The position numbers and the translations under genes were made by a program. Positions 1-64,000 of a stretch of 64,000 nt of DNA are shown here, piece by piece. The notes under the pieces were generated by a model. The model saw only the letters and a list, made by a program, of their open reading frames with translations. It made no database searches and was not told where the DNA came from. This DNA is from Aliiroseovarius lamellibrachiae (lineage in GTDB: Bacteria; Pseudomonadota; Alphaproteobacteria; Rhodobacterales; Rhodobacteraceae), in assembly GCF_018599245.1 (NCBI RefSeq), contig NZ_JAHEVJ010000007.1, forward strand, positions 124,001-188,000, written 5' to 3'. How positions within the stretch are numbered: the stretch's first letter is position 1; each line of letters starts with the position of its first letter.

Positions 1-469
1 ATTTTGCACGAAACTCTTGGGCTGCGTTCAGCACGTCTTGGGTCACATCCGATCCAAGCGCCACACCAACCGAGCCCAAAAGCCCGCGAATATCAGTGTT
101 GCCCACGTTCATTTCAGACAAGGGGATCTTTTGAACGATCCCTTGCGCCGCAACCGCGTCCAACCCGTGCGCCACGCGTTTCACATCGCTCATGATCAGG
201 TTCAATGCCCCGGCATCCGCATAGCTGTCGTGTGGGATCAGACCGGACACCGCGCTGTTCACCACCATCGGCTGCACCACAACCCAAAGCGCCAAAACCA
301 GCACAGCCGGCACAAAGGCCAGCATCGCCACGTTAAATCCGTAGTAGTTCGGCAAAGAATGCAGTCGGCGGCGATCCCCCTGGACCGAGCGAAGCGCCCT
401 GCCCCGACCGATGACAAATCCGACGGCGGCCAGTGCCAGGATGATCAGAAGAAGAAGTGAAGCAGACAT
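1..469 (-). CDS. pstC: PstC, phosphate ABC transporter permease, N-terminal part
   Basis: Inner-membrane permease of the high-affinity phosphate importer PstSCAB. Only the first ~156 residues are in the window; the gene runs off the left edge. An ATG at 469 opens a frame with an N-terminal membrane segment (about residues 3-20, Leu/Ile/Ala rich) and a second one (about 46-66) after a basic loop, followed by a soluble stretch. This matches the N-terminally extended PstC of alphaproteobacteria rather than the short E. coli form. It lies 87 nt downstream of pstS, with two hairpins between them, and is surely co-transcribed with it. The assignment rests on position plus N-terminal character; the diagnostic permease loop is outside the window. 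Confidence 0.85.
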   Translation of the reverse strand, partial: MSASLLLLIILALAAVGFVIGRGRALRSVQGDRRRLHSLPNYYGFNVAMLAFVPAVLVLALWVVVQPMVVNSAVSGLIPHDSYADAGALNLIMSDVKRVAHGLDAVAAQGIVQKIPLSEMNVGNTDIRGLLGSVGVALGSDVTQDVLNAAQEFRAK

Positions 470-490
470 GTGGTGTCTCTTGTGAAAGGC

Positions 491-541
491 GGATCAATGT
501 GATCCGGGAAAGGGAAAGCGGCGCGAGGAATCCCGCGCCGC
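491..541 (-). terminator. Intercistronic hairpins between pstS and pstC
   Basis: A perfect 8-bp GC stem (518-525 with 534-541, loop 526-533) is followed, reading leftward, by TTTCCCTTT rather than a true U tract. A second hairpin (491-496 with 500-505) lies close to the pstC start. Such stems after a periplasmic binding-protein gene usually act as partial terminators or 3' mRNA stabilisers that make the binding protein more abundant than the permease. Confidence 0.5.
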
Positions 542-556
542 CCAGATAAGCAAAGC

Positions 557-1606
557 TTATTTCATGGTCTCTTCAGCAGCGATCGACGCTTGGGTTGCGG
601 CCAGTTCTGGATCCGCAACCAAACCGTATTCAGACAGCGGGCCATCGGGGCCAGCGATTTCATCGGCGACAAAGAACTCAGCATATTCTTTCAGGCCAGG
701 GATCACGCCGATGTGGGCTTTCTTGATATAGAAATACAGCGGGCGCGACACAGGGTATTCACCGGTTGCAATGGTTTCCGTGGACGGTGCGATGCCCGAC
801 ATGGTCGCCACTTGCAGCGTGTCTGTGTTGTTTTCATAAAACGCCAGACCAAAGATGCCGATGCCGTCTTTGTTCGAGCTGATCGAGGCCAAAGTTTCGG
901 TGTAATCGCCATCGATGTCCACCGATGTGCCGTCGGTGCGCACTTTGTAACACATCTTTTTCGCGGCTTTTTTCTTGGCTTTGTCGCTGTCGCCTTCGGC
1001 AGCTGCCAGGAACACGTCATAGGCGCCAGTGGCCTTACAGCCCGCTTCCATAACTTTCACTTCGAACACTTCACGGGTGCCGTGTTTTGTGCCGGGGATG
1101 AAGGCGGCGATGTCTACGTCGGGCAGATCCGCGTTAAATTCGTTCCATTTGGAAAATGTGTTGTCGACCAATTTGCCGTCAACCATCACCTGCGCACCAA
1201 GCGCGTTATAAATGTCCGCCGGTTCAAAGGCACCAAAATCCGGGCCGTTCAACTGCGAGGCAAACACGATGCCGTCATAGCCGATGCGCACTTCGATGAT
1301 GTCTTTCACACCAGCATCGGCACATTTTGCAATCTCTTTATCTTTGATTTTGCGCGAGGCGTTTGCCACGTCGATGGTGTTTTCGCCAACACCTTCACAA
1401 AAACGCTTAAGACCCGCGGATGAACCGCCCGATTCAACAACCGGTGTTGGGAAGTCAAAGTTTTCACCAAAAGCTTCCGCCACGATCGACGCGTAAGGCA
1501 GAACGGTGGACGATCCGGCAACTTGAACCTGATCACGGGCGGATGCAGCAGTTGCACCAACAGCGGTGATCGCCAAAGCAGAAGCGGTCAGTTTCACAAA
1601 AGACAT
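557..1606 (-). CDS. pstS: PstS, periplasmic phosphate-binding protein
   Basis: Captures inorganic phosphate in the periplasm and delivers it to PstCAB. The protein is 349 residues, starting MSFVKLTAS, with a classical signal peptide (hydrophobic core about 5-18, cleavage after an ASA-type site near 23). The mature N-terminus has the family pattern VAGSSTVLPY and later SGGSSAGLKRFCEG, the phosphate-contacting segments of the PstS/SphX group. An in-frame ATG four codons upstream (1618) is unlikely, because the GGAG that would serve as ribosome binding site lies inside that extension, 6-7 nt before 1606. It has its own Pho-box promoter at 1681-1709 despite lying in a leftward phoR-cyclase-pstS-pstC row. 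Confidence 0.95.
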   Translation of the reverse strand: MSFVKLTASALAITAVGATAASARDQVQVAGSSTVLPYASIVAEAFGENFDFPTPVVESGGSSAGLKRFCEGVGENTIDVANASRKIKDKEIAKCADAGVKDIIEVRIGYDGIVFASQLNGPDFGAFEPADIYNALGAQVMVDGKLVDNTFSKWNEFNADLPDVDIAAFIPGTKHGTREVFEVKVMEAGCKATGAYDVFLAAAEGDSDKAKKKAAKKMCYKVRTDGTSVDIDGDYTETLASISSNKDGIGIFGLAFYENNTDTLQVATMSGIAPSTETIATGEYPVSRPLYFYIKKAHIGVIPGLKEYAEFFVADEIAGPDGPLSEYGLVADPELAATQASIAAEETMK

Positions 1607-1680
1607 GGGTTTCTCCATTTACATCAATGCCGCCCCATCGGCGACTTGGGGCCGTGTTAAGGGGATTGATCAAAGCTTTT

Positions 1681-1709
1681 GTGACTGTTTTGTAACAAGC
1701 GTATGACAG
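1681..1709 (-). promoter_or_regulatory. Pho box upstream of pstS
   Basis: Read on the minus strand there are three 7-mers at an 11-nt period: CTGTCAT (1709-1703), TTGTTAC (1698-1692) and CAGTCAC (1687-1681), separated by 4-nt spacers. This matches the PhoB direct-repeat consensus (CTGTCAT-N4-CTGTCAC). It lies 75-103 nt before the pstS start and after the stop of the upstream cyclase gene, so PhoB-P should activate pstSCAB independently of phoR. Confidence 0.85.
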
Positions 1710-1736
1710 TCAGGGAAATTACATGGTTTCAGGTGG

Positions 1737-2897
1737 TTATTCCGCTGGAATGGCGTGATCTGACGGTGGTTTTTCAGACGAAAACCCGCTTTGTGTCACA
1801 GAGGTTGGTGATTCACTCACGCACAATCGCCCCCGCCCCTCGTCTTTGGCCTGATAAAGCGCCACATCGGCACGGCGATAAATCTCCTCAAACTCTGCCG
1901 GCCAACCGAACGGCGCCAGCCCCCCCGAGACAGAAAAACTGCCATCGGCGTTTAGGGTGTTGATCACCGTTTTCGCAAACCGGAAAAGCCGACGGTCCTG
2001 TTCATGTGCGCTCATGCCCGTTAGATCGTGCTTTTCCGGCTGGCGCAGCATCAGCACAAATTCATCGCCGCCAATCCGGAAACATGACACCTCGCCGGGC
2101 CAAGTGGCTTGGCAAATCATTGTCAGCCGCCGCAGGGCCTGATCGCCCGCTGCATGACCGTGTTCATCATTCAAATCCTTGAACCGATCCATATCCAAAA
2201 GCAGCATCGCACCGCGGTCTTGCCGGTGTTTTGCCTCCATATAATGATCGAGATATCGCCGGTTGTAGCACCCCGTAAGCGGATCGGTGATGCTTTGCTC
2301 AAAGGCGGTCTGGCGAAGATTGGCCACCACGCGCAGCAGAATGAACAATAACAACCACACAGAACTAAACGCCAAAGGAAAGCGCACCGCCAAAGCATAA
2401 TCCGTTTGCATCGCCGCAATTCCGGTGCCGCCGATCAACATCAGCCCCGCATATATGTTCACATTTTGCGACCGCGTCATCAAAAACGCCGCCACCAGCG
2501 ACGGAAAGGCCCACAAAAGAACCATCGGCGTCATCAGCCAGGCCAAAGCGAGATGCGATAGTGCCAGTACAAAAAGAATCATCCCTGGATTAAACGGCCA
2601 GCGTCGCCCCAAGAGACTGGCAATCTGACCGGACAGGATCATCACCAAGGGAAGGATCGTCACCAGGGCGGCGATACTGTGGCCTGCAAAATAGTTGTAC
2701 GAACCAAAGACCAACAGAACGGCCTCTCCACCCACGGCAACCCAATGGGTCAAAGGGTCCGCCGCACGCAGAGGCGGAAGCGAGAATTCTGTGGCATAGG
2801 CATCAAGGCCCATCATTGGCCTGTCCAAAAAAGGGATAACTTCGACCGGACGCGGCTTTTTCATAAATCTGATCACTGTTGGATATAAAAACGACAT
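1737..2897 (-). CDS. Membrane diguanylate cyclase (GGDEF) without inhibitory site
   Basis: Predicted to make cyclic di-GMP from two GTP. The N-terminal ~190 residues hold about six hydrophobic segments, then a short linker and a GGDEF domain that begins at SITDPLTGCYNRRYLD. The metal-binding DMDRFKDLND and the active-site GGDEF (about residues 276-280) are intact, so the enzyme should be active. The product-inhibition I-site (RxxD, five residues before GGDEF) is PGEV here, so feedback inhibition is not expected. It sits between phoR and pstS, all leftward, 49 nt after the phoR stop. The start is uncertain: the ATG at 2897 has little Shine-Dalgarno, and a TTG at 2915 is an alternative. Confidence 0.85.
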   Translation of the reverse strand: MSFLYPTVIRFMKKPRPVEVIPFLDRPMMGLDAYATEFSLPPLRAADPLTHWVAVGGEAVLLVFGSYNYFAGHSIAALVTILPLVMILSGQIASLLGRRWPFNPGMILFVLALSHLALAWLMTPMVLLWAFPSLVAAFLMTRSQNVNIYAGLMLIGGTGIAAMQTDYALAVRFPLAFSSVWLLLFILLRVVANLRQTAFEQSITDPLTGCYNRRYLDHYMEAKHRQDRGAMLLLDMDRFKDLNDEHGHAAGDQALRRLTMICQATWPGEVSCFRIGGDEFVLMLRQPEKHDLTGMSAHEQDRRLFRFAKTVINTLNADGSFSVSGGLAPFGWPAEFEEIYRRADVALYQAKDEGRGRLCVSESPTSVTQSGFSSEKPPSDHAIPAE

Positions 2898-2946
2898 TTT
2901 TGCCGGATTAAACAACCTTACAGTGTTCTATGTCCAATAAAAAAAT

Positions 2947-3981
2947 CTATGAGTGTTCTGGCAGGCAGACGGTAAAGCAACTGCCTTTCCCCTTTTCGCT
3001 TTGAATGCGCAGCCGCCCGCGATGTCGTTTGACGATATGTTTGACAATCGCCAGCCCCAGACCCGTGCCACCCATTTCACGCGAACGGTGATTATCGACC
3101 CGGTAAAACCGTTCGGTCAACCGGCCGATGTGATGGGGCGCAATCCCGTCGCCCTGATCCTCGACCGCAACACAAATCACCGGGGCACGCATTCCGGGAA
3201 CGGCCTGCCCGCGCGTGACGCGAATGGTGACAATCCCCGCCTTTTTTCCGTATTTAATAGCGTTTTCAATGAGGTTGGTGAACACTTGGATCAGCTGATC
3301 CCGGTCCCCGGAAACCGCGATCCCCCCGTCATTTTCTGACACCAGATCAACCGTAACACCGCGCGCGCGCGCTTGTCTTTGCAGGCTGCTCTGCGCGCAA
3401 TGCAGCACGTCACGCAAATCTTGTGGCGCCGTGGGGCGCATCCGTTCCATATCCTCAACGCGAGACAGCGACAGAAGATCAGAGACCAGCCGGTTCATCC
3501 GCCCGGCTTCTTGTTCCATAATGTCCAAAAACCGGTCGCGCGCCTCTGGATCGTCGCGCGCAGGTCCGCGCAAGGTTTCAATGAAACCAGACAATGCGGT
3601 AAGGGGCGTGCGCAATTCATGGCTAACATTGGCAACAAAATCAGAGCGCATTTGCCCTGCTTCTTCCTTATGGGTTGCATCAACAAAGCTGACCATAACC
3701 CCACCGCTCTCGTCCTCGATCGGGACGATATGGGCATCGTAAACCACATCACGCCCCGCCCCAACCGCGATATAGCGTACAGGCGCCATGCGTTCATGCG
3801 CCAAGGCGCGTTCTATCCGTTCCACCACATCAGGCTGGCGCAACACAGCCGCATAAAGCCGCCCGACCGTACGCTCGCCAAACAGCTCCCGCGCGCGTTC
3901 GTTAATGGTCGTGATTTGCCCATCTGCCGCGATCACAATCACCGCAATTGGAAGTGGATCTACATCACACGCAGAAAGCAT
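2947..3981 (-). CDS. phoR: PhoR, phosphate-regulon sensor histidine kinase
   Basis: Histidine kinase that phosphorylates PhoB under phosphate limitation. The 344 residues comprise an N-terminal PAS domain (about 5-105), a HisKA domain with phosphoacceptor His121 in FVANVSHELRTPLTAL, and an HATPase domain with N box (NLIENAIKYG), G1 (VEDQGDGI), F box (ERFYR) and G2 (GGTGLGLAI). No transmembrane segment is visible, unlike E. coli PhoR, so phosphate status would be sensed through partners such as PstB/PhoU. It precedes a cyclase and pstSC, the usual alphaproteobacterial pho locus apart from the inserted cyclase. No Pho box is evident in its own upstream region. Confidence 0.92.
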   Translation of the reverse strand: MLSACDVDPLPIAVIVIAADGQITTINERARELFGERTVGRLYAAVLRQPDVVERIERALAHERMAPVRYIAVGAGRDVVYDAHIVPIEDESGGVMVSFVDATHKEEAGQMRSDFVANVSHELRTPLTALSGFIETLRGPARDDPEARDRFLDIMEQEAGRMNRLVSDLLSLSRVEDMERMRPTAPQDLRDVLHCAQSSLQRQARARGVTVDLVSENDGGIAVSGDRDQLIQVFTNLIENAIKYGKKAGIVTIRVTRGQAVPGMRAPVICVAVEDQGDGIAPHHIGRLTERFYRVDNHRSREMGGTGLGLAIVKHIVKRHRGRLRIQSEKGKGSCFTVCLPEHS

Positions 3982-4091
3982 TTTTGCACCTTATCGCTGG
4001 AAAAGCTGCCAACCTTCTGCTTTGGTTTTTAAATCCTGTAAAGAGTGCAGTGTTTTTTGACCAAAAAAGAAAAATACGCGGAATTGGGGAA

Positions 4092-4119
4092 TTGCAGATT
4101 GAAAAGCCCCCCCTATACT
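4092..4119 (+). promoter_or_regulatory. Probable sigma-70 promoter of the 122-residue protein
   Basis: TTGCAG (4092-4097) and TATACT (4114-4119) are separated by 16 nt, resembling a -35/-10 pair. The start codon at 4202 would leave a leader of about 75 nt. The call rests on sequence match alone. Confidence 0.45.
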
Positions 4120-4201
4120 TGTTTAGTAACGAAGGCTGCCGCGCCGCAGAAATGTTGGGTTTCTGTCAAGATAAGGTCTTTCAGGGGATAAGGGCTGGAC
4201 T

Positions 4202-4570
4202 ATGGATCAACTCGATGTGTCGATAAAAACCGGTATTTTAGCGGTCGGTGATACGATGCAAAGTGATGATACGGCACTAAAATTCCCGGAATTTGAGAAG
4301 ATCAGCTACCTCGGGTATTTGGATGTCACATCCGAGACGCTCGACAGGATCAACCCCGCGCTGATCCTGTCCCCTTTGTTGTGCAACAGCTTTGATTGCC
4401 TCGAATTGGCACTGCGCTTGCAGCAATTGGGGTACCGCGGAAAATACCGTGTGGTGGCCCCAAGCCTGACGAACCCCAAAATGGTCAAGACAGAGATCAA
4501 AAGCCAGGCCCCTGATGTTGATTTCGAGATTGTCACCACCAATGCAGATGACGTTCAACTGGTGGAATAA
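4202..4570 (+). CDS. Uncharacterised 122-residue protein, receiver-like size
   Basis: Function not recognised. The protein has 122 residues, no signal peptide and no membrane segment. Alternating hydrophobic strands and amphipathic helices (ALILSPLLC, CLELALRLQQLGY, YRVVAPSL, FEIVTTNADD) suggest a small alpha/beta fold about the size of a response-regulator receiver domain. The acidic pocket and conserved Lys of true receivers are not obvious. It is transcribed away from phoR and toward the convergent DUF6456 gene, with a likely promoter at 4092-4119. The coding character is good (clean start, no competing frame). Confidence 0.7.
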   Translation: MDQLDVSIKTGILAVGDTMQSDDTALKFPEFEKISYLGYLDVTSETLDRINPALILSPLLCNSFDCLELALRLQQLGYRGKYRVVAPSLTNPKMVKTEIKSQAPDVDFEIVTTNADDVQLVE

Positions 4571-4656
4571 GCCTTATTTACGACGCAATTTGGACTGTGT
4601 TTGTTCTGACGAATGCGTTTCGAAAAAGCCTGTATTACCGGTTTTGGCGAAATGCC

Positions 4657-5757
4657 TTAATAGATCAGATCATGGTCCGTTCCGCCAAGCTCATCATAAT
4701 GGCGATGCAGGTATTTCAACGCGACACGCAGCATGAATTTTCCCGATCGGGCCGGCATCTGCAACTCTGCTTCGATCCGTTCCATGCCCTTTTCGTGACA
4801 ACACACCGCCAGGGCCATTTCCCCCAGCTCTGGCCCCAATGCATCCATCGCAGCAATGAACCGCTGACGCGCATCAATCATCCGATCATTGCGCGACCCG
4901 TTGCGCTTGGGGGTGTTGCGCAGGCCAGACATGATGCCAGACCACCCCGATTGCGGCGATGCCTCAAGTTGTGCCAGTGCAAAATCACGTTGCAAACGGT
5001 CAGCGGCCGACACCAGATTACCACTCAGATAGGGTTGCCCCGCCGCACGGCTGCGTGCCAGCACCCGAAGTGGCGTATCCGCCCCGACCATGCGGCGTTT
5101 CTTTGCACCTGAGCTGGGTTTTCCTGCGGATTTTGCGCCCAGAAACCCGGCAGATGCTTCTGCAAACCCAAGGGCGCGCCCTTCGGCTTTGGCCATCATT
5201 TTGTTCAGCGCCGTGCGCCCAGCCGGTGTGATACGGTACCGCGACACCGTTCCTGTGCTCGTCCCGGAAATCCAGTCGCGCAACGCAAGAATCTCGGCCA
5301 CCTCACGCGGGCATTTGCACAATTGCACCGGGCTGTCCCCCTCGCGCAGGTCAAGCACAACCGCCGTATCCACCCCCTTCGAGATGGCGAGGATTGCGCC
5401 CTCTTTCATCAATGTGCGCAACACGCGCGCGGCATGTTTTGAGATCACGTTATCGTCGCTGTCTAGGTCTTTCATGGGGGTGTGACCCTTGTCTGTGCCG
5501 GCTTGCACCCCCTCATGTTCACACCAGTTCTGCGCAATCTGAGTGATCAGATTGTCCACCAGCGGATCATCGCGCCGCGTTTCCGTTTTTTGCACCTGGC
5601 GCAGCACGGTCGAGGCATGTACGCCCTTTTGCCGCGCCAACGCACGAATGGTTTCGCCGCGTTCGGTGTGATCCAAATACAGCTTCACCGCATTGGGCAA
5701 CCAAGGGATGATTTCCCCGGTTCCGATTTCGATCTGTGAAGAGCTCGAGAACTCCAT
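4657..5757 (-). CDS. DUF6456 helix-turn-helix protein
   Basis: 366 residues. The N-terminal part (about 20-60) reads as a helix-turn-helix (RGETIRALARQKGVHASTVL). The C-terminal ~130 residues, from TPLRVLARSR to YLHRHYDEL, match the DUF6456 domain widespread in Rhodobacteraceae and other alphaproteobacteria. The middle segment is Ala/Lys/Gly rich and probably flexible. A DNA-binding regulatory role is likely but unproven. The start at 5757 has AGGGGG 7 nt upstream. It is divergent from the DUF6477 gene, and a CtrA-type site lies in the shared 249-bp intergenic region, which suggests cell-cycle or CtrA-regulon control. Confidence 0.85.
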   Translation of the reverse strand: MEFSSSSQIEIGTGEIIPWLPNAVKLYLDHTERGETIRALARQKGVHASTVLRQVQKTETRRDDPLVDNLITQIAQNWCEHEGVQAGTDKGHTPMKDLDSDDNVISKHAARVLRTLMKEGAILAISKGVDTAVVLDLREGDSPVQLCKCPREVAEILALRDWISGTSTGTVSRYRITPAGRTALNKMMAKAEGRALGFAEASAGFLGAKSAGKPSSGAKKRRMVGADTPLRVLARSRAAGQPYLSGNLVSAADRLQRDFALAQLEASPQSGWSGIMSGLRNTPKRNGSRNDRMIDARQRFIAAMDALGPELGEMALAVCCHEKGMERIEAELQMPARSGKFMLRVALKYLHRHYDELGGTDHDLIY

Positions 5758-5860
5758 GCATGTCCCCCTTTAAGGCTGTGCGCTGTCCCATCGCGACGGC
5801 CTCGGTTGACGCTCTACTAGCGGTTGTGTTTTTACGTCACTCCAGCTAGCACGCGTTTGG

Positions 5861-5875
5861 TTACCGAATGGTTAA
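5861..5875. promoter_or_regulatory. CtrA-type binding site between DUF6456 and DUF6477 genes
   Basis: TTAC-N7-TTAA on the plus strand; the minus strand reads TTAACCATTCGGTAA, which contains the classical half-site TTAACCAT. This is one mismatch from the full CtrA consensus TTAA-N7-TTAA. It is 104 bp from the minus-strand start (5757) and 132 bp from the plus-strand start (6007). The same ATTAACCATT core occurs in front of ctrA (42309-42316). Confidence 0.6.
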
Positions 5876-6006
5876 TTGTCCAGTCTATGCTTCAGTTTTG
5901 TTTCTAAAAGTGAAACAATTGTTAAAACTTGCGTACGGTGAATTTTTGAACGCAACACCTCTCAGGGTTGAGTATTCCTAGTGGCAACACGATGAAAGGA
6001 ACTCAC

Positions 6007-6300
6007 ATGACTGATGCACTTGATCTTCTCAAAACACTTCGCCGCCCACGCCTGTTAATCCGCGCAGCACGTTTTGGAATTGTAGACTATAATCGTGATA
6101 GAGACTTGAAACGACTGATGAAATCAGCATCCACCCCAACGCCTACACGGGCCGTTGATGGTCTGATGGAAGAAGAAGCCCGCCTGGAACAGATCCGCAA
6201 AACCGGCGATGGCGCCTATTCAGTTTCGCGTCATGTTGAGGTTTTGATCGCTTTGATGGCCGAGGCCCGGTTGCTGCCACGCAAGCTACGTTCGGTTTGA
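6007..6300 (+). CDS. DUF6477 family protein
   Basis: A 97-residue basic protein with the pattern MTDALDLLKTLRRPRLLIRA that I associate with the DUF6477 family found in Rhodobacteraceae; no biochemical function is known to me. No membrane segment or signal peptide. The ATG at 6007 is preceded by AAAGGA at a good distance; the frame is open upstream to 5968 but that stretch lacks coding character. Divergent from the DUF6456 gene and sharing its CtrA-like intergenic site. Helical content looks high. Confidence 0.8.
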   Translation: MTDALDLLKTLRRPRLLIRAARFGIVDYNRDRDLKRLMKSASTPTPTRAVDGLMEEEARLEQIRKTGDGAYSVSRHVEVLIALMAEARLLPRKLRSV

Positions 6301-6314
6301 GGTTGAAAAAGTAT

Positions 6315-6337
6315 AAGGGGGGCCGTTAACCCCCCTT
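6315..6337 (-). terminator. Hairpin at the convergent 3' ends of DUF6477 and mttB
   Basis: AAGGGGGG (6315-6322) pairs with CCCCCCTT (6330-6337) around a 7-nt loop. Reading leftward it is followed by ATAC and then TTTTT, so it fits as the terminator of the MttB-family gene. In the plus direction there is no U tract. Confidence 0.55.
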
Positions 6338-6383
6338 ACCAACCTGTTAACCAGTTGGAACACTCTAGGAACAGATGTGAACC

Positions 6384-7928
6384 TTACGAAAACGCATCCG
6401 GCATAGACGCCTTTTTCGCCGCGATATAGTCGTTCAGACCGTCGCGAATTCCTGGGTCCATCGCTGGTTGCTGATAGTCCCCCAACAGTTTTTTCACCCG
6501 CTCAGACGCCAATTGCATGGTGTCTTTCGCGCCATCCTCTTCCCAGGTCTCAAATGGCTTGTAATCGAGAAGCTCAGAGCGCCAGAAGGCGGATTTAAAG
6601 TTCGATTGGGTGTGATCGCAGCCCAGATAGTGCCCGCCCGGCCCCACTTCGCGAATCGCTCCCATCGCTTGGGCGTTCTCATCATAGCTCACACCAGAGG
6701 CCATTCCGTGCAATGTGCCCAGCTGATCGGCGTCCATCACAAACTTCTCAAAGCTCGACACCAGACCGCCCTCAAGCCAGCCGGCCGAGTGCAACATGAA
6801 GTTCACCCCAGACAACAGACCCGCGTTCAGCGAGTTGGCGGTTTCATAGGCCGCCTGTGCATCTGGCAGCTTCGATCCGTTGAACGAACCGGCCGAACGA
6901 TACGGCAGGCCCAGACGGCGGAAGAGCTGGCCACAGCCATAGGTGACTTTTGATGCTTCTGGCGTACCAAAGGTCGGCGCACCCGAATTCATGTCGATCG
7001 AGCTTACAAAGGTCCCCGCCACAACTGGCGCGCCTTTGCGGATCAGTTGGGAATAGGCCACGCCGGCCAGCACTTCGGCCAGCACTTGCGTCAACGTCCC
7101 GGCCACCGACACGGGCGCCATCGCCCCGCCCACAATGAACGGCGAAATAATGCACGCTTGGTTGTTTTTGGCAAACACCTCCATCGCGCCCATCATCACG
7201 TCATCATATTGCATCGGCGAGTTGATGTTGATGAGCGAGGTCATCACGGTGTTTTCCTGCACAAAATCCTTCCCAAACAGGATGCCGCACATATCCACCG
7301 AATCCTGCGCGCGTTCGGGCGCGGTGACGGACCCCATAAACGGCTTATCCGACAGCTCCATATGCGCCATCAGCATATCAAGGTGGCGTTTGTTCACCGG
7401 GATATCGGTGGGTTCGCAAACCGTGCCGCCCGAATGGTGCAGCCATTTTGACATATAGCCAAGTTTTACGAATTTCTTGAAATCATCCATCGTGGCGTAA
7501 CGGCGGCCACCTTCCATGTCGCGCACAAAGGGGGGGCCGTAAACCGGCGCAAGCACAAGGTTGCGTCCGCCAACAACCACGTTCCGCTCGGGGTTGCGGG
7601 CATGTTGCGTATACTGGCTGGGTGCGGTTTTGCACAATTCGCGCGCCAATCCACGCGGAATGCGCACGCGTTCACCGTTGACATCCGCGCCTGCTTCGCG
7701 CCACCGCTCTAGGGCGGCGGGGTTTTCAACAAAGTTGACACCCACTTCTTCCAACACGGTTTCCGCGTTGTATTCGATGATCTCGATGGCTTCATCATTG
7801 AGAATTTCGAGGTTCGGGATGTTGCGTTCAATATACTTGGCCGTTTCAAACGACACCGCATTGCGTTCCGCACGGCGCGCGGCCCCGCCACCCCCTCGTG
7901 CTCGTCTGCGTGTCTGCGCCTCGGTCAT
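6384..7928 (-). CDS. MttB-family methyltransferase (non-pyrrolysine type)
   Basis: 514-residue member of the trimethylamine methyltransferase (MttB/COG5598) superfamily, which demethylates quaternary or tertiary amines and passes the methyl group to a corrinoid protein. There is no internal amber codon, so it is the non-pyrrolysine subgroup, whose characterised members act on glycine betaine, carnitine or similar quaternary amines. The start at 7928 (MTEAQTRRRARGG) has GGAGGG just upstream; the frame continues open to 8054 without coding character. No corrinoid protein or reductive activator is adjacent, so the substrate cannot be read from context. It diverges from guaA. The N-terminal 20 residues are Arg/Gly/Ala rich. 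Confidence 0.85.
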   Translation of the reverse strand: MTEAQTRRRARGGGGAARRAERNAVSFETAKYIERNIPNLEILNDEAIEIIEYNAETVLEEVGVNFVENPAALERWREAGADVNGERVRIPRGLARELCKTAPSQYTQHARNPERNVVVGGRNLVLAPVYGPPFVRDMEGGRRYATMDDFKKFVKLGYMSKWLHHSGGTVCEPTDIPVNKRHLDMLMAHMELSDKPFMGSVTAPERAQDSVDMCGILFGKDFVQENTVMTSLININSPMQYDDVMMGAMEVFAKNNQACIISPFIVGGAMAPVSVAGTLTQVLAEVLAGVAYSQLIRKGAPVVAGTFVSSIDMNSGAPTFGTPEASKVTYGCGQLFRRLGLPYRSAGSFNGSKLPDAQAAYETANSLNAGLLSGVNFMLHSAGWLEGGLVSSFEKFVMDADQLGTLHGMASGVSYDENAQAMGAIREVGPGGHYLGCDHTQSNFKSAFWRSELLDYKPFETWEEDGAKDTMQLASERVKKLLGDYQQPAMDPGIRDGLNDYIAAKKASMPDAFS

Positions 7929-8128
7929 GTCATTTCCCTCCGAACTCTCGGTAAATCCTGTTAGCTTCGGTTTACACTGCGGGCGCGGGTCAAATCTCAC
8001 CTGAAACGGCGCGTTGATCATAAAAACGACATGCTGTCGGATATGAGGGTTCAAAAATTAGGATGAAAATCGCCAACACAGGTCTGCAAGCTCTTGCGAA
8101 ATTGCGCGCCCTGCCCTAATCCGTTTTC

Positions 8129-9688
8129 ATGACAGATCAGAGCCACGACCGCCTTTTAATCATCGACTTTGGCAGCCAGGTAACGCAGCTGATTGCGCGC
8201 CGCCTTCGCGAGCTAAACGTCTATTGCGAAATCCACCCCTATCAAAATGTCACAATGGAATTTGTGCGCGCGCTTGCGCCCAAAGCCGTGATCTTTTCCG
8301 GTGGCCCCGACAGTGTGACCCGCGAAGGATCACCGCGCGTGCCGCAGGAAATTTTTGACTATGGTGTGCCCATTTTGGGCATCTGCTATGGTCAACAGGT
8401 GATGATGCACCAGCTGGGTGGCAAAGTGGAAAGCGGTCATGGCACCGCTGAATTTGGCCGCGCCTTTGTGACCGAGACGCAAAAACTGGACCTGCTAGAG
8501 GGCTGGTATGCGGACGGTGACGAACAGGTCTGGATGAGCCACGGCGACCACGTTTCAGAAATTGCGCCGGGGTTTGAGGTCTACGGCACCTCGCCCAATG
8601 CGCCATTTGCGATCACCGCAGATCAGAAACGTCACTTCTATGCGGTGCAATTCCACCCCGAAGTGCATCACACCCCCAATGGCGCAAAGCTGTATGAGCA
8701 ATTTGTCAAATTGGCGGGGTTCAGCGGCGATTGGACCATGGGCGCGTACCGCGAACAGATGATTGCGTCGATCCGTGAACAGGTGGGGGACAAAAAAGTC
8801 ATCTGCGGTCTGTCTGGTGGTGTTGACAGTTCGGTTGCGGCGATCTTGATCCACGAGGCAATTGGCGATCAGTTGACCTGTGTGTTTGTCGATCATGGCC
8901 TCTTGCGCAAGGATGAGGGCCAGGAGGTCGTCACCATGTTCCGCGACAATTACAATCTGCAACTGATCCACGCGGATGAGGCGGACCTGTTCTTGGGCGA
9001 GCTTGAGGGGCAATCTGATCCGGAAACCAAGCGCAAGATCATTGGCAAGCTGTTCATTGATGTGTTCCAGAAACATGCCGATACCATTGAGGGGGCCGAG
9101 TTTCTGGCCCAGGGTACGCTTTACCCTGATGTCATTGAATCCGTGTCCTTTTCTGGCGGCCCTTCGGTGACCATCAAGTCGCACCACAACGTCGGTGGCC
9201 TGCCTGAAAAGATGGGTCTGAAGCTGGTGGAGCCGCTGCGCGAGCTCTTTAAAGACGAAGTGCGCGCCTTGGGGCGTGAACTTGGCCTGCCGCAATCGTT
9301 CATCGGCCGTCACCCCTTTCCTGGGCCGGGTCTTGCGATCCGTTGCCCCGGCGAGATCACCCGTGAAAAGCTGGACATCCTGCGCGAAGCGGATGCGGTT
9401 TACATTGATCAGATCCGCAAACACGGGCTGTATGACGAGATCTGGCAAGCCTTTGTCGCGATCCTTCCCGTGCGCACCGTGGGGGTTATGGGCGATGGTC
9501 GGACCTATGATTTCGCCTGTGCGCTGCGTGCGGTGACCTCTGTTGATGGGATGACCGCAGATTATTATCCGTTCACCCATGAATTCCTTGGCGAGACATC
9601 CACCCGGATCATCAACGAGGTGAAAGGCATCAATCGCTGCACCTATGACATCACCTCGAAACCTCCGGGGACGATCGAGTGGGAATAA
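8129..9688 (+). CDS. guaA: GuaA, GMP synthase (glutamine-hydrolysing)
   Basis: Converts XMP to GMP with ATP and glutamine, the last step of de novo GMP synthesis. The 519 residues contain a class I glutamine amidotransferase domain with catalytic Cys86 (GICYGQQ), His176 and Glu178 (FHPEVHHT). They also hold an ATP-pyrophosphatase domain with the P-loop SGGVDSSV (about 229-236) and the dimerisation domain ending in KPPGTIEWE, the invariant C-terminus of the family. Full length. A strong intrinsic terminator follows at 9721-9749, so it appears to be monocistronic. Confidence 0.97.
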
Positions 9689-9720
9689 GGCGCGCCGCCT
9701 TTTCTAATATGTAAAACAGA

Positions 9721-9749
9721 AACGCTGCCCCTCACGGGCGGCGTTTTTT
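9721..9749 (+). terminator. Intrinsic terminator of guaA
   Basis: A 10-bp stem (9721-9730 with 9736-9745, one G-U pair) has a 5-nt loop and is followed by a run of six T. It lies 32 nt after the guaA stop. Confidence 0.85.
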
Positions 9750-9804
9750 CATATGTGGTGGATATTCACTCGCTTTCTAAGCGAGGCCTTGCTAGCCCTA
9801 AGAC

Positions 9805-10119
9805 ATGACACAGGACCCCAAAATCTCGCTCATCGGATATATTGATGTGCCCGCCGACCGATATGACGCCGTGGCCGCCGCCTTGCCGCGCCATATTGAA
9901 CTGACACGTCAGGAACCCGGTTGCTTGTCGTTTGACGTCACCCCGGACAGCACGCTTTCCGGGCGGTTCAACGTGTCCGAGATGTTCACGGATCGGATCG
10001 CATTTGAGGCCCATCAGACCCGGATGAAAGCCTCACGCTGGGCAGAGATTACACAGGGAATTCCGCGCGACTACAGCATCACGGAAATTCCACATACCAT
10101 TGATAACAAAGCGACTTAA
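9805..10119 (+). CDS. Antibiotic biosynthesis monooxygenase (ABM) domain protein
   Basis: 104 residues forming a single ABM-type ferredoxin-like domain: ISLIGYIDVPADRYDAVAAALPRHIELTRQEPG is followed by a strand with F-N-V-S-E-M-F and the helix IAFEAHQTRMKA. That order is typical of YgiN/quinol monooxygenase-like proteins. These are cofactor-free dimers acting on quinols or related aromatics; here the substrate is unknown. Only 2 nt separate it from the downstream EamA transporter, so the two are probably co-transcribed. Confidence 0.8.
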   Translation: MTQDPKISLIGYIDVPADRYDAVAAALPRHIELTRQEPGCLSFDVTPDSTLSGRFNVSEMFTDRIAFEAHQTRMKASRWAEITQGIPRDYSITEIPHTIDNKAT

Positions 10120-10121
10120 AG

Positions 10122-11009
10122 ATGAACGCAACCCTACGCGCCGCGCTTTGGATGACCGGGGCGATCACCTCATTTTCTGCCATGGCCATTGCGGGGCGCG
10201 CGGTCAGTCATGCCCATGACACCTTTGAGCTGATGTTGTTTCGCTCTTTCATCGGGTTTGGTATCGTGTGTCTTGTGCTGCTCTTGACCGGGCGATTTCA
10301 GATGATTAATCGTCGCGCGCTTGGCACCCATGTTTTGCGCAATATCGCACATTTTTCCGGCCAGAACCTGTGGTTCTATGCGCTGACAATGATCCCGCTT
10401 GCCCAGGTTTTTGCGTTGGAATTCACGTCGCCGCTTTGGGTGGTTGTGCTGGCGCCAATTTTGCTGGGCGAGGCGCTGACACGTCGTCGCGCCGCCTCAG
10501 CGATCATCGGATTTATCGGTATTCTGATCATCGCGCGCCCCGGCGTGACCGGGCTTTCGGCGGGCGTTATTGCGGCCGGAAGCGCCGCCATTGCCTTTGC
10601 CTTCACCGCGATCCTGACACGAAAACTGACCCGACATGAAACCACGCTCAACATTCTGTTTTGGCTGACCGGGTTGCAGTTGATCTTTGGCTTGATTTGC
10701 GCCGGGTATGATGGGCAAATCACGCCGCCCACAGCACAGCTCGTCCCGTGGTTTGTGCTGATCGGCCTGGCCGGTTTGCTGGCGCATTTATGCTTGACAC
10801 AGGCCCTGTCCCTTGCGCCCGCCAGCGTTGTGATTCCCATAGATTTCACCCGCCTGCCCCTGATCGCCCTTATTGGTGCAATATTTTACCAAGAGCCTAT
10901 GACATGGGGTTTGGCGGTTGGATCTGCGTTGATTGTGGCGGCAAATCTTATCAATTTAAGGGCGAAAACCGACCCATCCCCTAAGGGAAATTTACGCCCT
11001 CAGAGTTGA
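10122..11009 (+). CDS. EamA/DMT family transporter
   Basis: 295 residues with about ten hydrophobic segments in two EamA repeats: the first half ends near IILIIARPG, and the second runs from SAGVIAAGSAA to the C-terminal GSALIVAANLINLRA. Inner-membrane exporter or permease of the drug/metabolite superfamily, with substrate unknown (family members move amino acids, nucleosides or S-adenosylmethionine). Starts 2 nt after the ABM gene, indicating an operon. Confidence 0.85.
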   Translation: MNATLRAALWMTGAITSFSAMAIAGRAVSHAHDTFELMLFRSFIGFGIVCLVLLLTGRFQMINRRALGTHVLRNIAHFSGQNLWFYALTMIPLAQVFALEFTSPLWVVVLAPILLGEALTRRRAASAIIGFIGILIIARPGVTGLSAGVIAAGSAAIAFAFTAILTRKLTRHETTLNILFWLTGLQLIFGLICAGYDGQITPPTAQLVPWFVLIGLAGLLAHLCLTQALSLAPASVVIPIDFTRLPLIALIGAIFYQEPMTWGLAVGSALIVAANLINLRAKTDPSPKGNLRPQS

Positions 11010-11161
11010 AAATACTCGCGGGACCGGTGCAAGGCTGCAACTGACCCAAGGTAACGATTGACCGAACACTTGTGCGACACATACGTTTTCTGCAATGAAA
11101 AAAACAACGATAAGCCAATTTGCGCCTATTCACGCAAGTTGAGATTTCTCAGGGAGGAAAT

Positions 11162-12250
11162 ATGAAGGGTTTTGCGCTTACAGCTGCAGCCGTTGCGGCC
11201 ACCGCCACGACAAGTTTCGCGGGCGGCATTGATCGTTCGGGTCAGGACATCTCGATCCTGTTCGAAGAAGGTAACCACGTAAAATTGGGGTTTCTGACCG
11301 CCAATCCAAACGTGCCCAGCTCGCCCGCTGGTTTCGCAACGCAATCTGCGGCTGCGTTTAATTCATTTTCACTGTCGATCAAACAGCAAGTTTCAGAAAA
11401 GCTGAGCTTCGCGGTTATTATGGACGAACCTTTTGGCGCCGATATCCGCTATATTGATGGCCCCCTTGGGTCACTTGGTCTGCTTTACCCCGAACCACTG
11501 AAAACTGCGGTTTCTGCCGATCCAAATGGTCGTGCGTTTGTAGACAGCAAAGCCATCACCGGGCTGATGCGCTATGAATTTGGCAACGGGTTCAGCGTCC
11601 ACGGCGGTCTTCGCGCGCAACGTGTGAGCGGCGAAATTCTGTCCGGGTCCGGTGTGCTGCGTGCAAACAGCAGCTATGATTTTGGTGGTTTGGCTGGCGT
11701 CGCCTACGAAATTCCTAAAATCGCGATGCGTGTGGCCTTGACGTATAACACCGCCATCAAACACGATCTCACCGGGACGCATAACTTCGCCGCGGCGACC
11801 GGCTCGGTTCGTATTCCTGAAAGCTTCAATCTGGACTTTCAAACCGGTATCGCAAAAGACACACTTTTGTTCGGCTCGGTGCGTCACGTAAAATGGAATG
11901 GCACAAAGCTTACCACCACCTCTGCGTTTGGGACTGTCGATTGGGTTGAATTTGTGGATGACTCGACGACATACGAAATTGGTGTTGGTCGCAAGCTGAA
12001 TGAAAACTGGTCGATCGCTGCGACCTTTGGGTACGAAGAAGGGGCCAGCACCGGCACCACATTCCTCGCACCAACCGGAACCAGCAAATCTATTGGACTG
12101 GGTGCAAGCTATTCGCGCGACAATTACAAGATTTCCGGCGGCGTGAAATATGTCATGTTCGACGACAAGACTGTCACAAGCGCCCCACTGAGCGCGACCT
12201 TCAACGGTCATGCCATTGCCGCAGGGCTTAGCCTCGACTTCACCTACTAA
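11162..12250 (+). CDS. FadL/OmpP1/TodX-like outer-membrane protein
   Basis: 362 residues with a signal peptide (MKGFALTAAAVAATATTSFA) followed by alternating amphipathic beta-strand sequence. It ends in an aromatic strand with a terminal Tyr (SLDFTY), as expected for an outer-membrane barrel assembled by BamA. Internal stretches such as GLAGVAYEIPKIAMRVALTY and the N-terminal hatch-like segment fit the FadL family, which moves hydrophobic compounds such as fatty acids or aromatics. It is somewhat shorter than E. coli FadL. The start at 11162 has a strong AGGGAGGA 5 nt upstream. A perfect terminator follows at 12271-12300, so it stands alone. Confidence 0.85.
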   Translation: MKGFALTAAAVAATATTSFAGGIDRSGQDISILFEEGNHVKLGFLTANPNVPSSPAGFATQSAAAFNSFSLSIKQQVSEKLSFAVIMDEPFGADIRYIDGPLGSLGLLYPEPLKTAVSADPNGRAFVDSKAITGLMRYEFGNGFSVHGGLRAQRVSGEILSGSGVLRANSSYDFGGLAGVAYEIPKIAMRVALTYNTAIKHDLTGTHNFAAATGSVRIPESFNLDFQTGIAKDTLLFGSVRHVKWNGTKLTTTSAFGTVDWVEFVDDSTTYEIGVGRKLNENWSIAATFGYEEGASTGTTFLAPTGTSKSIGLGASYSRDNYKISGGVKYVMFDDKTVTSAPLSATFNGHAIAAGLSLDFTY

Positions 12251-12270
12251 GTCTCGGTTTTTAATCCTTA

Positions 12271-12303
12271 AAACGCCCCGTGCCAACGCGCGGGGCGTTT
12301 TGC
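12271..12303 (+). terminator. Intrinsic terminator of the FadL-like gene
   Basis: A perfect 10-bp stem, AAACGCCCCG (12271-12280) with CGGGGCGTTT (12291-12300), has a 10-nt loop and is followed by TGCGTTTTGC. It begins 20 nt after the stop codon. Confidence 0.8.
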
Positions 12304-12377
12304 GTTTTGCGATGAAATTCAGGCTTTCGCGCATGTTTCGGATTGGCGCAACCGCTGAAATACCGCACTCTCACCGC

Positions 12378-13277
12378 ATGACACAAAACATCTCTACACG
12401 AAGCTGGGTTGAACTGGGCCTATTGGGCCTGATTTGGGGCGGCGTCTTCCTTGCGACGCGGATCGCACTCGACGAAATATCGGTATTACATGCCGTGGCG
12501 CATCGGTTGATCTGGGCGGCGGCGATCCTTTGGGGCTTTGTCCTGTGGAAGGGATACCCCATTCCGCGCCGGCCGCGAATTTGGCTGGCTTTGTTGGTGA
12601 TGGGGGCGCTGAACAACATCATTCCCTTCACCCTTCTCAGTTGGGCGCAATTGTCGATCGAAAGTGGGCTAACCGCGATTTTCAACGCCTCCACGGCCCT
12701 GTTTGGCGTGGTGGTGGCCGCAATTTTCCTGAAAGATGAGCGGCTAAACCTGCGAAAAACCCTTGGGGTTGGTGTGGGGTTTGCGGGCGTGGTTTTGGCC
12801 ATTGGGCCAGAGGCGATCACACAGTTTGACCTTCGATCTCTTGCACAGCTCGCCGCCATCGCCGCCACACTTTCTTATGCATTTGCCGGGGTCTGGGCGC
12901 GTAAATTTCTGTCGGAGCTGACCCCCCAAGTGGCCGCCATGGGCATGGTCACCGGCTCTGCCCTTGTTATGCTGCCGCTCAGCTGGATGATTGATGGCCC
13001 ATTGCCCCTGTCGATGGGGGCGACCACCTGGGCCGCGGTGCTTTACTATGCCCTTGTCGCGACCGCCTTGGCCTATCTTCTCTATTACCGCATCCTCGCG
13101 GCTGCTGGTTCGGGAAATCTGATGTTGGTGACATTGATCATTCCGCCGGTTGCCATCTGTCTGGGGGCGTGGCTGCGCAACGAGAGCATCCCGCCACTGG
13201 CCTATTTCGGACTTGGTCTGCTGGCATTCGGGTTGGTGATCCTTGACGGACGCCTTTTCAAACGCAGAAGCATTTGA
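12378..13277 (+). CDS. EamA/DMT family transporter (second)
   Basis: 299 residues with about ten membrane segments and two EamA repeats (LGLIWGGVFLATRIAL near the N-terminus, and a second repeat from LAAIAATLSYAFAGVWARKF). Substrate unknown. The ATG at 12378 (MTQNISTRSWVELGL) is chosen because the upstream open frame runs through the FadL terminator hairpin. It is not closely similar to the EamA protein at 10122, so this is not a recent duplication. The P-loop protein follows 59 nt downstream. Confidence 0.85.
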   Translation: MTQNISTRSWVELGLLGLIWGGVFLATRIALDEISVLHAVAHRLIWAAAILWGFVLWKGYPIPRRPRIWLALLVMGALNNIIPFTLLSWAQLSIESGLTAIFNASTALFGVVVAAIFLKDERLNLRKTLGVGVGFAGVVLAIGPEAITQFDLRSLAQLAAIAATLSYAFAGVWARKFLSELTPQVAAMGMVTGSALVMLPLSWMIDGPLPLSMGATTWAAVLYYALVATALAYLLYYRILAAAGSGNLMLVTLIIPPVAICLGAWLRNESIPPLAYFGLGLLAFGLVILDGRLFKRRSI

Positions 13278-13336
13278 CCCCCCGGCCCTGCCGCCTTACG
13301 AAAGGACAACAGGGACATCCGGCAGGGATAACGGGC

Positions 13337-14197
13337 ATGATCTATAGTTCTGCGCAGCATTGGCACAACGCACCGCACAAACGCGTGCTGTTTTTTGGCA
13401 TGTCCGGCCTGGGAAAAACCTATTTGTCCAATCTGCTGCGCGCGCATGGCGATTGGTTCCATTATTCGATCGATTACCGTATCGGGACGCGGTATATGGG
13501 CGAACACATCACCGACAACTTTAAGTCCGAGGCGATGAAAGTGCCTTTTCTGCGCGATCTTTTGCTGACCGATAGCATTCGTATTTCGTCGAAAATCTCC
13601 TTTGACAATCTTACCCCCGTGGCCACCTATCTGGGCAAACCCGGCGATCCCGCGCGCGGTGGCCTGCCGATGGCGGAGTATCAACGCCGGCAAGAGCAAT
13701 TCAAACAGGCCGAGGTTTCGGCCCTGATGGACACCGCCCGCTTTATCGACCGCGCGGAACACATCTATGACTATCCGCATTTCATCTGTGACAGCGGCGG
13801 GTCGATTTGTGAATGGATTGACCCCGCCAAAGGCGCCGAGGATCCGATCCTGAAAAAATTGTCGCGCGACTGTTTGCTGGTGTGGCTGAAAGGCGATGAT
13901 CGCCACACCCAGGAATTGGTGCGTCGCTTTGATCGGTCCCCGAAACCAATGGCCTATCAACCCGAATTTCTTGCTCGGGTCTGGTTGGAATATTTGAATG
14001 AATTCAACATGAAAGAGGGTGATGTTGATCCGGACACCTTCATCCGATGGACCTATGCCCAAGCCCTTGCGCATCGCCAGCCGCTGTATGAACAAATGGC
14101 CCAGCATGGGGTGACCCTTTGCGCGCATGACGTGGCCCAGATCAAGACACACGATGATTTTGACCGAATGATCGGCGCCGCGATCGACGCGGCGTAA
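13337..14197 (+). CDS. P-loop NTPase of unknown function
   Basis: 286 residues with a Walker A motif near the N-terminus (FFGMSGLGKTYLS, about residues 22-34), followed by a kinase-like layout. HFICDSGGSICEW (about 151-163) resembles a Walker B or substrate region, and LVWLKGDDRHTQELVRR follows. The fold looks like a small-molecule or nucleoside kinase-like ATPase, but I do not recognise a named family. The ATG at 13337 is favoured over the open upstream frame because of the preceding AGGGA. A weak terminator follows, then metA. Confidence 0.7.
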   Translation: MIYSSAQHWHNAPHKRVLFFGMSGLGKTYLSNLLRAHGDWFHYSIDYRIGTRYMGEHITDNFKSEAMKVPFLRDLLLTDSIRISSKISFDNLTPVATYLGKPGDPARGGLPMAEYQRRQEQFKQAEVSALMDTARFIDRAEHIYDYPHFICDSGGSICEWIDPAKGAEDPILKKLSRDCLLVWLKGDDRHTQELVRRFDRSPKPMAYQPEFLARVWLEYLNEFNMKEGDVDPDTFIRWTYAQALAHRQPLYEQMAQHGVTLCAHDVAQIKTHDDFDRMIGAAIDAA

Positions 14198-14208
14198 CCT
14201 CTTGATCT

Positions 14209-14232
14209 TGGGGTGATCTGCCCCATCTTTTT
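14209..14232 (+). terminator. Weak intrinsic terminator before metA
   Basis: TGGGG (14209-14213) pairs with CCCCA (14221-14225) around a 7-nt loop and is followed by TCTTTTTC. It would end the P-loop gene transcript. I looked for a SAM-II riboswitch here, common before alphaproteobacterial metA, and did not see one. Confidence 0.4.
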
Positions 14233-14269
14233 CACACCCCCACGCGACACTTTTAATAGGAGCAGACCC

Positions 14270-15208
14270 ATGCCCATCAAATTGCCTTCCACTCTCCCGG
14301 CCTTCGACGTGCTGACGGATGAGGGCGTGATGGTCATGTCGGATGATCAGGCCGCGCGGCAAAATATCCGCCCCATGCGCATCGCTTTGCTCAATCTGAT
14401 GCCAAAAAAGATCGAAACCGAAACGCAGTTTGCGCGACTGATTGGCGCACACCCGCTGCAGATCGAACTGACGCTGCTGCGCCCCGCGGAACATGTGTCC
14501 AAAAACACCTCAGAGGCGCATATCGGCGCGTTTTACCAAACTTGGGACGACGTCAAAGACCAGAAATTCGACGGGCTGATCATCACCGGCGCGCCGATTG
14601 AACAGATGCCGTTTGAGGATGTGACCTATTGGGACGAGCTGACCCAGATTATGGACTGGACCCAGACCAATGTGCATTCCACCTTTGGCGTTTGCTGGGG
14701 CGGAATGGCGATGATTTACCACTTCCATCGTGTGCAAAAACACCTGTTGGCAGCCAAGGCTTTTGGCTGTTTTCCGCAGGCCAACAAACATGCGTCATCC
14801 CCATATTTACGTGGTTTTTCTGATACTTGCGTGGTTCCCGTCAGCCGATGGACCGAGATTATGCAAGAGGACGTGGATCAGCATCCTGCGCTTCGCACTC
14901 TTTTGGCCTCGGACGAGGTCGGCCCCTGTCTGATCGAAGACACCGCCCACCGCGCGCTCTATATCTTCAACCATTTTGAGTATGATGACGAGACGTTGAA
15001 GGGCGAATATGATCGCGATGTGGCCAAGGGCGCGCCGATCAATATCCCGATGAATTACTATCCGGAAAACGACCCCTCGCTTGCGCCCGAAAACCGCTGG
15101 CGCAGCCACGCGCATCTGCTTTATGCGAACTGGATTTCGGAAATGTATCTGACCACGCCCTTTAATATGGACGAGATTGGGACCACGGTCGAAGATCTTC
15201 GCGGCTAA
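14270..15208 (+). CDS. metAA: MetA, homoserine O-acyltransferase, acetyl-CoA type
   Basis: First committed step of methionine synthesis: acylation of homoserine. 312 residues, MetA family. The catalytic Cys142 (GVCWGGMA) and the His/Glu pair in NHFEYD are present. Residue 111 is Glu (GAPIEQMPF). In characterised MetA proteins a Glu here (Bacillus cereus type) gives acetyl-CoA specificity, whereas Gly (E. coli) gives succinyl-CoA specificity. The product is therefore predicted to be O-acetylhomoserine. The start at 14270 has GGAG upstream. No other met gene is adjacent. Confidence 0.93.
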
Positions 15209-15280
15209 CACCATAGTTAATCGCATTTACATGAACGGCCTGCGCCCTCATAATGGCGTGAAATCAGGAGGTTACTTTCC

Positions 15281-16153
15281 ATGTCCCTGCCCTTCGATGG
15301 TGCCATCTCCGAGTTCTTTACGAAGACCGCCCCCAAGGACGTGCGCGATGCGATTAAGTCCGGTGGAAAAAAGGATATCCTTTCAGAATCATATCCTTAC
15401 ACCGACCGCATGGACCGGGACGTCTATGAAAGCGAACTAGAAGCGTTACAGCTTGAATTGGTGAAACTGCAGGCGGATGTGAAGGAAACCGGCAAGCGGG
15501 TTGTGGTGGTGTTTGAAGGGCGCGATGCGGCCGGCAAAGGCGGTACAATCAAACGCTTTCGCGAAAACCTGAACCCGCGCGTGGCCAATGTTGTGGCGCT
15601 CTCCAAACCTTCGGACCGCGAGCAAGGTGAATGGTATTTTCAGCGCTATATCAAACATTTACCGTCCGCAGGTGAGATCACATTATTCGATCGCAGCTGG
15701 TACAACCGCGCCGTTGTCGAAAAGGTTTTTGGCTTTTGCGAAGACCCTCAACGCGAGGCATTTTTTCGCCAGCTTCCCGAATTCGAAGACATGCTGGTCG
15801 ATGAAGGCATCCATTTTGTCAAACTCTGGCTAAACGTCGGCCGCGCCGAGCAATTGCGCCGCTTTCTGGCCCGCGAAAAAGACCCGCTCAAACAATGGAA
15901 GCTCAGCTGGATTGATGTGGAAGGCCTGAACCGTTGGGACGGCTATAGCCAAGCCATCGGCGAAACCTTTGAACGCAGCCACCGGCCCCAAGCCCCTTGG
16001 ACCATCGTGCGATCCGATGATAAACGTCGCGCACGTCTGGCGGCCCTTCGTGCTGTCCTGCAAGGCATTGATTACGCTGGAAAAGACAGCAATGTCGCCT
16101 GCGCGCCCGACGCGCAGATCTGTGGCGGCCCCGACCTTTGGACCGGGAGCTGA
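15281..16153 (+). CDS. ppk2: PPK2, polyphosphate kinase 2
   Basis: Uses polyphosphate to phosphorylate nucleotides (or the reverse). 290 residues with a single PPK2 domain: Walker [11 protein letters not shown] (about 79-88), the Walker B/lid segment [15 protein letters not shown] (about 135-150), and the family lid helix rich in Arg. Single-domain length and sequence fit class I (nucleoside diphosphate) enzymes, but the class cannot be fixed by eye. Strong Shine-Dalgarno CAGGAGGTT. The TetR gene begins 1 nt after its stop, so the regulator is probably co-expressed. Confidence 0.92.
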
Positions 16154-16154
16154 C

Positions 16155-16772
16155 ATGTCAAAACGCGGCTATCATCACGGCAATCTGCGCCAAGCTTTGG
16201 TTGAGGCGGCCTTGGCCCTGATCGAGGAAAAAGGCCCCACCGGCTTTACCCTGTCCGAGGCCGCAAAACAGGCCGGCGTAACCCCCGCCGCGGTGTATCG
16301 CCATTTTAAAGGCCGCGAAGAACTGATCGCCGAAGCCGCCCGCCAAGGCTATGAAATCTTTGCCGATTTGATGGAATTTGCCTACGCGAAGGGCCAACCC
16401 TCACCGCTTTCAAGCTTTGAAGCCACCGGCCGCGCCTATCTGGCCTTTGCCCGCAAATACCCTGGCCACTATATTTCCATGTTTGAAAGCGGCGTGTCGG
16501 TGAACCAATCCCCCGAATTGGCCATCGTCGCCAACCGTGCCATGGCCGTTTTGGAAGAGGCTGCGATGGCTTTGGCCGAAAACATCCCGCCGGAAAAACG
16601 CCCGCCCGCCAAAATGGTCAGCGCCCATATTTGGGCATTAAGCCATGGTGTGGTTGAGCTTTTCGGCCGCGGCTCCCCCGGTCAAAAAAGCCCGTTCCCA
16701 CCCGAGGATCTACTCGAAACCGGCATCGGGATCTATTTGCGCGGCCTTGGACTGATCAAACCGGATAGCTGA
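16155..16772 (+). CDS. TetR/AcrR family transcriptional regulator
   Basis: 205 residues. The N-terminal HTH domain is of the TetR type, with FTLSEAAKQAGVTPAAVYRHFKGREELIAE about residues 31-60. The C-terminal ligand domain (about 70-200) contains the WALSHGVVELF helix of the TetR_C_33 type seen with WHG-domain proteins. It begins 1 nt after ppk2, so it may autoregulate the pair, but the ligand is unknown. The next gene is convergent. Confidence 0.88.
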   Translation: MSKRGYHHGNLRQALVEAALALIEEKGPTGFTLSEAAKQAGVTPAAVYRHFKGREELIAEAARQGYEIFADLMEFAYAKGQPSPLSSFEATGRAYLAFARKYPGHYISMFESGVSVNQSPELAIVANRAMAVLEEAAMALAENIPPEKRPPAKMVSAHIWALSHGVVELFGRGSPGQKSPFPPEDLLETGIGIYLRGLGLIKPDS

Positions 16773-17050
16773 ACAGTGCCTTTGTAGAAGTTTCGGAAAA
16801 TTCTCTTTGTCTGGGCCATGCCTCACGAACAGCTCTCGACCGCCTTGCTGCTCATTTTTGCTCTCTTATTGGTTCACGGTTGAACCCTCAAAGGGACAGC
16901 ACGTCCAGATTGGCGCGCGCAGTTTGGCAAAAGCGCACGTTAGATGGCAGCCTGCGCGATCGGTTTGCCACAATGGGCAACTGCACCTAACGCTTTTCCT
17001 CTTTCAACAAATATCCCGGGGTCTGGGGCAGCGCCCCAGCCAGATGCCGC
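16773..17050. other. Intergenic region between TetR gene and sufS, 278 bp
   Basis: Convergent gene ends with no credible coding frame. It holds a hairpin GGTTCA/TGAACC (16870-16885 area) and a perfect 7-bp stem CTGGGGC (17023-17029) with GCCCCAG (17033-17039) next to ATATCCCGGGG. The second stem lies just after sufS in the leftward direction but has no U tract. GC-rich stems of this kind recur after genes in Rhodobacteraceae, but I cannot confirm repeat copies within this window. Confidence 0.4.
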
Positions 17051-18271
17051 TTACGCCAACAACTTATGGCAAAGCTCCAACCCTTTGATCAGCGTATCCA
17101 CCTCATCGCGGGTGTTATAAAGCCCAAAGGACGCGCGCGCCGTGGCCGCCACGCCCAGATGCTCCATCAGCGGTTTGGCGCAATGATGCCCGGCCCGCAC
17201 GGCAATGCCCTTTTTGTCGAGAATGGTCGAGATGTCATGCGCATGCGCCGCGCCGTCCATGGTCAGCGAAAAGATCGCCGCTTTGCCCGGTGCAGAGCCC
17301 TGCACGTTCACCCAATTCAGCCCGGCAAAACGCTCCGCCGCATAGGCCGCCAAATCAGCCTCATGGGCGGCGATGTTTTCCATGCCAAGACCCATCATAT
17401 ATTCAAGCGCGGCCCCCATGCCGATGGTTTGCACAATACCCGGCGTGCCGGCTTCAAATTTTAACGGCCCGCTGGCATAGGTCACGACCTCTTTGCGCAC
17501 ATCATCAATCATGTCGCCGCCACCCATAAAGGGCTGCATTTCAGCCATGCGCTCTTTCGCGACATAAATCGCACCGGACCCAGAGGGGCCATAAAGTTTG
17601 TGGCCGGTGATGGCATAGAAATCACAGCCCAGATCCTGCACGTCCACAGGCATATGCACCGCACCTTGCGAGCCATCCACCAGCACCGGAATTCCGCGCG
17701 CTTTGGCACCCGAACAGATGGTTTTCACATCGACGACGGTGCCCAACACGTTGGAACACTGCGTGACCGCAATCAGCCGGGTTTTATCAGTGATCGCATC
17801 CAGAACCTTTTGCGGGTCAAGCGATCCATCAAGCTCCGGATCCACCCATTTCAGCACCACACCCTGCCGTTCCCGCAGGAAATGCCACGGAACGATGTTG
17901 GCGTGATGTTCCATGGTCGACAGGATGATCTCATCCCCGGCTTTCAGACGCGGTGCCGCCCAGGCGTAAGAGACCATATTGATCCCCTCGGTGGTGCCAG
18001 AATTAAAGATAATCTCGTCTTCTGACCCTGCGTTCAGGAACCGCTGAACAATCCCACGCACCGCCTCATAGCGTTCGGTTGATAGGTTTGAAAGGTAATG
18101 TAAACCACGGTGAACATTGGCATATTCCTCAGCGTAGCCGCGCGTAATCGCATCAATCACCACCTGCGGTTTCTGCGCCGATGCGCCATTGTCCAGATAG
18201 GTCAGCGGCTGGCCGTTCACCTCACGCGCGAGGATCGGAAAATCGGCGCGGATTTTTGTGATATCAAACAT
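17051..18271 (-). CDS. sufS: SufS, group II cysteine desulfurase
   Basis: PLP enzyme that abstracts sulfur from cysteine as an enzyme-bound persulfide for SufBCD Fe-S assembly. From the ATG at 18271 (MFDITKIRADF) it is 406 residues, the family length, with PLP Lys225 (ITGHKLYGPSG) and catalytic Cys364 (RAGHHCAKP), at nearly the same numbers as in E. coli SufS. The frame stays open upstream into the preceding Yip1-like gene without coding character. It is last in the iscR-suf row, 2 nt after the upstream stop, so it is co-transcribed. Confidence 0.95.
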   Translation of the reverse strand: MFDITKIRADFPILAREVNGQPLTYLDNGASAQKPQVVIDAITRGYAEEYANVHRGLHYLSNLSTERYEAVRGIVQRFLNAGSEDEIIFNSGTTEGINMVSYAWAAPRLKAGDEIILSTMEHHANIVPWHFLRERQGVVLKWVDPELDGSLDPQKVLDAITDKTRLIAVTQCSNVLGTVVDVKTICSGAKARGIPVLVDGSQGAVHMPVDVQDLGCDFYAITGHKLYGPSGSGAIYVAKERMAEMQPFMGGGDMIDDVRKEVVTYASGPLKFEAGTPGIVQTIGMGAALEYMMGLGMENIAAHEADLAAYAAERFAGLNWVNVQGSAPGKAAIFSLTMDGAAHAHDISTILDKKGIAVRAGHHCAKPLMEHLGVAATARASFGLYNTRDEVDTLIKGLELCHKLLA

Positions 18272-18273
18272 GC

Positions 18274-18804
18274 TTACACTCCCATCTCGATGGGTTCGAC
18301 ACCCATGAGAACAAGCAGGAACGACAGTGCAAACACTGCCAGAATTAGTACGGTGATGATGGAGACAAAGACCAGACCGGCGGACCGGAACCCGTGGCTT
18401 TCGGCGGTAAAATGGCTGAGGATCCAGAAAAACAGAACCGAACTCATCACCATTAAAATACCCGCCATCGCCGGGGCAAACAGCGAAAAGACAAGCGTGA
18501 CCGTCTGGAACCCAAGCAGCACAAACTCCAGCCATATCGCAATAGTGATCGCGTCATCCAAACGCCCCTGACCACCGGCCATGCGCCCCATCAGATAGAT
18601 GGCCCAGACGCCAACGCTTAAGAACACACCTTCGATCACGCCAAGGATGGTCGCCAAAACAACCATCAACAAAAGCACCAACCAACGCACTTTGCGCGCC
18701 ACAGGCAGATCAAACAGATCGCGGGCGACCTTGCGTGGTTCGGGGATGGTTTGCAGCACCATACCAAACAGATATCCAGGGGTAAATTGCATCAGCGTGG
18801 CCAT
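18274..18804 (-). CDS. Yip1-like membrane protein (second of pair)
   Basis: 176 residues with about five hydrophobic segments (WLVLLLMVVLATILGVIEG, VFLSVGVWAIYLMG, IWLEFVLLGFQTVTLVF, ILMVMSSVLFFWIL, VSIITVLILAVFALSFLLVL). Layout matches bacterial YIP1-family proteins. It overlaps the end of the preceding YIP1 gene by 13 nt and ends 2 nt before sufS. Function unknown; position implies co-expression with Fe-S assembly genes. The open frame extends upstream to 19062, but the ATG at 18804 gives the only plausible membrane protein. Confidence 0.75.
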   Translation of the reverse strand: MATLMQFTPGYLFGMVLQTIPEPRKVARDLFDLPVARKVRWLVLLLMVVLATILGVIEGVFLSVGVWAIYLMGRMAGGQGRLDDAITIAIWLEFVLLGFQTVTLVFSLFAPAMAGILMVMSSVLFFWILSHFTAESHGFRSAGLVFVSIITVLILAVFALSFLLVLMGVEPIEMGV

Positions 18805-19274
18805 TCTGCTTGGCGGAAGTTCAGCGACCAAAAGGCGATAAAGGCCACAAGGGCGATCAATCCGGTGATCTGAAGCTGTACACTCGGGCCGATAAACCCG
18901 GCGACAAGGCCCCACAACAGCCACAAGGGGCTGGCGCAAAGCAACGCCCAAAACAGCGCAAATCGTGCGCCAAACGCGGTGCCTTTGCCGCCAAAGGGTT
19001 TCGACACAATATGCGTCAACGTGCCCAAACCATACAGCACCAGCGGCATGATAAAGACCCAACCCAAAAGCGCGGCCCCCAGCAGCATGTTCAGCTCTTG
19101 CCCGGTATCAAACGCCTCTCGCGCAAGGCGTGGCATTTGTGCGGAAAACACCAAAAGGCAGGCACCAATCAGGATGGCGAGCGCACGATCTTCGCGCACC
19201 CCATGCCCCAAACGACGGTCAAACACCTCTCGCGGGGTGCGGTAGCTTTTCAGCACATCTTGCATGACCGACAT
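18792..19274 (-). CDS. YIP1 family membrane protein (first of pair)
   Basis: 160 residues with a short cytoplasmic N-terminus followed by about five hydrophobic segments, including LAILIGACLLVFSAQMP and MLLGAALLGWVFIMPLVLYG. YIP1-type proteins of Rhodobacterales commonly sit between sufD and sufS, but their role is not established. The start at 19274 is 28 nt after the sufD stop. The stop overlaps the next membrane-protein gene by 13 nt, so the two are translationally close and may form a complex. Confidence 0.8.
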   Translation of the reverse strand: MSVMQDVLKSYRTPREVFDRRLGHGVREDRALAILIGACLLVFSAQMPRLAREAFDTGQELNMLLGAALLGWVFIMPLVLYGLGTLTHIVSKPFGGKGTAFGARFALFWALLCASPLWLLWGLVAGFIGPSVQLQITGLIALVAFIAFWSLNFRQAEWPR

Positions 19275-19302
19275 TGGCCTGCCCTTTCCTCAGCGCCCCG
19301 GC

Positions 19303-20604
19303 TTAACCGCGGTGACGCTCCAGCCACGCTTCTAGGCGCGATACGATATCATCGGCGATGTCCGCATCTTCGATTTCCTCGATGGTGTCCGCCAAAAACG
19401 CCAGCACCAACAGGTCGGTGGCAATGCGTTCCGGCACACCGCGCGAACGCAGATAGAACAGAGCTTCTTCGTCAATCGCCCCCGAGGTCGACCCATGCGA
19501 ACAGGCCACATCATCGGCATAAATCTCAAGCTCGGGCTTGGCAAGGAACTGTGCGTCTTCATCCAGCAAAAGCGATTGCGACTTTTGGTAGCCATCGGTC
19601 TTTTGCGCGCCCGCTTTCACAAGGATTTTGCCTTGAAAAATGCCCGTGGCGCCGTTTTTCAGAACCTTTTTAAACACCTGACGGCTTTCGCAGTTCACCG
19701 CATCATGGGTGACAAAAACCGTGTCATCGTGCAAAAATGCGCCGTCGGCACCATCGCCAAGCGCGGCGCCGGCCACATGGGCTATGGCGTCATCGCCCAA
19801 AATCTCAATCACACATTCGTTGCGGGTGAGCATGCCATTGACGGCCATGGTAAAGCTTTTGAACACGCTTTCACGGCCCAAACGCGCAAAGATATGGGTC
19901 AGAACATGGCGGCCATGATCGCGACCCTGCGCGCGCACATGGTGGAACGATGCCCCATCAGCCACGTCAATTTCGGTGACCATCGACAGACGTGCCGCCG
20001 CCGTACCGTTTTCCAAAAGCGTCAGCGACGCGCCCTCTTCCACCTTCACCACATGGTGCAAAATGGCGTCAGAGGTGTCGGAAATATGGCGATACATCAC
20101 GCTGACCGGGCGCGACACTTGGCCGGTCGCCCGGATCAAGACACCATCGGTTGCCATGGCCGAATTATGCGCCGCCAAAGGCCGGTCCACAGGATTGTGA
20201 CCACGGGTTTCAAGCGCGCCGTAAAGGCCGCTGGCCCAATGGATGTCGGCTTTTGCAGCCTCCGCAAGGCGTTCAATTTCAAGCCCTTCGCCGGATAGAT
20301 CATCCGAGGCCTCTGCATCAAACACACCGTCGACGAAGACGATTTTCAACCGGTCCACCGCATGAAAAACCGGCTGTTCATCACCGTAATCAAAGGCGGC
20401 GGCAGGGGCCGCTTGTTCCGCCAGCAGCGCGTCCGGTCGGGTCCATTTCCAATATTCATCGCGGCGCTTTGGCAGACCCATTTGGGTCAAACGTGCGGCG
20501 GCATCGGTGTGGGCTTTGGCCAACCACGCGCCAGAGGCGGGGCGCTCCTCGGCTGAAATCAGCCCCTCATGTTGTGGTGCAGGTGTGTTTACGGGGCTGT
20601 TCAT
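19303..20604 (-). CDS. sufD: SufD, Fe-S cluster assembly scaffold subunit
   Basis: Partner of SufB in the SufBC2D scaffold that builds Fe-S clusters. 433 residues with the conserved SufBD core in the C-terminal half (KVLKNGATGIFQGKI, then CSHGSTSGAIDEEALFYLRSRG), ending in a helical tail (EEIEDADIADDIVSRLEAWL). The CSHGSTSG motif and the RGVP motif are the family signature. It overlaps sufC by 4 nt (20601-20604), typical translational coupling. Confidence 0.95.
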   Translation of the reverse strand: MNSPVNTPAPQHEGLISAEERPASGAWLAKAHTDAAARLTQMGLPKRRDEYWKWTRPDALLAEQAAPAAAFDYGDEQPVFHAVDRLKIVFVDGVFDAEASDDLSGEGLEIERLAEAAKADIHWASGLYGALETRGHNPVDRPLAAHNSAMATDGVLIRATGQVSRPVSVMYRHISDTSDAILHHVVKVEEGASLTLLENGTAAARLSMVTEIDVADGASFHHVRAQGRDHGRHVLTHIFARLGRESVFKSFTMAVNGMLTRNECVIEILGDDAIAHVAGAALGDGADGAFLHDDTVFVTHDAVNCESRQVFKKVLKNGATGIFQGKILVKAGAQKTDGYQKSQSLLLDEDAQFLAKPELEIYADDVACSHGSTSGAIDEEALFYLRSRGVPERIATDLLVLAFLADTIEEIEDADIADDIVSRLEAWLERHRG

Positions 20605-21359
20605 GCGTCCAGCTCCGCCAGAATGTCGGCATAACCGTTGTTTTCAACTTCCAACGCCAGCTCTGGTCCGCCAGTTTTCACAATGCGACCGCGCGCCATG
20701 ATGTGCACGACGTCTGGTTTGATGTGGTCCAAAAGGCGTTGATAGTGGGTGATCACAAGAAACGACCGCCCTTCGGCACGCAGGGCATTCACGCCCTCAG
20801 ACACCAGTTTCATTGCATCCACGTCCAAGCCGCTGTCGGTTTCGTCCAAGATGCACATCTTAGGCTCTAGCATCGCCATCTGCAGGATTTCATTGCGCTT
20901 TTTCTCGCCGCCCGAAAAGCCGACATTCACCGGACGCTTCAGCATATCCGCGTCGATCTTCAGGTCTTTGGCTTTTGCGCGAATGAATTTCAGGAAATCA
21001 GCGGCGGACATTTCATCCTCGCCGCGCGCTTTACGCTGTGCGTTCACGGCCGTGCGCAGAAAGGTCATATTGCCGACACCGGGGATTTCCACCGGGTATT
21101 GAAACGCCAGGAACAGGCCAGCGGCGGCACGCTCTTCCGGGTCCAGATCCAACAGATCTTCGCCGTCCAAAGTTGCGCTCCCAGCGGTCACCTCATATCC
21201 ATCACGCCCGGACAGCACATAAGACAGCGTCGATTTACCCGAGCCATTTGGCCCCATAATCGCATGCACCTTCCCGGCAGGCACTTCCAGATCCACACCC
21301 TTGAGGATTTGCTTGTCTTCATCTTCAAGTTTGACTTCCAAGCCTTTGATGCTCAGCAT
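20601..21359 (-). CDS. sufC: SufC, Fe-S assembly ATPase
   Basis: ABC-type ATPase that drives SufBD. 252 residues with Walker A GPNGSGKST (about 37-45), the ABC signature FSGGEKKRNE, Walker B CILDETDSGLDVDA and the switch His in VITHYQRLL. No membrane domain. Overlaps sufD by 4 nt. Preceded by a 92-nt gap and the small membrane protein gene. Confidence 0.96.
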   Translation of the reverse strand: MLSIKGLEVKLEDEDKQILKGVDLEVPAGKVHAIMGPNGSGKSTLSYVLSGRDGYEVTAGSATLDGEDLLDLDPEERAAAGLFLAFQYPVEIPGVGNMTFLRTAVNAQRKARGEDEMSAADFLKFIRAKAKDLKIDADMLKRPVNVGFSGGEKKRNEILQMAMLEPKMCILDETDSGLDVDAMKLVSEGVNALRAEGRSFLVITHYQRLLDHIKPDVVHIMARGRIVKTGGPELALEVENNGYADILAELDA

Positions 21360-21451
21360 ATTTTCTTCCTTCGCGTATTTCTCAAGGTCGCGCCTTGAAA
21401 CCTATTTCTGCGCTGAGTTCTCAGCAAATTTTTGGTGATCCCCGCCGTGAT

Positions 21452-21655
21452 CTAGCCCCAGCGGCGCATCAATGTCAGCAGCAACCGTGCAGCGATAAAG
21501 CCCAGCACAATCCCGCCGCCAACCCAATACATCGGGTTCAAAAGCTCGCGTGGGTTGAGGTTCACAATGATCACCCCGGCCAGACCGCCCAATGTCGGCA
21601 TGACAAAGGGGATCACCGCTTCAATCTTGCTCAACAGGCTTTGTCCCTGCGCCAT
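21452..21655 (-). CDS. Small membrane protein between sufB and sufC
   Basis: 67 residues with two hydrophobic segments (about 12-31 and 40-61) and a basic end (LMRRWG). Its first base coincides with the last base of the sufB stop, and a 92-nt gap precedes sufC, so it is part of the operon. Function is not recognised. It could anchor the assembly machinery to the membrane together with the two Yip1-like proteins, but that is inference from position only. Confidence 0.75.
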   Translation of the reverse strand: MAQGQSLLSKIEAVIPFVMPTLGGLAGVIIVNLNPRELLNPMYWVGGGIVLGFIAARLLLTLMRRWG

Positions 21656-23178
21656 TACCCAACGGACCCCTCAAGCGAAATCGCCACAAGCTGTTGGGCT
21701 TCCATGGCAAATTCCATCGGCAGCGCCTGAAGCACCTCTTTGGCAAACCCATTCACAATCAGCGCCACGGCCTCTTCTTCGTCCATCCCGCGTTGGCGAC
21801 AATAGAACATTTGTTCCTCATCCACCTTCGACGTTGTGGCCTCATGTTCCACCCGGGACGAGTTATTTTTGACCTCAATATAAGGCACCGTATGCGCCCC
21901 GCACTTATCGCCAATCAACAGGCTGTCACATTGGGTGTAATTGCGCGAGTTTTTCGCCTTCGGGTGCATCGACACGAGGCCCCGATAGGTGTTTTGCGCT
22001 TTGCCGGCCGAAATCCCCTTGGACACGATGCGAGATTTCGTATCACGCCCCAAATGCACCATTTTGGTGCCGGTATCGGCCTGTTGATGATTATTGGTGA
22101 TCGCGATCGAGTAAAACTCGCCCTGGCTTTCCGCCCCGCGCAGGATGCACGAGGGGTATTTCCACGTCACAGCCGACCCGGTTTCCACCTGCGTCCACAT
22201 CACTTTCGACCGATCCCCACGGCAATCCGCGCGTTTGGTCACAAAGTTATAGATGCCGCCCTTGCCCTCTTCATCACCGGGATACCAGTTCTGAACGGTG
22301 GAATATTTCACCTCGGCGTCTTCCTCGATGATGATCTCAACCACAGCGGCGTGCAGCTGAGCGGTGTCACGTTGTGGCGCGGTACAGCCTTCAAGATAGC
22401 TCACATAGCTGCCCTTGTCGGCAATGATCAGCGTGCGTTCAAACTGGCCGGTGTTTTCCGCGTTGATGCGGAAATAGGTCGACAGCTCCATCGGGCAGCG
22501 CGTGTTTGGCGGGATATAGACAAACGACCCATCGGAAAACACGGCGGAATTCAGCGTCGCGTAATAATTGTCCGACACTGGAACCACGGATCCGAGGTAT
22601 TTTTTCACCAGCTCAGGATGCTCGCGGATCGCTTCTGAAATCGAGCAGAAAATCACGCCCGCCTTCTTCAACTCGGCCTGAAACGTGGTGCCCACAGAGA
22701 CAGAATCAAACACCGCATCCACCGCGACTTTGCGGCCCTCAGCGGGCATATCTTCCGCACCCTCAACCCCCGCAAGGATCATCTGTTCCTTCAACGGAAT
22801 GCCAAGTTTCTTGTAGGTTTCCAACAGCTTGGGATCAACGTCATCAAGGCTCTCGGGCTTTTTCTCCATCGATTTCGGACGCGCGTAATAATACTGATCC
22901 TGAAAATCAATCTCTGGGTAATTCAACAGCGCCCATGACGGCTCATCCAGTTTTTCCCAACGCTCAAACGCCGAAAGACGCCATTCGGTCATCCATTCCG
23001 GCTCTTCGTTTTTCTCGGAAATCAACCGGACAATATCGGGGTTCACGCCCTTGGGCGCATACTCCATCTCAATCTCGGTTTCCCAGCCGTATTTGTAAGC
23101 CCCCGCGAGCGTTTTCACCGCCTCAACGGTTTCCTCCTCGACGCCTTCTTTGACGTTCAGATCATCCAAACCAGCCAT
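21655..23178 (-). CDS. sufB: SufB, Fe-S cluster assembly scaffold subunit
   Basis: Scaffold on which SufBCD assembles Fe-S clusters. 507 residues, the long form usual in alphaproteobacteria. Conserved stretches include [54 protein letters not shown] (the Cys proposed to accept sulfur) and [19 protein letters not shown], plus the C-terminal [12 protein letters not shown]. Lies 17 nt after the cysteine desulfurase gene in the same direction. Confidence 0.97.
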
Positions 23179-23195
23179 GTCGTCCTTTCAATCCA

Positions 23196-24239
23196 CTACC
23201 CGTTTCGGGCGCGGAATTTCTTATATTCACGACCCCAGGCATCGGCAAATGCCAGGATCTCTTCCTCACTTGTCGAGGCACCGATAGATACGCGGATCGC
23301 GCAGGCGGCCTCTGTCTCACTAAACCCCATGGCGCGCAAAGCGGCGCTGGATTTGACCTTCCCTGATGAACACGCAGAGCCCGCCGAAATGGCAAATCCT
23401 GCAAGGTCCATCACCATCACTTGCGTCGCGCCTTTCCAGCCGGGCGCGATGAAACAAGAGGTGTTCGGAAGCCTGTTCGCGGCATTCCCGACAAAAATAG
23501 TGGATTTTTCCGATTCCGCAATGGTCTTTTCTAGAATCTTTCTAAGCTTTGCGATCCGTTCGCAACTTCCCCCTTCAATTTCACGCTGGGCGGCTTTCGC
23601 GGCGGCGGCAAAGCCCGCGATGCCAATGACATTCTCTGTGCCAGAGCGGCGCCCCATTTCCTGCCCGCCACCTTTGATCTGCGCGGCAAGATCGGTTCCG
23701 CGTTTGATCACCAACGCCCCAACGCCTTTCGGTCCACCCAATTTATGCGCCGAGACCATCGCCATCTGCGCCCCGCACCAATTGAACGCAAAGGGAATTT
23801 TGCCAAAAGCCTGCGTGGCATCGGTCAGCAACAAACCTTCAGGCAATTTTTGGATCACCCCGGTTTCAGAATTGGCCAGCTGGATCGCAGAGATCCCCGG
23901 CGCATCGGTGGACATCAGTCCATCTGCATCAACAGGCAACTCTTCGACACACCACGACCGCACCGCATCATGTTCAACCCCGGAACACCGCGCATCTTGG
24001 CCCGCCAAACCCAAAGCCGCCGCCTCAGTCGCCGAAGATGTAAAGATAATATCCGCGCCCTCAGCGCCCAAACAGACCGCTAAATCCTTGCGCGCCTGCT
24101 CAATCAACCCCTTGGCCGCGCGCCCTTCGGAATGCACCGAAGACGGGTTGCCCAGCACATCCATCGCCGAGATCATCGCCACCCGCGCCTCATCGCGCAG
24201 CGGTGTTGTGGCGTTCCAATCGAGGTAAACGCGCGCCAT
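23196..24239 (-). CDS. Group I (IscS/NifS-like) cysteine desulfurase
   Basis: 347 residues, PLP-dependent. PLP lysine in VSAHKLGGPKGVG, and a catalytic cysteine in the extended loop SAGSACSSGKV, the group I hallmark. The N-terminus (VYLDWNATTPLRDEA) is typical. It is somewhat shorter than E. coli IscS (404 residues), as is common for the iscS-like gene next to sufB in Rhodobacterales. The operon therefore carries two desulfurases, this one and SufS. It follows the iscR-like gene by 38 nt. Confidence 0.92.
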   Translation of the reverse strand: MARVYLDWNATTPLRDEARVAMISAMDVLGNPSSVHSEGRAAKGLIEQARKDLAVCLGAEGADIIFTSSATEAAALGLAGQDARCSGVEHDAVRSWCVEELPVDADGLMSTDAPGISAIQLANSETGVIQKLPEGLLLTDATQAFGKIPFAFNWCGAQMAMVSAHKLGGPKGVGALVIKRGTDLAAQIKGGGQEMGRRSGTENVIGIAGFAAAAKAAQREIEGGSCERIAKLRKILEKTIAESEKSTIFVGNAANRLPNTSCFIAPGWKGATQVMVMDLAGFAISAGSACSSGKVKSSAALRAMGFSETEAACAIRVSIGASTSEEEILAFADAWGREYKKFRARNG

Positions 24240-24277
24240 AATGTGATCCTTTGCTTAGAAAATAACGAGAAGAGGTG

Positions 24278-24739
24278 CTATTCCTCGTCCACCACCGAAA
24301 ACAATGTCGGCACGGCGGGGCACGGGGTCAGTTCGTTTTTCACCACATCCGACAGGCGGGTCTGGTGAAGGAATACATAGACATGCGCAGACAACCCTTC
24401 CCACAGACGGTTGGTCATGCTTTGCGCGCGCGATCCTGATTGCCCACCGGACGCCCCTGCCCCTTTGTGCAAGGCGGACACCGTTTCATCGACCGCTGTC
24501 AAGATTTCAACCACGCGAATGTCGCTGGGGGATTTTGCCAACCGATACCCGCCGCCCGGCCCGCGCACACTTTCCACCAGCTCGGCGCGGCGCAGTTTCA
24601 CAAACAACTGTTCCAAATAGGGCAACGAGATATCCTGACGCTTTGACAGATCGGTCAGCGACAACAGCTCGCCTTCGGGCATCATCGCCAAATCCGTCAA
24701 CGCCACCATGGCATACCGCCCTTTGGTTGAGAGTTTCAT
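24278..24739 (-). CDS. iscR: Rrf2/IscR-type regulator with a single cysteine
   Basis: First gene of the isc-suf operon; probable Fe-S- or iron-responsive repressor of it. 153 residues with an N-terminal winged helix (MKLSTKGRYAMVALTDLA, then SLPYLEQLFVKLRRAELVES, then RGPGGGYRLAKSP), the Rrf2 signature. The three cysteines that bind the 2Fe-2S cluster in E. coli IscR are absent: that region reads LHKGAGASGGQSGSRAQS. The only cysteine is Cys140. Rhodobacter sphaeroides IscR likewise lacks the three ligands and was described as binding a cluster through one cysteine. The start at 24739 is chosen by homology. Confidence 0.88.
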   Translation of the reverse strand: MKLSTKGRYAMVALTDLAMMPEGELLSLTDLSKRQDISLPYLEQLFVKLRRAELVESVRGPGGGYRLAKSPSDIRVVEILTAVDETVSALHKGAGASGGQSGSRAQSMTNRLWEGLSAHVYVFLHQTRLSDVVKNELTPCPAVPTLFSVVDEE

Positions 24740-24918
24740 GTTTGTCGCCTCGCTAAACACTGCCAAAAACATTGACCTCGACCGCTTGGGCCACTAGGTC
24801 ATTATGGATACGCGAAAAATGGCCAATTTGGCCCAACACGCGCACACCGTATTATGGCGCTCACCCGGACCCGTCAAGAAAAGCCGGACCGGTGAGGTGA
24901 CAGGAGAGACTGAGACGT

Positions 24919-25572
24919 ATGCCCGAAGTCATTTTTCCCGGCCCCGAGGGCCGGCTCGAAGGCCGCTATCACCCGCAAAAAACCAAAGACGCACCGATTG
25001 CGATCGTGTTGCATCCCCATCCGCAATTTGGCGGAACGATGAACAACAAAGTCGTCTATAATCTGCATTATGCGTTCCACAAGATGGGCTTTAACGTGTT
25101 GCGGTTTAATTTCCGCGGCGTGGGCCGGTCGCAAGGCGAATATGATCAGGGCGTGGGCGAATTGTCCGATGCGGCCTCGGCGCTGGATTACCTGCAATCC
25201 ATGAACCCAAATGCCAAACATTGCTGGGTGGCTGGCTTTAGCTTTGGCGCCTGGATTGGCATGCAGCTGTTGATGCGCCGCCCGGAAATCACCGGATTTA
25301 TTTCGGTGTCCCCGCCCGCAAATATGTATGATTTCAGCTTCTTGGCGCCTTGCCCAAGCTCTGGTCTGATGATCAACGGCACCGCCGACCGCGTGGCCCC
25401 ACCCGTGGACACCCACGCGCTGGTTGATAAATTGCACGAGCAAAAAGGCATCACCATCACCCACACCGAAATCGAAGGGTCCGGCCACTTCTTTGAAGAG
25501 CCTCATATGGACACGATGATTACCTGTGTGGATGAATATGTGCGCCGTCGCCTGACCGAAAACACACGGTAA
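24919..25572 (+). CDS. Alpha/beta hydrolase
   Basis: 217 residues, single-domain alpha/beta hydrolase of the short COG2945 type. The oxyanion-region motif is LHPHPQFGGTMNNKV, the nucleophile elbow is GFSFG (Ser about 110), the acid is probably the Asp in NGTADRVAPP, and the catalytic His is in GSGHFFEE near the C-terminus. Cytoplasmic, no signal peptide. Substrate unknown. It diverges from the iscR operon and is followed 24 nt later by a small gene, probably in the same transcript. Confidence 0.88.
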   Translation: MPEVIFPGPEGRLEGRYHPQKTKDAPIAIVLHPHPQFGGTMNNKVVYNLHYAFHKMGFNVLRFNFRGVGRSQGEYDQGVGELSDAASALDYLQSMNPNAKHCWVAGFSFGAWIGMQLLMRRPEITGFISVSPPANMYDFSFLAPCPSSGLMINGTADRVAPPVDTHALVDKLHEQKGITITHTEIEGSGHFFEEPHMDTMITCVDEYVRRRLTENTR

Positions 25573-25596
25573 ACGCGGAAAACGAGGGCAAGCTTT

Positions 25597-25818
25597 ATGG
25601 ATTTTCTAGAACAGGTTGCCGATGATTTGGCCAAAGATGTGCTGAAGGTGGTCGAGGCGCTGGATGATGAGGAAATCATTATGCAGATCAACAAAACCAT
25701 CACCGCATCCTCCGCCACTTTGGGCGAAGCTTACATGACGGCGGTTCGGGTGCGTCGCGCCGAAGGTCGGGCGCGTCAGTCCTTAAAGCAGATCGCAGAA
25801 TCCAGACTGTCAAAATAG
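25597..25818 (+). CDS. Small acidic protein (possibly DUF6324)
   Basis: 73 residues, acidic in the first half and basic in the second (VRVRRAEGRARQSLKQ), predicted largely helical. It resembles the small DUF6324-type proteins of Rhodobacteraceae, but I am not certain of the family. It follows the hydrolase by 24 nt. Its stop codon TAG lies in the first copy of a 13-bp tandem repeat (25805-25843), each copy of which carries another in-phase or shifted TAG. Confidence 0.7.
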   Translation: MDFLEQVADDLAKDVLKVVEALDDEEIIMQINKTITASSATLGEAYMTAVRVRRAEGRARQSLKQIAESRLSK

Positions 25819-25843
25819 ACTGGCAAAATAGACTGGCAAAATA
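25805..25843. repeat. 13-bp tandem repeat, three copies
   Basis: GACT[GT]... unit: GACTGTCAAAATA (25805-25817), then GACTGGCAAAATA twice (25818-25830 and 25831-25843). The first copy contains the end of the 73-residue gene. One mismatch in the first copy suggests slippage duplication after the stop. Confidence 0.85.
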
Positions 25844-25870
25844 GCTACGGATCGTTCAGATCTGGCACAA

Positions 25871-25896
25871 AAAAGGCGGGGAATTCCCCGCCTTTT
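25871..25896. terminator. Bidirectional intrinsic terminator
   Basis: A perfect 11-bp stem, AAAAGGCGGGG (25871-25881) with CCCCGCCTTTT (25886-25896), has a loop of AATT. It lies between the ends of the convergent small gene (25818) and the carboxypeptidase gene (25917). A-rich and T-rich flanks serve both directions. Confidence 0.88.
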
Positions 25897-25916
25897 CTTA
25901 TGGTTATCAGGCTATT

Positions 25917-27395
25917 TTAAAGCTTGTAGATATCGCTGAACTTCTGTTCGAGATAGGACAAGAGCGGCTCTACCGATACCGGCTTGCCACAGGCATGTTC
26001 AATGGTCGCAATCGGTTCACGCAAGCCACCAAATTGCTGCAAATTCTGGCCCAACCATTTGGTCGCATAGGTCGCCTTGCCGCGTGCCAGTTCCGCATCC
26101 AGATCCGGCAGATCCGCCCGCAGTGCCTCATTCAAACAGCCCGCATAAATATTGCCCAAGGCATAAGTCGGGAAATATCCGATCAGGCCCACCGACCAAT
26201 GCACATCCTGAAGCACCCCGTTTGAGGCTTTGTCGACCTCATAGCCAAAGTCCGCCGCAAACCGCGCATTCCACGCCTCTTCCAGATCCGCCACATCCAG
26301 CTGGCCGTCAATCAAACGTCGCTCCAGATCAAAGCGCAGCATGACATGCAAATTATACTGCACCTCATCCGCCTCGGTGCGGATATAGCCTTTGTTGATC
26401 CGGTTCACGGTGCCATAAAACGCCTCAGCCGAGGTGGCAGGCGCCTTGCCAAACACCTGCTCCATCTGTTCATACAAATAGCCGGTAAAGGCGCGCGAGC
26501 GGCCAAATTGGTTCTCGTAAATCCGCGATTGGCTTTCATGCACGCCCATCGACACGCCGGCGCCCAACGGGGTCAGCAGATATGTGTCATCAATACCAAG
26601 CTCGTAACAGGCATGGCCCACCTCGTGAATGGTGGAATAGATGCAGTTGAACGGGTCTTCCGCCGCGGTGCGCGTGGTGATGCGCACGTCTTGACCGGAC
26701 CCAGAGCTGAACGGATGCACCGCCTTGTCCAGACGTCCATGCCCAAAATCATAGCCGAATTTCTTGGCCAGCTTGCGCGACAGCTTCATCTGTTTCTTGG
26801 CGGGATAGGTGCCGATGATTTTCTCTGGCTGCCGATCCGCCCCCATGGCCGCGTCGCGCAGTGCCACAAGCCGGGGCCGCAACGCATCAAACAGCTTCTG
26901 GATGTCATTGCCGGTGGTGCCGGGCTCGTAATCTTCCAACAGCGCGTCATAAAGATCGCCACCATTCGCCAACGCCGCCGCCTCTTCGCGTTTCAGAGAA
27001 ACCACCTGCTCCAGCACCGGTTGAAAGGCTTTATAGTCGTTGGCCGCGCGCGCATCCGCCCATTGGCGTTGCGCCTTTGAGGTCACGCGGGCGATTTCTG
27101 TCGCCAGCGCCTCTGGCATACGCGAACGGCGGGTAAAGCTGTGGGTGATGTGACGGATATTGGCCTGCCCGACCGCGTCCAGATCAGCGACATTGATCGC
27201 CGCAAGCCAATCGCCAATGCGCGGATTGGTTTGACGTTGATGCAGCATCTTCTCCATCACCGCCATCTCTTCGGCGCGCTGATCTTCGGCGCCGGGCGGC
27301 ATCATCACCTCTTGATCCCAGCCCAATCGGCCCGCCACTTCGCCCAACGCAGATGTGTCGCGTTGGAAAGCCATCAGTTCATCATATGCAGTCAT
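25917..27395 (-). CDS. M32 family metallocarboxypeptidase
   Basis: 492 residues, the usual length for carboxypeptidase Taq-like (M32) enzymes, which remove C-terminal residues from peptides using a metal. The metal site HEVGH (in IYSTIHEVGHACYE) and the downstream HESQSR segment that supplies the Glu ligand are both present, as are the family's GVSMG and YPTYALGNIYAG motifs. No signal peptide, so cytoplasmic peptide turnover. The heme A synthase gene ends 1 nt upstream, so the two may be co-transcribed. Confidence 0.93.
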   Translation of the reverse strand: MTAYDELMAFQRDTSALGEVAGRLGWDQEVMMPPGAEDQRAEEMAVMEKMLHQRQTNPRIGDWLAAINVADLDAVGQANIRHITHSFTRRSRMPEALATEIARVTSKAQRQWADARAANDYKAFQPVLEQVVSLKREEAAALANGGDLYDALLEDYEPGTTGNDIQKLFDALRPRLVALRDAAMGADRQPEKIIGTYPAKKQMKLSRKLAKKFGYDFGHGRLDKAVHPFSSGSGQDVRITTRTAAEDPFNCIYSTIHEVGHACYELGIDDTYLLTPLGAGVSMGVHESQSRIYENQFGRSRAFTGYLYEQMEQVFGKAPATSAEAFYGTVNRINKGYIRTEADEVQYNLHVMLRFDLERRLIDGQLDVADLEEAWNARFAADFGYEVDKASNGVLQDVHWSVGLIGYFPTYALGNIYAGCLNEALRADLPDLDAELARGKATYATKWLGQNLQQFGGLREPIATIEHACGKPVSVEPLLSYLEQKFSDIYKL

Positions 27396-27396
27396 A

Positions 27397-28539
27397 TCAA
27401 CCTCTTACGGATTGCTCGGTGGGGTATCCCGCCAAAAAGCGTGCGTTCAGAATAAGGACAAAAGCCAGAATGGCGCCCACTTGGTGGGTGATTGCCACAT
27501 GTAAGGGGGATGCTTGCAACACGGTTGTGATGCCCAGCACCGCTTGCGCCAGGATCATCACCACAGCAAGCGAAAATCCCATACGTGTGGTGGCATTGGG
27601 CGAGCGGCGCGACACGCGCCACACGACCAGCGCAAACACCACCACCGTATAGCCCAGCATCCGGTGCATAAACTGCACCAACCCGGCGTTTTCAAAGAAA
27701 TTGCGCCAGATCGGCGTCAATTCAAAGGCCTCTGGCGGGAAGAACTGATCCGCCATCCACGGCCAGTCCACAAAGCTGCGCCCCGCATCAATGCCCGCCA
27801 CAAGCGCGCCCAGCAGGATTTGCAAAAACGCCAGATGCAAAAGCCCGGTGCCCATGCCAAACAGCTTGCCCTCGCGTGCGCGCCGTGCGGCCATCAGACC
27901 CGCCGCGTCGCGCCCAAGTGTCAGCATATACCAGGTGATCAGCCCAAGAATGATAAACGCCAAGCCCAGATGCGTGGCCAGTCGGTAAGAGGCCACATCG
28001 GTCATTTCGCCGGTCAGGCCAGACGAGACCATCCACCAGCCAATGGCCCCCTGAAGTCCGCCCAATGCGCCAAGTCCAACCAAGCGCGGCACCCAGCCCG
28101 TCGGAATGCTTTTTGTTGCCAGAAGCAGCAGAAAGCCAACCGCCCAGACAAGCCCAATAAAGCGCCCCAACTGACGATGACCCCATTCCCACCAGTAAAT
28201 GCCCTTAAAGGCGGCAAGATCCATCCCTTTGTTTTGCAGCTGGAATTCCGGGATTTGTTGGTATTTCTCAAACTCCAGCACCCAATCCGCGTCATTTAAC
28301 GGCGGCATCGCGCCGGTGAAAGGCGCCCATTCGGTGATCGACAGACCAGAATCCGTCAACCGCGTCAGCCCGCCAACAATAACCATCGCCGCAACCAACC
28401 CAAAAAGCATCATCAACCAGACCCGCACCAAGGTACGGTTGCCGCCCCCGGCCCCGCCACGCTCGATCCCGCCGGTCTGGGCAATGGGTTTGGTGGTTTC
28501 ACCGTTTACGTCCTCAAAAATGCTACGAGGCTTAGACAT
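27397..28539 (-). CDS. ctaA: CtaA/COX15-type heme A synthase
   Basis: Oxidises the C8 methyl group of heme O to make heme A for aa3-type cytochrome oxidase. 380 residues with eight membrane segments. The family histidines are visible in WEWGHRQLGR, ATHLGLAF, MHRMLGYT and THQVGAIL, and the GGLTRLTDSGLSITEW motif after the first helix is diagnostic. It is the long COX15-like form usual in alphaproteobacteria. It diverges from gyrA; the 13-bp repeats at 28548-28600 lie just upstream of its start. Confidence 0.94.
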   Translation of the reverse strand: MSKPRSIFEDVNGETTKPIAQTGGIERGGAGGGNRTLVRVWLMMLFGLVAAMVIVGGLTRLTDSGLSITEWAPFTGAMPPLNDADWVLEFEKYQQIPEFQLQNKGMDLAAFKGIYWWEWGHRQLGRFIGLVWAVGFLLLLATKSIPTGWVPRLVGLGALGGLQGAIGWWMVSSGLTGEMTDVASYRLATHLGLAFIILGLITWYMLTLGRDAAGLMAARRAREGKLFGMGTGLLHLAFLQILLGALVAGIDAGRSFVDWPWMADQFFPPEAFELTPIWRNFFENAGLVQFMHRMLGYTVVVFALVVWRVSRRSPNATTRMGFSLAVVMILAQAVLGITTVLQASPLHVAITHQVGAILAFVLILNARFLAGYPTEQSVRG

Positions 28540-28547
28540 TTGGCTCT

Positions 28548-28600
28548 CCGTATGAATTGGCCGTATGAATTGGCCACATTAATCGGCCGCATCAATTTGG
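28548..28600. repeat. 13-bp tandem repeat upstream of ctaA, four degenerate copies
   Basis: CCGTATGAATTGG twice (28548-28560 and 28561-28573), then CCACATTAATCGG (28574-28586) and CCGCATCAATTTGG (28587-28600). Each unit has an AT core flanked by GG/CC. It begins 8 nt upstream of the ctaA start codon, within its leader or promoter. Confidence 0.8.
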
Positions 28601-28823
28601 CCGCGATATTCCTTGATGAGCGCGCGAAAGCCAAGGCGAAAAAGGTCGAAAACGGCGTCCTCTCTCCGTCATATGTTAGCGAATAAGAAAACCGGCGCGA
28701 AAACGGCAAAAACCCGCGTTTATTCGTGCCAGATCAGCCCCTTTCGGTTGCCCCTGCACCCCCCCCAATGATATAGAGGTTCAATCAAGATATTGTGTGA
28801 AACGCACCAAAACGGCGGACAAC

Positions 28824-31616
28824 GTGAGCGACACTCCAGAAACTCCCGAAAACACAGGCGAAACACCGCCTGAACGCCCCGTATACGACGGGCCAAACAT
28901 CACCATCGAAGATGAGATGAAAACCTCTTACCTCGATTATGCGATGTCGGTCATTGTCAGCCGGGCGATCCCAGATCTGCGTGATGGATTGAAGCCGGTT
29001 CACCGGCGCATTCTCTATGCCATGTATGAAACCAACAACGGGCACGACAAACCGTATCGCAAGTCGGCCCGTCCTGTGGGTGACACAATGGGGAAATACC
29101 ACCCCCACGGGGACAGCGCGATTTATGACGCCTTGGTGCGGATGGCCCAGCCTTTTGCAATGTCCCTGCCGCTTTTGGATGGTCAGGGGAACTTTGGTTC
29201 GATGGACGGGGACAACCCGGCGGCGATGCGCTATACCGAAGTTCGGATGGACAAACCGTCCGCCTCGCTTTTGGCGGACATCGAAAAAGACACCGTTGAT
29301 TTTCAAGACAACTACGACGGCAAGGACCTGGAACCCACTGTTTTACCTGCACGTTTTCCAAACATGCTGGTCAATGGTGCGGGCGGTATTGCGGTCGGGA
29401 TGGCCACCAATATTCCGCCGCACAATCTGGGCGAAGTGATTGACGCCACCCTTGCGCTCATTGAAGATCCGGACCTGACCTCCGAAGGTTTGATGCAATA
29501 TGTGCCCGGCCCGGATTTCCCAACCGGTGGGATCATGCTGGGGCGAACTGGTGCCAAAAAAGCCTATCTCGAGGGGCGCGGTTCCGTGGTGATCCGCGCA
29601 AAAACCCGCGTTGAAGAGATTAGGAAAGACCGCTATGCCATTGTTTTGGATGAAATTCCCTATCAGGTGAACAAAGCCACGCTGGTGGAACGTATTGCCG
29701 AAGGCGTGCGCGACAAAAAGCTTGAGGGCATTTCGTCTGTGCAGGATGAAAGTGACCGGATTGGCGTGCGGGTTGTGGTCGAGTTGAAACGCGACGCCAC
29801 CGCCGAAGTGGTGCTGAACCAACTGTTCCGTCACACACAGATGCAAACCTCGTTTGGCTGTAATATGTTGGCGCTGAATGGCGGCCGTCCTGAGCAACTG
29901 ACGCTTCGTGATTTTCTCAGCCATTTCGTGACCTTCCGCGAAGAAGTTGTCACCCGACGGACCGCATTTGAACTGCGCAAAGCCCGCGAACGCAGCCACA
30001 TTTTGTGTGGTCTCGCGGTGGCGGTATCGAATGTGGATGAGGTGGTTGCGACCATCCGCGCCTCTGCTGATCCGGCCGACGCGCGCGCCAAGCTGATGGA
30101 ACGTCGCTGGCCTGCCCATGACATTGCGGAATACATCCAGCTGATCGACGATCCGACCCATAAGCTGAACGATGACAACACCTATAACCTGTCTGAGACA
30201 CAGGCCCGCGCGATCCTGGAATTGCGACTGCAACGCCTGACCGCGATGGGTGTGAAAGAGGTGACGGATGAGCTTCAAGAATTGGCCGGTAAGATCCGGG
30301 ATTTCTTGGATATTCTGCGGTCTCGTGAACGTATTATGTCGATCATTTCGGACGAGCTGAATGAGGTCAAAGAGGCCTTTGCCGTGCCGCGCCGCACAGA
30401 GATTGTCGACTGGTCCGGTGACATGGACGACGAAGACCTGATTGAACGCGAAGACATGGTCGTGACCGTCACCGAAACCGGCTATATCAAACGCACCCCG
30501 CTGGCTGATTTCCGCGCGCAAAAGCGTGGCGGCAAGGGTTTGTCGGGCATGTCGACCAAAGACGAAGATGTGGTGACACAGCTGTTTGTGGCCAACACCC
30601 ACACGCAGCTGCTCTTTTTCACCACCGAAGGCATGGTGTATAAGCTGAAAACCTGGCGTCTGCCCCAAGGTGGCCGGACCGCCAAAGGCAAAGCCATTGT
30701 GAACATTCTGCCGATCCCACCGGGTGTGTCGATTGCCGCCATTATGCCGGTCGATCGTGACGACAGCGAATGGGATGATTTGCAGGTGATCTTTGCGACC
30801 TCTAAGGGATCCGTGCGCCGTAACCGTCTGTCAGACTTCACAAATGTCATGCGCAACGGCAAGATTGCGATGAAGTTTGAAGGTGACGATGAAGGCACCC
30901 GCCTGATCAACGCGCGGATTTGTGACGAGAATGACGATGTCATGCTGGTCACCTCGTCGGGTCGCGCGATCCGTTTCTCGGTCACGGATGTGCGTGTGTT
31001 CAACTCGCGCGCGTCAACCGGGGTTCGCGGCATTAAGCTGGTCAATGACGGCGACGAAGTTGTGTCCATGTCGGTAATCCGCCACTTTGACGCCACTTCG
31101 GACGAGCGTATTGCGTACCTGAAAATGCGCCGTGCGTTGGCCGGTGCGGATGCGGCTGGTGATGACGAGGACGGCGAAGAAGACGTTGTCGGCGCCATCA
31201 CCCAAGAGCGGTTTGAAGAGATGCAGGCGGCCGAAGATCTGCTTTTGACCATCACCGGAAGCGGCATTGGTAAAATCTCCTCGAGCCATGATTACCCTGT
31301 GCGGGGTCGTGGTGGTCAAGGGGTTGGCGCGATGCGCGGCGGTGATATTGTGGCTTCCTTCCCGGTTGAAATGACCGATCAGGTGATGCTCGCGACCTCT
31401 AAGGGCCAGTCGATCCGCTGTCCTGTGAATGGCATCAGCTTCCGGTCACGCTCGGCTGGGGGTGTGAAAGTGTTCAACACTGGCAAAGGCGAAAGCGTTG
31501 TGTCCGTGGCCCGCGTTGTGGAAAGCGACGAAGAGACCACTGATGTTGATGGCGAAAACACTGGTGGCGAGAATACTGGTGGCGAGAATACTGCGGCAAC
31601 AGGCGGTTCCGAGTGA
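28824..31616 (+). CDS. gyrA: GyrA, DNA gyrase subunit A
   Basis: Breaks and rejoins DNA for negative supercoiling. 930 residues: breakage-reunion domain with [23 protein letters not shown], catalytic Tyr in AMRYTEVRM, the quinolone-region [14 protein letters not shown] with unmutated Ser and a Tyr/Asp-type second position, then the six-bladed C-terminal domain with the GyrA box QKRGGKG. The C-terminus ends in a low-complexity tail made by a 15-nt tandem repeat (31551-31595) encoding GGENT units. The start is a GTG; 28824 (SDTPETPE) is preferred, 28797 is possible. It overlaps the next gene by 4 nt. Confidence 0.97.
31551..31595 (+). repeat. 15-bp tandem repeat encoding the gyrA C-terminal tail
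   Basis: Three units at exact 15-nt spacing (31551, 31566, 31581), each close to GGCGAGAATACTGGT, encode Gly-Glu-Asn-Thr-Gly. Such in-frame repeats can expand or shrink without breaking the gene. Confidence 0.9.
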
Positions 31617-31996
31617 ACCGCCTCGCGCTGATTGCCTATCTCACCGATGACTATGATCGGGCGATAAATTGGTTTCGGGAAGCTCTGAGGTTTGAGCTTC
31701 TCGAAGACACCGATATGGGAAATGGCAAACGCTGGGTGCGCATGGCGCCGCATAAATCCGCCGAGACCGCGTTTCTAATCGCCCAAGCCAAGGGTGATCA
31801 GGCGGATGTGATTGGCAAGCAGGCGGGCGGGCGCGTCGGGCACTTTTTACAGACCGATGATTTCGCCGAAATGCACGCGCATATGTTGGCCTTTGGTGTG
31901 CGTTTTCGTGAAGATCCGCGGAATGAGCCGTACGGCACAGTTGCGGTTTTTGAAGACCTTCATGGCAACCCCTGGGATCTGATCGAATTTGGGTGA
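31613..31996 (+). CDS. VOC (glyoxalase/dioxygenase-fold) family protein
   Basis: 127 residues, one VOC domain: the N-terminal strand [22 protein letters not shown], a middle strand, and the C-terminal [13 protein letters not shown], where the Glu/His pattern is typical of the metal site. Substrate unknown. The GTG start lies inside the gyrA stop region (4-nt overlap), so it is translationally coupled to gyrA. Confidence 0.85.
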
Positions 31997-32003
31997 GTCC
32001 ACC

Positions 32004-32120
32004 CCTTTAAAGACTTTAAAGTTTCGACTTAGCACCCTTTAAAGAGTTTACAGTTTTGCCAATTGGACCTTTAAACAGTTTAAAGTTTGCGGTTTCAAAT
32101 CTTTAAACTGTTTAAAGTTT
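32004..32120. repeat. Four 17-bp palindromes at exact 32-bp spacing
   Basis: A 21-nt core recurs at 32004, 32036, 32068 and 32100. Inside it is a 17-bp inverted repeat, for example CTTTAAACAGTTTAAAG (32069-32085) and CTTTAAACTGTTTAAAG (32101-32117), both perfect. Copy 1, CTTTAAAGACTTTAAAG (32005-32021), is also perfect although two bases differ symmetrically; copy 2 (32037-32053) has two mismatches. The 11-nt spacers between cores are unrelated to one another. The array lies between the VOC gene and trmFO, ending 64 nt before the trmFO start. The arrangement looks like an operator array rather than a simple slippage repeat. Confidence 0.85.
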
Positions 32121-32184
32121 TGGAAGCAGGCAGATTGTCCCACTCGGGCTTTTCTTTTCTCTGATTTTGACCTATTTCACCCAG

Positions 32185-33531
32185 ATGACTGATAAGATTT
32201 TGCATATTGTCGGCGGCGGAATGGCCGGCTCCGAGGCGGCTTGGCAAGCGGCTAAAATGGGTGTGGATGTGGTGCTGCATGAGATGCGGCCCAAGGTGGA
32301 AACCTTTGCCCACCGCACCGGGGATTTTGCGGAAATGGTCTGCTCTAATTCCTTCCGTTCTGATGATGATGAACAGAATGCGGTTGGCCTTTTGCATTGG
32401 GAAATGCGCGCTGCCGACGGGTTGATTATGACCACGGCAGACCGGCATAAACTGCCTGCGGGTGGGGCTTTGGCGGTAGATCGTGATCCCTTTGCGGCGG
32501 ACGTGACCGCACAGTTGATGGCGCTGCCGAATGTGTCGGTTGAATATGGCGAAATCACAGAATTACCCAATGAAAGCAATTGGATATTCGCAACTGGCCC
32601 CCTGACCAGCCCTGCCCTTGGTGAGGCCATTCAGGCGGAAACCGGCGCTGATGCGCTGGCGTTTTTCGACGCCATTGCGCCAATTGTTTACGCCGACAGC
32701 ATTGATATGGATGTGGTCTGGGCGCAGTCGCGATATGACAAGGGCGAGACCGAGGAAGAGCGGAAAGCTTACCTCAACTGCCCGATGACCAGGGATCAAT
32801 ACGAAGGCTTCATTGACGCGCTTTTGACAGCCGACAAAACCGAGTTTCACGAGGGGGAAACCGCTGGGTACTTCGATGGTTGTTTGCCGATTGAAGTGAT
32901 GGCTGAACGCGGTCGCGAAACGCTCCGATTTGGCCCGATGAAGCCGGTTGGGCTGACCAATGCCCATAAACCGGATGAAAAACCCTATGCGGTGGTCCAG
33001 CTGCGTCGCGACAATGCACTTGGCACATTGTTCAACATTGTTGGCTTTCAGACCAAGATGAAGTACGGCGCGCAAGCCGCTGTATTTAAATCAATTCCCG
33101 GTTTAGAAAATGCGAATTTTGCCCGCTTGGGCGGCATTCACCGCAACACATTTATGAACTCTCCGACCCTTTTGGATCACCAATTGCGCCTGAAATCCCG
33201 CCCCAATTTGCGCTTTGCCGGGCAAGTGACCGGCGTGGAAGGCTATGTGGAAAGTGCCGCGATGGGGTTGATCGCGGGGCGTATGGCCGCCGCTGAAATT
33301 CTGGGGCGAGAGCTTCCCGTGGTGCCGCAAGACACCGCGATGGGCGCGCTGATCCACCACATCACGGGTGGTGCTGAGGCGAAAACCTTTCAGCCGATGA
33401 ACGTAAATTTTGGCCTGTTTCAACCTGTTGATGGGTTAAAAGGCGGACGCCGTGGCCGCAAAGATCGCTATAAAGCTTATACAGATCGGGCCAAAGCGGA
33501 CTGGACGGCATGGCTCGCTCATTTTGACTAA
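32185..33531 (+). CDS. trmFO: TrmFO, folate/FAD-dependent tRNA m5U54 methyltransferase
   Basis: Makes 5-methyluridine at position 54 of tRNA using methylenetetrahydrofolate and FADH2. 448 residues with the FAD-binding [14 protein letters not shown] near the N-terminus and the conserved CSNSFRSD and [20 protein letters not shown] segments. The [12 protein letters not shown] and GGIHRNTF motifs follow. The start at 32185 ([12 protein letters not shown]) is preferred over an ATG at 32167. It follows the palindrome array and precedes gluQRS by 14 nt, so the two form a tRNA-modification operon. Confidence 0.96.
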
Positions 33532-33545
33532 AGGAGTGGGTGTAA

Positions 33546-34412
33546 ATGTCTGATTTTATTACGCGATTTGCACCCAGCCCTACAGGTCCCCTGCACCTTG
33601 GTCACGCCTATTCCGCGCTGTTGGCGCATGATATGGCGCGTGCTTCGGGGGGGAAATTCCTGTTGCGGATCGAAGACATCGACAACACTCGTTCGCGCCC
33701 CAAGTGGGAAGAGCAGATCTATGATGATCTGACCTGGCTTGGCATCACCTGGGACAGTGAACCGATGCGCCAGTCTGATCGTCTCTCAGCGTACAAACCC
33801 GCCCTACACGCGTTGTGGGACCGGCAGCTTTTGTTTCCATGTGACTGCACCAGACGCGATATTCAAACCGCGATGAGTGCCCCACAAGAAGGCGTAAGCC
33901 CCGCATATGGGCCCGATGGCTTGATTTATCCCGGCACCTGCCGTGCAATTGCCCCGCGAACCGGACGCATTCCAGAGCAGAAAACCCTTCGCCTAGATCT
34001 ACGAGAGGCGTTGTCGGAAACTGAGAAAACCTCCTTTGAATTTCAGGAAATCGGACCTGAATTTTCGGAACAAACACAAAGTGTTACCTGCCTTGAGCTT
34101 TTATCCACCGTCGGTGACGTCATCTTGTCCCGGAAAGATTTTTTGGGGTCCTACCACCTTTCGGTTGTGCTTGATGATGCGGCCCAAGGGATCACCCATG
34201 TGATCAGGGGGCATGATCTGTTTGAAGCGACCAAAATCCATGTGGTGCTGCAGACCCTACTTGGCCTGCCGACACCGACCTATTACCACCACCGTCTGAT
34301 CCGGGATGAGCATGGCAAGCGCCTTGCCAAACGTGACGACGCGCGTGCCATTGCCAAATATCGCGCGGAGGGTTCTACCCCTGCGGACATTCGAAAAATG
34401 GTTGGATTGTAA
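33546..34412 (+). CDS. gluQ: GluQRS, glutamyl-queuosine tRNA(Asp) synthetase
   Basis: Attaches glutamate to queuosine-34 of tRNA-Asp. 288 residues: a truncated glutamyl-tRNA synthetase with FAPSPTGPLHLGHAYSAL (HIGH-like motif), a zinc knuckle starting CDCTRRD and ending GTCR, and the KMSKS-like GKRLAKRDDARA. The anticodon-binding domain of full synthetases is absent, as expected. Follows trmFO by 14 nt. Confidence 0.93.
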   Translation: MSDFITRFAPSPTGPLHLGHAYSALLAHDMARASGGKFLLRIEDIDNTRSRPKWEEQIYDDLTWLGITWDSEPMRQSDRLSAYKPALHALWDRQLLFPCDCTRRDIQTAMSAPQEGVSPAYGPDGLIYPGTCRAIAPRTGRIPEQKTLRLDLREALSETEKTSFEFQEIGPEFSEQTQSVTCLELLSTVGDVILSRKDFLGSYHLSVVLDDAAQGITHVIRGHDLFEATKIHVVLQTLLGLPTPTYYHHRLIRDEHGKRLAKRDDARAIAKYRAEGSTPADIRKMVGL

Positions 34413-34416
34413 TGAG

Positions 34417-34776
34417 TTAGACTTCTGGGCTCATCAGTTCAACTTCGGCGCCATCTCGTACAGCGGTGTAAAAGCACGACCGACGATTGGTGTGACATGC
34501 AGGGCCGGTTTGGGTCACCCGAACCAACAGACAGTCGCGGTCACAATCAAAACGGAAATCCACCAGTTCCTGTACATTGCCCGAGCTTTCGCCCTTGACC
34601 CAAAAGTTCTGGCGCGAGCGCGACCAATAGGTGACCTTGCCTGTCTGCAATGTGCGCGTGACGGCCTCGGCATTCATCCAAGCCATCATTAAAACCTCAC
34701 CAGAGGCATCATCCTGTGCAATCGCCGGGATCAGGCCACGATCATCAAATTTCAGGCGGTCTACGTCAAATTGCAT
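34417..34776 (-). CDS. hisI: HisI, phosphoribosyl-AMP cyclohydrolase
   Basis: Third step of histidine synthesis (ring opening of phosphoribosyl-AMP). 119 residues with the zinc/Mg ligands in [11 protein letters not shown] and [13 protein letters not shown], plus [10 protein letters not shown] and [19 protein letters not shown], the family core. Monofunctional: the HisE domain fused in E. coli is missing here. The start at 34776 has a reasonable ribosome binding site; the frame extends 9 codons upstream. Convergent with gluQRS (4 nt apart) and divergent from the NifU-like gene. Confidence 0.95.
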
Positions 34777-34859
34777 CTGGCATCCTTTCCATTTCCCTGA
34801 CACAGACTTATTTAGGGATTTGAAGCCCCAAGCGCCACCCAGGAAAAGGCAGAGAAGAC

Positions 34860-35300
34860 ATGAGCGATAGCGACCTGATCAAACTGTATTCCAAGAAAAT
34901 CCTAGGTCTGGCCTCGCAGATCCCACATCTTCAGCCGCTCAGCGCGCCGGACGGTGAAGCAAAAGTGCGCGCGCCGTTGTGCGGTTCTACGGTGTCTGCC
35001 AGCGTGGTCTTGGATGACGGAAAAATTTCCCAATATTCTCAAAACGTTAAGGCCTGTGCGCTTGGTCAGGCATCTGCTGCAATTTTGGGGAAGTCTGTCA
35101 TTGGATTGACTCGCGCTGACCTACAATCCGGGCGCGATCAACTTTCTGCAATGTTAAAATCGACCGGTCCCACGCCCAGTGCGCCTTTCGAGGCGTATGA
35201 GATACTGTCGCCCGCGCGAGAGTATAAGAACCGCCATGCCTCTATTTTATTGGCGTTTGATGCGGCTTTGGCGGCGATTGATGCGGTGGATGCCGCTTAA
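34860..35300 (+). CDS. NifU/IscU-like Fe-S scaffold protein
   Basis: 146 residues related to the IscU/NifU N-terminal domain, with APLCGSTV carrying one cysteine and [10 protein letters not shown] a second. The third canonical scaffold cysteine is replaced: the region reads [11 protein letters not shown]. The family pattern is therefore two cysteines plus an Arg-His, seen in an alphaproteobacterial subfamily annotated as Fe-S scaffold. Whether it binds clusters is unproven. It is separate from the isc-suf operon and sits beside hisI. Confidence 0.8.
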
Positions 35301-35350
35301 CCGATTTTAAATTTCAACGCGGTACTACTCCTTATCCTAGGAGACGTATC

Positions 35351-36763
35351 GTGATCGAAAACCAAGACTTCGTACCGGCCCCAGAAACCGACGTCGAAAT
35401 GTCCGAACTCGCAAAAATCGGGTCGCGACTTGCGTATGATGTCGTTGATATTGCGGGGTTCTTATCTGATGTTGATCAAAAAAGCGAAAACCAGCTGAGA
35501 TCAATTACCGGCTTGTCCCATCAGGCCAAGAATGTGCTTACCGCCAACACACATGTGCGGACATCCATGGAGGCATTGCTTGAAAACTCCCAATCCACGT
35601 TAGAAACGGTTCAGGCCTCTGTTGAGCTTGTTCGAAAAGGGGGCGGGCAATCAAAAGACATTGCAGGTTGGGTAAAGCATCTGTCAGCACAAATGTCGGA
35701 AATGGCCGAATCCTTACACGCGGTCCTCAGCGCAAATGATGATATTGCGACCATAGCCAAACAAGTGAATATCCTTGCGATCAACGCGAAGATCGAAGCC
35801 GCACGAGCTGGGGATGCGGGGCGTGGGTTTGCTGTTGTTGCTGAGGCCATTAACGAACTCTCTGGAAAAACCGCCCTTTCTGCAGAGCAGATTTCAGCCA
35901 ATGTAAGCAATCTCTCAAAGAAGGTTGAAAAGCTCAACCTAGAGACAAACAAGATCGAAAAAACCGCGGAAACAGTGCTTTGCGACTCGCAAGACGCAGA
36001 TGACGCCATGGGGCGTATCGCGCAAGCAACAGAGAAATCTGCCGCAAAAACCCAACATATCATGTCAGAAGCGGAGAAGGTTCGCGACGCGGTCGAGAAT
36101 TTTCTTCCGTCTTTTGAACAGATTGGCGCAACCGTTCGGGAAACAGCGGAAGGCGTACATTTTGTCACTCAGAAATCAGATCGCCTGATCGACTTGTCTG
36201 AGGGAATAGTCCAACGAACCGTCGCTCTCGGTGGTCGGTCTGCGGACCAACCTTTTATTGATCGTGTGCAACAGGACGCAAAGAATATTTCAGCACTGTT
36301 CAGTGATGCAATCAATCGCGGGGAAATTGATGAACAAGACCTGTTTCATCGCGAATACACCCCCATTCCAAACACAAATCCACAGCAGGTCCTAGCCCCG
36401 TTCACAACCCTAACAGATCGTATTCTACCGCCCATCCTTGAGGAAGCTTTAAAAAACGATGCGAATGTTATCTTTTGCGTGGCCATTGATGATCACGGAT
36501 ACTTGCCGACACATAATGCCAAGTTTTCAAAACCGCAGGGCGCTGATCCCGTTTGGAATACCGCCAATTGCAGAAATCGCGTTATTTTCAATGACAGGGT
36601 CGGTTTGAAATCTGGTCAATCAAAGGCCCCCTTTTTACTTCAGGTCTATCGTCGCGATATGGGGGGCGGAGAGTTTGTACTGATGAAGGACCTGTCGGCA
36701 CCCATTTTTGTTAATGGAAAACACTGGGGGGGCCTCCGTATGGGCTACCGCGCAGATGGATAA
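35351..36763 (+). CDS. Soluble methyl-accepting chemotaxis-like protein with C-terminal sensor
   Basis: 470 residues, GTG start with TAGGAGA upstream. No transmembrane or HAMP segment. Residues about 20-300 are coiled coil with the chemoreceptor hairpin tip at about 138-165 ([19 protein letters not shown]). The C-terminal domain (about 330-470) has DHGYLPTHN (381-389), [10 protein letters not shown] and [14 protein letters not shown]-type motifs are known from Cache-like sensors. It probably signals to CheA from the cytoplasm. The ligand is unknown. No che genes are nearby; an imperfect TTAA-N6-TTAA lies upstream at 35297-35310. Confidence 0.85.
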
Positions 36764-36796
36764 AAAAAACGCCGCACTCCACAAGGGAGGCGGCGT
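36761..36796 (-). terminator. Terminator for leftward transcription (40-residue gene)
   Basis: An ACGCCGC-A-CTCC stem half (36769-36780) pairs with GGAG-GCGGCGT (36786-36796) with one bulge. Reading leftward it is followed by a run of eight T (36762-36769 complement). There is no T run in the plus direction, so it serves the minus-strand small gene rather than the chemoreceptor gene. Confidence 0.75.
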
Positions 36797-36947
36797 AAGT
36801 TGCGGATCGGATCATTCCGGTTTCAGGGTGGGAATGAGGCAAATCACCCTGAATTAGGACAGATGACGGGCAGTGAACCGTCAATGCATCAAATTTGGGA
36901 CAGGATGCATAACCGGACCGGCCGCAGGACAGAAACTCAGGTGAACA

Positions 36948-37070
36948 TCACAACACACCAGGCAGGTGAAGAGCGGCAAACAAAACAATTAAAAGAGACA
37001 TTCCACCGATTGTATCCTGCCAAATAGTGGCGGATGAACGGGCCAATACGTCTTTCACCTGTTTCATCAT
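36948..37070 (-). CDS. 40-residue single-pass membrane protein, SOS-box controlled
   Basis: Short frame opening with ATGATG at 37070, preceded by AGGAGAG at good spacing. It encodes a 21-residue polar, amphipathic N-terminus (MMKQVKDVLARSSATIWQDT) and a hydrophobic segment (about 22-38, GGMSLLIVLFAALHLPG). A leftward terminator at 36761-36796 closes the unit. Upstream, 80 nt before the start, is a perfect GTTC-N7-GTTC. Small SOS-induced inner-membrane proteins such as SidA (29 residues, Caulobacter) inhibit division; a similar role is inferred only from size, topology and promoter. Not recognised as a named family. Confidence 0.7.
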   Translation of the reverse strand: MMKQVKDVLARSSATIWQDTIGGMSLLIVLFAALHLPGVL

Positions 37071-37149
37071 GTTCTTCTCTCCTGCTCATTATGCTGTGGC
37101 GTTAAGCCTTTGTTGCTACTTTGTTCTCATATCGGGAGCACCCTGTAAA

Positions 37150-37174
37150 GAACTTTTTAAGAACATTGGCGAAC
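37150..37174 (-). promoter_or_regulatory. LexA (SOS) box of alphaproteobacterial type
   Basis: Plus strand GAAC (37150-37153), 7 nt, GAAC (37161-37164): a perfect match to the alphaproteobacterial SOS box, GTTC-N7-GTTC on the minus strand. A third GAAC lies at 37171-37174 (6-nt gap) and a fourth at 37185-37188. The only downstream gene in either direction is the 40-residue membrane protein; recG ends (leftward) at 37193. Confidence 0.75.
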
Positions 37175-37192
37175 AAAACGAGGTGAACTTTA

Positions 37193-39283
37193 CTAACCCA
37201 CTGAAATCAAACGAATAGCTTGATCTTGTCGCATTAACCAAAGAAGAACACGCGCCGCGCGCCCTCGCTCGGTTTCAAGTTTAGGGTCTTGGGCAAGCAA
37301 CACACGGGCATCCTTCTGAGCGATCGCCATTAGACCAGCTTGGTGTTCCAAGTCGGCAACCCAAAAATTTGGAAGCCCAGATTGCGCCGTGCCAATTAGG
37401 TCGCCAGCACCGCGCATGGCCAGATCCGCCTCTGCAATAACAAATCCGTCTTCGGTATCCCGTATGGTTTTAAGCCGGCTTTCGCCACCAGCGGTCAAGG
37501 GGGCACGATAGAGCAAAACACAGGTCGACGCGTCCTGGCCTCGACCGACACGCCCACGCAACTGATGCAACTGGGCAAGCCCAAAATGCTCTGCCCCTTC
37601 GATGACCATTATTGTTGCATTTGGTACATCTACGCCAACTTCGATGACGGTGGTCGCAACCAGAACCTGGATATCCCCGTTTTGGAAGGATCGCATGGCC
37701 GCATCCTTTTCCTGCGATGGCATTTGACCATGCACAAGCCCAACTGAGGTTTCGCCCAAAGCGGCGCGCAAATGTTTGAACCGTTCTTCCGCGGCCGTCA
37801 AATCCATCACTTCACTTTCATCCACCAACGGACAGACCCAATAGGCCTGCGCCCCGTCTTTGGTAACGGCGCGAAGGCGCGAAACGACGTCATCAAGCCG
37901 ATTGGCTGAAATCAGAACGGTTTGGATTGGGCGCCGGCCCGGGGGTTTTTCATCCAACACGGAAATATCCATATCGCCATATTGCGCCAGTGACAGGCTT
38001 CTCGGAATGGGTGTTGCCGTCATAACCAATACGTCCGACGCGTTTCCCTTTTCCCCGAGAAGCATCCTTTGTGCGACACCAAACCGATGTTGCTCATCAA
38101 CAACCGATAGTCTAAGATTTTGAAATATAACGTCACTTTGGAAAACGGCATGCGTACCCACAAGGATTTGAATACGTCCGTTTTCCAATGCATCAAGCTT
38201 TTTGCGCCGATCAGCCCCCTTGTCGCGCCCGGTTAAGATATCCACAACAACACCCGCCTGCTCTGCCAAAGGACGAATGCCCGCAAGATGTTGTCGCGCC
38301 AATATTTCGGTTGGGGCCATCATCACCCCTTGCCCGCCGGCTTCAACGGCGATCAACAGAGCCATCAGCGCAACAAGTGTCTTCCCAGCCCCAACATCTC
38401 CCTGCAACAGGCGGTTCATCCGCGCGCCAGCGGCCATATCTGTGGCAATCTCTTCGATTGCCCGCGATTGCGCTTTGGTTGGGCTATAGGGCAATGCTTT
38501 CAGAACTTTTCCCTGCAACACACCAGTTGCCAAACTGACCTGGCCATGCCCCTTTCTCAGTTGGGATCTGGCCAACGCCAACGTCAGTTGATGTGCAAAC
38601 AATTCGTCATAGGCCAATCGTCGACGCGCAAGCGCGTTCGGCGACACATCATCTGGCCCCACCGGCGCATGTGCAGCTCGCATGGCGTCAATCCAATCGG
38701 GCCAATGCTCTTGCTTTTTCAATTCCGGATCGACCCATTCCTTCAACGCAGGAGCACGCGTCAAAACTTCACGAATGGCGCGGGTCATGAGCTTTGAAGT
38801 GACCCCCGCAGTTAACCCATAAACAGGTTCGAAATCAGGAATTTGCGCCACATCATTTGGCGCCACCAGAAAATCGGGATGCGCCATCTGAAAATGCCCG
38901 TCAAAGCTTTCTACTTTTCCGGAAACAACACGTTTGGTACCGACCGGAAGCTTGTCCAATAGCCAAGATGGCTGGGCATGGAAATACACCAAGGTAAAGT
39001 CGGTTAATGCATCCCGAACAATGATGCGATAAGGCGCTTGCTTGTTTCGACCGGGGTGATGGGACCGAACTTCGACTTCTACGGTCGCAACTTGTCCAGG
39101 TTCAACTTCTGAAATTGAGGCCCTGAATTTCCGGTCAATCCCGGCATAGGGCAACGAAAACAGCAAATCGCGAGGCGCCTCAATACGAAGAGCCGCAAAT
39201 GCTTTCGCGGTTTTTGCACCAACACCGGACAGGCTCTCCAACTCGGCAAATAGCGGAAATAAAATCTCGGGGCGAGCAGACAT
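37193..39283 (-). CDS. recG: RecG, ATP-dependent DNA helicase
   Basis: Branch-migration and fork-reversal helicase. 696 residues: an OB-fold wedge domain (about 50-150), Walker A QGDVGAGKT (295-302), DEQH box (396-399), motif III MTATPIPRSL, and the C-terminal motifs VATTVIEVGVDVPNAT and QLRGRVGRG. The start at 39283 (MSARPEILF) is 1 nt after the ligA stop; the ATG at 39301 would lie inside ligA. Operon ligA-recG. Confidence 0.95.
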   Translation of the reverse strand: MSARPEILFPLFAELESLSGVGAKTAKAFAALRIEAPRDLLFSLPYAGIDRKFRASISEVEPGQVATVEVEVRSHHPGRNKQAPYRIIVRDALTDFTLVYFHAQPSWLLDKLPVGTKRVVSGKVESFDGHFQMAHPDFLVAPNDVAQIPDFEPVYGLTAGVTSKLMTRAIREVLTRAPALKEWVDPELKKQEHWPDWIDAMRAAHAPVGPDDVSPNALARRRLAYDELFAHQLTLALARSQLRKGHGQVSLATGVLQGKVLKALPYSPTKAQSRAIEEIATDMAAGARMNRLLQGDVGAGKTLVALMALLIAVEAGGQGVMMAPTEILARQHLAGIRPLAEQAGVVVDILTGRDKGADRRKKLDALENGRIQILVGTHAVFQSDVIFQNLRLSVVDEQHRFGVAQRMLLGEKGNASDVLVMTATPIPRSLSLAQYGDMDISVLDEKPPGRRPIQTVLISANRLDDVVSRLRAVTKDGAQAYWVCPLVDESEVMDLTAAEERFKHLRAALGETSVGLVHGQMPSQEKDAAMRSFQNGDIQVLVATTVIEVGVDVPNATIMVIEGAEHFGLAQLHQLRGRVGRGQDASTCVLLYRAPLTAGGESRLKTIRDTEDGFVIAEADLAMRGAGDLIGTAQSGLPNFWVADLEHQAGLMAIAQKDARVLLAQDPKLETERGRAARVLLWLMRQDQAIRLISVG

Positions 39284-39284
39284 C

Positions 39285-41517
<2,233 letters not shown>

Positions 41518-41540
41518 TAAGAGAATCCCTTTGAAAAATA

Positions 41541-42254
41541 TTAGGCGCCCATGGCAAGCTGGGCATCATATTCAGCGGGTTCCGGGTCGCGCAGGACATA
41601 GCCGCGCCCCCAAACGGTTTCGATATAATTGTCACCACTTGTCGCATTGGACAGTTTTTTACGAAGTTTGCAAATGAACACGTCGATGATCTTTAGTTCG
41701 GGTTCATCCATCCCACCATATAGGTGATTGAGGAACATCTCTTTTGTCAGCGTGGTCCCCTTACGAAGCGAGAGGAGTTCCAACATCTGGTATTCCTTAC
41801 CGGTCAAATGAACGGTGCGCCCATCAACTTCGACGGTCTTTGCGTCCAGATTAACAGAAATCTTACCCGTCTTAATGATGGATTGAGAGTGACCTTTTGA
41901 ACGGCGAATGATGGCATGAATACGTGCAACCAGTTCTTCACGATGGAAGGGTTTGGTCATGTAATCATCTGCACCAAAGCCAAAGCCTTTGATTTTGTTT
42001 TCGGTATCATCGGCACCGGTCAAAATCAGAATGGGTGTTTCGATTCGAGACATCCGCAACTGACGCAGCACTTCGTGCCCGTTCATATCGGGGAGGTTCA
42101 GATCCAATAGGATCAAATCATAATCATACAGTTTTGCAAGATCGATGCCTTCTTCGCCCATATCAGTGGCGTAAACATTCAAGTTTGCATGTGTGAGCAT
42201 AAGCTCAATACTGCGGGACGTTGTTGGGTCGTCTTCCACCAGCAAAATTCGCAT
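41541..42254 (-). CDS. ctrA: CtrA, cell-cycle response regulator
   Basis: OmpR-type response regulator that in alphaproteobacteria controls cell-cycle, motility or gene-transfer genes. 237 residues: receiver domain with acidic pocket (EDD), phospho-acceptor Asp51 (LLDLNLPD) and Lys in MTKPFHREE; winged-helix domain with [19 protein letters not shown] and [22 protein letters not shown], which is the CtrA signature. The C-terminus is QLAMGA, lacking the Ala-Ala degradation tail of Caulobacter CtrA. The start is at 42254; sciP is the next upstream gene, with a CtrA-type site between them. Confidence 0.95.
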
Positions 42255-42308
42255 ATCGGGATTCTCCGCTTTAAACTAACTTTCCGATTGCAAGCAGCAT
42301 CCCTTCAA

Positions 42309-42327
42309 ATGGTTAATCACCCGTTAC
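42309..42327 (-). promoter_or_regulatory. CtrA-type binding site in the ctrA promoter
   Basis: The minus strand reads GTAA-N7-TTAACCATTT, containing a perfect TTAACCAT half-site (42316-42309) and a GTAA at the partner position, one mismatch from TTAA-N7-TTAA. It lies 55-73 nt before the ctrA start, consistent with autoregulation. Confidence 0.7.
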
Positions 42328-42354
42328 CCTAAGAGAACTTTTAGCGAATTCCCC

Positions 42355-42633
42355 CTAGGGTTGTCTATATTTTTGAAGCGCTGTGGCTCTTAAAGCTGCT
42401 TCACCGTGTATTTTTAGCGCAGATTGCCACTCGATCAGCTCATCTCGTGACAATCCATACATCCGCATGGCCTCATCTTCGCCAATCAACCCATAGGCGA
42501 TCCCCTTCACCACTGCTGATTTGCGACTTGCGACCCACCGCCGAGTTTCGGCCGGGGGAAGATCGGCGCGCGTCATGACGGTTCCATCTGGCAGGGTCAC
42601 CGCGCGCGGTCCCTCAACTTTTTTCAGATACAT
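42355..42633 (-). CDS. sciP: SciP/DUF1153 inhibitor of CtrA
   Basis: Small CtrA-inhibitory protein family (DUF1153). 92 residues with a Trp-rich helix-turn-helix core: [31 protein letters not shown] and [22 protein letters not shown]. In Caulobacter SciP binds CtrA and blocks transcription of CtrA targets. The ATG at 42633 ([12 protein letters not shown]) has GAGGGA upstream; a GTG at 42666 would extend it. Direct adjacency to ctrA in the same direction (100 nt apart) suggests joint expression of regulator and inhibitor. Confidence 0.9.
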
Positions 42634-42759
42634 CAAAACATCCCTCAAATTGCTCCTGGTCGACACTTTGCCGTGACAGACTTAAAGAGAGGTGAAGCTG
42701 GCCCTTGTTGTTCGTTCGAATTTTCCTATATTTTGGTTCTCTCTTGGAAGGGATTAGTA

Positions 42760-43896
42760 ATGACCACCGAATCCACCTTAAATTCGCTTGGATTTGCCAA
42801 GCCCCCCGCTGACACCCGAGTGGTGGTTGCGATGTCGGGTGGCGTGGACAGTTCAGTTGTGGCCGCGATGCTGGCTGAAGAAGGCTATGATGTGGTTGGT
42901 GTCACGCTCCAGCTTTATGATCACGGGGCGGCTTTGGCCAAAAAAGGGGCGTGTTGTGCGGGCGTTGATATCCATGACGCGCGCCGTGTGGCGGAAAGCA
43001 TGGGGTTTCCGCATTATGTGCTCGATTATGAAAATATCTTCCAGGATGCGGTGATTGAGGAATTTGCTGACAGCTATCTGTCGGGCGCAACGCCTGTGCC
43101 CTGTATTCGCTGTAACGAGCGGGTGAAGTTCAAAGACCTGTTGGAAACGGCGCGTGATCTGGGGGCCGATTGCATGGCGACCGGTCATTATATTCAGCGC
43201 ATGACCGGCGATGGTGGGGCCGAATTGCATTCCGCTGCGGATCCAATGCGCGATCAAAGCTATTTCCTGTTCTCAACAACTCCAGAACAGCTGGATTACC
43301 TGCGCTTTCCATTAGGGCACTTGAAAAACAAAGACGAAACCCGTGCCTTGGCGCGGAAATATGGGCTGGAGGTGGCAGATAAGCCCGACAGTCAGGATAT
43401 TTGCTTTGTGCCAGACGGAAACTATGCAGGCGTGATTGAAAAGCTGCGCCCCGGGGCCGCGGAACCCGGTGACATTGTGGATACTGATGGACGCGTGTTG
43501 GGAAAACACCACGGCGTGCTGCATTATACCATTGGGCAGCGGCGCGGTTTGGGCATTGGCGGGCTTGCTGATCCGCTTTACGTGGTCAAACTGGATGTGG
43601 ATGCCAAACAGGTTGTCGTCGGCCCAAAAGAGCTGTTGGCGACGCGCACAGTGCCGGTCCGCGAGATTAACTGGCTGGGGGATGAGCCCTTTATGTCGCG
43701 TAAGGAATGGCACATGGGCGTGAAAATCCGATCAACCCGGCCGCCGCGCGACGCCATTGTGCGGCCCATTTCGGAAACTGAGGCCGAAGTGGAGCTTTTG
43801 ACCGCCGAAGAGGGTGTCAGCCCCGGACAGGCCAGCGTGTTTTACGACAATGAAAGCTCGCGTATCTTTGGCGGCGGATGGATTTGGCGCGGCTAA
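42760..43896 (+). CDS. mnmA: MnmA, tRNA-specific 2-thiouridylase
   Basis: Sulfurates U34 of Lys, Glu and Gln tRNAs. 378 residues: PP-loop SGGVDSS (26-32), catalytic cysteines Cys118 in PCIRCN and Cys215 in SQDICFV, and the C-terminal beta-barrel. ATG at 42760 with GGAAGGGA upstream. Divergent from sciP. Confidence 0.95.
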
Positions 43897-44024
43897 ATTG
43901 CCACCCCATCAGCTTCTTCTAAAACGTCCGATTTCCGGGTTCTTTCATCCAGACTTGACCAATGTCGTTGTGCCGCTTGATGGGGTCAGGGATGATCCGA
44001 GCAAATCAACCGAAAGGAAATTTC

Positions 44025-44513
44025 ATGCGTAATTTCATCTCTGCGCTTGCCGTCGCGGCCACCTTAAGCACCCCCGCCTTGGCAGAAGAGACCTATGAAC
44101 AACGGCTTGCGCTTGCCACAGGCTATATTGAGGCCACATTGCAAGACATCAACATGCCAGCGATGATCGAAACCATGTGGCAGCCGATCGTGGCGGATAT
44201 CCGATCGAAGGACATTCCCCTGAGCGACGCGCAAATCGCGCAAATTTCAAAGCTGTATCAGGATGAGATGACCGAACCGATGCTGACCATCCTGCGGGAT
44301 CAATCCGTGGTGATGGCAGAGGTGTTTACGTTTGATGAGATCAAAGCCATTCGCGATTTTTATGCAACCGACTTGGGGCGTGCCGCGATGACCAAGCTGC
44401 CACAGATTGCAGAACGTCAAACGCCAATGGTTTTGAAGATGGTTCAGGAAAAAATGCCGATGATCATTCCGCAAATTCAGGAGATTTTGGCACAGGGTGT
44501 TGAGGCCCAGTAA
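44025..44513 (+). CDS. Secreted DUF2059 domain protein
   Basis: 162 residues with a signal peptide (MRNFISALAVAATLSTPALA, cleaved near 20), then a helical DUF2059 domain with the pattern MTEPMLTILRDQSVVMAEVFTFDEIKAI and a C-terminal helix. The domain is widespread in alphaproteobacterial periplasmic proteins; its role is unknown. ATG at 44025 with AAAGGAA upstream. Its stop abuts that of the convergent lpxB. Confidence 0.85.
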   Translation: MRNFISALAVAATLSTPALAEETYEQRLALATGYIEATLQDINMPAMIETMWQPIVADIRSKDIPLSDAQIAQISKLYQDEMTEPMLTILRDQSVVMAEVFTFDEIKAIRDFYATDLGRAAMTKLPQIAERQTPMVLKMVQEKMPMIIPQIQEILAQGVEAQ

Positions 44514-45695
44514 CTATTGGTCGTGGGGGTTACGACCTGCCACCACATTCATCACAGCCCGGGCCGCCCTTAGGCCCGGTGCCTCACCACCCTGCCCCAA
44601 ACGCTTCATCGTCAAGGCCATGGCGTAGTCTTGTGACTGGCGGTGTTCAAGCAGATCCAAAACCGCAGGCGCAATCAAGTCCGGTTGGCACTCAGCGCCA
44701 AGGAATTCGGGGACGGCGCGGGTTTCTGAGACCAGATTGACCAAAGTGACCGTGTCCACCTTAAGCAATCGACCGATCAAAATGCGGCTGAGCCAGTTCA
44801 TATCATAGGCGATCACCATCGGCGTGCCTGCGGCGGCAAGCTCGATTGAAACGGTGCCGGATGCGGCAAGGGCCACATCGGCGGCTTTAAACGCGGCCCG
44901 CTTGGCGTCACGATCTTCTGGCGCAATCAACACCGGCTGCACCGGCCAATTGGCGGTCTTCTGACGCACCAAATCAACAACACCCTGCGCCATTGGCACC
45001 ACAACCCGCGTGTCGGGATGGGCCTTTTGAACCTGTCCTATGACCTCACCAAACCGGTCCGCCAGACGCGAAATCTCGCCTTTGCGCGAGCCAGGAAGCG
45101 CGAGGATCACCGGCCCCTCGCCCACCCCATGAATGTCCCGAAACGCCTGCGCCGTCTTCTCTGTCGCTTGAGGTTCAGACACGACGGGATGACCGACAAA
45201 GTCACAGCCCATGCCCGCCGCTTGCATATACTTGGGTTCAAACGGCAACAGCGCCAGCACATGATCCACCCATTGCGCCATCTTTTCCGCCCGTTTCGGA
45301 CGCCACGCCCAAACCGAAGGCGCCACGTAATGCACAATGGGGATATCCTGTCCTAAAGTTTGCCCCTCGATCTCTTCTTCTTTGACAATCTTGGCGACGC
45401 GCAGGCAAAAATCCGGGCTGTCGATGGTGACCAGAACATCCGGGCGCTCGCGAATCACAGCTTGTGCGGTTTCGCGAATGCGGCGTTTGAGGTCAAAATA
45501 CTTCGGCGCAACCTCCGCGATCCCCATGATGGACAGCTCTGACATCGGAAACTGCGAGACAAGCCCTTCGGTTGCCATCGCATCGCCGCCGACTCCACAG
45601 AATGCAACCTGAGGATCCAGCGTTTTAAGACCCGCCATCAAAGCGGCCCCAAGGCGATCCCCCGAAGGTTCGCCCGCTATCAAAAACACCTTCAT
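44514..45695 (-). CDS. lpxB: LpxB, lipid-A-disaccharide synthase
   Basis: Joins UDP-2,3-diacylglucosamine and lipid X in lipid A synthesis. 393 residues, GT-B glycosyltransferase fold, with AGEPSGDRLGA near the N-terminus, PDVLVTIDSPDFCLRVA, VAPSVWAWRPKR and the C-terminal SGTVSIELAAAGTPMVIAY. Overlaps lpxI by 4 nt; last gene of the envelope cluster. Confidence 0.96.
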   Translation of the reverse strand: MKVFLIAGEPSGDRLGAALMAGLKTLDPQVAFCGVGGDAMATEGLVSQFPMSELSIMGIAEVAPKYFDLKRRIRETAQAVIRERPDVLVTIDSPDFCLRVAKIVKEEEIEGQTLGQDIPIVHYVAPSVWAWRPKRAEKMAQWVDHVLALLPFEPKYMQAAGMGCDFVGHPVVSEPQATEKTAQAFRDIHGVGEGPVILALPGSRKGEISRLADRFGEVIGQVQKAHPDTRVVVPMAQGVVDLVRQKTANWPVQPVLIAPEDRDAKRAAFKAADVALAASGTVSIELAAAGTPMVIAYDMNWLSRILIGRLLKVDTVTLVNLVSETRAVPEFLGAECQPDLIAPAVLDLLEHRQSQDYAMALTMKRLGQGGEAPGLRAARAVMNVVAGRNPHDQ

Positions 45696-46513
45696 CCGCG
45701 GATCTCCAGAAATAGGCCATGTTCAAGCACCAAACGTTCGACGTCCTCGGGCGCAAGCACGATGATGTCACGCGATGGGATCACAATTCCACCCAAGCCG
45801 GCCTTCACAACGGAGGTGACGGTTTCGGGGCCGATGGTTGGCGTATCCATTCGCGCATCCTGACCCTGTTTGGGGCGTTTTACAAAAACCCCCATCGCGC
45901 CGCGTTTCAGATGCTCGGGCGTGGTGGCCACGTAAGACAAAAGCGCATCGGTGCCCTGAATGCTTTCGATCCCCAAACATTGCCCCCCCGCAACCACAGC
46001 GCTTTGCGCCACGTCCTGACCGTCTAGGGCGGCTAGAATTTCAATGGCGCGCGCGGCGTCCGCTTGATCTTGATCCGAAGGCGCGCGTCCAATCACCTTG
46101 GCCTCAACGCTTAATCCATCGGTGACGTCTTTGGCGGAAACCACCTGAAAGCCCTGTTCTTCGAACACCTGCGCCACAAGACGCAAAAGGGCGTCATCCC
46201 CCTTGCCAAGCACCGCTTTTACGCGCGGAAACAGCCCAAGGGTGGTCATATCCATACGCATCGGATTGAGTTTTGGGCGATCGACTTTGCCCGCAAAAAC
46301 CACATGGGTCACACCCGCTTTGCGCAGTTGCTTAAAAAGCGCACCGAGTTTTTCATAGGTGGCATCCCCCTGTTCCATCCCCGCAGGGGCGGTCACCGCC
46401 GCGCCTTTTAGGATCAAAAACAACGCATCAGGGTTGGCCGCGGCAATTGTCAGGGGCAGCTGCCCTGCCCCCGCGACAATCGCAAGCCGATCAGAAGATC
46501 CGATCAAGCTCAC
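45692..46513 (-). CDS. lpxI: LpxI, UDP-2,3-diacylglucosamine pyrophosphatase
   Basis: Replaces LpxH in alphaproteobacteria, cleaving UDP-2,3-diacylglucosamine to lipid X. 273 residues with the family motifs LAIVAGAGQLPLTIA, GDDALLRLVA and the C-terminal ARMDTPTIGPETV. Overlaps both neighbours, lpxB and lpxA, by 4 nt, forming one translationally coupled set. Confidence 0.93.
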   Translation of the reverse strand: MSLIGSSDRLAIVAGAGQLPLTIAAANPDALFLILKGAAVTAPAGMEQGDATYEKLGALFKQLRKAGVTHVVFAGKVDRPKLNPMRMDMTTLGLFPRVKAVLGKGDDALLRLVAQVFEEQGFQVVSAKDVTDGLSVEAKVIGRAPSDQDQADAARAIEILAALDGQDVAQSAVVAGGQCLGIESIQGTDALLSYVATTPEHLKRGAMGVFVKRPKQGQDARMDTPTIGPETVTSVVKAGLGGIVIPSRDIIVLAPEDVERLVLEHGLFLEIRG

Positions 46514-47319
46514 TTTGGCGTCAGAAAGCCACGATCGCTTTCGCCCATAACAAAGCCCACCATCTCGCGTACAAATGTACTGTCCGTCTCTTCTGACAGG
46601 CGTTTGGCACGGTCTTGAAAGCTGCCTTCGCCCTGCTTCAGCGTCAGGAAGGCGGCGCGCAATGCGGTGATATCCGAGCGGGCGACGCCGCGGCGTTTCA
46701 GCCCGACAAGGTTCAGACCGTCAAGTTCCGCGCGTGGCCCTTGAACCAATGCGTAAGGCAAGACATCTGCCGTCACCATCGACAAGGCGCCAATGATGGC
46801 CCCGCGGCCAATGCGCACCCATTGATGGATGCCCGAGAGACCGCCAACAATCACGTCGTCTTCGATGACCACATGGCCGGCAACAGCGACATTGTTCACC
46901 AAAATGACGTTGTCACCGATCTGAGCGTCATGGGCTACGTGGCAGCCAGCCATAAACAGCCCGTCATCGCCGACGCGTGTGACATAGCCCCCGCCGGCGG
47001 TTCCGGTGTTCATGGTCACATGTTCCCGGATCCGATTTCGCTTGCCGATCACCAACTTGGTGTCCTCGCCCGAAAACTTAAGATCCTGCGGGATTTCGCC
47101 AATCACGGAAAAGGGAAACACGATCGTCTCGTCGCCAATCTCTGTATCCCCGGTGACGACCACATGAGATTTAAGAACCACGCCGTCGCCGAGTTTCACA
47201 TCTGGCCCAACAGTGCACAGCGGACCGATGTCGCAATTGGCGCCAATCGTGGCCCCCTCGTCGATGATCGCGCTGGCATGGACCTTGGCCGTTGGATCAA
47301 TGCGTCCTTGAACGCCCAT
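46510..47319 (-). CDS. lpxA: LpxA, UDP-GlcNAc acyltransferase
   Basis: First step of lipid A synthesis, adding 3-hydroxyacyl from ACP to UDP-GlcNAc. 269 residues of left-handed hexapeptide-repeat helix (many [I/L/V]-G-x4 turns) with catalytic His130 in GCHVAHDAQIG, then the alpha-helical C-terminus. Lies 3 nt after fabZ. Confidence 0.96.
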   Translation of the reverse strand: MGVQGRIDPTAKVHASAIIDEGATIGANCDIGPLCTVGPDVKLGDGVVLKSHVVVTGDTEIGDETIVFPFSVIGEIPQDLKFSGEDTKLVIGKRNRIREHVTMNTGTAGGGYVTRVGDDGLFMAGCHVAHDAQIGDNVILVNNVAVAGHVVIEDDVIVGGLSGIHQWVRIGRGAIIGALSMVTADVLPYALVQGPRAELDGLNLVGLKRRGVARSDITALRAAFLTLKQGEGSFQDRAKRLSEETDSTFVREMVGFVMGESDRGFLTPK

Positions 47320-47322
47320 GGA

Positions 47323-47787
47323 TCAGCCCTTTCCCGCGGTGACGTCGATCATCGCCATAAAGGTCGCCTCGCAGGCCACTTCGCCGTCGACTTTAGCGAC
47401 ACCATGGAATTTCCAAACCTTGGCCCCGCCACGCAGCGTGGTCACTTCAAGCTCCAGCTTATCGCCGGGCACAACCTTGCGGCGGAACTTGGCGCTGTCG
47501 ATGCCCATGAAATAGACAACCGCACCTGAGCCAACAAGATCGAGCGACAGGGACACCATAACCGCCGAGGTCTGCGCCATCGCTTCGATGATCGTCACAC
47601 CGGGCATGATTGGCAATCCGGGGAAATGGCCCTGAAAATGAGGCTCATTCATCGTGACCATTTTGATGCCTTTGGCATATTCCTTGGCGCGAATGTCCTC
47701 GACCTTGTCGACCAGCAGAAACGGGTAGCGGTGTGGGATACATTCCTGAATAAGCTGGATATCGGCGGTGGCGGGCACATCAACCAT
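47323..47787 (-). CDS. fabZ: FabZ, 3-hydroxyacyl-ACP dehydratase
   Basis: Dehydrates 3-hydroxyacyl-ACP in fatty acid synthesis. 154 residues, hot-dog fold, with the active-site motif [16 protein letters not shown] and catalytic Glu in [12 protein letters not shown]. The ATG at 47787 has AAAGGA 7 nt upstream; a GTG two codons earlier (47793) is closer to the same site. Part of the ompH-fabZ-lpxAIB run. In many bacteria lpxD precedes fabZ; here there is a 167-nt gap with no gene. Confidence 0.95.
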
Positions 47788-47954
47788 GGTCACGTCCTTT
47801 GTGTTTGCCTCCGTTCCTCGGCGGCAGTTTTTTTATACTCTTGTTTTGATTACCAACTCGGCGCGCCCGAAACAACGGCTATTGCCGTAGGGATCTTTGG
47901 AAATCGACCCAAAGCGTTTCGAACGCTGCCCGTCATTGTTTCATCCAAAACGCA
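47788..47954. other. Intergenic gap between ompH and fabZ, 167 bp
   Basis: No coding frame. Two small inverted repeats occur, ACGGC-TATT-GCCGT near 47875-47888 and AGCGTT-TCG-AACGCT at 47913-47927, neither with a convincing U tract. This is where lpxD stands in many proteobacteria. Confidence 0.4.
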
Positions 47955-48665
47955 TTAATTATCCGTCGCCTCTGGTGTGGCCGGTGCATCGGGCGCATTT
48001 GTCGGACCCAACGAACCATCGCCCAATTGCGCATCAATACGCTTAATGGCCGCGTCGGTGATGTCGATATTTTGGGTGGTCAACAAGATTGCGCGACGAT
48101 CCAAAATCACCACCCCGCCGCGTTCGCGTACGATCGCCCCCAGAACAGCACCTATTTTCTCAAAATAGGACACGCGTTCCTGTTCGAAACGGCGTGTGAA
48201 CTCTTGTTCCTGCGCAGGTCGTTCTTCGCGCAACCTTTTGACTTTCGCATCGAACGCATCCGCCAAGGTGCGAAATTCTGTTGCCGAGAGCGTTGCACGT
48301 TGTTCGGTCAGTGTGTTTTCTTCCGCGGCCAAAGCCGCATCAACTTTGCGGGCTTCTGATGCCAAACGGCGCCGTTCCACCTCAAGCTCTGCTAAGATGC
48401 GTTTCCCGTAAAGTGACTGTCGAAACAGCAAGTCGCGATCAATCGTCAGAATGGCAGATTGCACAATGCCTAAATTTGGTTCAGCCACACCCGGAGCATC
48501 CGTTTGCTGCGCGGATGCAGGCCGTGCTGTGGGCAATCCCAAAAGAACTGCCCAGGCGGCCAAAATCAGACACCCTTTTGACCAGACACCAAACGATTGA
48601 AAGGCGCCTGGCTGACCGTTAGAAACTCGTGGAGATTGTAAGCTCAAACTCATTCTCTTTGTCAT
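47955..48665 (-). CDS. OmpH/Skp-like periplasmic chaperone
   Basis: 236 residues from the ATG at 48665: a long N-terminus, a hydrophobic signal segment (about 31-50, GCLILAAWAVLLGLPTARP) ending ASA, then a helical coiled coil (ELEVERRRLASEARKVDAALAAEENTL...AKVKRLREERPAQEQE) and a terminal strand region. This is the OmpH/Skp layout: chaperone of outer-membrane proteins on their way to BamA. It overlaps the bamA end by 47 nt; starts at 48653 and 48692 are possible, so the exact N-terminus is unsure. The C-terminus carries a Pro/Ala/Thr tail. Confidence 0.85.
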   Translation of the reverse strand: MTKRMSLSLQSPRVSNGQPGAFQSFGVWSKGCLILAAWAVLLGLPTARPASAQQTDAPGVAEPNLGIVQSAILTIDRDLLFRQSLYGKRILAELEVERRRLASEARKVDAALAAEENTLTEQRATLSATEFRTLADAFDAKVKRLREERPAQEQEFTRRFEQERVSYFEKIGAVLGAIVRERGGVVILDRRAILLTTQNIDITDAAIKRIDAQLGDGSLGPTNAPDAPATPEATDN

Positions 48666-50970
48666 AGGCCTCTTTCGCGAGCGTATGCGCATAGTTCAGA
48701 CGAAGAGGCCCGATGGGCGTGGTCCAAAACACCGATGCGCCGATGGATGAACGAATATGTACCCCATCATCAATGGTGCCGCTCAGGGTGTCATCCAAGC
48801 CCCAAAGCGCACCCGCATCAAGGAAAACGCCGCCTGAAAGGCCATATTCCTCAGGAAGCCCGAGGGGGAACTGTGCTTCTAACCGGGCGACCGCATAGGC
48901 ATTTCCGCCCAAAGCATCCTGATTGACCGCGGTCAGATCGCGTGGCCCCAACCCATTGGTCGAGAACCCGCGCAGCTTGGATGGCCCAAGGTGGAAGCGA
49001 TCGGTAAAGCGCGATGTGCCGCCATTCAACGAGGCGAGATATCCGCCCTCGAATGTGGCCGACAACGTCACCTGATCACTGAGAACCTTGGTTTGCGCAC
49101 GCAGCAGCGCTTCTGATTTAACGTATTGATAATCCGATCCAAATCCACCGACATCGGTGCTAAATCTCAGCAAAACCCCGGCATTCGGGTTCAACCCGGT
49201 CCGGCGTGTGTCGTAGTTATAGGTCAGCCCAAACCCGACGCCAACTTGTTGTCCGCGCGCCGCCTCATTCGTGATAATGGCGGAACTGTCAGCCTTGGCA
49301 TTGTACATATCAGACCCGCTGACAAAGGCGCGAACCCCGAGACGCCCGTTTTCGCTTACCGGAAAATCGAGCGAAGGACGCAGGGCGATTTCACGGCTGT
49401 CAAAGAACGACGACGCCTGCACGCTTTCATTGTAAAAGGCCTCTACCCCAAATGCCAGATCGCGTCCCAGGAACCTGGGTTCGACAAACTTGAAGGCAAA
49501 CGAGGTGGTGTCGCTGGTGTTGGCAAAGGAGAGTTTCAGGAACTGGCCACGCCCCAGCAGGTTTTTCTGCGTATACGAGAGGTTCACCCCGAAGCCATTT
49601 TCAAGGCTATAGGCGCCACCAAAGCTCAGGCTTCCGGTCGGGGCCTCTTCGACATCAACATCCACGACCACCCGGTCAGGCGAGGAGCCTTCACGAGGCC
49701 GAACATTTGCGGTTGTGAAGAACCCAAGGGCGCGCACACGTTCAGCCGCTTCGCGAATTTCACGCGGGTTAAAGGGATCACCTTCAGCGATACGGAACTG
49801 GCTTCGGACCACACTGTCAAGCGTGGTGGCATTGCCTTCGATATCAATCCGCTCAACAACCACGCGGGGGCCGCGGGCAATCACCAATTCAACATCCAGT
49901 GTCAAATCGCGTGGATTACGGGTAATCACGGGTTCAACGCGGATGAAATTCAGCCCTTTTTGCAAGGCAAGCCGTTCCATCCGGGCGACGGTATTTTCAA
50001 TATGACCCGGGCTGTACACGACCCCCGAACGCAGTTTGGAAACCGCTGCGAAGTCGTCCGGGTTCACCTCTTCCAAGTCACTGGTTGTCGTAATGTTGCC
50101 AAAACGGAACTGCTGACCCTCTTGCACGTTGAATGTGATAAAGAACGCATCACGCTCGCGCGAAAATTCTGATGTCACATTCTGGATCTTAAAATCGGCG
50201 TACCCGCGCGACATGTAGAAATCGGTCAAAACGCGTTTATCAAACTCGATCCGGTCAGGCGCATAGCTGTCGGCGCGAATAAACTGGCGCAGGATACCCG
50301 CCTGTTTGGTTTGCAGAACACGACGCAGGCGTCCATCCGAGAACGCGCGGTTGCCGACAAAGGACAAGCGTTCAACCTCAACAGTCTTGCCCTCGATAAC
50401 TTCGAACACGACATCAACGCGGTTGTTTGAACGGCGGATGATCCGAGGGGTTACCTTGGCGGCCAAACGGCCCTGCGCCTGATACACTTCGACAATGGTT
50501 TGCGCATCTTTTTCGGCAGTTGTGGGGCTGTAAACGCGGCGCGGTTGGCTTTTGAGCAGCGGCGCGAACACATCATCTTTCAATCGACGGTTGCCTTCGA
50601 CCGAAACAACATTGACGGTTGGGTATTCCTGAACACGCACAATCAGCTTGTTGCCCTGCGGCAACAGCTCGACCTTTTCAAACAGGCCCGATCCGATCAA
50701 CCGCTGATATCCGTCGTTCAAGGCGGCGGCGGGAATGGTCTCGCCCCGGCTGATTCCCAGATAACTCAGGATTGTATCGGCCTGAATTCGTTGTGTGCCT
50801 TCGATTTCCACCGACGAAAAGGAATAGGCCTGCGCGATGGCCGGTGCGGATGGCACAACGGAAAGCGCTGAAATCCCGAGGAAAATCGCAACAGAGCTGC
50901 GTTTTGCAAAGGATGTGGTCTCTATTTTTTTTCGGAAAAAGGCGCTGCTCTGGCCACCTGATTTTTTCAT
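48619..50970 (-). CDS. bamA: BamA, outer-membrane protein assembly factor
   Basis: Inserts beta-barrel proteins into the outer membrane. 783 residues: N-terminal signal, five POTRA domains (about 50-430, starting YSFSSVEIEGTQRIQADTILSYLG), then the 16-strand barrel with the L6-type VRGF-like segment KLRGFSTNGLGPRDL (so the canonical VRGF Arg-Gly is kept) and terminal Phe in ELTISTSF. Preceded leftward by the 43-residue membrane gene and a terminator-like hairpin. Confidence 0.96.
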   Translation of the reverse strand: MKKSGGQSSAFFRKKIETTSFAKRSSVAIFLGISALSVVPSAPAIAQAYSFSSVEIEGTQRIQADTILSYLGISRGETIPAAALNDGYQRLIGSGLFEKVELLPQGNKLIVRVQEYPTVNVVSVEGNRRLKDDVFAPLLKSQPRRVYSPTTAEKDAQTIVEVYQAQGRLAAKVTPRIIRRSNNRVDVVFEVIEGKTVEVERLSFVGNRAFSDGRLRRVLQTKQAGILRQFIRADSYAPDRIEFDKRVLTDFYMSRGYADFKIQNVTSEFSRERDAFFITFNVQEGQQFRFGNITTTSDLEEVNPDDFAAVSKLRSGVVYSPGHIENTVARMERLALQKGLNFIRVEPVITRNPRDLTLDVELVIARGPRVVVERIDIEGNATTLDSVVRSQFRIAEGDPFNPREIREAAERVRALGFFTTANVRPREGSSPDRVVVDVDVEEAPTGSLSFGGAYSLENGFGVNLSYTQKNLLGRGQFLKLSFANTSDTTSFAFKFVEPRFLGRDLAFGVEAFYNESVQASSFFDSREIALRPSLDFPVSENGRLGVRAFVSGSDMYNAKADSSAIITNEAARGQQVGVGFGLTYNYDTRRTGLNPNAGVLLRFSTDVGGFGSDYQYVKSEALLRAQTKVLSDQVTLSATFEGGYLASLNGGTSRFTDRFHLGPSKLRGFSTNGLGPRDLTAVNQDALGGNAYAVARLEAQFPLGLPEEYGLSGGVFLDAGALWGLDDTLSGTIDDGVHIRSSIGASVFWTTPIGPLRLNYAHTLAKEAYDKENEFELTISTSF

Positions 50971-51004
50971 TTTATTATCTTCCGCTCAAACAACCCATTT
51001 CCCT

Positions 51005-51013
51005 TGTGGATAA
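51005..51013 (-). promoter_or_regulatory. DnaA-box consensus upstream of bamA
   Basis: TGTGGATAA on the plus strand is TTATCCACA on the minus strand, a perfect E. coli DnaA-box match, 35 nt before the bamA start. A single box is weak evidence for regulation. Confidence 0.35.
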
Positions 51014-51041
51014 AGGGTCCGAAGGTGCATGTCAAAGCACG

Positions 51042-51065
51042 AAAGCGCCCCCGGCAAGGGAGCGC
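51042..51065 (-). terminator. Possible terminator of the 43-residue gene
   Basis: A GCGC-TCCC half pairs with GGGG-GCGC across a short loop (one G-U pair); reading leftward it is followed by TTTCG. It lies between the small gene (stop 51107) and bamA. Confidence 0.45.
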
Positions 51066-51106
51066 CATCAAAGTCTAATCCGTTTGGTTAGGGTCTGGGC
51101 CCTTGA

Positions 51107-51238
51107 TCAGGACAACACATTCATCAGCACAACAGCGCCGGACAGGGCCGTCACGATTGCACCCGCATAGATAAAGCGATCGAAATTCAGATCAAACAGC
51201 AGCGACAAGCCGCGATATCCGCTTTGAATATGGTCCAT
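51107..51238 (-). CDS. 43-residue membrane protein, CtrA-site upstream
   Basis: Short frame from the ATG at 51238 with AAGGAG 6 nt upstream. It encodes a 20-residue polar/aromatic N-terminus (MDHIQSGYRGLSLLFDLNFD) and one membrane segment (about 22-41, FIYAGAIVTALSGAVVLMN). It lies between rseP and bamA on the same strand. A perfect TTAA-N7-TTAA is 46-60 nt upstream. Not recognised as a named family; function unknown. Good Shine-Dalgarno and membrane-like composition support coding. Confidence 0.7.
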   Translation of the reverse strand: MDHIQSGYRGLSLLFDLNFDRFIYAGAIVTALSGAVVLMNVLS

Positions 51239-51283
51239 GACATTCTCCTTATACACACCGTTTTTGACCGGCTAAGGACAGTG

Positions 51284-51298
51284 TTAAGCGGCAATTAA
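51284..51298. promoter_or_regulatory. Perfect CtrA-type site upstream of the 43-residue gene
   Basis: TTAA (51284-51287), 7 nt GCGGCAA, TTAA (51295-51298): an exact match to TTAA-N7-TTAA. The nearest start codon in either direction is the minus-strand small gene at 51238. Confidence 0.65.
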
Positions 51299-51355
51299 GG
51301 CAAGAGATGAGGGGAATTGTGGCAAGAATGCGGCATTTTCGATTCTGCGCGCTGT

Positions 51356-51390
51356 GGTTCTTGGCACAGGACGCCCCTGCCCCAAGAACC
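51356..51390 (-). terminator. Stem-loop after rseP
   Basis: A perfect 9-bp arm, GGTTCTTGG (51356-51364) with CCAAGAACC (51382-51390), has an inner CAGG/CCTG pairing. It lies 15 nt beyond the rseP stop but no U tract follows, so it may stabilise mRNA rather than terminate. Confidence 0.45.
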
Positions 51391-51404
51391 AACACGCTAA
51401 ATCA

Positions 51405-52742
51405 TTAGCAGAAAAGGTCGTTTGTCACGCCAAACACCATCAAAAACAGCACCAGCGACAGCCCAACAATCAACAGTGCGTTCATGGCCCTGTCACTTGG
51501 TTTGCGACCCGTTACCGCTTCGTAAGCAAAGAACACCAGATGCCCGCCATCCAGCACAGGGATTGGGAACAGGTTCAAAAGGCCAACCGCCGTCGACAAC
51601 ATGCCGATAAAGGCGATAAAGCTTATCGCGCCTTGTGACGCCGCCTGCCCTGACACCTGTGCAATGCCAATGGGGCCAGACAGATTACAGCTGGAAATTG
51701 CTCCGGTGAGCATGTGCCACAGGCCAGACAGGCTTGAATTCACAATATAAATCACGCGGTCCGCGCCGCTTTTCAAGCTTTCCAAAGGTCCTGGCGTTCG
51801 GGTTGCGGGTTCAAAAATCATGCCTGATGTGATGCCGATTAAAAAACGGGTCTCAAAGCCACCTTCCGCTTTTGGCAGGTCTTGACGACGCGGCGTTAAG
51901 GTCACTTCCATCAATGCGCCATCGCGTAAGATACCAAGCGTCATTGCGGCACCATCGCCCGCCACAACAATATCACGCAGGCTTTCAAAGGTTGCGACTG
52001 GTTTTCCATCGACGGTTTCAATCAAATCACCGGGTTGGATCCCCGCATCAATTGCGGCGGATTTTGGCGTTACCGATCCCACCAAGGCCGGATAAGGATG
52101 GCGCCCGGTGGTCACCACCTCTGCGCCATCGCGGCGTACCCTGTATTCCACCTCTGCGGTGTTTGGGAGCTTGGTGATAAACTCATAGAATTCGGACAAC
52201 GGCGGGGTTTCATTGCCCGCGATGGCCAGCACTTCGTCACCAGGCATCAACACGCCTTCGATCCCCGGAACCGGTTTCACCTTGGCAACGGACAGCGGGT
52301 CGGTGGCGACCCCCGTGCCCATCAACACACCGGCAAAAATGATGGTGGACAGGATGAAATTGAACACCGGCCCCGCCACAACGGTTGCAGCACGCGCCCA
52401 AAGGGGCGCACCGGGCATGGTGTGGCGAAGGTCTTCTGGGGACAGTTCCGCCAGCGCCTCTTCGTCCGCACCGCCAGAAGCCGCATTGGCGTCACCTGCA
52501 AATTTCACATATCCCCCAACCGGATAGGCGGCGATTTGCCAGCGCGTGCCATGACGATCAACGCGCGAGGCCAGCACCGGCCCCATGCCGATCGAGAATA
52601 CATCCGCTTTGATGCCCGACCAGCGGCCAACAATGTAGTGGCCATATTCATGCACCGCCACAATCACCGTCAAAGCAACGAGAAACGCGAGGATCGTAAA
52701 GGCGAGGTTGCCAAAATCCGGCAAGAGCGAAAACAGGTCCAT
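51405..52742 (-). CDS. rseP: RseP, site-2 intramembrane metalloprotease
   Basis: Cleaves membrane-embedded substrates such as anti-sigma factors (the MmpA/RseP family). 445 residues: zinc motif HEYGH (31-35) in the first helix, a periplasmic PDZ region (about 130-290, with AAIDAGIQPGDLIETVDGKPV), and the third-helix motif NLFPIPVLDGGHL (about 387-399). Located between dxr and the small membrane gene, all leftward. Confidence 0.95.
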   Translation of the reverse strand: MDLFSLLPDFGNLAFTILAFLVALTVIVAVHEYGHYIVGRWSGIKADVFSIGMGPVLASRVDRHGTRWQIAAYPVGGYVKFAGDANAASGGADEEALAELSPEDLRHTMPGAPLWARAATVVAGPVFNFILSTIIFAGVLMGTGVATDPLSVAKVKPVPGIEGVLMPGDEVLAIAGNETPPLSEFYEFITKLPNTAEVEYRVRRDGAEVVTTGRHPYPALVGSVTPKSAAIDAGIQPGDLIETVDGKPVATFESLRDIVVAGDGAAMTLGILRDGALMEVTLTPRRQDLPKAEGGFETRFLIGITSGMIFEPATRTPGPLESLKSGADRVIYIVNSSLSGLWHMLTGAISSCNLSGPIGIAQVSGQAASQGAISFIAFIGMLSTAVGLLNLFPIPVLDGGHLVFFAYEAVTGRKPSDRAMNALLIVGLSLVLFLMVFGVTNDLFC

Positions 52743-52823
52743 GAATAATCCTTCTGGCGGTCTGGTCTGGGCAGTTTCGGTTGGGCGATCTGGGCCGCAG
52801 CTTGGCCGCGCACCCTGCCCCGC

Positions 52824-53999
52824 TTAGTGCGCGGCGTCAATCAATTCACGCGCGGTGATACGCCCCATATGGTCAGCCGCTTGTACATTGTCTAGGGTCA
52901 TCGCGGCATGGATCAATGCGCTGTCAGCGGACAGACGCATCATTGCCTCTTCGACAACACCCGCCATATCCATAAAACCGATTTGACCCGCAATGAAACC
53001 ATCCAGCGCAATTTCTTTGGCGGCATTGAACACGGCGCCGGTCAATCCGCCCGCCTGCATGACCTCTCGTGCAAGGCGCAGCGCAGGATAGCGACGATCA
53101 TCTGGCGCGCGAAAGTCCAACTGGCCGATCTTGGCAAGATCCAACCGATCCACCGGAAGGTCGCGCCGGTTTGGCCAGTGCAGCGCATAGCCAATGGCGT
53201 GGCGCATATCGGGGGCACCCAGATGGGCCATCAAGGCACCATCGTTAAACCCAACCAATGCATGGACAAGAGACTGTGGGTGGACCAGAACCTCTATCTG
53301 ATCAGGCGAGACCTGAAAAAACTCTTTTGTTTCGATAACCTCAAGAGCTTTATTGAACATGGAGGCGCTGTCGATCGTGATGCGCTGCCCCATGTCCCAA
53401 TTTGGATGCGCGCTGGCTTGGGCCAATGTGGCCGTGGCCAGTTTTTCCAAAGGCCAATCGCGAAATGCACCGCCAGAAGCGGTGATAATGATCCGCTCAA
53501 CCGCGTCCATCTCTTCGCCAACCAGCCCCTGAAACACCGCAGAATGCTCGCTGTCGACCGGAAGGATCTTGGCATGATGCGCATGGGCCGTGGCCATAAT
53601 CAACGGGCCGGCGGTGACCAGACTTTCTTTGTTGGCCAGCGCCAAGGTTGCGCGGTTTTCAAGCGCACGCAGGCCCGGCAACAACCCGGCGGCCCCGACG
53701 ATGGCGGACATCACCCAATCGGCTGGGCGCTGCGCTGCCTCTTCAAGGGCCGCGGGCCCGGCGGCGGCCTCAACCCCGCTGCCTGAAAGCGCATCACGTA
53801 ACGCTGGCAGGTTTTGCTCATGTGCGGTGACGGCAACGTCAGCCTTTAGGCGAATGGCATCGCGGGCCAACAGATCAATGTTATGGCCGCCTGTTAGCGC
53901 AACAACATCATAGGTGTCCGGGGCGCGCGCAATAAGATCAATGGTCGATTGCCCAATGGATCCCGTCGCGCCAAAAATTGAAACTTTCCGCATAGTCAT
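52824..53999 (-). CDS. dxr: Dxr, 1-deoxy-D-xylulose 5-phosphate reductoisomerase
   Basis: Second step of the MEP isoprenoid pathway, NADPH-dependent. 391 residues with NADPH motif GATGSIGQS (about 10-18), the metal-binding DSEHSAVFQ and SGGAFRD segments and the flexible-loop HPNWDMG. The ATG overlaps the cdsA stop (ATGA at 53996-53999), so the two are translationally coupled. Confidence 0.96.
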   Translation of the reverse strand: MTMRKVSIFGATGSIGQSTIDLIARAPDTYDVVALTGGHNIDLLARDAIRLKADVAVTAHEQNLPALRDALSGSGVEAAAGPAALEEAAQRPADWVMSAIVGAAGLLPGLRALENRATLALANKESLVTAGPLIMATAHAHHAKILPVDSEHSAVFQGLVGEEMDAVERIIITASGGAFRDWPLEKLATATLAQASAHPNWDMGQRITIDSASMFNKALEVIETKEFFQVSPDQIEVLVHPQSLVHALVGFNDGALMAHLGAPDMRHAIGYALHWPNRRDLPVDRLDLAKIGQLDFRAPDDRRYPALRLAREVMQAGGLTGAVFNAAKEIALDGFIAGQIGFMDMAGVVEEAMMRLSADSALIHAAMTLDNVQAADHMGRITARELIDAAH

Positions 54000-54802
54000 C
54001 CCGCAACAAAAACCGGAATGGCAAGAAGGATAGAAAGTGCGTAAACCAGTGCCGCAGCCCCAATCATCGCATCAAAACGATCCAACACGCCGCCGTGGCC
54101 TGGAATAAGGTTAGAGCTGTCCTTGATCCCCACATAGCGCTTGATCGCGCTTTCAACAATATCGCCCATTTGTCCTGCAAAAGCGGCGAGAACCGAGCCA
54201 AGCATCCAGAATATGGTGCTGCCTTCCGAGGCAAATAGAAAGCCGATGCCGGCCGCCCCGACCCAACCCGCCACTGTGCCTGACCATGTTTTCTTTGGAC
54301 TGACGCGCGGCCAGAATTTAGGGCCGCCCAAAAGGCGCCCGGCGAAATACCCTGCAACATCAGAAGTGATCACAACCAACACCAGCCAGATCACCAATTG
54401 GGAATGCGACAGGTGTAAAAAGCCAAGTGCCGCAAGCATGATCAAGGCGCTATAGGCCAAAAAGAGTGCACGGTCCTTGGTGATCAAGACAAACCCAAGC
54501 AACGGTGCGATCAACAGCACCAGCCACCAGACCCCTAGGCCGGATCCGCTTTCGATCTGGTAGCCCGCCAACAAAACGGCGACCCCAGATAAAATGGCAA
54601 GCCCCATAGGGACGGCGGCATTATCCCGGCGAAGCAAACGGGTCAGTTCCCAAATGCACAAACCAATGACCACAGAAATCAAGGAAACAAACACCATCCC
54701 ACCAAGCCAGATTGCTGCACCAGCAACAACAGCCATCGCCAGCCCTGCCCCGGCGCGCGGTCCAAGATCGGTCCAGTTTGAACCGGCAGTTGATTGTCCC
54801 AT
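53996..54802 (-). CDS. cdsA: CdsA, phosphatidate cytidylyltransferase
   Basis: Makes CDP-diacylglycerol from CTP and phosphatidate for phospholipid synthesis. 268 residues, about eight membrane segments and the CDP-DAG signature GDIVESAIKRYVGIKDSSNLIPGHGGVLDRFD near the C-terminus. Between uppS and dxr. Confidence 0.94.
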   Translation of the reverse strand: MGQSTAGSNWTDLGPRAGAGLAMAVVAGAAIWLGGMVFVSLISVVIGLCIWELTRLLRRDNAAVPMGLAILSGVAVLLAGYQIESGSGLGVWWLVLLIAPLLGFVLITKDRALFLAYSALIMLAALGFLHLSHSQLVIWLVLVVITSDVAGYFAGRLLGGPKFWPRVSPKKTWSGTVAGWVGAAGIGFLFASEGSTIFWMLGSVLAAFAGQMGDIVESAIKRYVGIKDSSNLIPGHGGVLDRFDAMIGAAALVYALSILLAIPVFVAG

Positions 54803-54846
54803 GATGATCCTTTTCTGTCCGCGCGGACTGATAATCCAGGCGCGTT

Positions 54847-55572
54847 TTATTCTGCTGCGGTGTCAACCGATCCAAAACGGCGATCACGGCCGGCGTAACG
54901 ATCGACGATCTCACCAAATAATTCGGCGTCGAAATCCGGCCAGAGCGTATCAATGAATTCATACTCTGCATAGGCGGATTGCCACAGAAGAAAATTGGAA
55001 ATGCGGGCTTCACCCGAGGTGCGTATAACGAGGTCTGGATCTGGCAAAACACAAGTATCTAAATACCTTGGAAGCGTTTCTTCATCCACGGTATCTGAAT
55101 CCAACAGGCCCGCCGCAACATCCTGCGCCAACCGTTTCACAGCGCGCGCAACTTCGTCACGACCACCGTAGTTCAGCGCAATGGTGAGGTGAACCTTGTC
55201 ATTTTCCTGAGTCAAAACTTCAAGCTCATCCATCAGAGCCTGTAGTTTTTTATCCAGCCTGAGGCGATCCCCAATAAACCGCACGCGAACGCCCTCGTCG
55301 CGAAGGGCACGCGCCTCTTTGGTGATGTAGCGGCGAAACAGGCTCATCAAGCCAGACACTTCGGTCTGTGTGCGTTTCCAGTTTTCGGTCGAAAACGCAA
55401 AAATTGTCAGGTATTTCACCCCAAAACCTGGGCATGCCTCGACAATTTCACGGACACGTTTGGCCCCCGCATGGTGGCCAAAGAGCCGCGGTCGCCCGCG
55501 TTTTTGCGCCCAGCGTCCATTGCCATCCATAATGATGGCAACATGGTCTGGGGATTTTTGCTCTTTACCCAC
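54847..55572 (-). CDS. uppS: UppS, undecaprenyl diphosphate synthase
   Basis: Makes C55 undecaprenyl diphosphate, the carrier for cell-wall precursors. 241 residues, cis-prenyltransferase fold with IIMDGNGRWAQKRG, YLTIFAFSTENW and the C-terminal DLVIRTSGEARISNFLLWQ. The start codon is GTG at 55572 with GAGGAG 7 nt upstream. Confidence 0.95.
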   Translation of the reverse strand: MGKEQKSPDHVAIIMDGNGRWAQKRGRPRLFGHHAGAKRVREIVEACPGFGVKYLTIFAFSTENWKRTQTEVSGLMSLFRRYITKEARALRDEGVRVRFIGDRLRLDKKLQALMDELEVLTQENDKVHLTIALNYGGRDEVARAVKRLAQDVAAGLLDSDTVDEETLPRYLDTCVLPDPDLVIRTSGEARISNFLLWQSAYAEYEFIDTLWPDFDAELFGEIVDRYAGRDRRFGSVDTAAE

Positions 55573-55599
55573 GCATGCACTCCTCTCAAGTTTGACGGA

Positions 55600-56163
55600 T
55601 CAAACCTGCATGATCTCTTCTTGCTTTGCTTCCAAAGCCTTATCGACGATCGCGACATATTTGTCAGTCATTTCCTGCACTTCATCATGCCACATCTTGT
55701 TGTCATCTTCGCTCATGCCGTCTTTGGCACGCTTCAACTGCTGCATGCCATCCTGACGCACATTGCGCACCGAAACACGCGCACTTTCTGCATATTGCGC
55801 AGCAACGCGGGTCAAATCACGGCGACGTTCTTCGTTCAGCTCTGGAATGGGCAACATAATGATGGTGCCGTTCAGCTGGGGGTTGATGCCCAACCCGCTT
55901 TCGCGAATGGCTTTTTCAGCGGCCTGAACCATGCTTTTGTCCCAAATATTCACGGTCACCATACGTGGTTCTGGCACGTTGACGGTTCCGATTTGGTTCA
56001 ATGGTGTGCGTTGACCATAGGCTTCAACGGTAATCGGATCGAGCATGGAAGACGAGGCTCGTCCTGTGCGCAACGATGCAAATTCAGTTTTCAGAGAGCC
56101 AACAGCGCCCTCCATGCGGCGTTCCAGATCACCAAGGTCCAGTTCAAACTCTTCGTCAGACAT
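55600..56163 (-). CDS. frr: Frr, ribosome recycling factor
   Basis: Splits post-termination ribosomes with EF-G. 187 residues of the usual two-domain form: long helical bundle ([25 protein letters not shown]) and the beta domain ([25 protein letters not shown]). The start at 56163 (MSDEEFELD) has AAGGGGA upstream. Confidence 0.96.
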
Positions 56164-56301
56164 TGCAGACGTCCCCTTTTCCTTCTTGCTCTTGTTTTCG
56201 AGCATCTTTGTTGTCGTATAGCGCCCCCAATGGGGCCTTGTATAGTGTGGCCCCCGTCAAGGTTCTATTCCCGATCCAATCTGGGCGGAAACCCGCGAGG
56301 T

Positions 56302-57075
56302 TTAATCACTTACGCGGGTATAGGTCCCTTCACCGGCCAGAATACCGCGAAACCCGCCGGGCTCATCCAGCGAAAAGACAATGATGGGAAGATTGTTGTC
56401 GCGCGCCAGCGCAATGGCCGATGCATCCATCACGCCAAGGCGTTTGGCCAGAACATCGTCATAAGACACATGGTCATAGCGCACCGCATCATCAAACTTA
56501 ACCGGGTCTTTGTCATAGACCCCATCCACTTTGGTGCCCTTAAAGATCGCTTCACAGGCCATTTCATTGGCGCGCAAAGTGGCGGCTGTGTCGGTGGTGA
56601 AATAGGGGTTCCCGGTGCCGGCTGCAAAGATACAAACCCGTTTCTTTTCCAAGTGACGCACGGCGCGTCGACGGATATAGGGTTCGGCCACTTCATCCAT
56701 GCGGATCGCCGAAATGACCCGCGTAAACACCCCCAAACCTTCCAGCGCGGACTGAACCGCCAGGGCGTTCATGACTGTCGCCAACATGCCCATGTAATCT
56801 GCGGTGGTGCGTTCCATCCCTTGCGCGCTTCCGGACAGGCCGCGGAAAATATTACCGCCGCCGATGACCATACAAATCTCGACCCCCATATCATGCACGG
56901 TTTTCACTTCGCGTGCGATACGTTCAACCGTGGGCGGATGCAGTCCAAACCCTTGGTCCCCCATCAGGGCTTCGCCTGAAATTTTCAACATGACGCGGCC
57001 AAATGTGGCTTTCGCGGTGTCGGTAGGGGTTTCGGCGGAGGTCTCGGTTGGGGTTTCGGCGGGGGTGTCGCTCAT
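56302..57075 (-). CDS. pyrH: PyrH, UMP kinase
   Basis: Phosphorylates UMP to UDP. 257 residues with amino-acid-kinase fold: [22 protein letters not shown] and [13 protein letters not shown] are the family motifs. The N-terminus has an extra low-complexity stretch of Ala-Glu-Thr-Pro repeats (about 4-19), not part of the catalytic fold. The start at 57075 has AGGAAG upstream. Neighbours are the divergent miaA and, downstream, frr; rpsB and tsf are not in this window. Confidence 0.95.
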
Positions 57076-57200
57076 GGCATCGGCTTCCTGAACAAGGGTG
57101 ATTGTCTTGGCGCGCAAAATGGCTCAAACAAGCACAACATTCAATGCGATAAGCTCGCATAGCAAGAAAAAACAACAAAGCGGTGTATCCAGACGTGAGC

Positions 57201-58076
57201 ATGCTTCCATTTGATATCCCCTCAGATCAGCCCGTTTTGATTGCGGGGCCAACCGCATCGGGTAAATCTTCGCTGGCGCTTGAAATTGCGCGGACCGGCG
57301 GCGGGGTGATTGTGAACGCCGATGCGCTTCAGGTGTTTGCCAATTGGCGCATCGTGACCGCCCGCCCATCTGAGGAAGAAGAGGCTTTGGCCCCCCACGC
57401 GCTGTATGGGCATATCCCCGGAGATCAGGCTTATTCTGTGGGGCATTGGCTGCGCGATGTGACCCCATATCTAAGTGGTAATCTGCGGCCAATTATTGTG
57501 GGCGGGACTGGGTTGAACCTGACGGCTTTGACCGAGGGTCTGGCCGATATTCCCCTAACCCCACCAGACATCCGTGCCGAATGCGAGGCCGTGATCGACG
57601 CGCATGGTGTGCAGGCGCTTTTGGCGGATCTTGACACGGAAACGCTGGCACGCATCGACACGCACAACCCAGCGCGCATTTCCCGCGCCTGGGAGGTGCA
57701 GCGCACAACCGGACGCGGCTTGGCGGAATGGCAAGACAACACCCCCGCCCCCTTGTTGCCGCTCTCAAACGCGTGTCCAATTGTTCTAAACGCAGACCGT
57801 GACTGGTTGCGCGACCGTATTGAACGGCGATTTGATCTGATGATCGCATCTGGCGCGCTGGACGAAGCCCGGCGGAACCTTTCGACGTGGACCCCGAAAG
57901 ACCCCAGCGCCAAAGCCATTGGCGCCCCAGAGTTGATCGCGCATCTCACCGGGGAACTTAGTTTAGCGCAGGCAAAAGCCCGAGCGATAATCGCCAGCCA
58001 ACAGTACGCCAAACGCCAACGAACGTGGTTTCGCAAGCGAATGCACAATTGGAAAGCGATTCCCCTACCGGCATAA
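57201..58076 (+). CDS. miaA: MiaA, tRNA dimethylallyltransferase
   Basis: Adds the isopentenyl group to A37 of tRNAs that read codons starting with U. 291 residues with P-loop [12 protein letters not shown] (about 14-25), the [13 protein letters not shown] region and the C-terminal [14 protein letters not shown]. The ATG at 57201 is preferred over GTG codons at 57183 and 57195. Confidence 0.95.
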
Positions 58077-58120
58077 CGTGCAGATGCGGCAAACGCGCTG
58101 CAGCGCAACAAACGGCCGAC

Positions 58121-58165
58121 TTACCCACAATTGACCCATTTTCTTGTGGGCCATCCTGTGGATAA
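58121..58165 (-). promoter_or_regulatory. DnaA-box-like pair upstream of the AraC gene
   Basis: TTACCCACA on the plus strand at 58121-58129 (one mismatch from TTATCCACA), and TGTGGATAA at 58157-58165, a perfect box on the minus strand. The two are in opposite orientation, about 36 nt apart, between miaA and the AraC gene. Functional meaning uncertain. Confidence 0.35.
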
Positions 58166-58250
58166 CTCTGTTTTGATCGTTTTGCGCGGCGACAAAATGA
58201 CGGTCTTGCGTTAGGAAAAGAGCAACCTCTGCTCAATAAACGTGTGCATC

Positions 58251-59057
58251 ATGACCCATCTGCCGCCGCTCAAATCCCCTTTTCGCGTTGTCCCGCTTGC
58301 TCGGATGAGCAAAGGCGGACGATGGCGCACCGAGGCGATGCGTTCTTACGGCGCGCCCGTTCTGATCTGGTTCACCCGCGGACAAGGGCGGATCACCGTT
58401 AATGGGGTGACGGCGGGCTATGGGCCCCATAATTGCCTCTTTATCCCTGCCGGGATCATGCATGGGTTTGAGATGTCCTCGCAAGTTGCCGGAACCTTGG
58501 TGGTGCTTCCACAGGGAAGTGAAATGCAGCTGGGCCTGCCAGAAGAGCCCGTACACCTTCGCCTACGCGACGCAGAACAGCATATGGAAATGGGCCGTAT
58601 GATTGACGACCTGCAGCGCGAGATGGAAAAGGGCACCGACCGCGCGCAACGGGCGATGATGTGCCACGCGGGTTTGATCTCGGTCTGGATTGATCGCCGC
58701 CTTAGCGACATGGCGGTGTCCCCCAAGTCCTCAACAACTTCCGCACGACTGGCGAATGCATTTGCGGCCCTTGTGGAGCAAGAATTTCACAGCTCTAAAT
58801 CCGTGAAAGATTATGCGAGTGAGCTTGGTGTCACCGCCACACATCTCAGCCGTGTTTGCAACAAAGCCTCTGGCAGGCCCGCCTCTGCAATTCTTGCGGA
58901 CCGGGTACATTACGAAGCCCGCCGTTTGTTGAGCGAGACACATATCCCAATTAAAGACATCGCAAGTAAGCTTGGCTTTGCCTCTGCCGCCTATTTCACA
59001 AGGGCGTTTCAGCGAAACACCGGGCAAACTCCGTCACAGTTCAGATCTTCACATTAA
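58251..59057 (+). CDS. AraC family transcriptional regulator
   Basis: 268 residues. The N-terminal cupin-type sensor (about 20-110, VLIWFTRGQGRITVNG, then LFIPAGIMHGFEM) is followed by an AraC DNA-binding domain with two HTH motifs (SVKDYASELGVTATHLSRVCNKASG and IPIKDIASKLGFASAAYFTRAFQRNTGQTPSQFR). The effector is unknown and no obvious target is adjacent. ATG at 58251; a GTG at 58242 is an alternative. Confidence 0.9.
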   Translation: MTHLPPLKSPFRVVPLARMSKGGRWRTEAMRSYGAPVLIWFTRGQGRITVNGVTAGYGPHNCLFIPAGIMHGFEMSSQVAGTLVVLPQGSEMQLGLPEEPVHLRLRDAEQHMEMGRMIDDLQREMEKGTDRAQRAMMCHAGLISVWIDRRLSDMAVSPKSSTTSARLANAFAALVEQEFHSSKSVKDYASELGVTATHLSRVCNKASGRPASAILADRVHYEARRLLSETHIPIKDIASKLGFASAAYFTRAFQRNTGQTPSQFRSSH

Positions 59058-59143
59058 AACCTGACAGCTTCGCCACCGTCCACGAGACCTCTCTCTATCA
59101 GTCTGACCGCTGTCATCTTGTAAAGGGATCGCTGTGCGATTTG

Positions 59144-59467
59144 ATGCCCGCAGTTTATGACAGCGCCAGGACCTTCAATGCGATTCTAAGCATCTTTTTT
59201 GTGGTGATCCTATCAGAAGGATGGCGCCAAATTGCGTCACACCCTGATCAAGAGGAGGTCTTACGTCTTGATATCAATCGCGAAATGCAAAAAGTTGCAC
59301 CTGACCTATATGGCAAATTGGACCTATTGGTGACAGAAACCCTTCCCACTTTTTCAAGCGAAACGATCCTACCCTTCAGCGTACAGCTTGGAACATTCGT
59401 TTCCTTGTCTGCAAGTGTCATCGCCACCGCAGAAATCGGCCTTTTGGCACGCCGGATGCGGGACTGA
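59144..59467 (+). CDS. Uncharacterised two-segment membrane protein
   Basis: 107 residues with two hydrophobic stretches, about 13-29 (FNAILSIFFVVILSEGW) and 81-101 (QLGTFVSLSASVIATAEIG), and a polar helical middle. Function not recognised. The start is the ATG at 59144 with AAAGGGA upstream at a long distance; the TTG just before is possible. It follows the AraC gene by about 85 nt. Coding confidence is moderate. Confidence 0.55.
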   Translation: MPAVYDSARTFNAILSIFFVVILSEGWRQIASHPDQEEVLRLDINREMQKVAPDLYGKLDLLVTETLPTFSSETILPFSVQLGTFVSLSASVIATAEIGLLARRMRD

Positions 59468-59503
59468 CCAATGCTTATGTGCGAGGTTTTGATCTAAAGG
59501 CTA

Positions 59504-60106
59504 TTAGCCCCCCAAAATCGCCTTAACATATCCACGCGTTTCCTTGTAAGGCGGAACGCCGGAGTATTTTTTTACGGCTTCAGGCCCTGCATTATACGCC
59601 GCCAAAGCCAGCCTCCATGACCTAAAGCGATCATATTGTCTGCGCAGATAGCGCGCGCCACCTTCTAGGTTTTGATAGGGGTCATGAGGGTTTACACCAA
59701 GTTTTTTGGCGGTAAACGGCATCAGCTGAGCCAAGCCGATCGCGCCGGCATGGCTCTTTGCGCGAGGGTTCCATCCGCTTTCTTGCTGCACCAGCCGCAA
59801 GAACAAATCTTCCGGTATGCCATGTCGACGTGCGGCAGACAGCGCCATATCCATATATTGGCCGCGATATTTACCGCTATAGGATGGGATCCCATAGCTG
59901 GTTTCGACAGCCACCCCTTTCGGCAGCAACCGCGTTGAACCGGCATATTGTTGCGCCGCACGGGTGTCCAAAACCTGCAGCTGAGATTTAAACGCAGCAC
60001 TACCGTTAGAGCTTGAAAACAAGCTTTCACCCATCGCCGACGTTAAGCCCACGGTGCTAAAGATAAAACCGGATCCAATTCCAAAAAGAATATGACGACA
60101 AGACAT
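59504..60106 (-). CDS. Lytic murein transglycosylase (SLT domain)
   Basis: Cleaves peptidoglycan glycan strands, forming 1,6-anhydro ends. 200 residues: signal peptide ([20 protein letters not shown]...), then an SLT domain from [27 protein letters not shown] with catalytic Glu109, the [10 protein letters not shown] motif, and [16 protein letters not shown] near the C-terminus. Periplasmic or membrane-associated. The start at 60106 has GGGGAAGAA upstream; an in-frame ATG at 60133 is less likely. Confidence 0.9.
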
Positions 60107-60306
60107 CTTTCTTCCCCAATATGTTAACGACAATATAGGAAGAAACGGGGCGCAGGCAATGGGGACAGCGCTTTCTTGCGCATCTCATTTCAATCACAGG
60201 GTTTTTAGGGGGGGCTCATTGAATTTCATCCACAGAAATCCATTTCCCCCCAATGCCGCGAATGTGTAACCATACGCGCAACGTGAAGAATCGAAAGGAC
60301 GCAGCC

Positions 60307-60819
60307 ATGGCGGGCTCGCTCAATAAGGTAATGCTCATCGGCAATCTGGGCCGTGATCCCGAAATCCGTACTTTTCAAAACGGCGGCAAAGTGTGCAACC
60401 TGCGCATTGCCACGTCGGAAAACTGGAAAGACCGCAATACCGGCGAGCGTCGTGAACGCACGGAATGGCACACGGTTGCGATTTTCAGTGAAGGTTTGGT
60501 TCGGGTCTGTGAGCAGTATTTGCGCAAGGGGTCCAAGGTCTATATCGAAGGCCAGCTTCAGACGCGTAAATGGCAAGATCAGTCGGGCAACGACCGCTAT
60601 TCCACCGAAGTTGTCTTGCAAGGGTTTGGCAGCACGCTGACCATGCTTGATGGTCGCGGCGAAGGTGGCGGTGGTGGCCAAAGCGGCGGCGGTTACGGTG
60701 GCGGTCAATCTGGTGGCTATGGCAACGACCAAGGCGGCTACGGTGGCGATCAAGGCCAGGGACAAGGCCAAAATCAAGCGCCTGCTGGTGGCGGATTTGA
60801 CGACGAGATCCCGTTCTAA
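60307..60819 (+). CDS. ssb: SSB, single-stranded DNA-binding protein
   Basis: Coats single-stranded DNA in replication and repair. 170 residues: OB fold (about 1-110, [21 protein letters not shown], then [42 protein letters not shown]), a Gly/Gln-rich flexible linker (about 120-160), and the acidic tip DDEIPF that recruits partner proteins. The start at 60307 has AAAGGA upstream. A terminator follows directly. Confidence 0.96.
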
Positions 60820-60853
60820 GCGGCCCTGTCGATACCCCGTATTTCACACAAAC

Positions 60854-60879
60854 AAAAAGCGCCCCTTGGGCGCTTTTTT
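60854..60879. terminator. Bidirectional terminator between ssb and aroB
   Basis: A perfect 11-bp stem, AAAAAGCGCCC (60854-60864) with GGGCGCTTTTT (60868-60878), has a 3-nt loop and is followed by T. It lies between the convergent ends of ssb and aroB. Confidence 0.88.
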
Positions 60880-60905
60880 CGTTCACGCGCTGTTCATAAC
60901 AGGTC

Positions 60906-62015
60906 TCAGCATTTGGCCAGCGCGTCTTTTAGGACAGATTGCACCACGGTCATATCCACATCTGAGGTGACAAACGCGTCGCCAATGGACCGCGCCAGGA
61001 TGAACCGCAGCTTGCCATCCTGCACTTTTTTATCCTGCCCCATCAAGGCAATCAGCCCATCCACATCTGGCAGTGACCCATCAATATCCGACAGGTCTTT
61101 TTTCATGCCCATCGCCGCCAAATGCGCGCGCCACCGCGACGGGCTTTCCTGACTGATCAACCCCATCCGGGCCGAGGTCTCAAACGCAAGCGCACAGCCG
61201 ATGGCAACGCCTTCGCCATGCAGCAGACGGGCGGAATAGCCTGTTGCCGCCTCTAGCGCGTGACCAAAAGTGTGGCCCAGATTGAGCAATGCCCGATCGC
61301 CCTGTTCGGTTTCATCACGCACGACAATATCCGCTTTCATCTGAACCGAATGGCGCACGGCCTCTTTGCGCAAAATCGCATCCCCGGCCGCTAGGGCCGG
61401 GCCATTTTCCTCAAGCCATTCAAAGAATGACGCATCACCCAAGCCGCCATATTTCACGACTTCGCCATAGCCTGCCAGAAAATCCCTAGGTTTCAGCGTT
61501 TCAAGCACTGTAATATCGGCCAGCACCAAGGATGGCTGATGAAAGGCGCCCACCAGGTTTTTTCCATGCGACGTGTTGATGCCGGTTTTTCCCCCAACGG
61601 AACTATCGACCTGTGCAAGAAGGCTGGTGGGAATTTGCACAAACCGCACACCGCGGCGCAAAATTGCGGCGGCAAAGCCCACCAAATCGCCAATCACCCC
61701 GCCACCAAAAGCGATAACCACGTCTTTTCGCTCGACTTTTTCATCAAGCAACCACTCCACCACCTGCATCAAGTAAGGCCAGCTTTTGGTGCTTTCCCCC
61801 GGTGGCAGGATCAGGGCCTCGCTGCTGATCCCATCAGCCGCCAACCCGGATTTCAACCTGTTAAGATGCAAACCTGCAACGGTGTCTTCGGTCACAATCC
61901 ACACTTTCGGGCGGGTCAGAAAAGGCGCGATTTCCGCGCCGGCACGGTCAATCAACCCTGCCCCAATCCGCACATCATAGGCGCGCGTATCCAATGGTAC
62001 GTGAACTGTGGTCAT
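60906..62015 (-). CDS. aroB: AroB, 3-dehydroquinate synthase
   Basis: Second step of the shikimate pathway (DAHP to 3-dehydroquinate), NAD-dependent. 369 residues with EDTVAGLHL, the GGGVIGDLVGFAAA motif, PTSLLAQVDSSVGGKTGIN and the zinc ligands in HTFGHALEA. Starts 1 nt after aroK ends, forming an operon. ATG at 62015. Confidence 0.95.
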   Translation of the reverse strand: MTTVHVPLDTRAYDVRIGAGLIDRAGAEIAPFLTRPKVWIVTEDTVAGLHLNRLKSGLAADGISSEALILPPGESTKSWPYLMQVVEWLLDEKVERKDVVIAFGGGVIGDLVGFAAAILRRGVRFVQIPTSLLAQVDSSVGGKTGINTSHGKNLVGAFHQPSLVLADITVLETLKPRDFLAGYGEVVKYGGLGDASFFEWLEENGPALAAGDAILRKEAVRHSVQMKADIVVRDETEQGDRALLNLGHTFGHALEAATGYSARLLHGEGVAIGCALAFETSARMGLISQESPSRWRAHLAAMGMKKDLSDIDGSLPDVDGLIALMGQDKKVQDGKLRFILARSIGDAFVTSDVDMTVVQSVLKDALAKC

Positions 62016-62016
62016 A

Positions 62017-62574
62017 TTAGTCCCTTTCCAACACATCCGGCCGGGTCAAGAGTGCCTGAACCACCGCATCTGCCATGTCCGAAATTGAGTATTCAGGCCG
62101 CGCCTGAACCGAAAGATCCGCCTGCGCATAGACCGGCACGCGCGCCTCGTAGATATCGGTCAGTGTTTTTTTCGGGTCGGGCGTACGCAGCAATGGGCGT
62201 GTGTCTTTGTGTTTCACCCGGTTCCACAAAAGTTCCAGATCGGCCTTGAGCCAGACAGACACGCCGCGATCAGAGATCATGTTGCGGTTCGCGTCAGTCA
62301 TAAACGCCCCGCCGCCGGTGGAAAGGACTGCTTTTTCGCTGTCCAGCAACCGCCCAATCACCTCGCTTTCGCGGGCCCGAAAAAACCCCTCGCCATCGCG
62401 TTCAAAGATCTCGGCAATCGACATATTTGCCGCCTTCACGATTTCTTCGTCGCTGTCCATAAAGGGGACGCCAAGGCGTTCGGCCACGGCCAATCCCACG
62501 GCGGTTTTCCCGGCCCCCATCATGCCGATCATGACGATGGATTTCTTTACAATATATGCCAACTTGGCGCTCAC
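62017..62574 (-). CDS. aroK: AroK, shikimate kinase
   Basis: Phosphorylates shikimate. 185 residues with P-loop GMMGAGKT (17-24), the shikimate-binding DSDEEI and the conserved GGGAF and RPLL segments. The start is GTG at 62574. Together with aroB it makes part of the shikimate pathway. Confidence 0.94.
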   Translation of the reverse strand: MSAKLAYIVKKSIVMIGMMGAGKTAVGLAVAERLGVPFMDSDEEIVKAANMSIAEIFERDGEGFFRARESEVIGRLLDSEKAVLSTGGGAFMTDANRNMISDRGVSVWLKADLELLWNRVKHKDTRPLLRTPDPKKTLTDIYEARVPVYAQADLSVQARPEYSISDMADAVVQALLTRPDVLERD

Positions 62575-62677
62575 TTGCCGAATTACGAAGTTTTTACTTC
62601 AATGGCGTGATCTCGTGGAAAAAGCCATATATAAAGTGACGAGAGGCAGCCGAGAGGCGATAAAAAAAGGGAAAACC

Positions 62678-62815
62678 ATGGCGCTCCGTTTAATCAAGCT
62701 ATTGGTGTTGTTGGTGGTTCTCACCGGTTTTGGTGTATTGGGGTACGCATATCTGGGCGATATGTCGCCAGAGGCAACCCCCCAGAGTATTTCAGTGACG
62801 TTGAATGAGACATAA
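62678..62815 (+). CDS. 45-residue membrane protein upstream of secreted protein
   Basis: MALRLIKLLVLLVVLTGFGV begins an N-terminal membrane segment (about 5-25), followed by a periplasmic tail (GDMSPEATPQSISVTLNET). AAGGGAAAA precedes the ATG. Its end overlaps the start of the next gene (ATG at 62805), so the two are translationally coupled. Function unknown; similar short proteins occur at this place in other Rhodobacteraceae, as far as I recall. Confidence 0.7.
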   Translation: MALRLIKLLVLLVVLTGFGVLGYAYLGDMSPEATPQSISVTLNET

Positions 62816-64000
62816 CCAGCATAAGGCAGCCCCTTTTTCGCTGTGGATGACGTTGTCGATGACCTTGGCGCTACTGCCTGCCTTCAGCTATGCGCAGACC
62901 GCGGGTGGGATAACAGAGGGCGAGGTTGCATCCGCGCCGATGTCAGCAATTGATTGGTTATCCGACAGCATTTCGGCCCCAATTGTGGTTTCACCACAGA
63001 TAAACACCGAAAATCCCGTGGCCCAATCCGCATCTGTTGCCGATGTTTCAGTCGTCCCACTCGGGTCGCAGACCACTGATGCCATTGGGTTGCTGCCACC
63101 GAGTGTCACGGGGTTTTCAAGAGATCTTTGGGGGGCCTCTCGTCCGGATGACCTGGCCCATCGCATTTTGTCGATGCCACTGGACCTGATGCCCTCAATG
63201 CAATCTTTGCTCACCCGATTGCTTTTGGCAGAGTTAGATCCGCCACGCGGTGCAAACACCACCGATGACCGACTGTTTCTTGCACGAGTGGACCGCCTGC
63301 TTGCGACAGGCGCTCTCGATCAAGCAGATGCGTTGATTGCACGATCAGGGGCGCAAACCCCGGCCAGTTTCCGGCGCGGCTTTGATACGGCCCTGCTGCT
63401 GGGGGAAGAAGACATCCCGTGTCAGCGATTAAGTGCGGCCCCCGATCTGAGCCCGACCTTTCCTGCCCGTATCTTTTGCCTTGCACGCGCGGGGGATTGG
63501 GATGCGGCGGTTCTGTCCTTGGGGACTGGGCGTGCGTTGGGCTATGTTTCACAAGCGGATGATGATTTATTGTCACGGTTCTTGGATCCGGATGTGTTTG
63601 AGGGGGATCCACCGCTGACCAAACCCCTTCATCCAAGCCCCCTGACCTTTCGCATGTTTGAGGCGATCGGCGAGTATATTCCGACAACTGGCCTGCCCTT
63701 GGCTTTTGCCCAAGCGGATTTGCGCGCCAATATCGGCTGGAAAGCCCGCGTTGAGGCCGGTGAGCGGCTGGTGCGGATGGGGGCCGTCAGCGACAATCAA
63801 ATCTATGGGCTTTATTCCGAACGCAAGCCTGCCGCCTCTGGTGGAATATGGGACCGGATGGCGGCGGTTCAGGCCATGGACAAGGCCCTTCAGGCCAAAG
63901 ACACACAAACGATTTCCGCCCTTCTGCCTGACTTGTGGACCCGCCTGGAAGCGGCCGAGCTTGAAATGCCCTTTTCGCGCATTTTTGGACCTGAACTGGC
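62805..64000 (+). CDS. Large secreted protein of unknown function, partial
   Basis: The frame is open from the ATG at 62805 to the end of the window (398 residues so far). N-terminal signal peptide: basic MRHNQHK, then a hydrophobic stretch LWMTLSMTLALLPAFSYA. The rest is Leu/Ala/Asp-rich and predicted mostly helical, without an obvious catalytic motif. It starts inside the 45-residue gene, which points to a coupled pair. Function not recognised; helical repeats of TPR-like character are possible. The end of the gene is outside the window. Confidence 0.75.
   Translation, partial: MRHNQHKAAPFSLWMTLSMTLALLPAFSYAQTAGGITEGEVASAPMSAIDWLSDSISAPIVVSPQINTENPVAQSASVADVSVVPLGSQTTDAIGLLPPSVTGFSRDLWGASRPDDLAHRILSMPLDLMPSMQSLLTRLLLAELDPPRGANTTDDRLFLARVDRLLATGALDQADALIARSGAQTPASFRRGFDTALLLGEEDIPCQRLSAAPDLSPTFPARIFCLARAGDWDAAVLSLGTGRALGYVSQADDDLLSRFLDPDVFEGDPPLTKPLHPSPLTFRMFEAIGEYIPTTGLPLAFAQADLRANIGWKARVEAGERLVRMGAVSDNQIYGLYSERKPAASGGIWDRMAAVQAMDKALQAKDTQTISALLPDLWTRLEAAELEMPFSRIFGPEL

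What the first reader, a model, noticed from the sequence alone, without database searches (positions are those of the whole stretch)
36948..37188. SOS-box-controlled 40-residue membrane protein next to recG: a SidA-like candidate
A short minus-strand frame with a good ribosome binding site encodes a polar N-terminus and one membrane helix. It has its own leftward terminator (36761-36796). Upstream is a perfect alphaproteobacterial LexA box (GTTC-N7-GTTC; plus strand 37150-37164) with two more GAAC tetramers. Established: alphaproteobacterial LexA binds GTTC-N7-GTTC, and Caulobacter SidA is a 29-residue SOS-induced inner-membrane inhibitor of division. Inferred: this small gene is an SOS-induced division or membrane-stress factor. 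It is too short for most gene callers and would be missed in annotations.
Basis: partly seen in the sequence, partly recalled or inferred. Interest (0 to 1): 0.8.

Follow-up and report, generated by a model that had tools for sequence, protein, structure and literature searches.

The report
Conserved SOS-box small membrane protein
A tiny gene for a 40-residue membrane protein sits next to the DNA-repair gene recG with the marks of DNA-damage control, is conserved in most genera of its bacterial family, matches no protein family in the libraries searched, and may be the brake that stops cell division while damaged DNA is repaired.

Summary
The 40-codon frame (36948-37070, minus) is a real gene. 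A profile finds it in 206 of 248 genera of the family (one genome each) and in 4 of 289 genomes drawn from the class, all four of this family. It evolves as protein (pN/pS 0.35, against 1.0 and 2.4 in shifted frames). It lies next to recG. A GTTC-N7-GTTC box starts 66-110 nt upstream of the ATG in 132 of 134 distinct loci, but in 0 of 28 recG loci of other families. The box is the core of a ~69-bp conserved element with a third GTTC and an inverted, degenerate second box. lexA, uvrA and an imuA-like gene of this genome carry such boxes too. Pfam, NCBIfam, PHROGs, PDB, phage and plasmid searches gave no convincing match.

So: an apparently undescribed core membrane microprotein with a LexA-type operator. 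Function is inferred. A SidA-like division inhibitor is the best guess (about 0.5): no SulA above cut-off in 61 family genomes, near-invariant D and G at the membrane edge, mostly unstructured leaders, unlike TisB. Homology to SidA, LexA binding and induction are untested.

The parts
36948..37070 (-). 40-codon small membrane protein gene (stop codon included)
   Evidence: profile match in 206 of 248 genera, pN/pS 0.35; helices 2-11 and 13-39 predicted
37079..37083 (-). ribosome binding site AGGAG, 8 nt before the ATG
   Evidence: G is the commonest base at -12 to -9 in 113 loci
37150..37164 (-). LexA-type box GTTC-N7-GTTC (GTTCTTAAAAAGTTC on the minus strand)
37171..37174 (-). third conserved GTTC half-site, 6 nt upstream of the box
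   Evidence: 93-96% per base in 113 loci, one per genus
37144..37149 (-). conserved TTTACA, -35-like (role not assigned)
37112..37126 (-). inverted degenerate second box GAAC-N7-CAAC
   Evidence: GAAC-N7-NAAC at offset 38 in 102 of 113 loci; the surrounding block (TATGAGAACAAAGNNGCAACA, up to 3 mismatches) occurs once in the genome
36761..36796 (-). intrinsic terminator of the small gene
   Evidence: -19.5 kcal/mol, z -4.9; terminator-like sites within 250 nt downstream in 41 of 113 loci against 3.0 expected from mononucleotide shuffles
37193..39301 (-). recG, syntenic upstream neighbour
   Evidence: NF008164, 1084.5 bits; found upstream on the same strand in 137 of 141 loci and 80 of 80 named loci

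Best explanation
A LexA-repressed gene for a 40-residue inner-membrane protein. In undamaged cells LexA sits on the composite operator just downstream of recG and keeps the gene off (inferred from sequence). When RecA on single-stranded DNA triggers LexA cleavage, the gene is transcribed on its own to its own terminator and translated from a short leader. The product inserts with its positively charged amphipathic N-terminus in the cytoplasm and one membrane helix. Its small-residue face and the near-invariant acidic residue at the membrane entrance bind a membrane partner, most likely the late divisome (FtsW/FtsI/FtsN), and hold division until repair is done. Shown: gene, conservation, operator pattern. 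Predicted: fold. Inferred: LexA binding, induction, topology, target. I put LexA control at about 0.93 and division inhibition at about 0.5; the confidence given is for the whole chain.
For: Coding: 206 of 248 genera, 115 of 121 genomes of the order sample; 190 of 190 same-genus pairs have pN below pS. Control: box in 132 of 134 distinct loci and 78 of 80 named loci, 0 of 28 recG loci outside the family; element conserved over positions -13 to +55; boxes at lexA, uvrA and an imuA-like gene of this genome. Box loss goes with lexA loss: no box in 5 of 8 lexA-negative and 11 of 139 lexA-positive loci (Fisher p 0.0004, not corrected for relatedness). Protein: helices 2-11 and 13-39, pLDDT 89.9; D19 and G22 in 90 of 91, P37 in 86 of 91, no charged residue at 34-40 in 90 of 91; in 21 divergent frames after recG the acidic residue is kept (19 D, 2 E, read by eye). 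No SulA above cut-off in 61 family genomes, E. coli control positive. Precedent: Caulobacter SidA, 29 residues, inner membrane, acts on FtsW (PMC4211646, passages); lexA deletion there filaments because of sidA (PMC12700426, passages).
Against: No expression, binding or phenotype data. Nothing in the sequence points to the divisome rather than another membrane target, and E. coli has SOS membrane peptides that are not division inhibitors (DinQ, abstract; TisB, recalled). 11 lexA-positive genomes lack a strict box, five of them with no such frame found (G153, G100, G238, G098, G061). The lexA-negative genomes are mostly fragmented, and 3 of the 8 examined keep the box. The inverted box is degenerate (CAAC, not GAAC). 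No canonical -10 could be assigned. The 113 loci are related, so their agreement is not 113 independent facts.
Confidence: 0.5

Rival explanations
1. A LexA-controlled small membrane protein whose target is not the divisome: it tunes or protects another membrane complex (respiration, transport, envelope stress, a protease) during the SOS response.
For: All control and coding evidence applies equally. The conserved small-residue face and acidic residue suggest a specific membrane partner of any kind.
Against: The SOS membrane microproteins SidA, YneA and SosA of other lineages stop division; no SulA above cut-off is present here. This is argument by analogy only.
Confidence: 0.33
2. A TisB- or DinQ-like toxic peptide that depolarises the membrane and induces dormancy.
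For: SOS-type control, small size, one hydrophobic helix with an amphipathic N-terminus (moment of residues 2-11: own 0.65, median 0.57 over 91); a composite operator would allow tight repression. One relative of the own genus has a well-folding leader (L003, z -2.8).
Against: Leaders are short, variable and on average unstructured (mean z 0.16 over 60 genera; own z 0.40), unlike the control of TisB mRNA (recalled). Constant place beside recG; no phage or plasmid copy found with one consensus query.
Confidence: 0.12
3. The box is not a LexA site: the element serves another regulator or is only a promoter, and the gene is not damage-inducible.
For: GTTC-N7-GTTC is not over-represented genome-wide; the nearly constant spacer (TYAWAAA) differs from those at lexA, uvrA and the imuA-like gene; the element matrix does not pick up the 20 other own-genome box loci fetched (best -37.8).
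Against: Same half-sites and spacing as at lexA, uvrA and the imuA-like gene of this genome; box loss tracks lexA loss.
Confidence: 0.07

Closest known systems
SidA of Caulobacter crescentus
   Same: very small inner-membrane protein of an alphaproteobacterium under LexA control (facts on SidA: PMC4211646 and PMC12700426, passages)
   Different: 40 rather than 29 residues; homology not tested; no FtsW or division data; in the class sample the profile hit only this family
YneA (Bacillus), SosA (Staphylococcus)
   Same: SOS-induced small membrane proteins that stop division (abstracts)
   Different: other phyla and longer (recalled); no sequence relation looked for
TisB / DinQ of E. coli
   Same: SOS-controlled single-helix membrane peptides (DinQ: abstract; TisB recalled)
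   Different: leaders here mostly unstructured; constant chromosomal place beside recG
Alphaproteobacterial LexA regulon (lexA, recA, uvrA, imuAB)
   Same: GTTC-N7-GTTC half-sites
   Different: longer composite element with a third half-site and an inverted second box, nearly constant spacer

Membership tests
LexA (SOS) regulon of Alphaproteobacteria | GTTC-N7-GTTC box in the promoter region | tested here: met
   37150-37164
LexA (SOS) regulon of Alphaproteobacteria | box conserved upstream of orthologues | tested here: met
   132 of 134 distinct loci, 78 of 80 named loci; 0 of 28 recG loci outside the family
LexA (SOS) regulon of Alphaproteobacteria | lexA present in the genome | tested here: met
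   TIGR00498 185.8 bits at L161, with two overlapping boxes upstream
LexA (SOS) regulon of Alphaproteobacteria | LexA binding and induction by DNA damage | not testable with these tools
   needs footprint or ChIP, and RNA-seq
SidA | sequence homology to SidA | not tested
   no SidA sequence was at hand; profile A1 hit 4 of 289 class genomes, all of this family, but whether a Caulobacter was in that sample is unknown
SidA | very short single-pass membrane protein | tested here: met
   38-43 residues in 113 loci, helix 13-39, best 19-residue hydropathy 1.99; membrane location is predicted only
SidA | binds FtsW and blocks division | not testable with these tools
   needs experiment
SulA | match to TIGR00623 | tested here: not met
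   the 40-aa protein matches no NCBIfam model. In 61 family genomes 0 reach the cut-off; 7 weak hits, the own-genome one inside the imuA-like gene
TisB-type type I toxin | structured, translation-blocking leader | tested here: not met
   mean leader z 0.16, sd 1.2, over 60 genera; own leader z 0.40; L003 is an exception at z -2.8
TisB-type type I toxin | antisense RNA antitoxin | not tested
   no transcript data

The most novel reading that the evidence does not exclude
A family-wide core SOS effector that has gone undescribed: a 40-residue membrane protein founding its own family, with a target other than the known FtsW route, held by a composite LexA operator of two inverted boxes about 38 bp apart plus a fifth half-site. 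The operator may also act as a roadblock to read-through from recG: no terminator-like site was found between box and gene start region in 113 loci, though only 0.2 were expected, so that test has little power.
Probability: 0.3. Interest if true: 0.78.

Novelty: new variant of a known kind. Interest (0 to 1): 0.62.

Why it matters
What halts division after DNA damage in this family (Ruegeria, Phaeobacter, Sulfitobacter and kin) was not named in the papers and listings seen here. A single candidate, conserved in most genera, makes that testable with one deletion and one overexpression. It also shows a core SOS-type gene that none of the family libraries searched holds.

Tried and rejected
Chance frame: rejected by conservation and pN/pS. 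Mobile or phage origin: no match in phage and plasmid records with one consensus query. PHROGs: three families hit by 1-2 of 66 members, best E 0.0029, taken as chance. NCBIfam 0 of 66, Pfam 1 of 66 at E 0.092, PDB 0. A consensus sigma-70 promoter: none found; by eye no forward -10 fits between the blocks.

Loss of the frame with loss of lexA is only weakly supported: lexA missing in 5 of 42 profile misses and 8 of 206 hits, p 0.05; in high-quality genomes 3 of 36 and 2 of 179, p 0.03. The element is not universal or of fixed length: training loci score from -10.1 to 105.3 on their own matrix, and 17 of 20 own-genus loci score only 33-51; in the members printed the second block lies one base further.

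Profile misses: 42 of 248. Of 30 whose recG end was fetched, 21 have a divergent short hydrophobic frame, one (L164) has the box but the contig ends, 8 have neither; 17 have a strict box. Of four more all have some short hydrophobic frame; L305, L306 and L308 keep a D at its start, L307 does not; L306 and L308 have a box. The remaining eight had no recG hit beyond Mfd-level similarity. Frames in misses were picked by a hydropathy threshold and judged by eye. Box exceptions: L028 (contig end) and L095 (G201, a real loss; that genome has no lexA hit); among the named loci L221 and L253 (the best 80 of 133 relatives). recG was not seen upstream in 4 of 141 loci (L028, L071, L088, L127). In the lexA table, one locus (G517) was never tested for lexA; the script counted it as positive (11 of 140), which I correct to 11 of 139.

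Literature: the listings of searches (0 papers) show no paper on this gene; only top rows are listed. PMC6473078 (D. shibae) was read in sections 24 and 29 and by passages: recG has 0 occurrences in the main text; its supplements were not read. PMC13384398, PMC12700426 and PMC4211646 by passages only. The 2004 comparative LexA paper is not held. One DOI was guessed wrongly and gave an unrelated outline.

Full report
What was checked. Taken alone the box is ordinary: 103 copies in the genome, fewer than the 155 of the reversed control pattern. The argument therefore rests on comparison.

The gene is real and, in the samples searched, confined to the family. tblastn with the 40 residues finds it in 31 of 61 relatives: all 21 genomes of the genus (own included), 10 of 16 other genomes of the family, 0 of 24 from elsewhere in the class. 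A profile of 21 sequences finds it in 206 of 248 genera of the family, one genome each, and in 4 of 289 genomes drawn from the class, all four of the family (of the 285 without a match only 20 are listed). A profile of 66 sequences finds it in 115 of 121 genomes of the order sample, all rows of which belong to the same family, with a few hits as weak as E 1.8e-4. Named relatives include Ruegeria, Phaeobacter, Sulfitobacter, Tritonibacter, Roseobacter and Rhodovulum, so I take the window to be from Rhodobacterales. Among 20 own-genus loci (L028, cut by a contig end, left out), pooled pN/pS is 0.35 and 190 of 190 pairs have pN below pS; the same stretch read in the two shifted frames gives 1.00 and 2.39.

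It keeps its place. recG is upstream on the same strand in 137 of 141 fetched loci and 80 of 80 named loci. The downstream neighbour varies: the chemotaxis-receptor-like gene of the window was found in 6 of 30 loci, own included. The small gene thus looks monocistronic, with terminator-like sites after it in 41 of 113 loci against 3.0 expected.

The operator. Of 134 distinct loci 132 have GTTC-N7-GTTC upstream, starting 66-110 nt before the ATG; one exception is a contig end, the other (G201) a real loss. Anchoring 113 loci, one per genus, on the box shows a block conserved from -13 to +55: a third GTTC at -10, the box with spacer mostly TYAWAAA, TTTACA, a variable gap of about 10, then AATATGAGAACAAAGNGGCAACAAA. 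GAAC-N7-NAAC lies at offset 38 in 102 of 113, mostly ending CAAC. The two GTTC of the box and the GAAC/CAAC pair mirror each other about position 26, so I read this as two inverted LexA boxes, the second degenerate; that second half-sites may vary in Rhodobacter is recalled, not from a call. A matrix trained without the window's genus gives 95.6 bits here and nothing above -29.6 elsewhere in 64 kb, but it is not universal: most own-genus relatives score 33-51 and single training loci fall to -10. The second block, with up to 3 mismatches, occurs once in the genome.

Is it LexA? In this genome lexA has two overlapping boxes upstream, uvrA (N-terminal part seen) one 66 nt upstream and an imuA-like gene (30.5 bits, below its cut-off of 150) one 7 nt upstream, all GTTC-N7-GTTC. 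A further gene judged by eye to be mmcB-like also has one (no NCBIfam match). Across loci, absence of the box goes with absence of lexA: 5 of 8 lexA-negative against 11 of 139 lexA-positive. Relatedness is not corrected for, and the lexA-negative genomes are mostly fragmented. Binding and induction are not shown.

The protein. Lengths are 38-43 in 113 loci. In the 91 of exactly 40 residues, net charge of residues 1-18 averages +1.1, no charged residue stands at 34-40 in 90, D19 and G22 are kept in 90, L34 in 89, P37 in 86. AlphaFold2 with 66 sequences gives helices 2-11 and 13-39, pLDDT 89.9. By the positive-inside rule (general knowledge) the N-terminus should be cytoplasmic. In 21 divergent frames that the profile missed, found after recG, the acidic residue before the membrane helix is kept (19 D, 2 E, by eye). 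No family library, solved structure, phage or plasmid record gave a convincing match.

What it does. SidA, YneA and SosA show that SOS membrane microproteins in other lineages can stop division, and in Caulobacter SidA is responsible for the filamentation of lexA mutants (PMC12700426, passages). DinQ of E. coli shows that not all do (abstract). The family has no SulA above cut-off in 61 genomes, with E. coli positive as control. A lineage-restricted inhibitor would fit the pattern of unrelated inhibitors in different clades (PMC4211646, passages). The near-invariant acidic residue and glycine and the small-residue face suggest a specific partner; the mostly unstructured leader speaks against TisB-like control (L003 is an exception). 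None of this identifies the divisome as target, hence 0.5.

Verdict.

Noticed in passing
L153 (own genome C17:109000-111400): A GTTC-N7-GTTC box lies 17 nt upstream of a frame that looks RhuM-like by eye.
   Followed up: no
L161 (own genome C15:265500-268100): lexA has three GTTC half-sites in a row with N7 spacing, that is two overlapping boxes.
   Followed up: partly
window 60253-60819: An ssb-like gene by eye; no perfect GTTC-N7-GTTC box stands upstream of it within 1.5 kb, and it is not beside uvrA, which lies on another contig.
   Followed up: no
L095 (G201): Of the 141 loci the only uncut one without the box; the frame is extended to 75 residues and the genome (80% complete) has no lexA hit.
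   Followed up: partly
G034, G073, G103, G139, G253: Genomes rated 97-99% complete without a recG hit beyond Mfd-level similarity.
   Followed up: no
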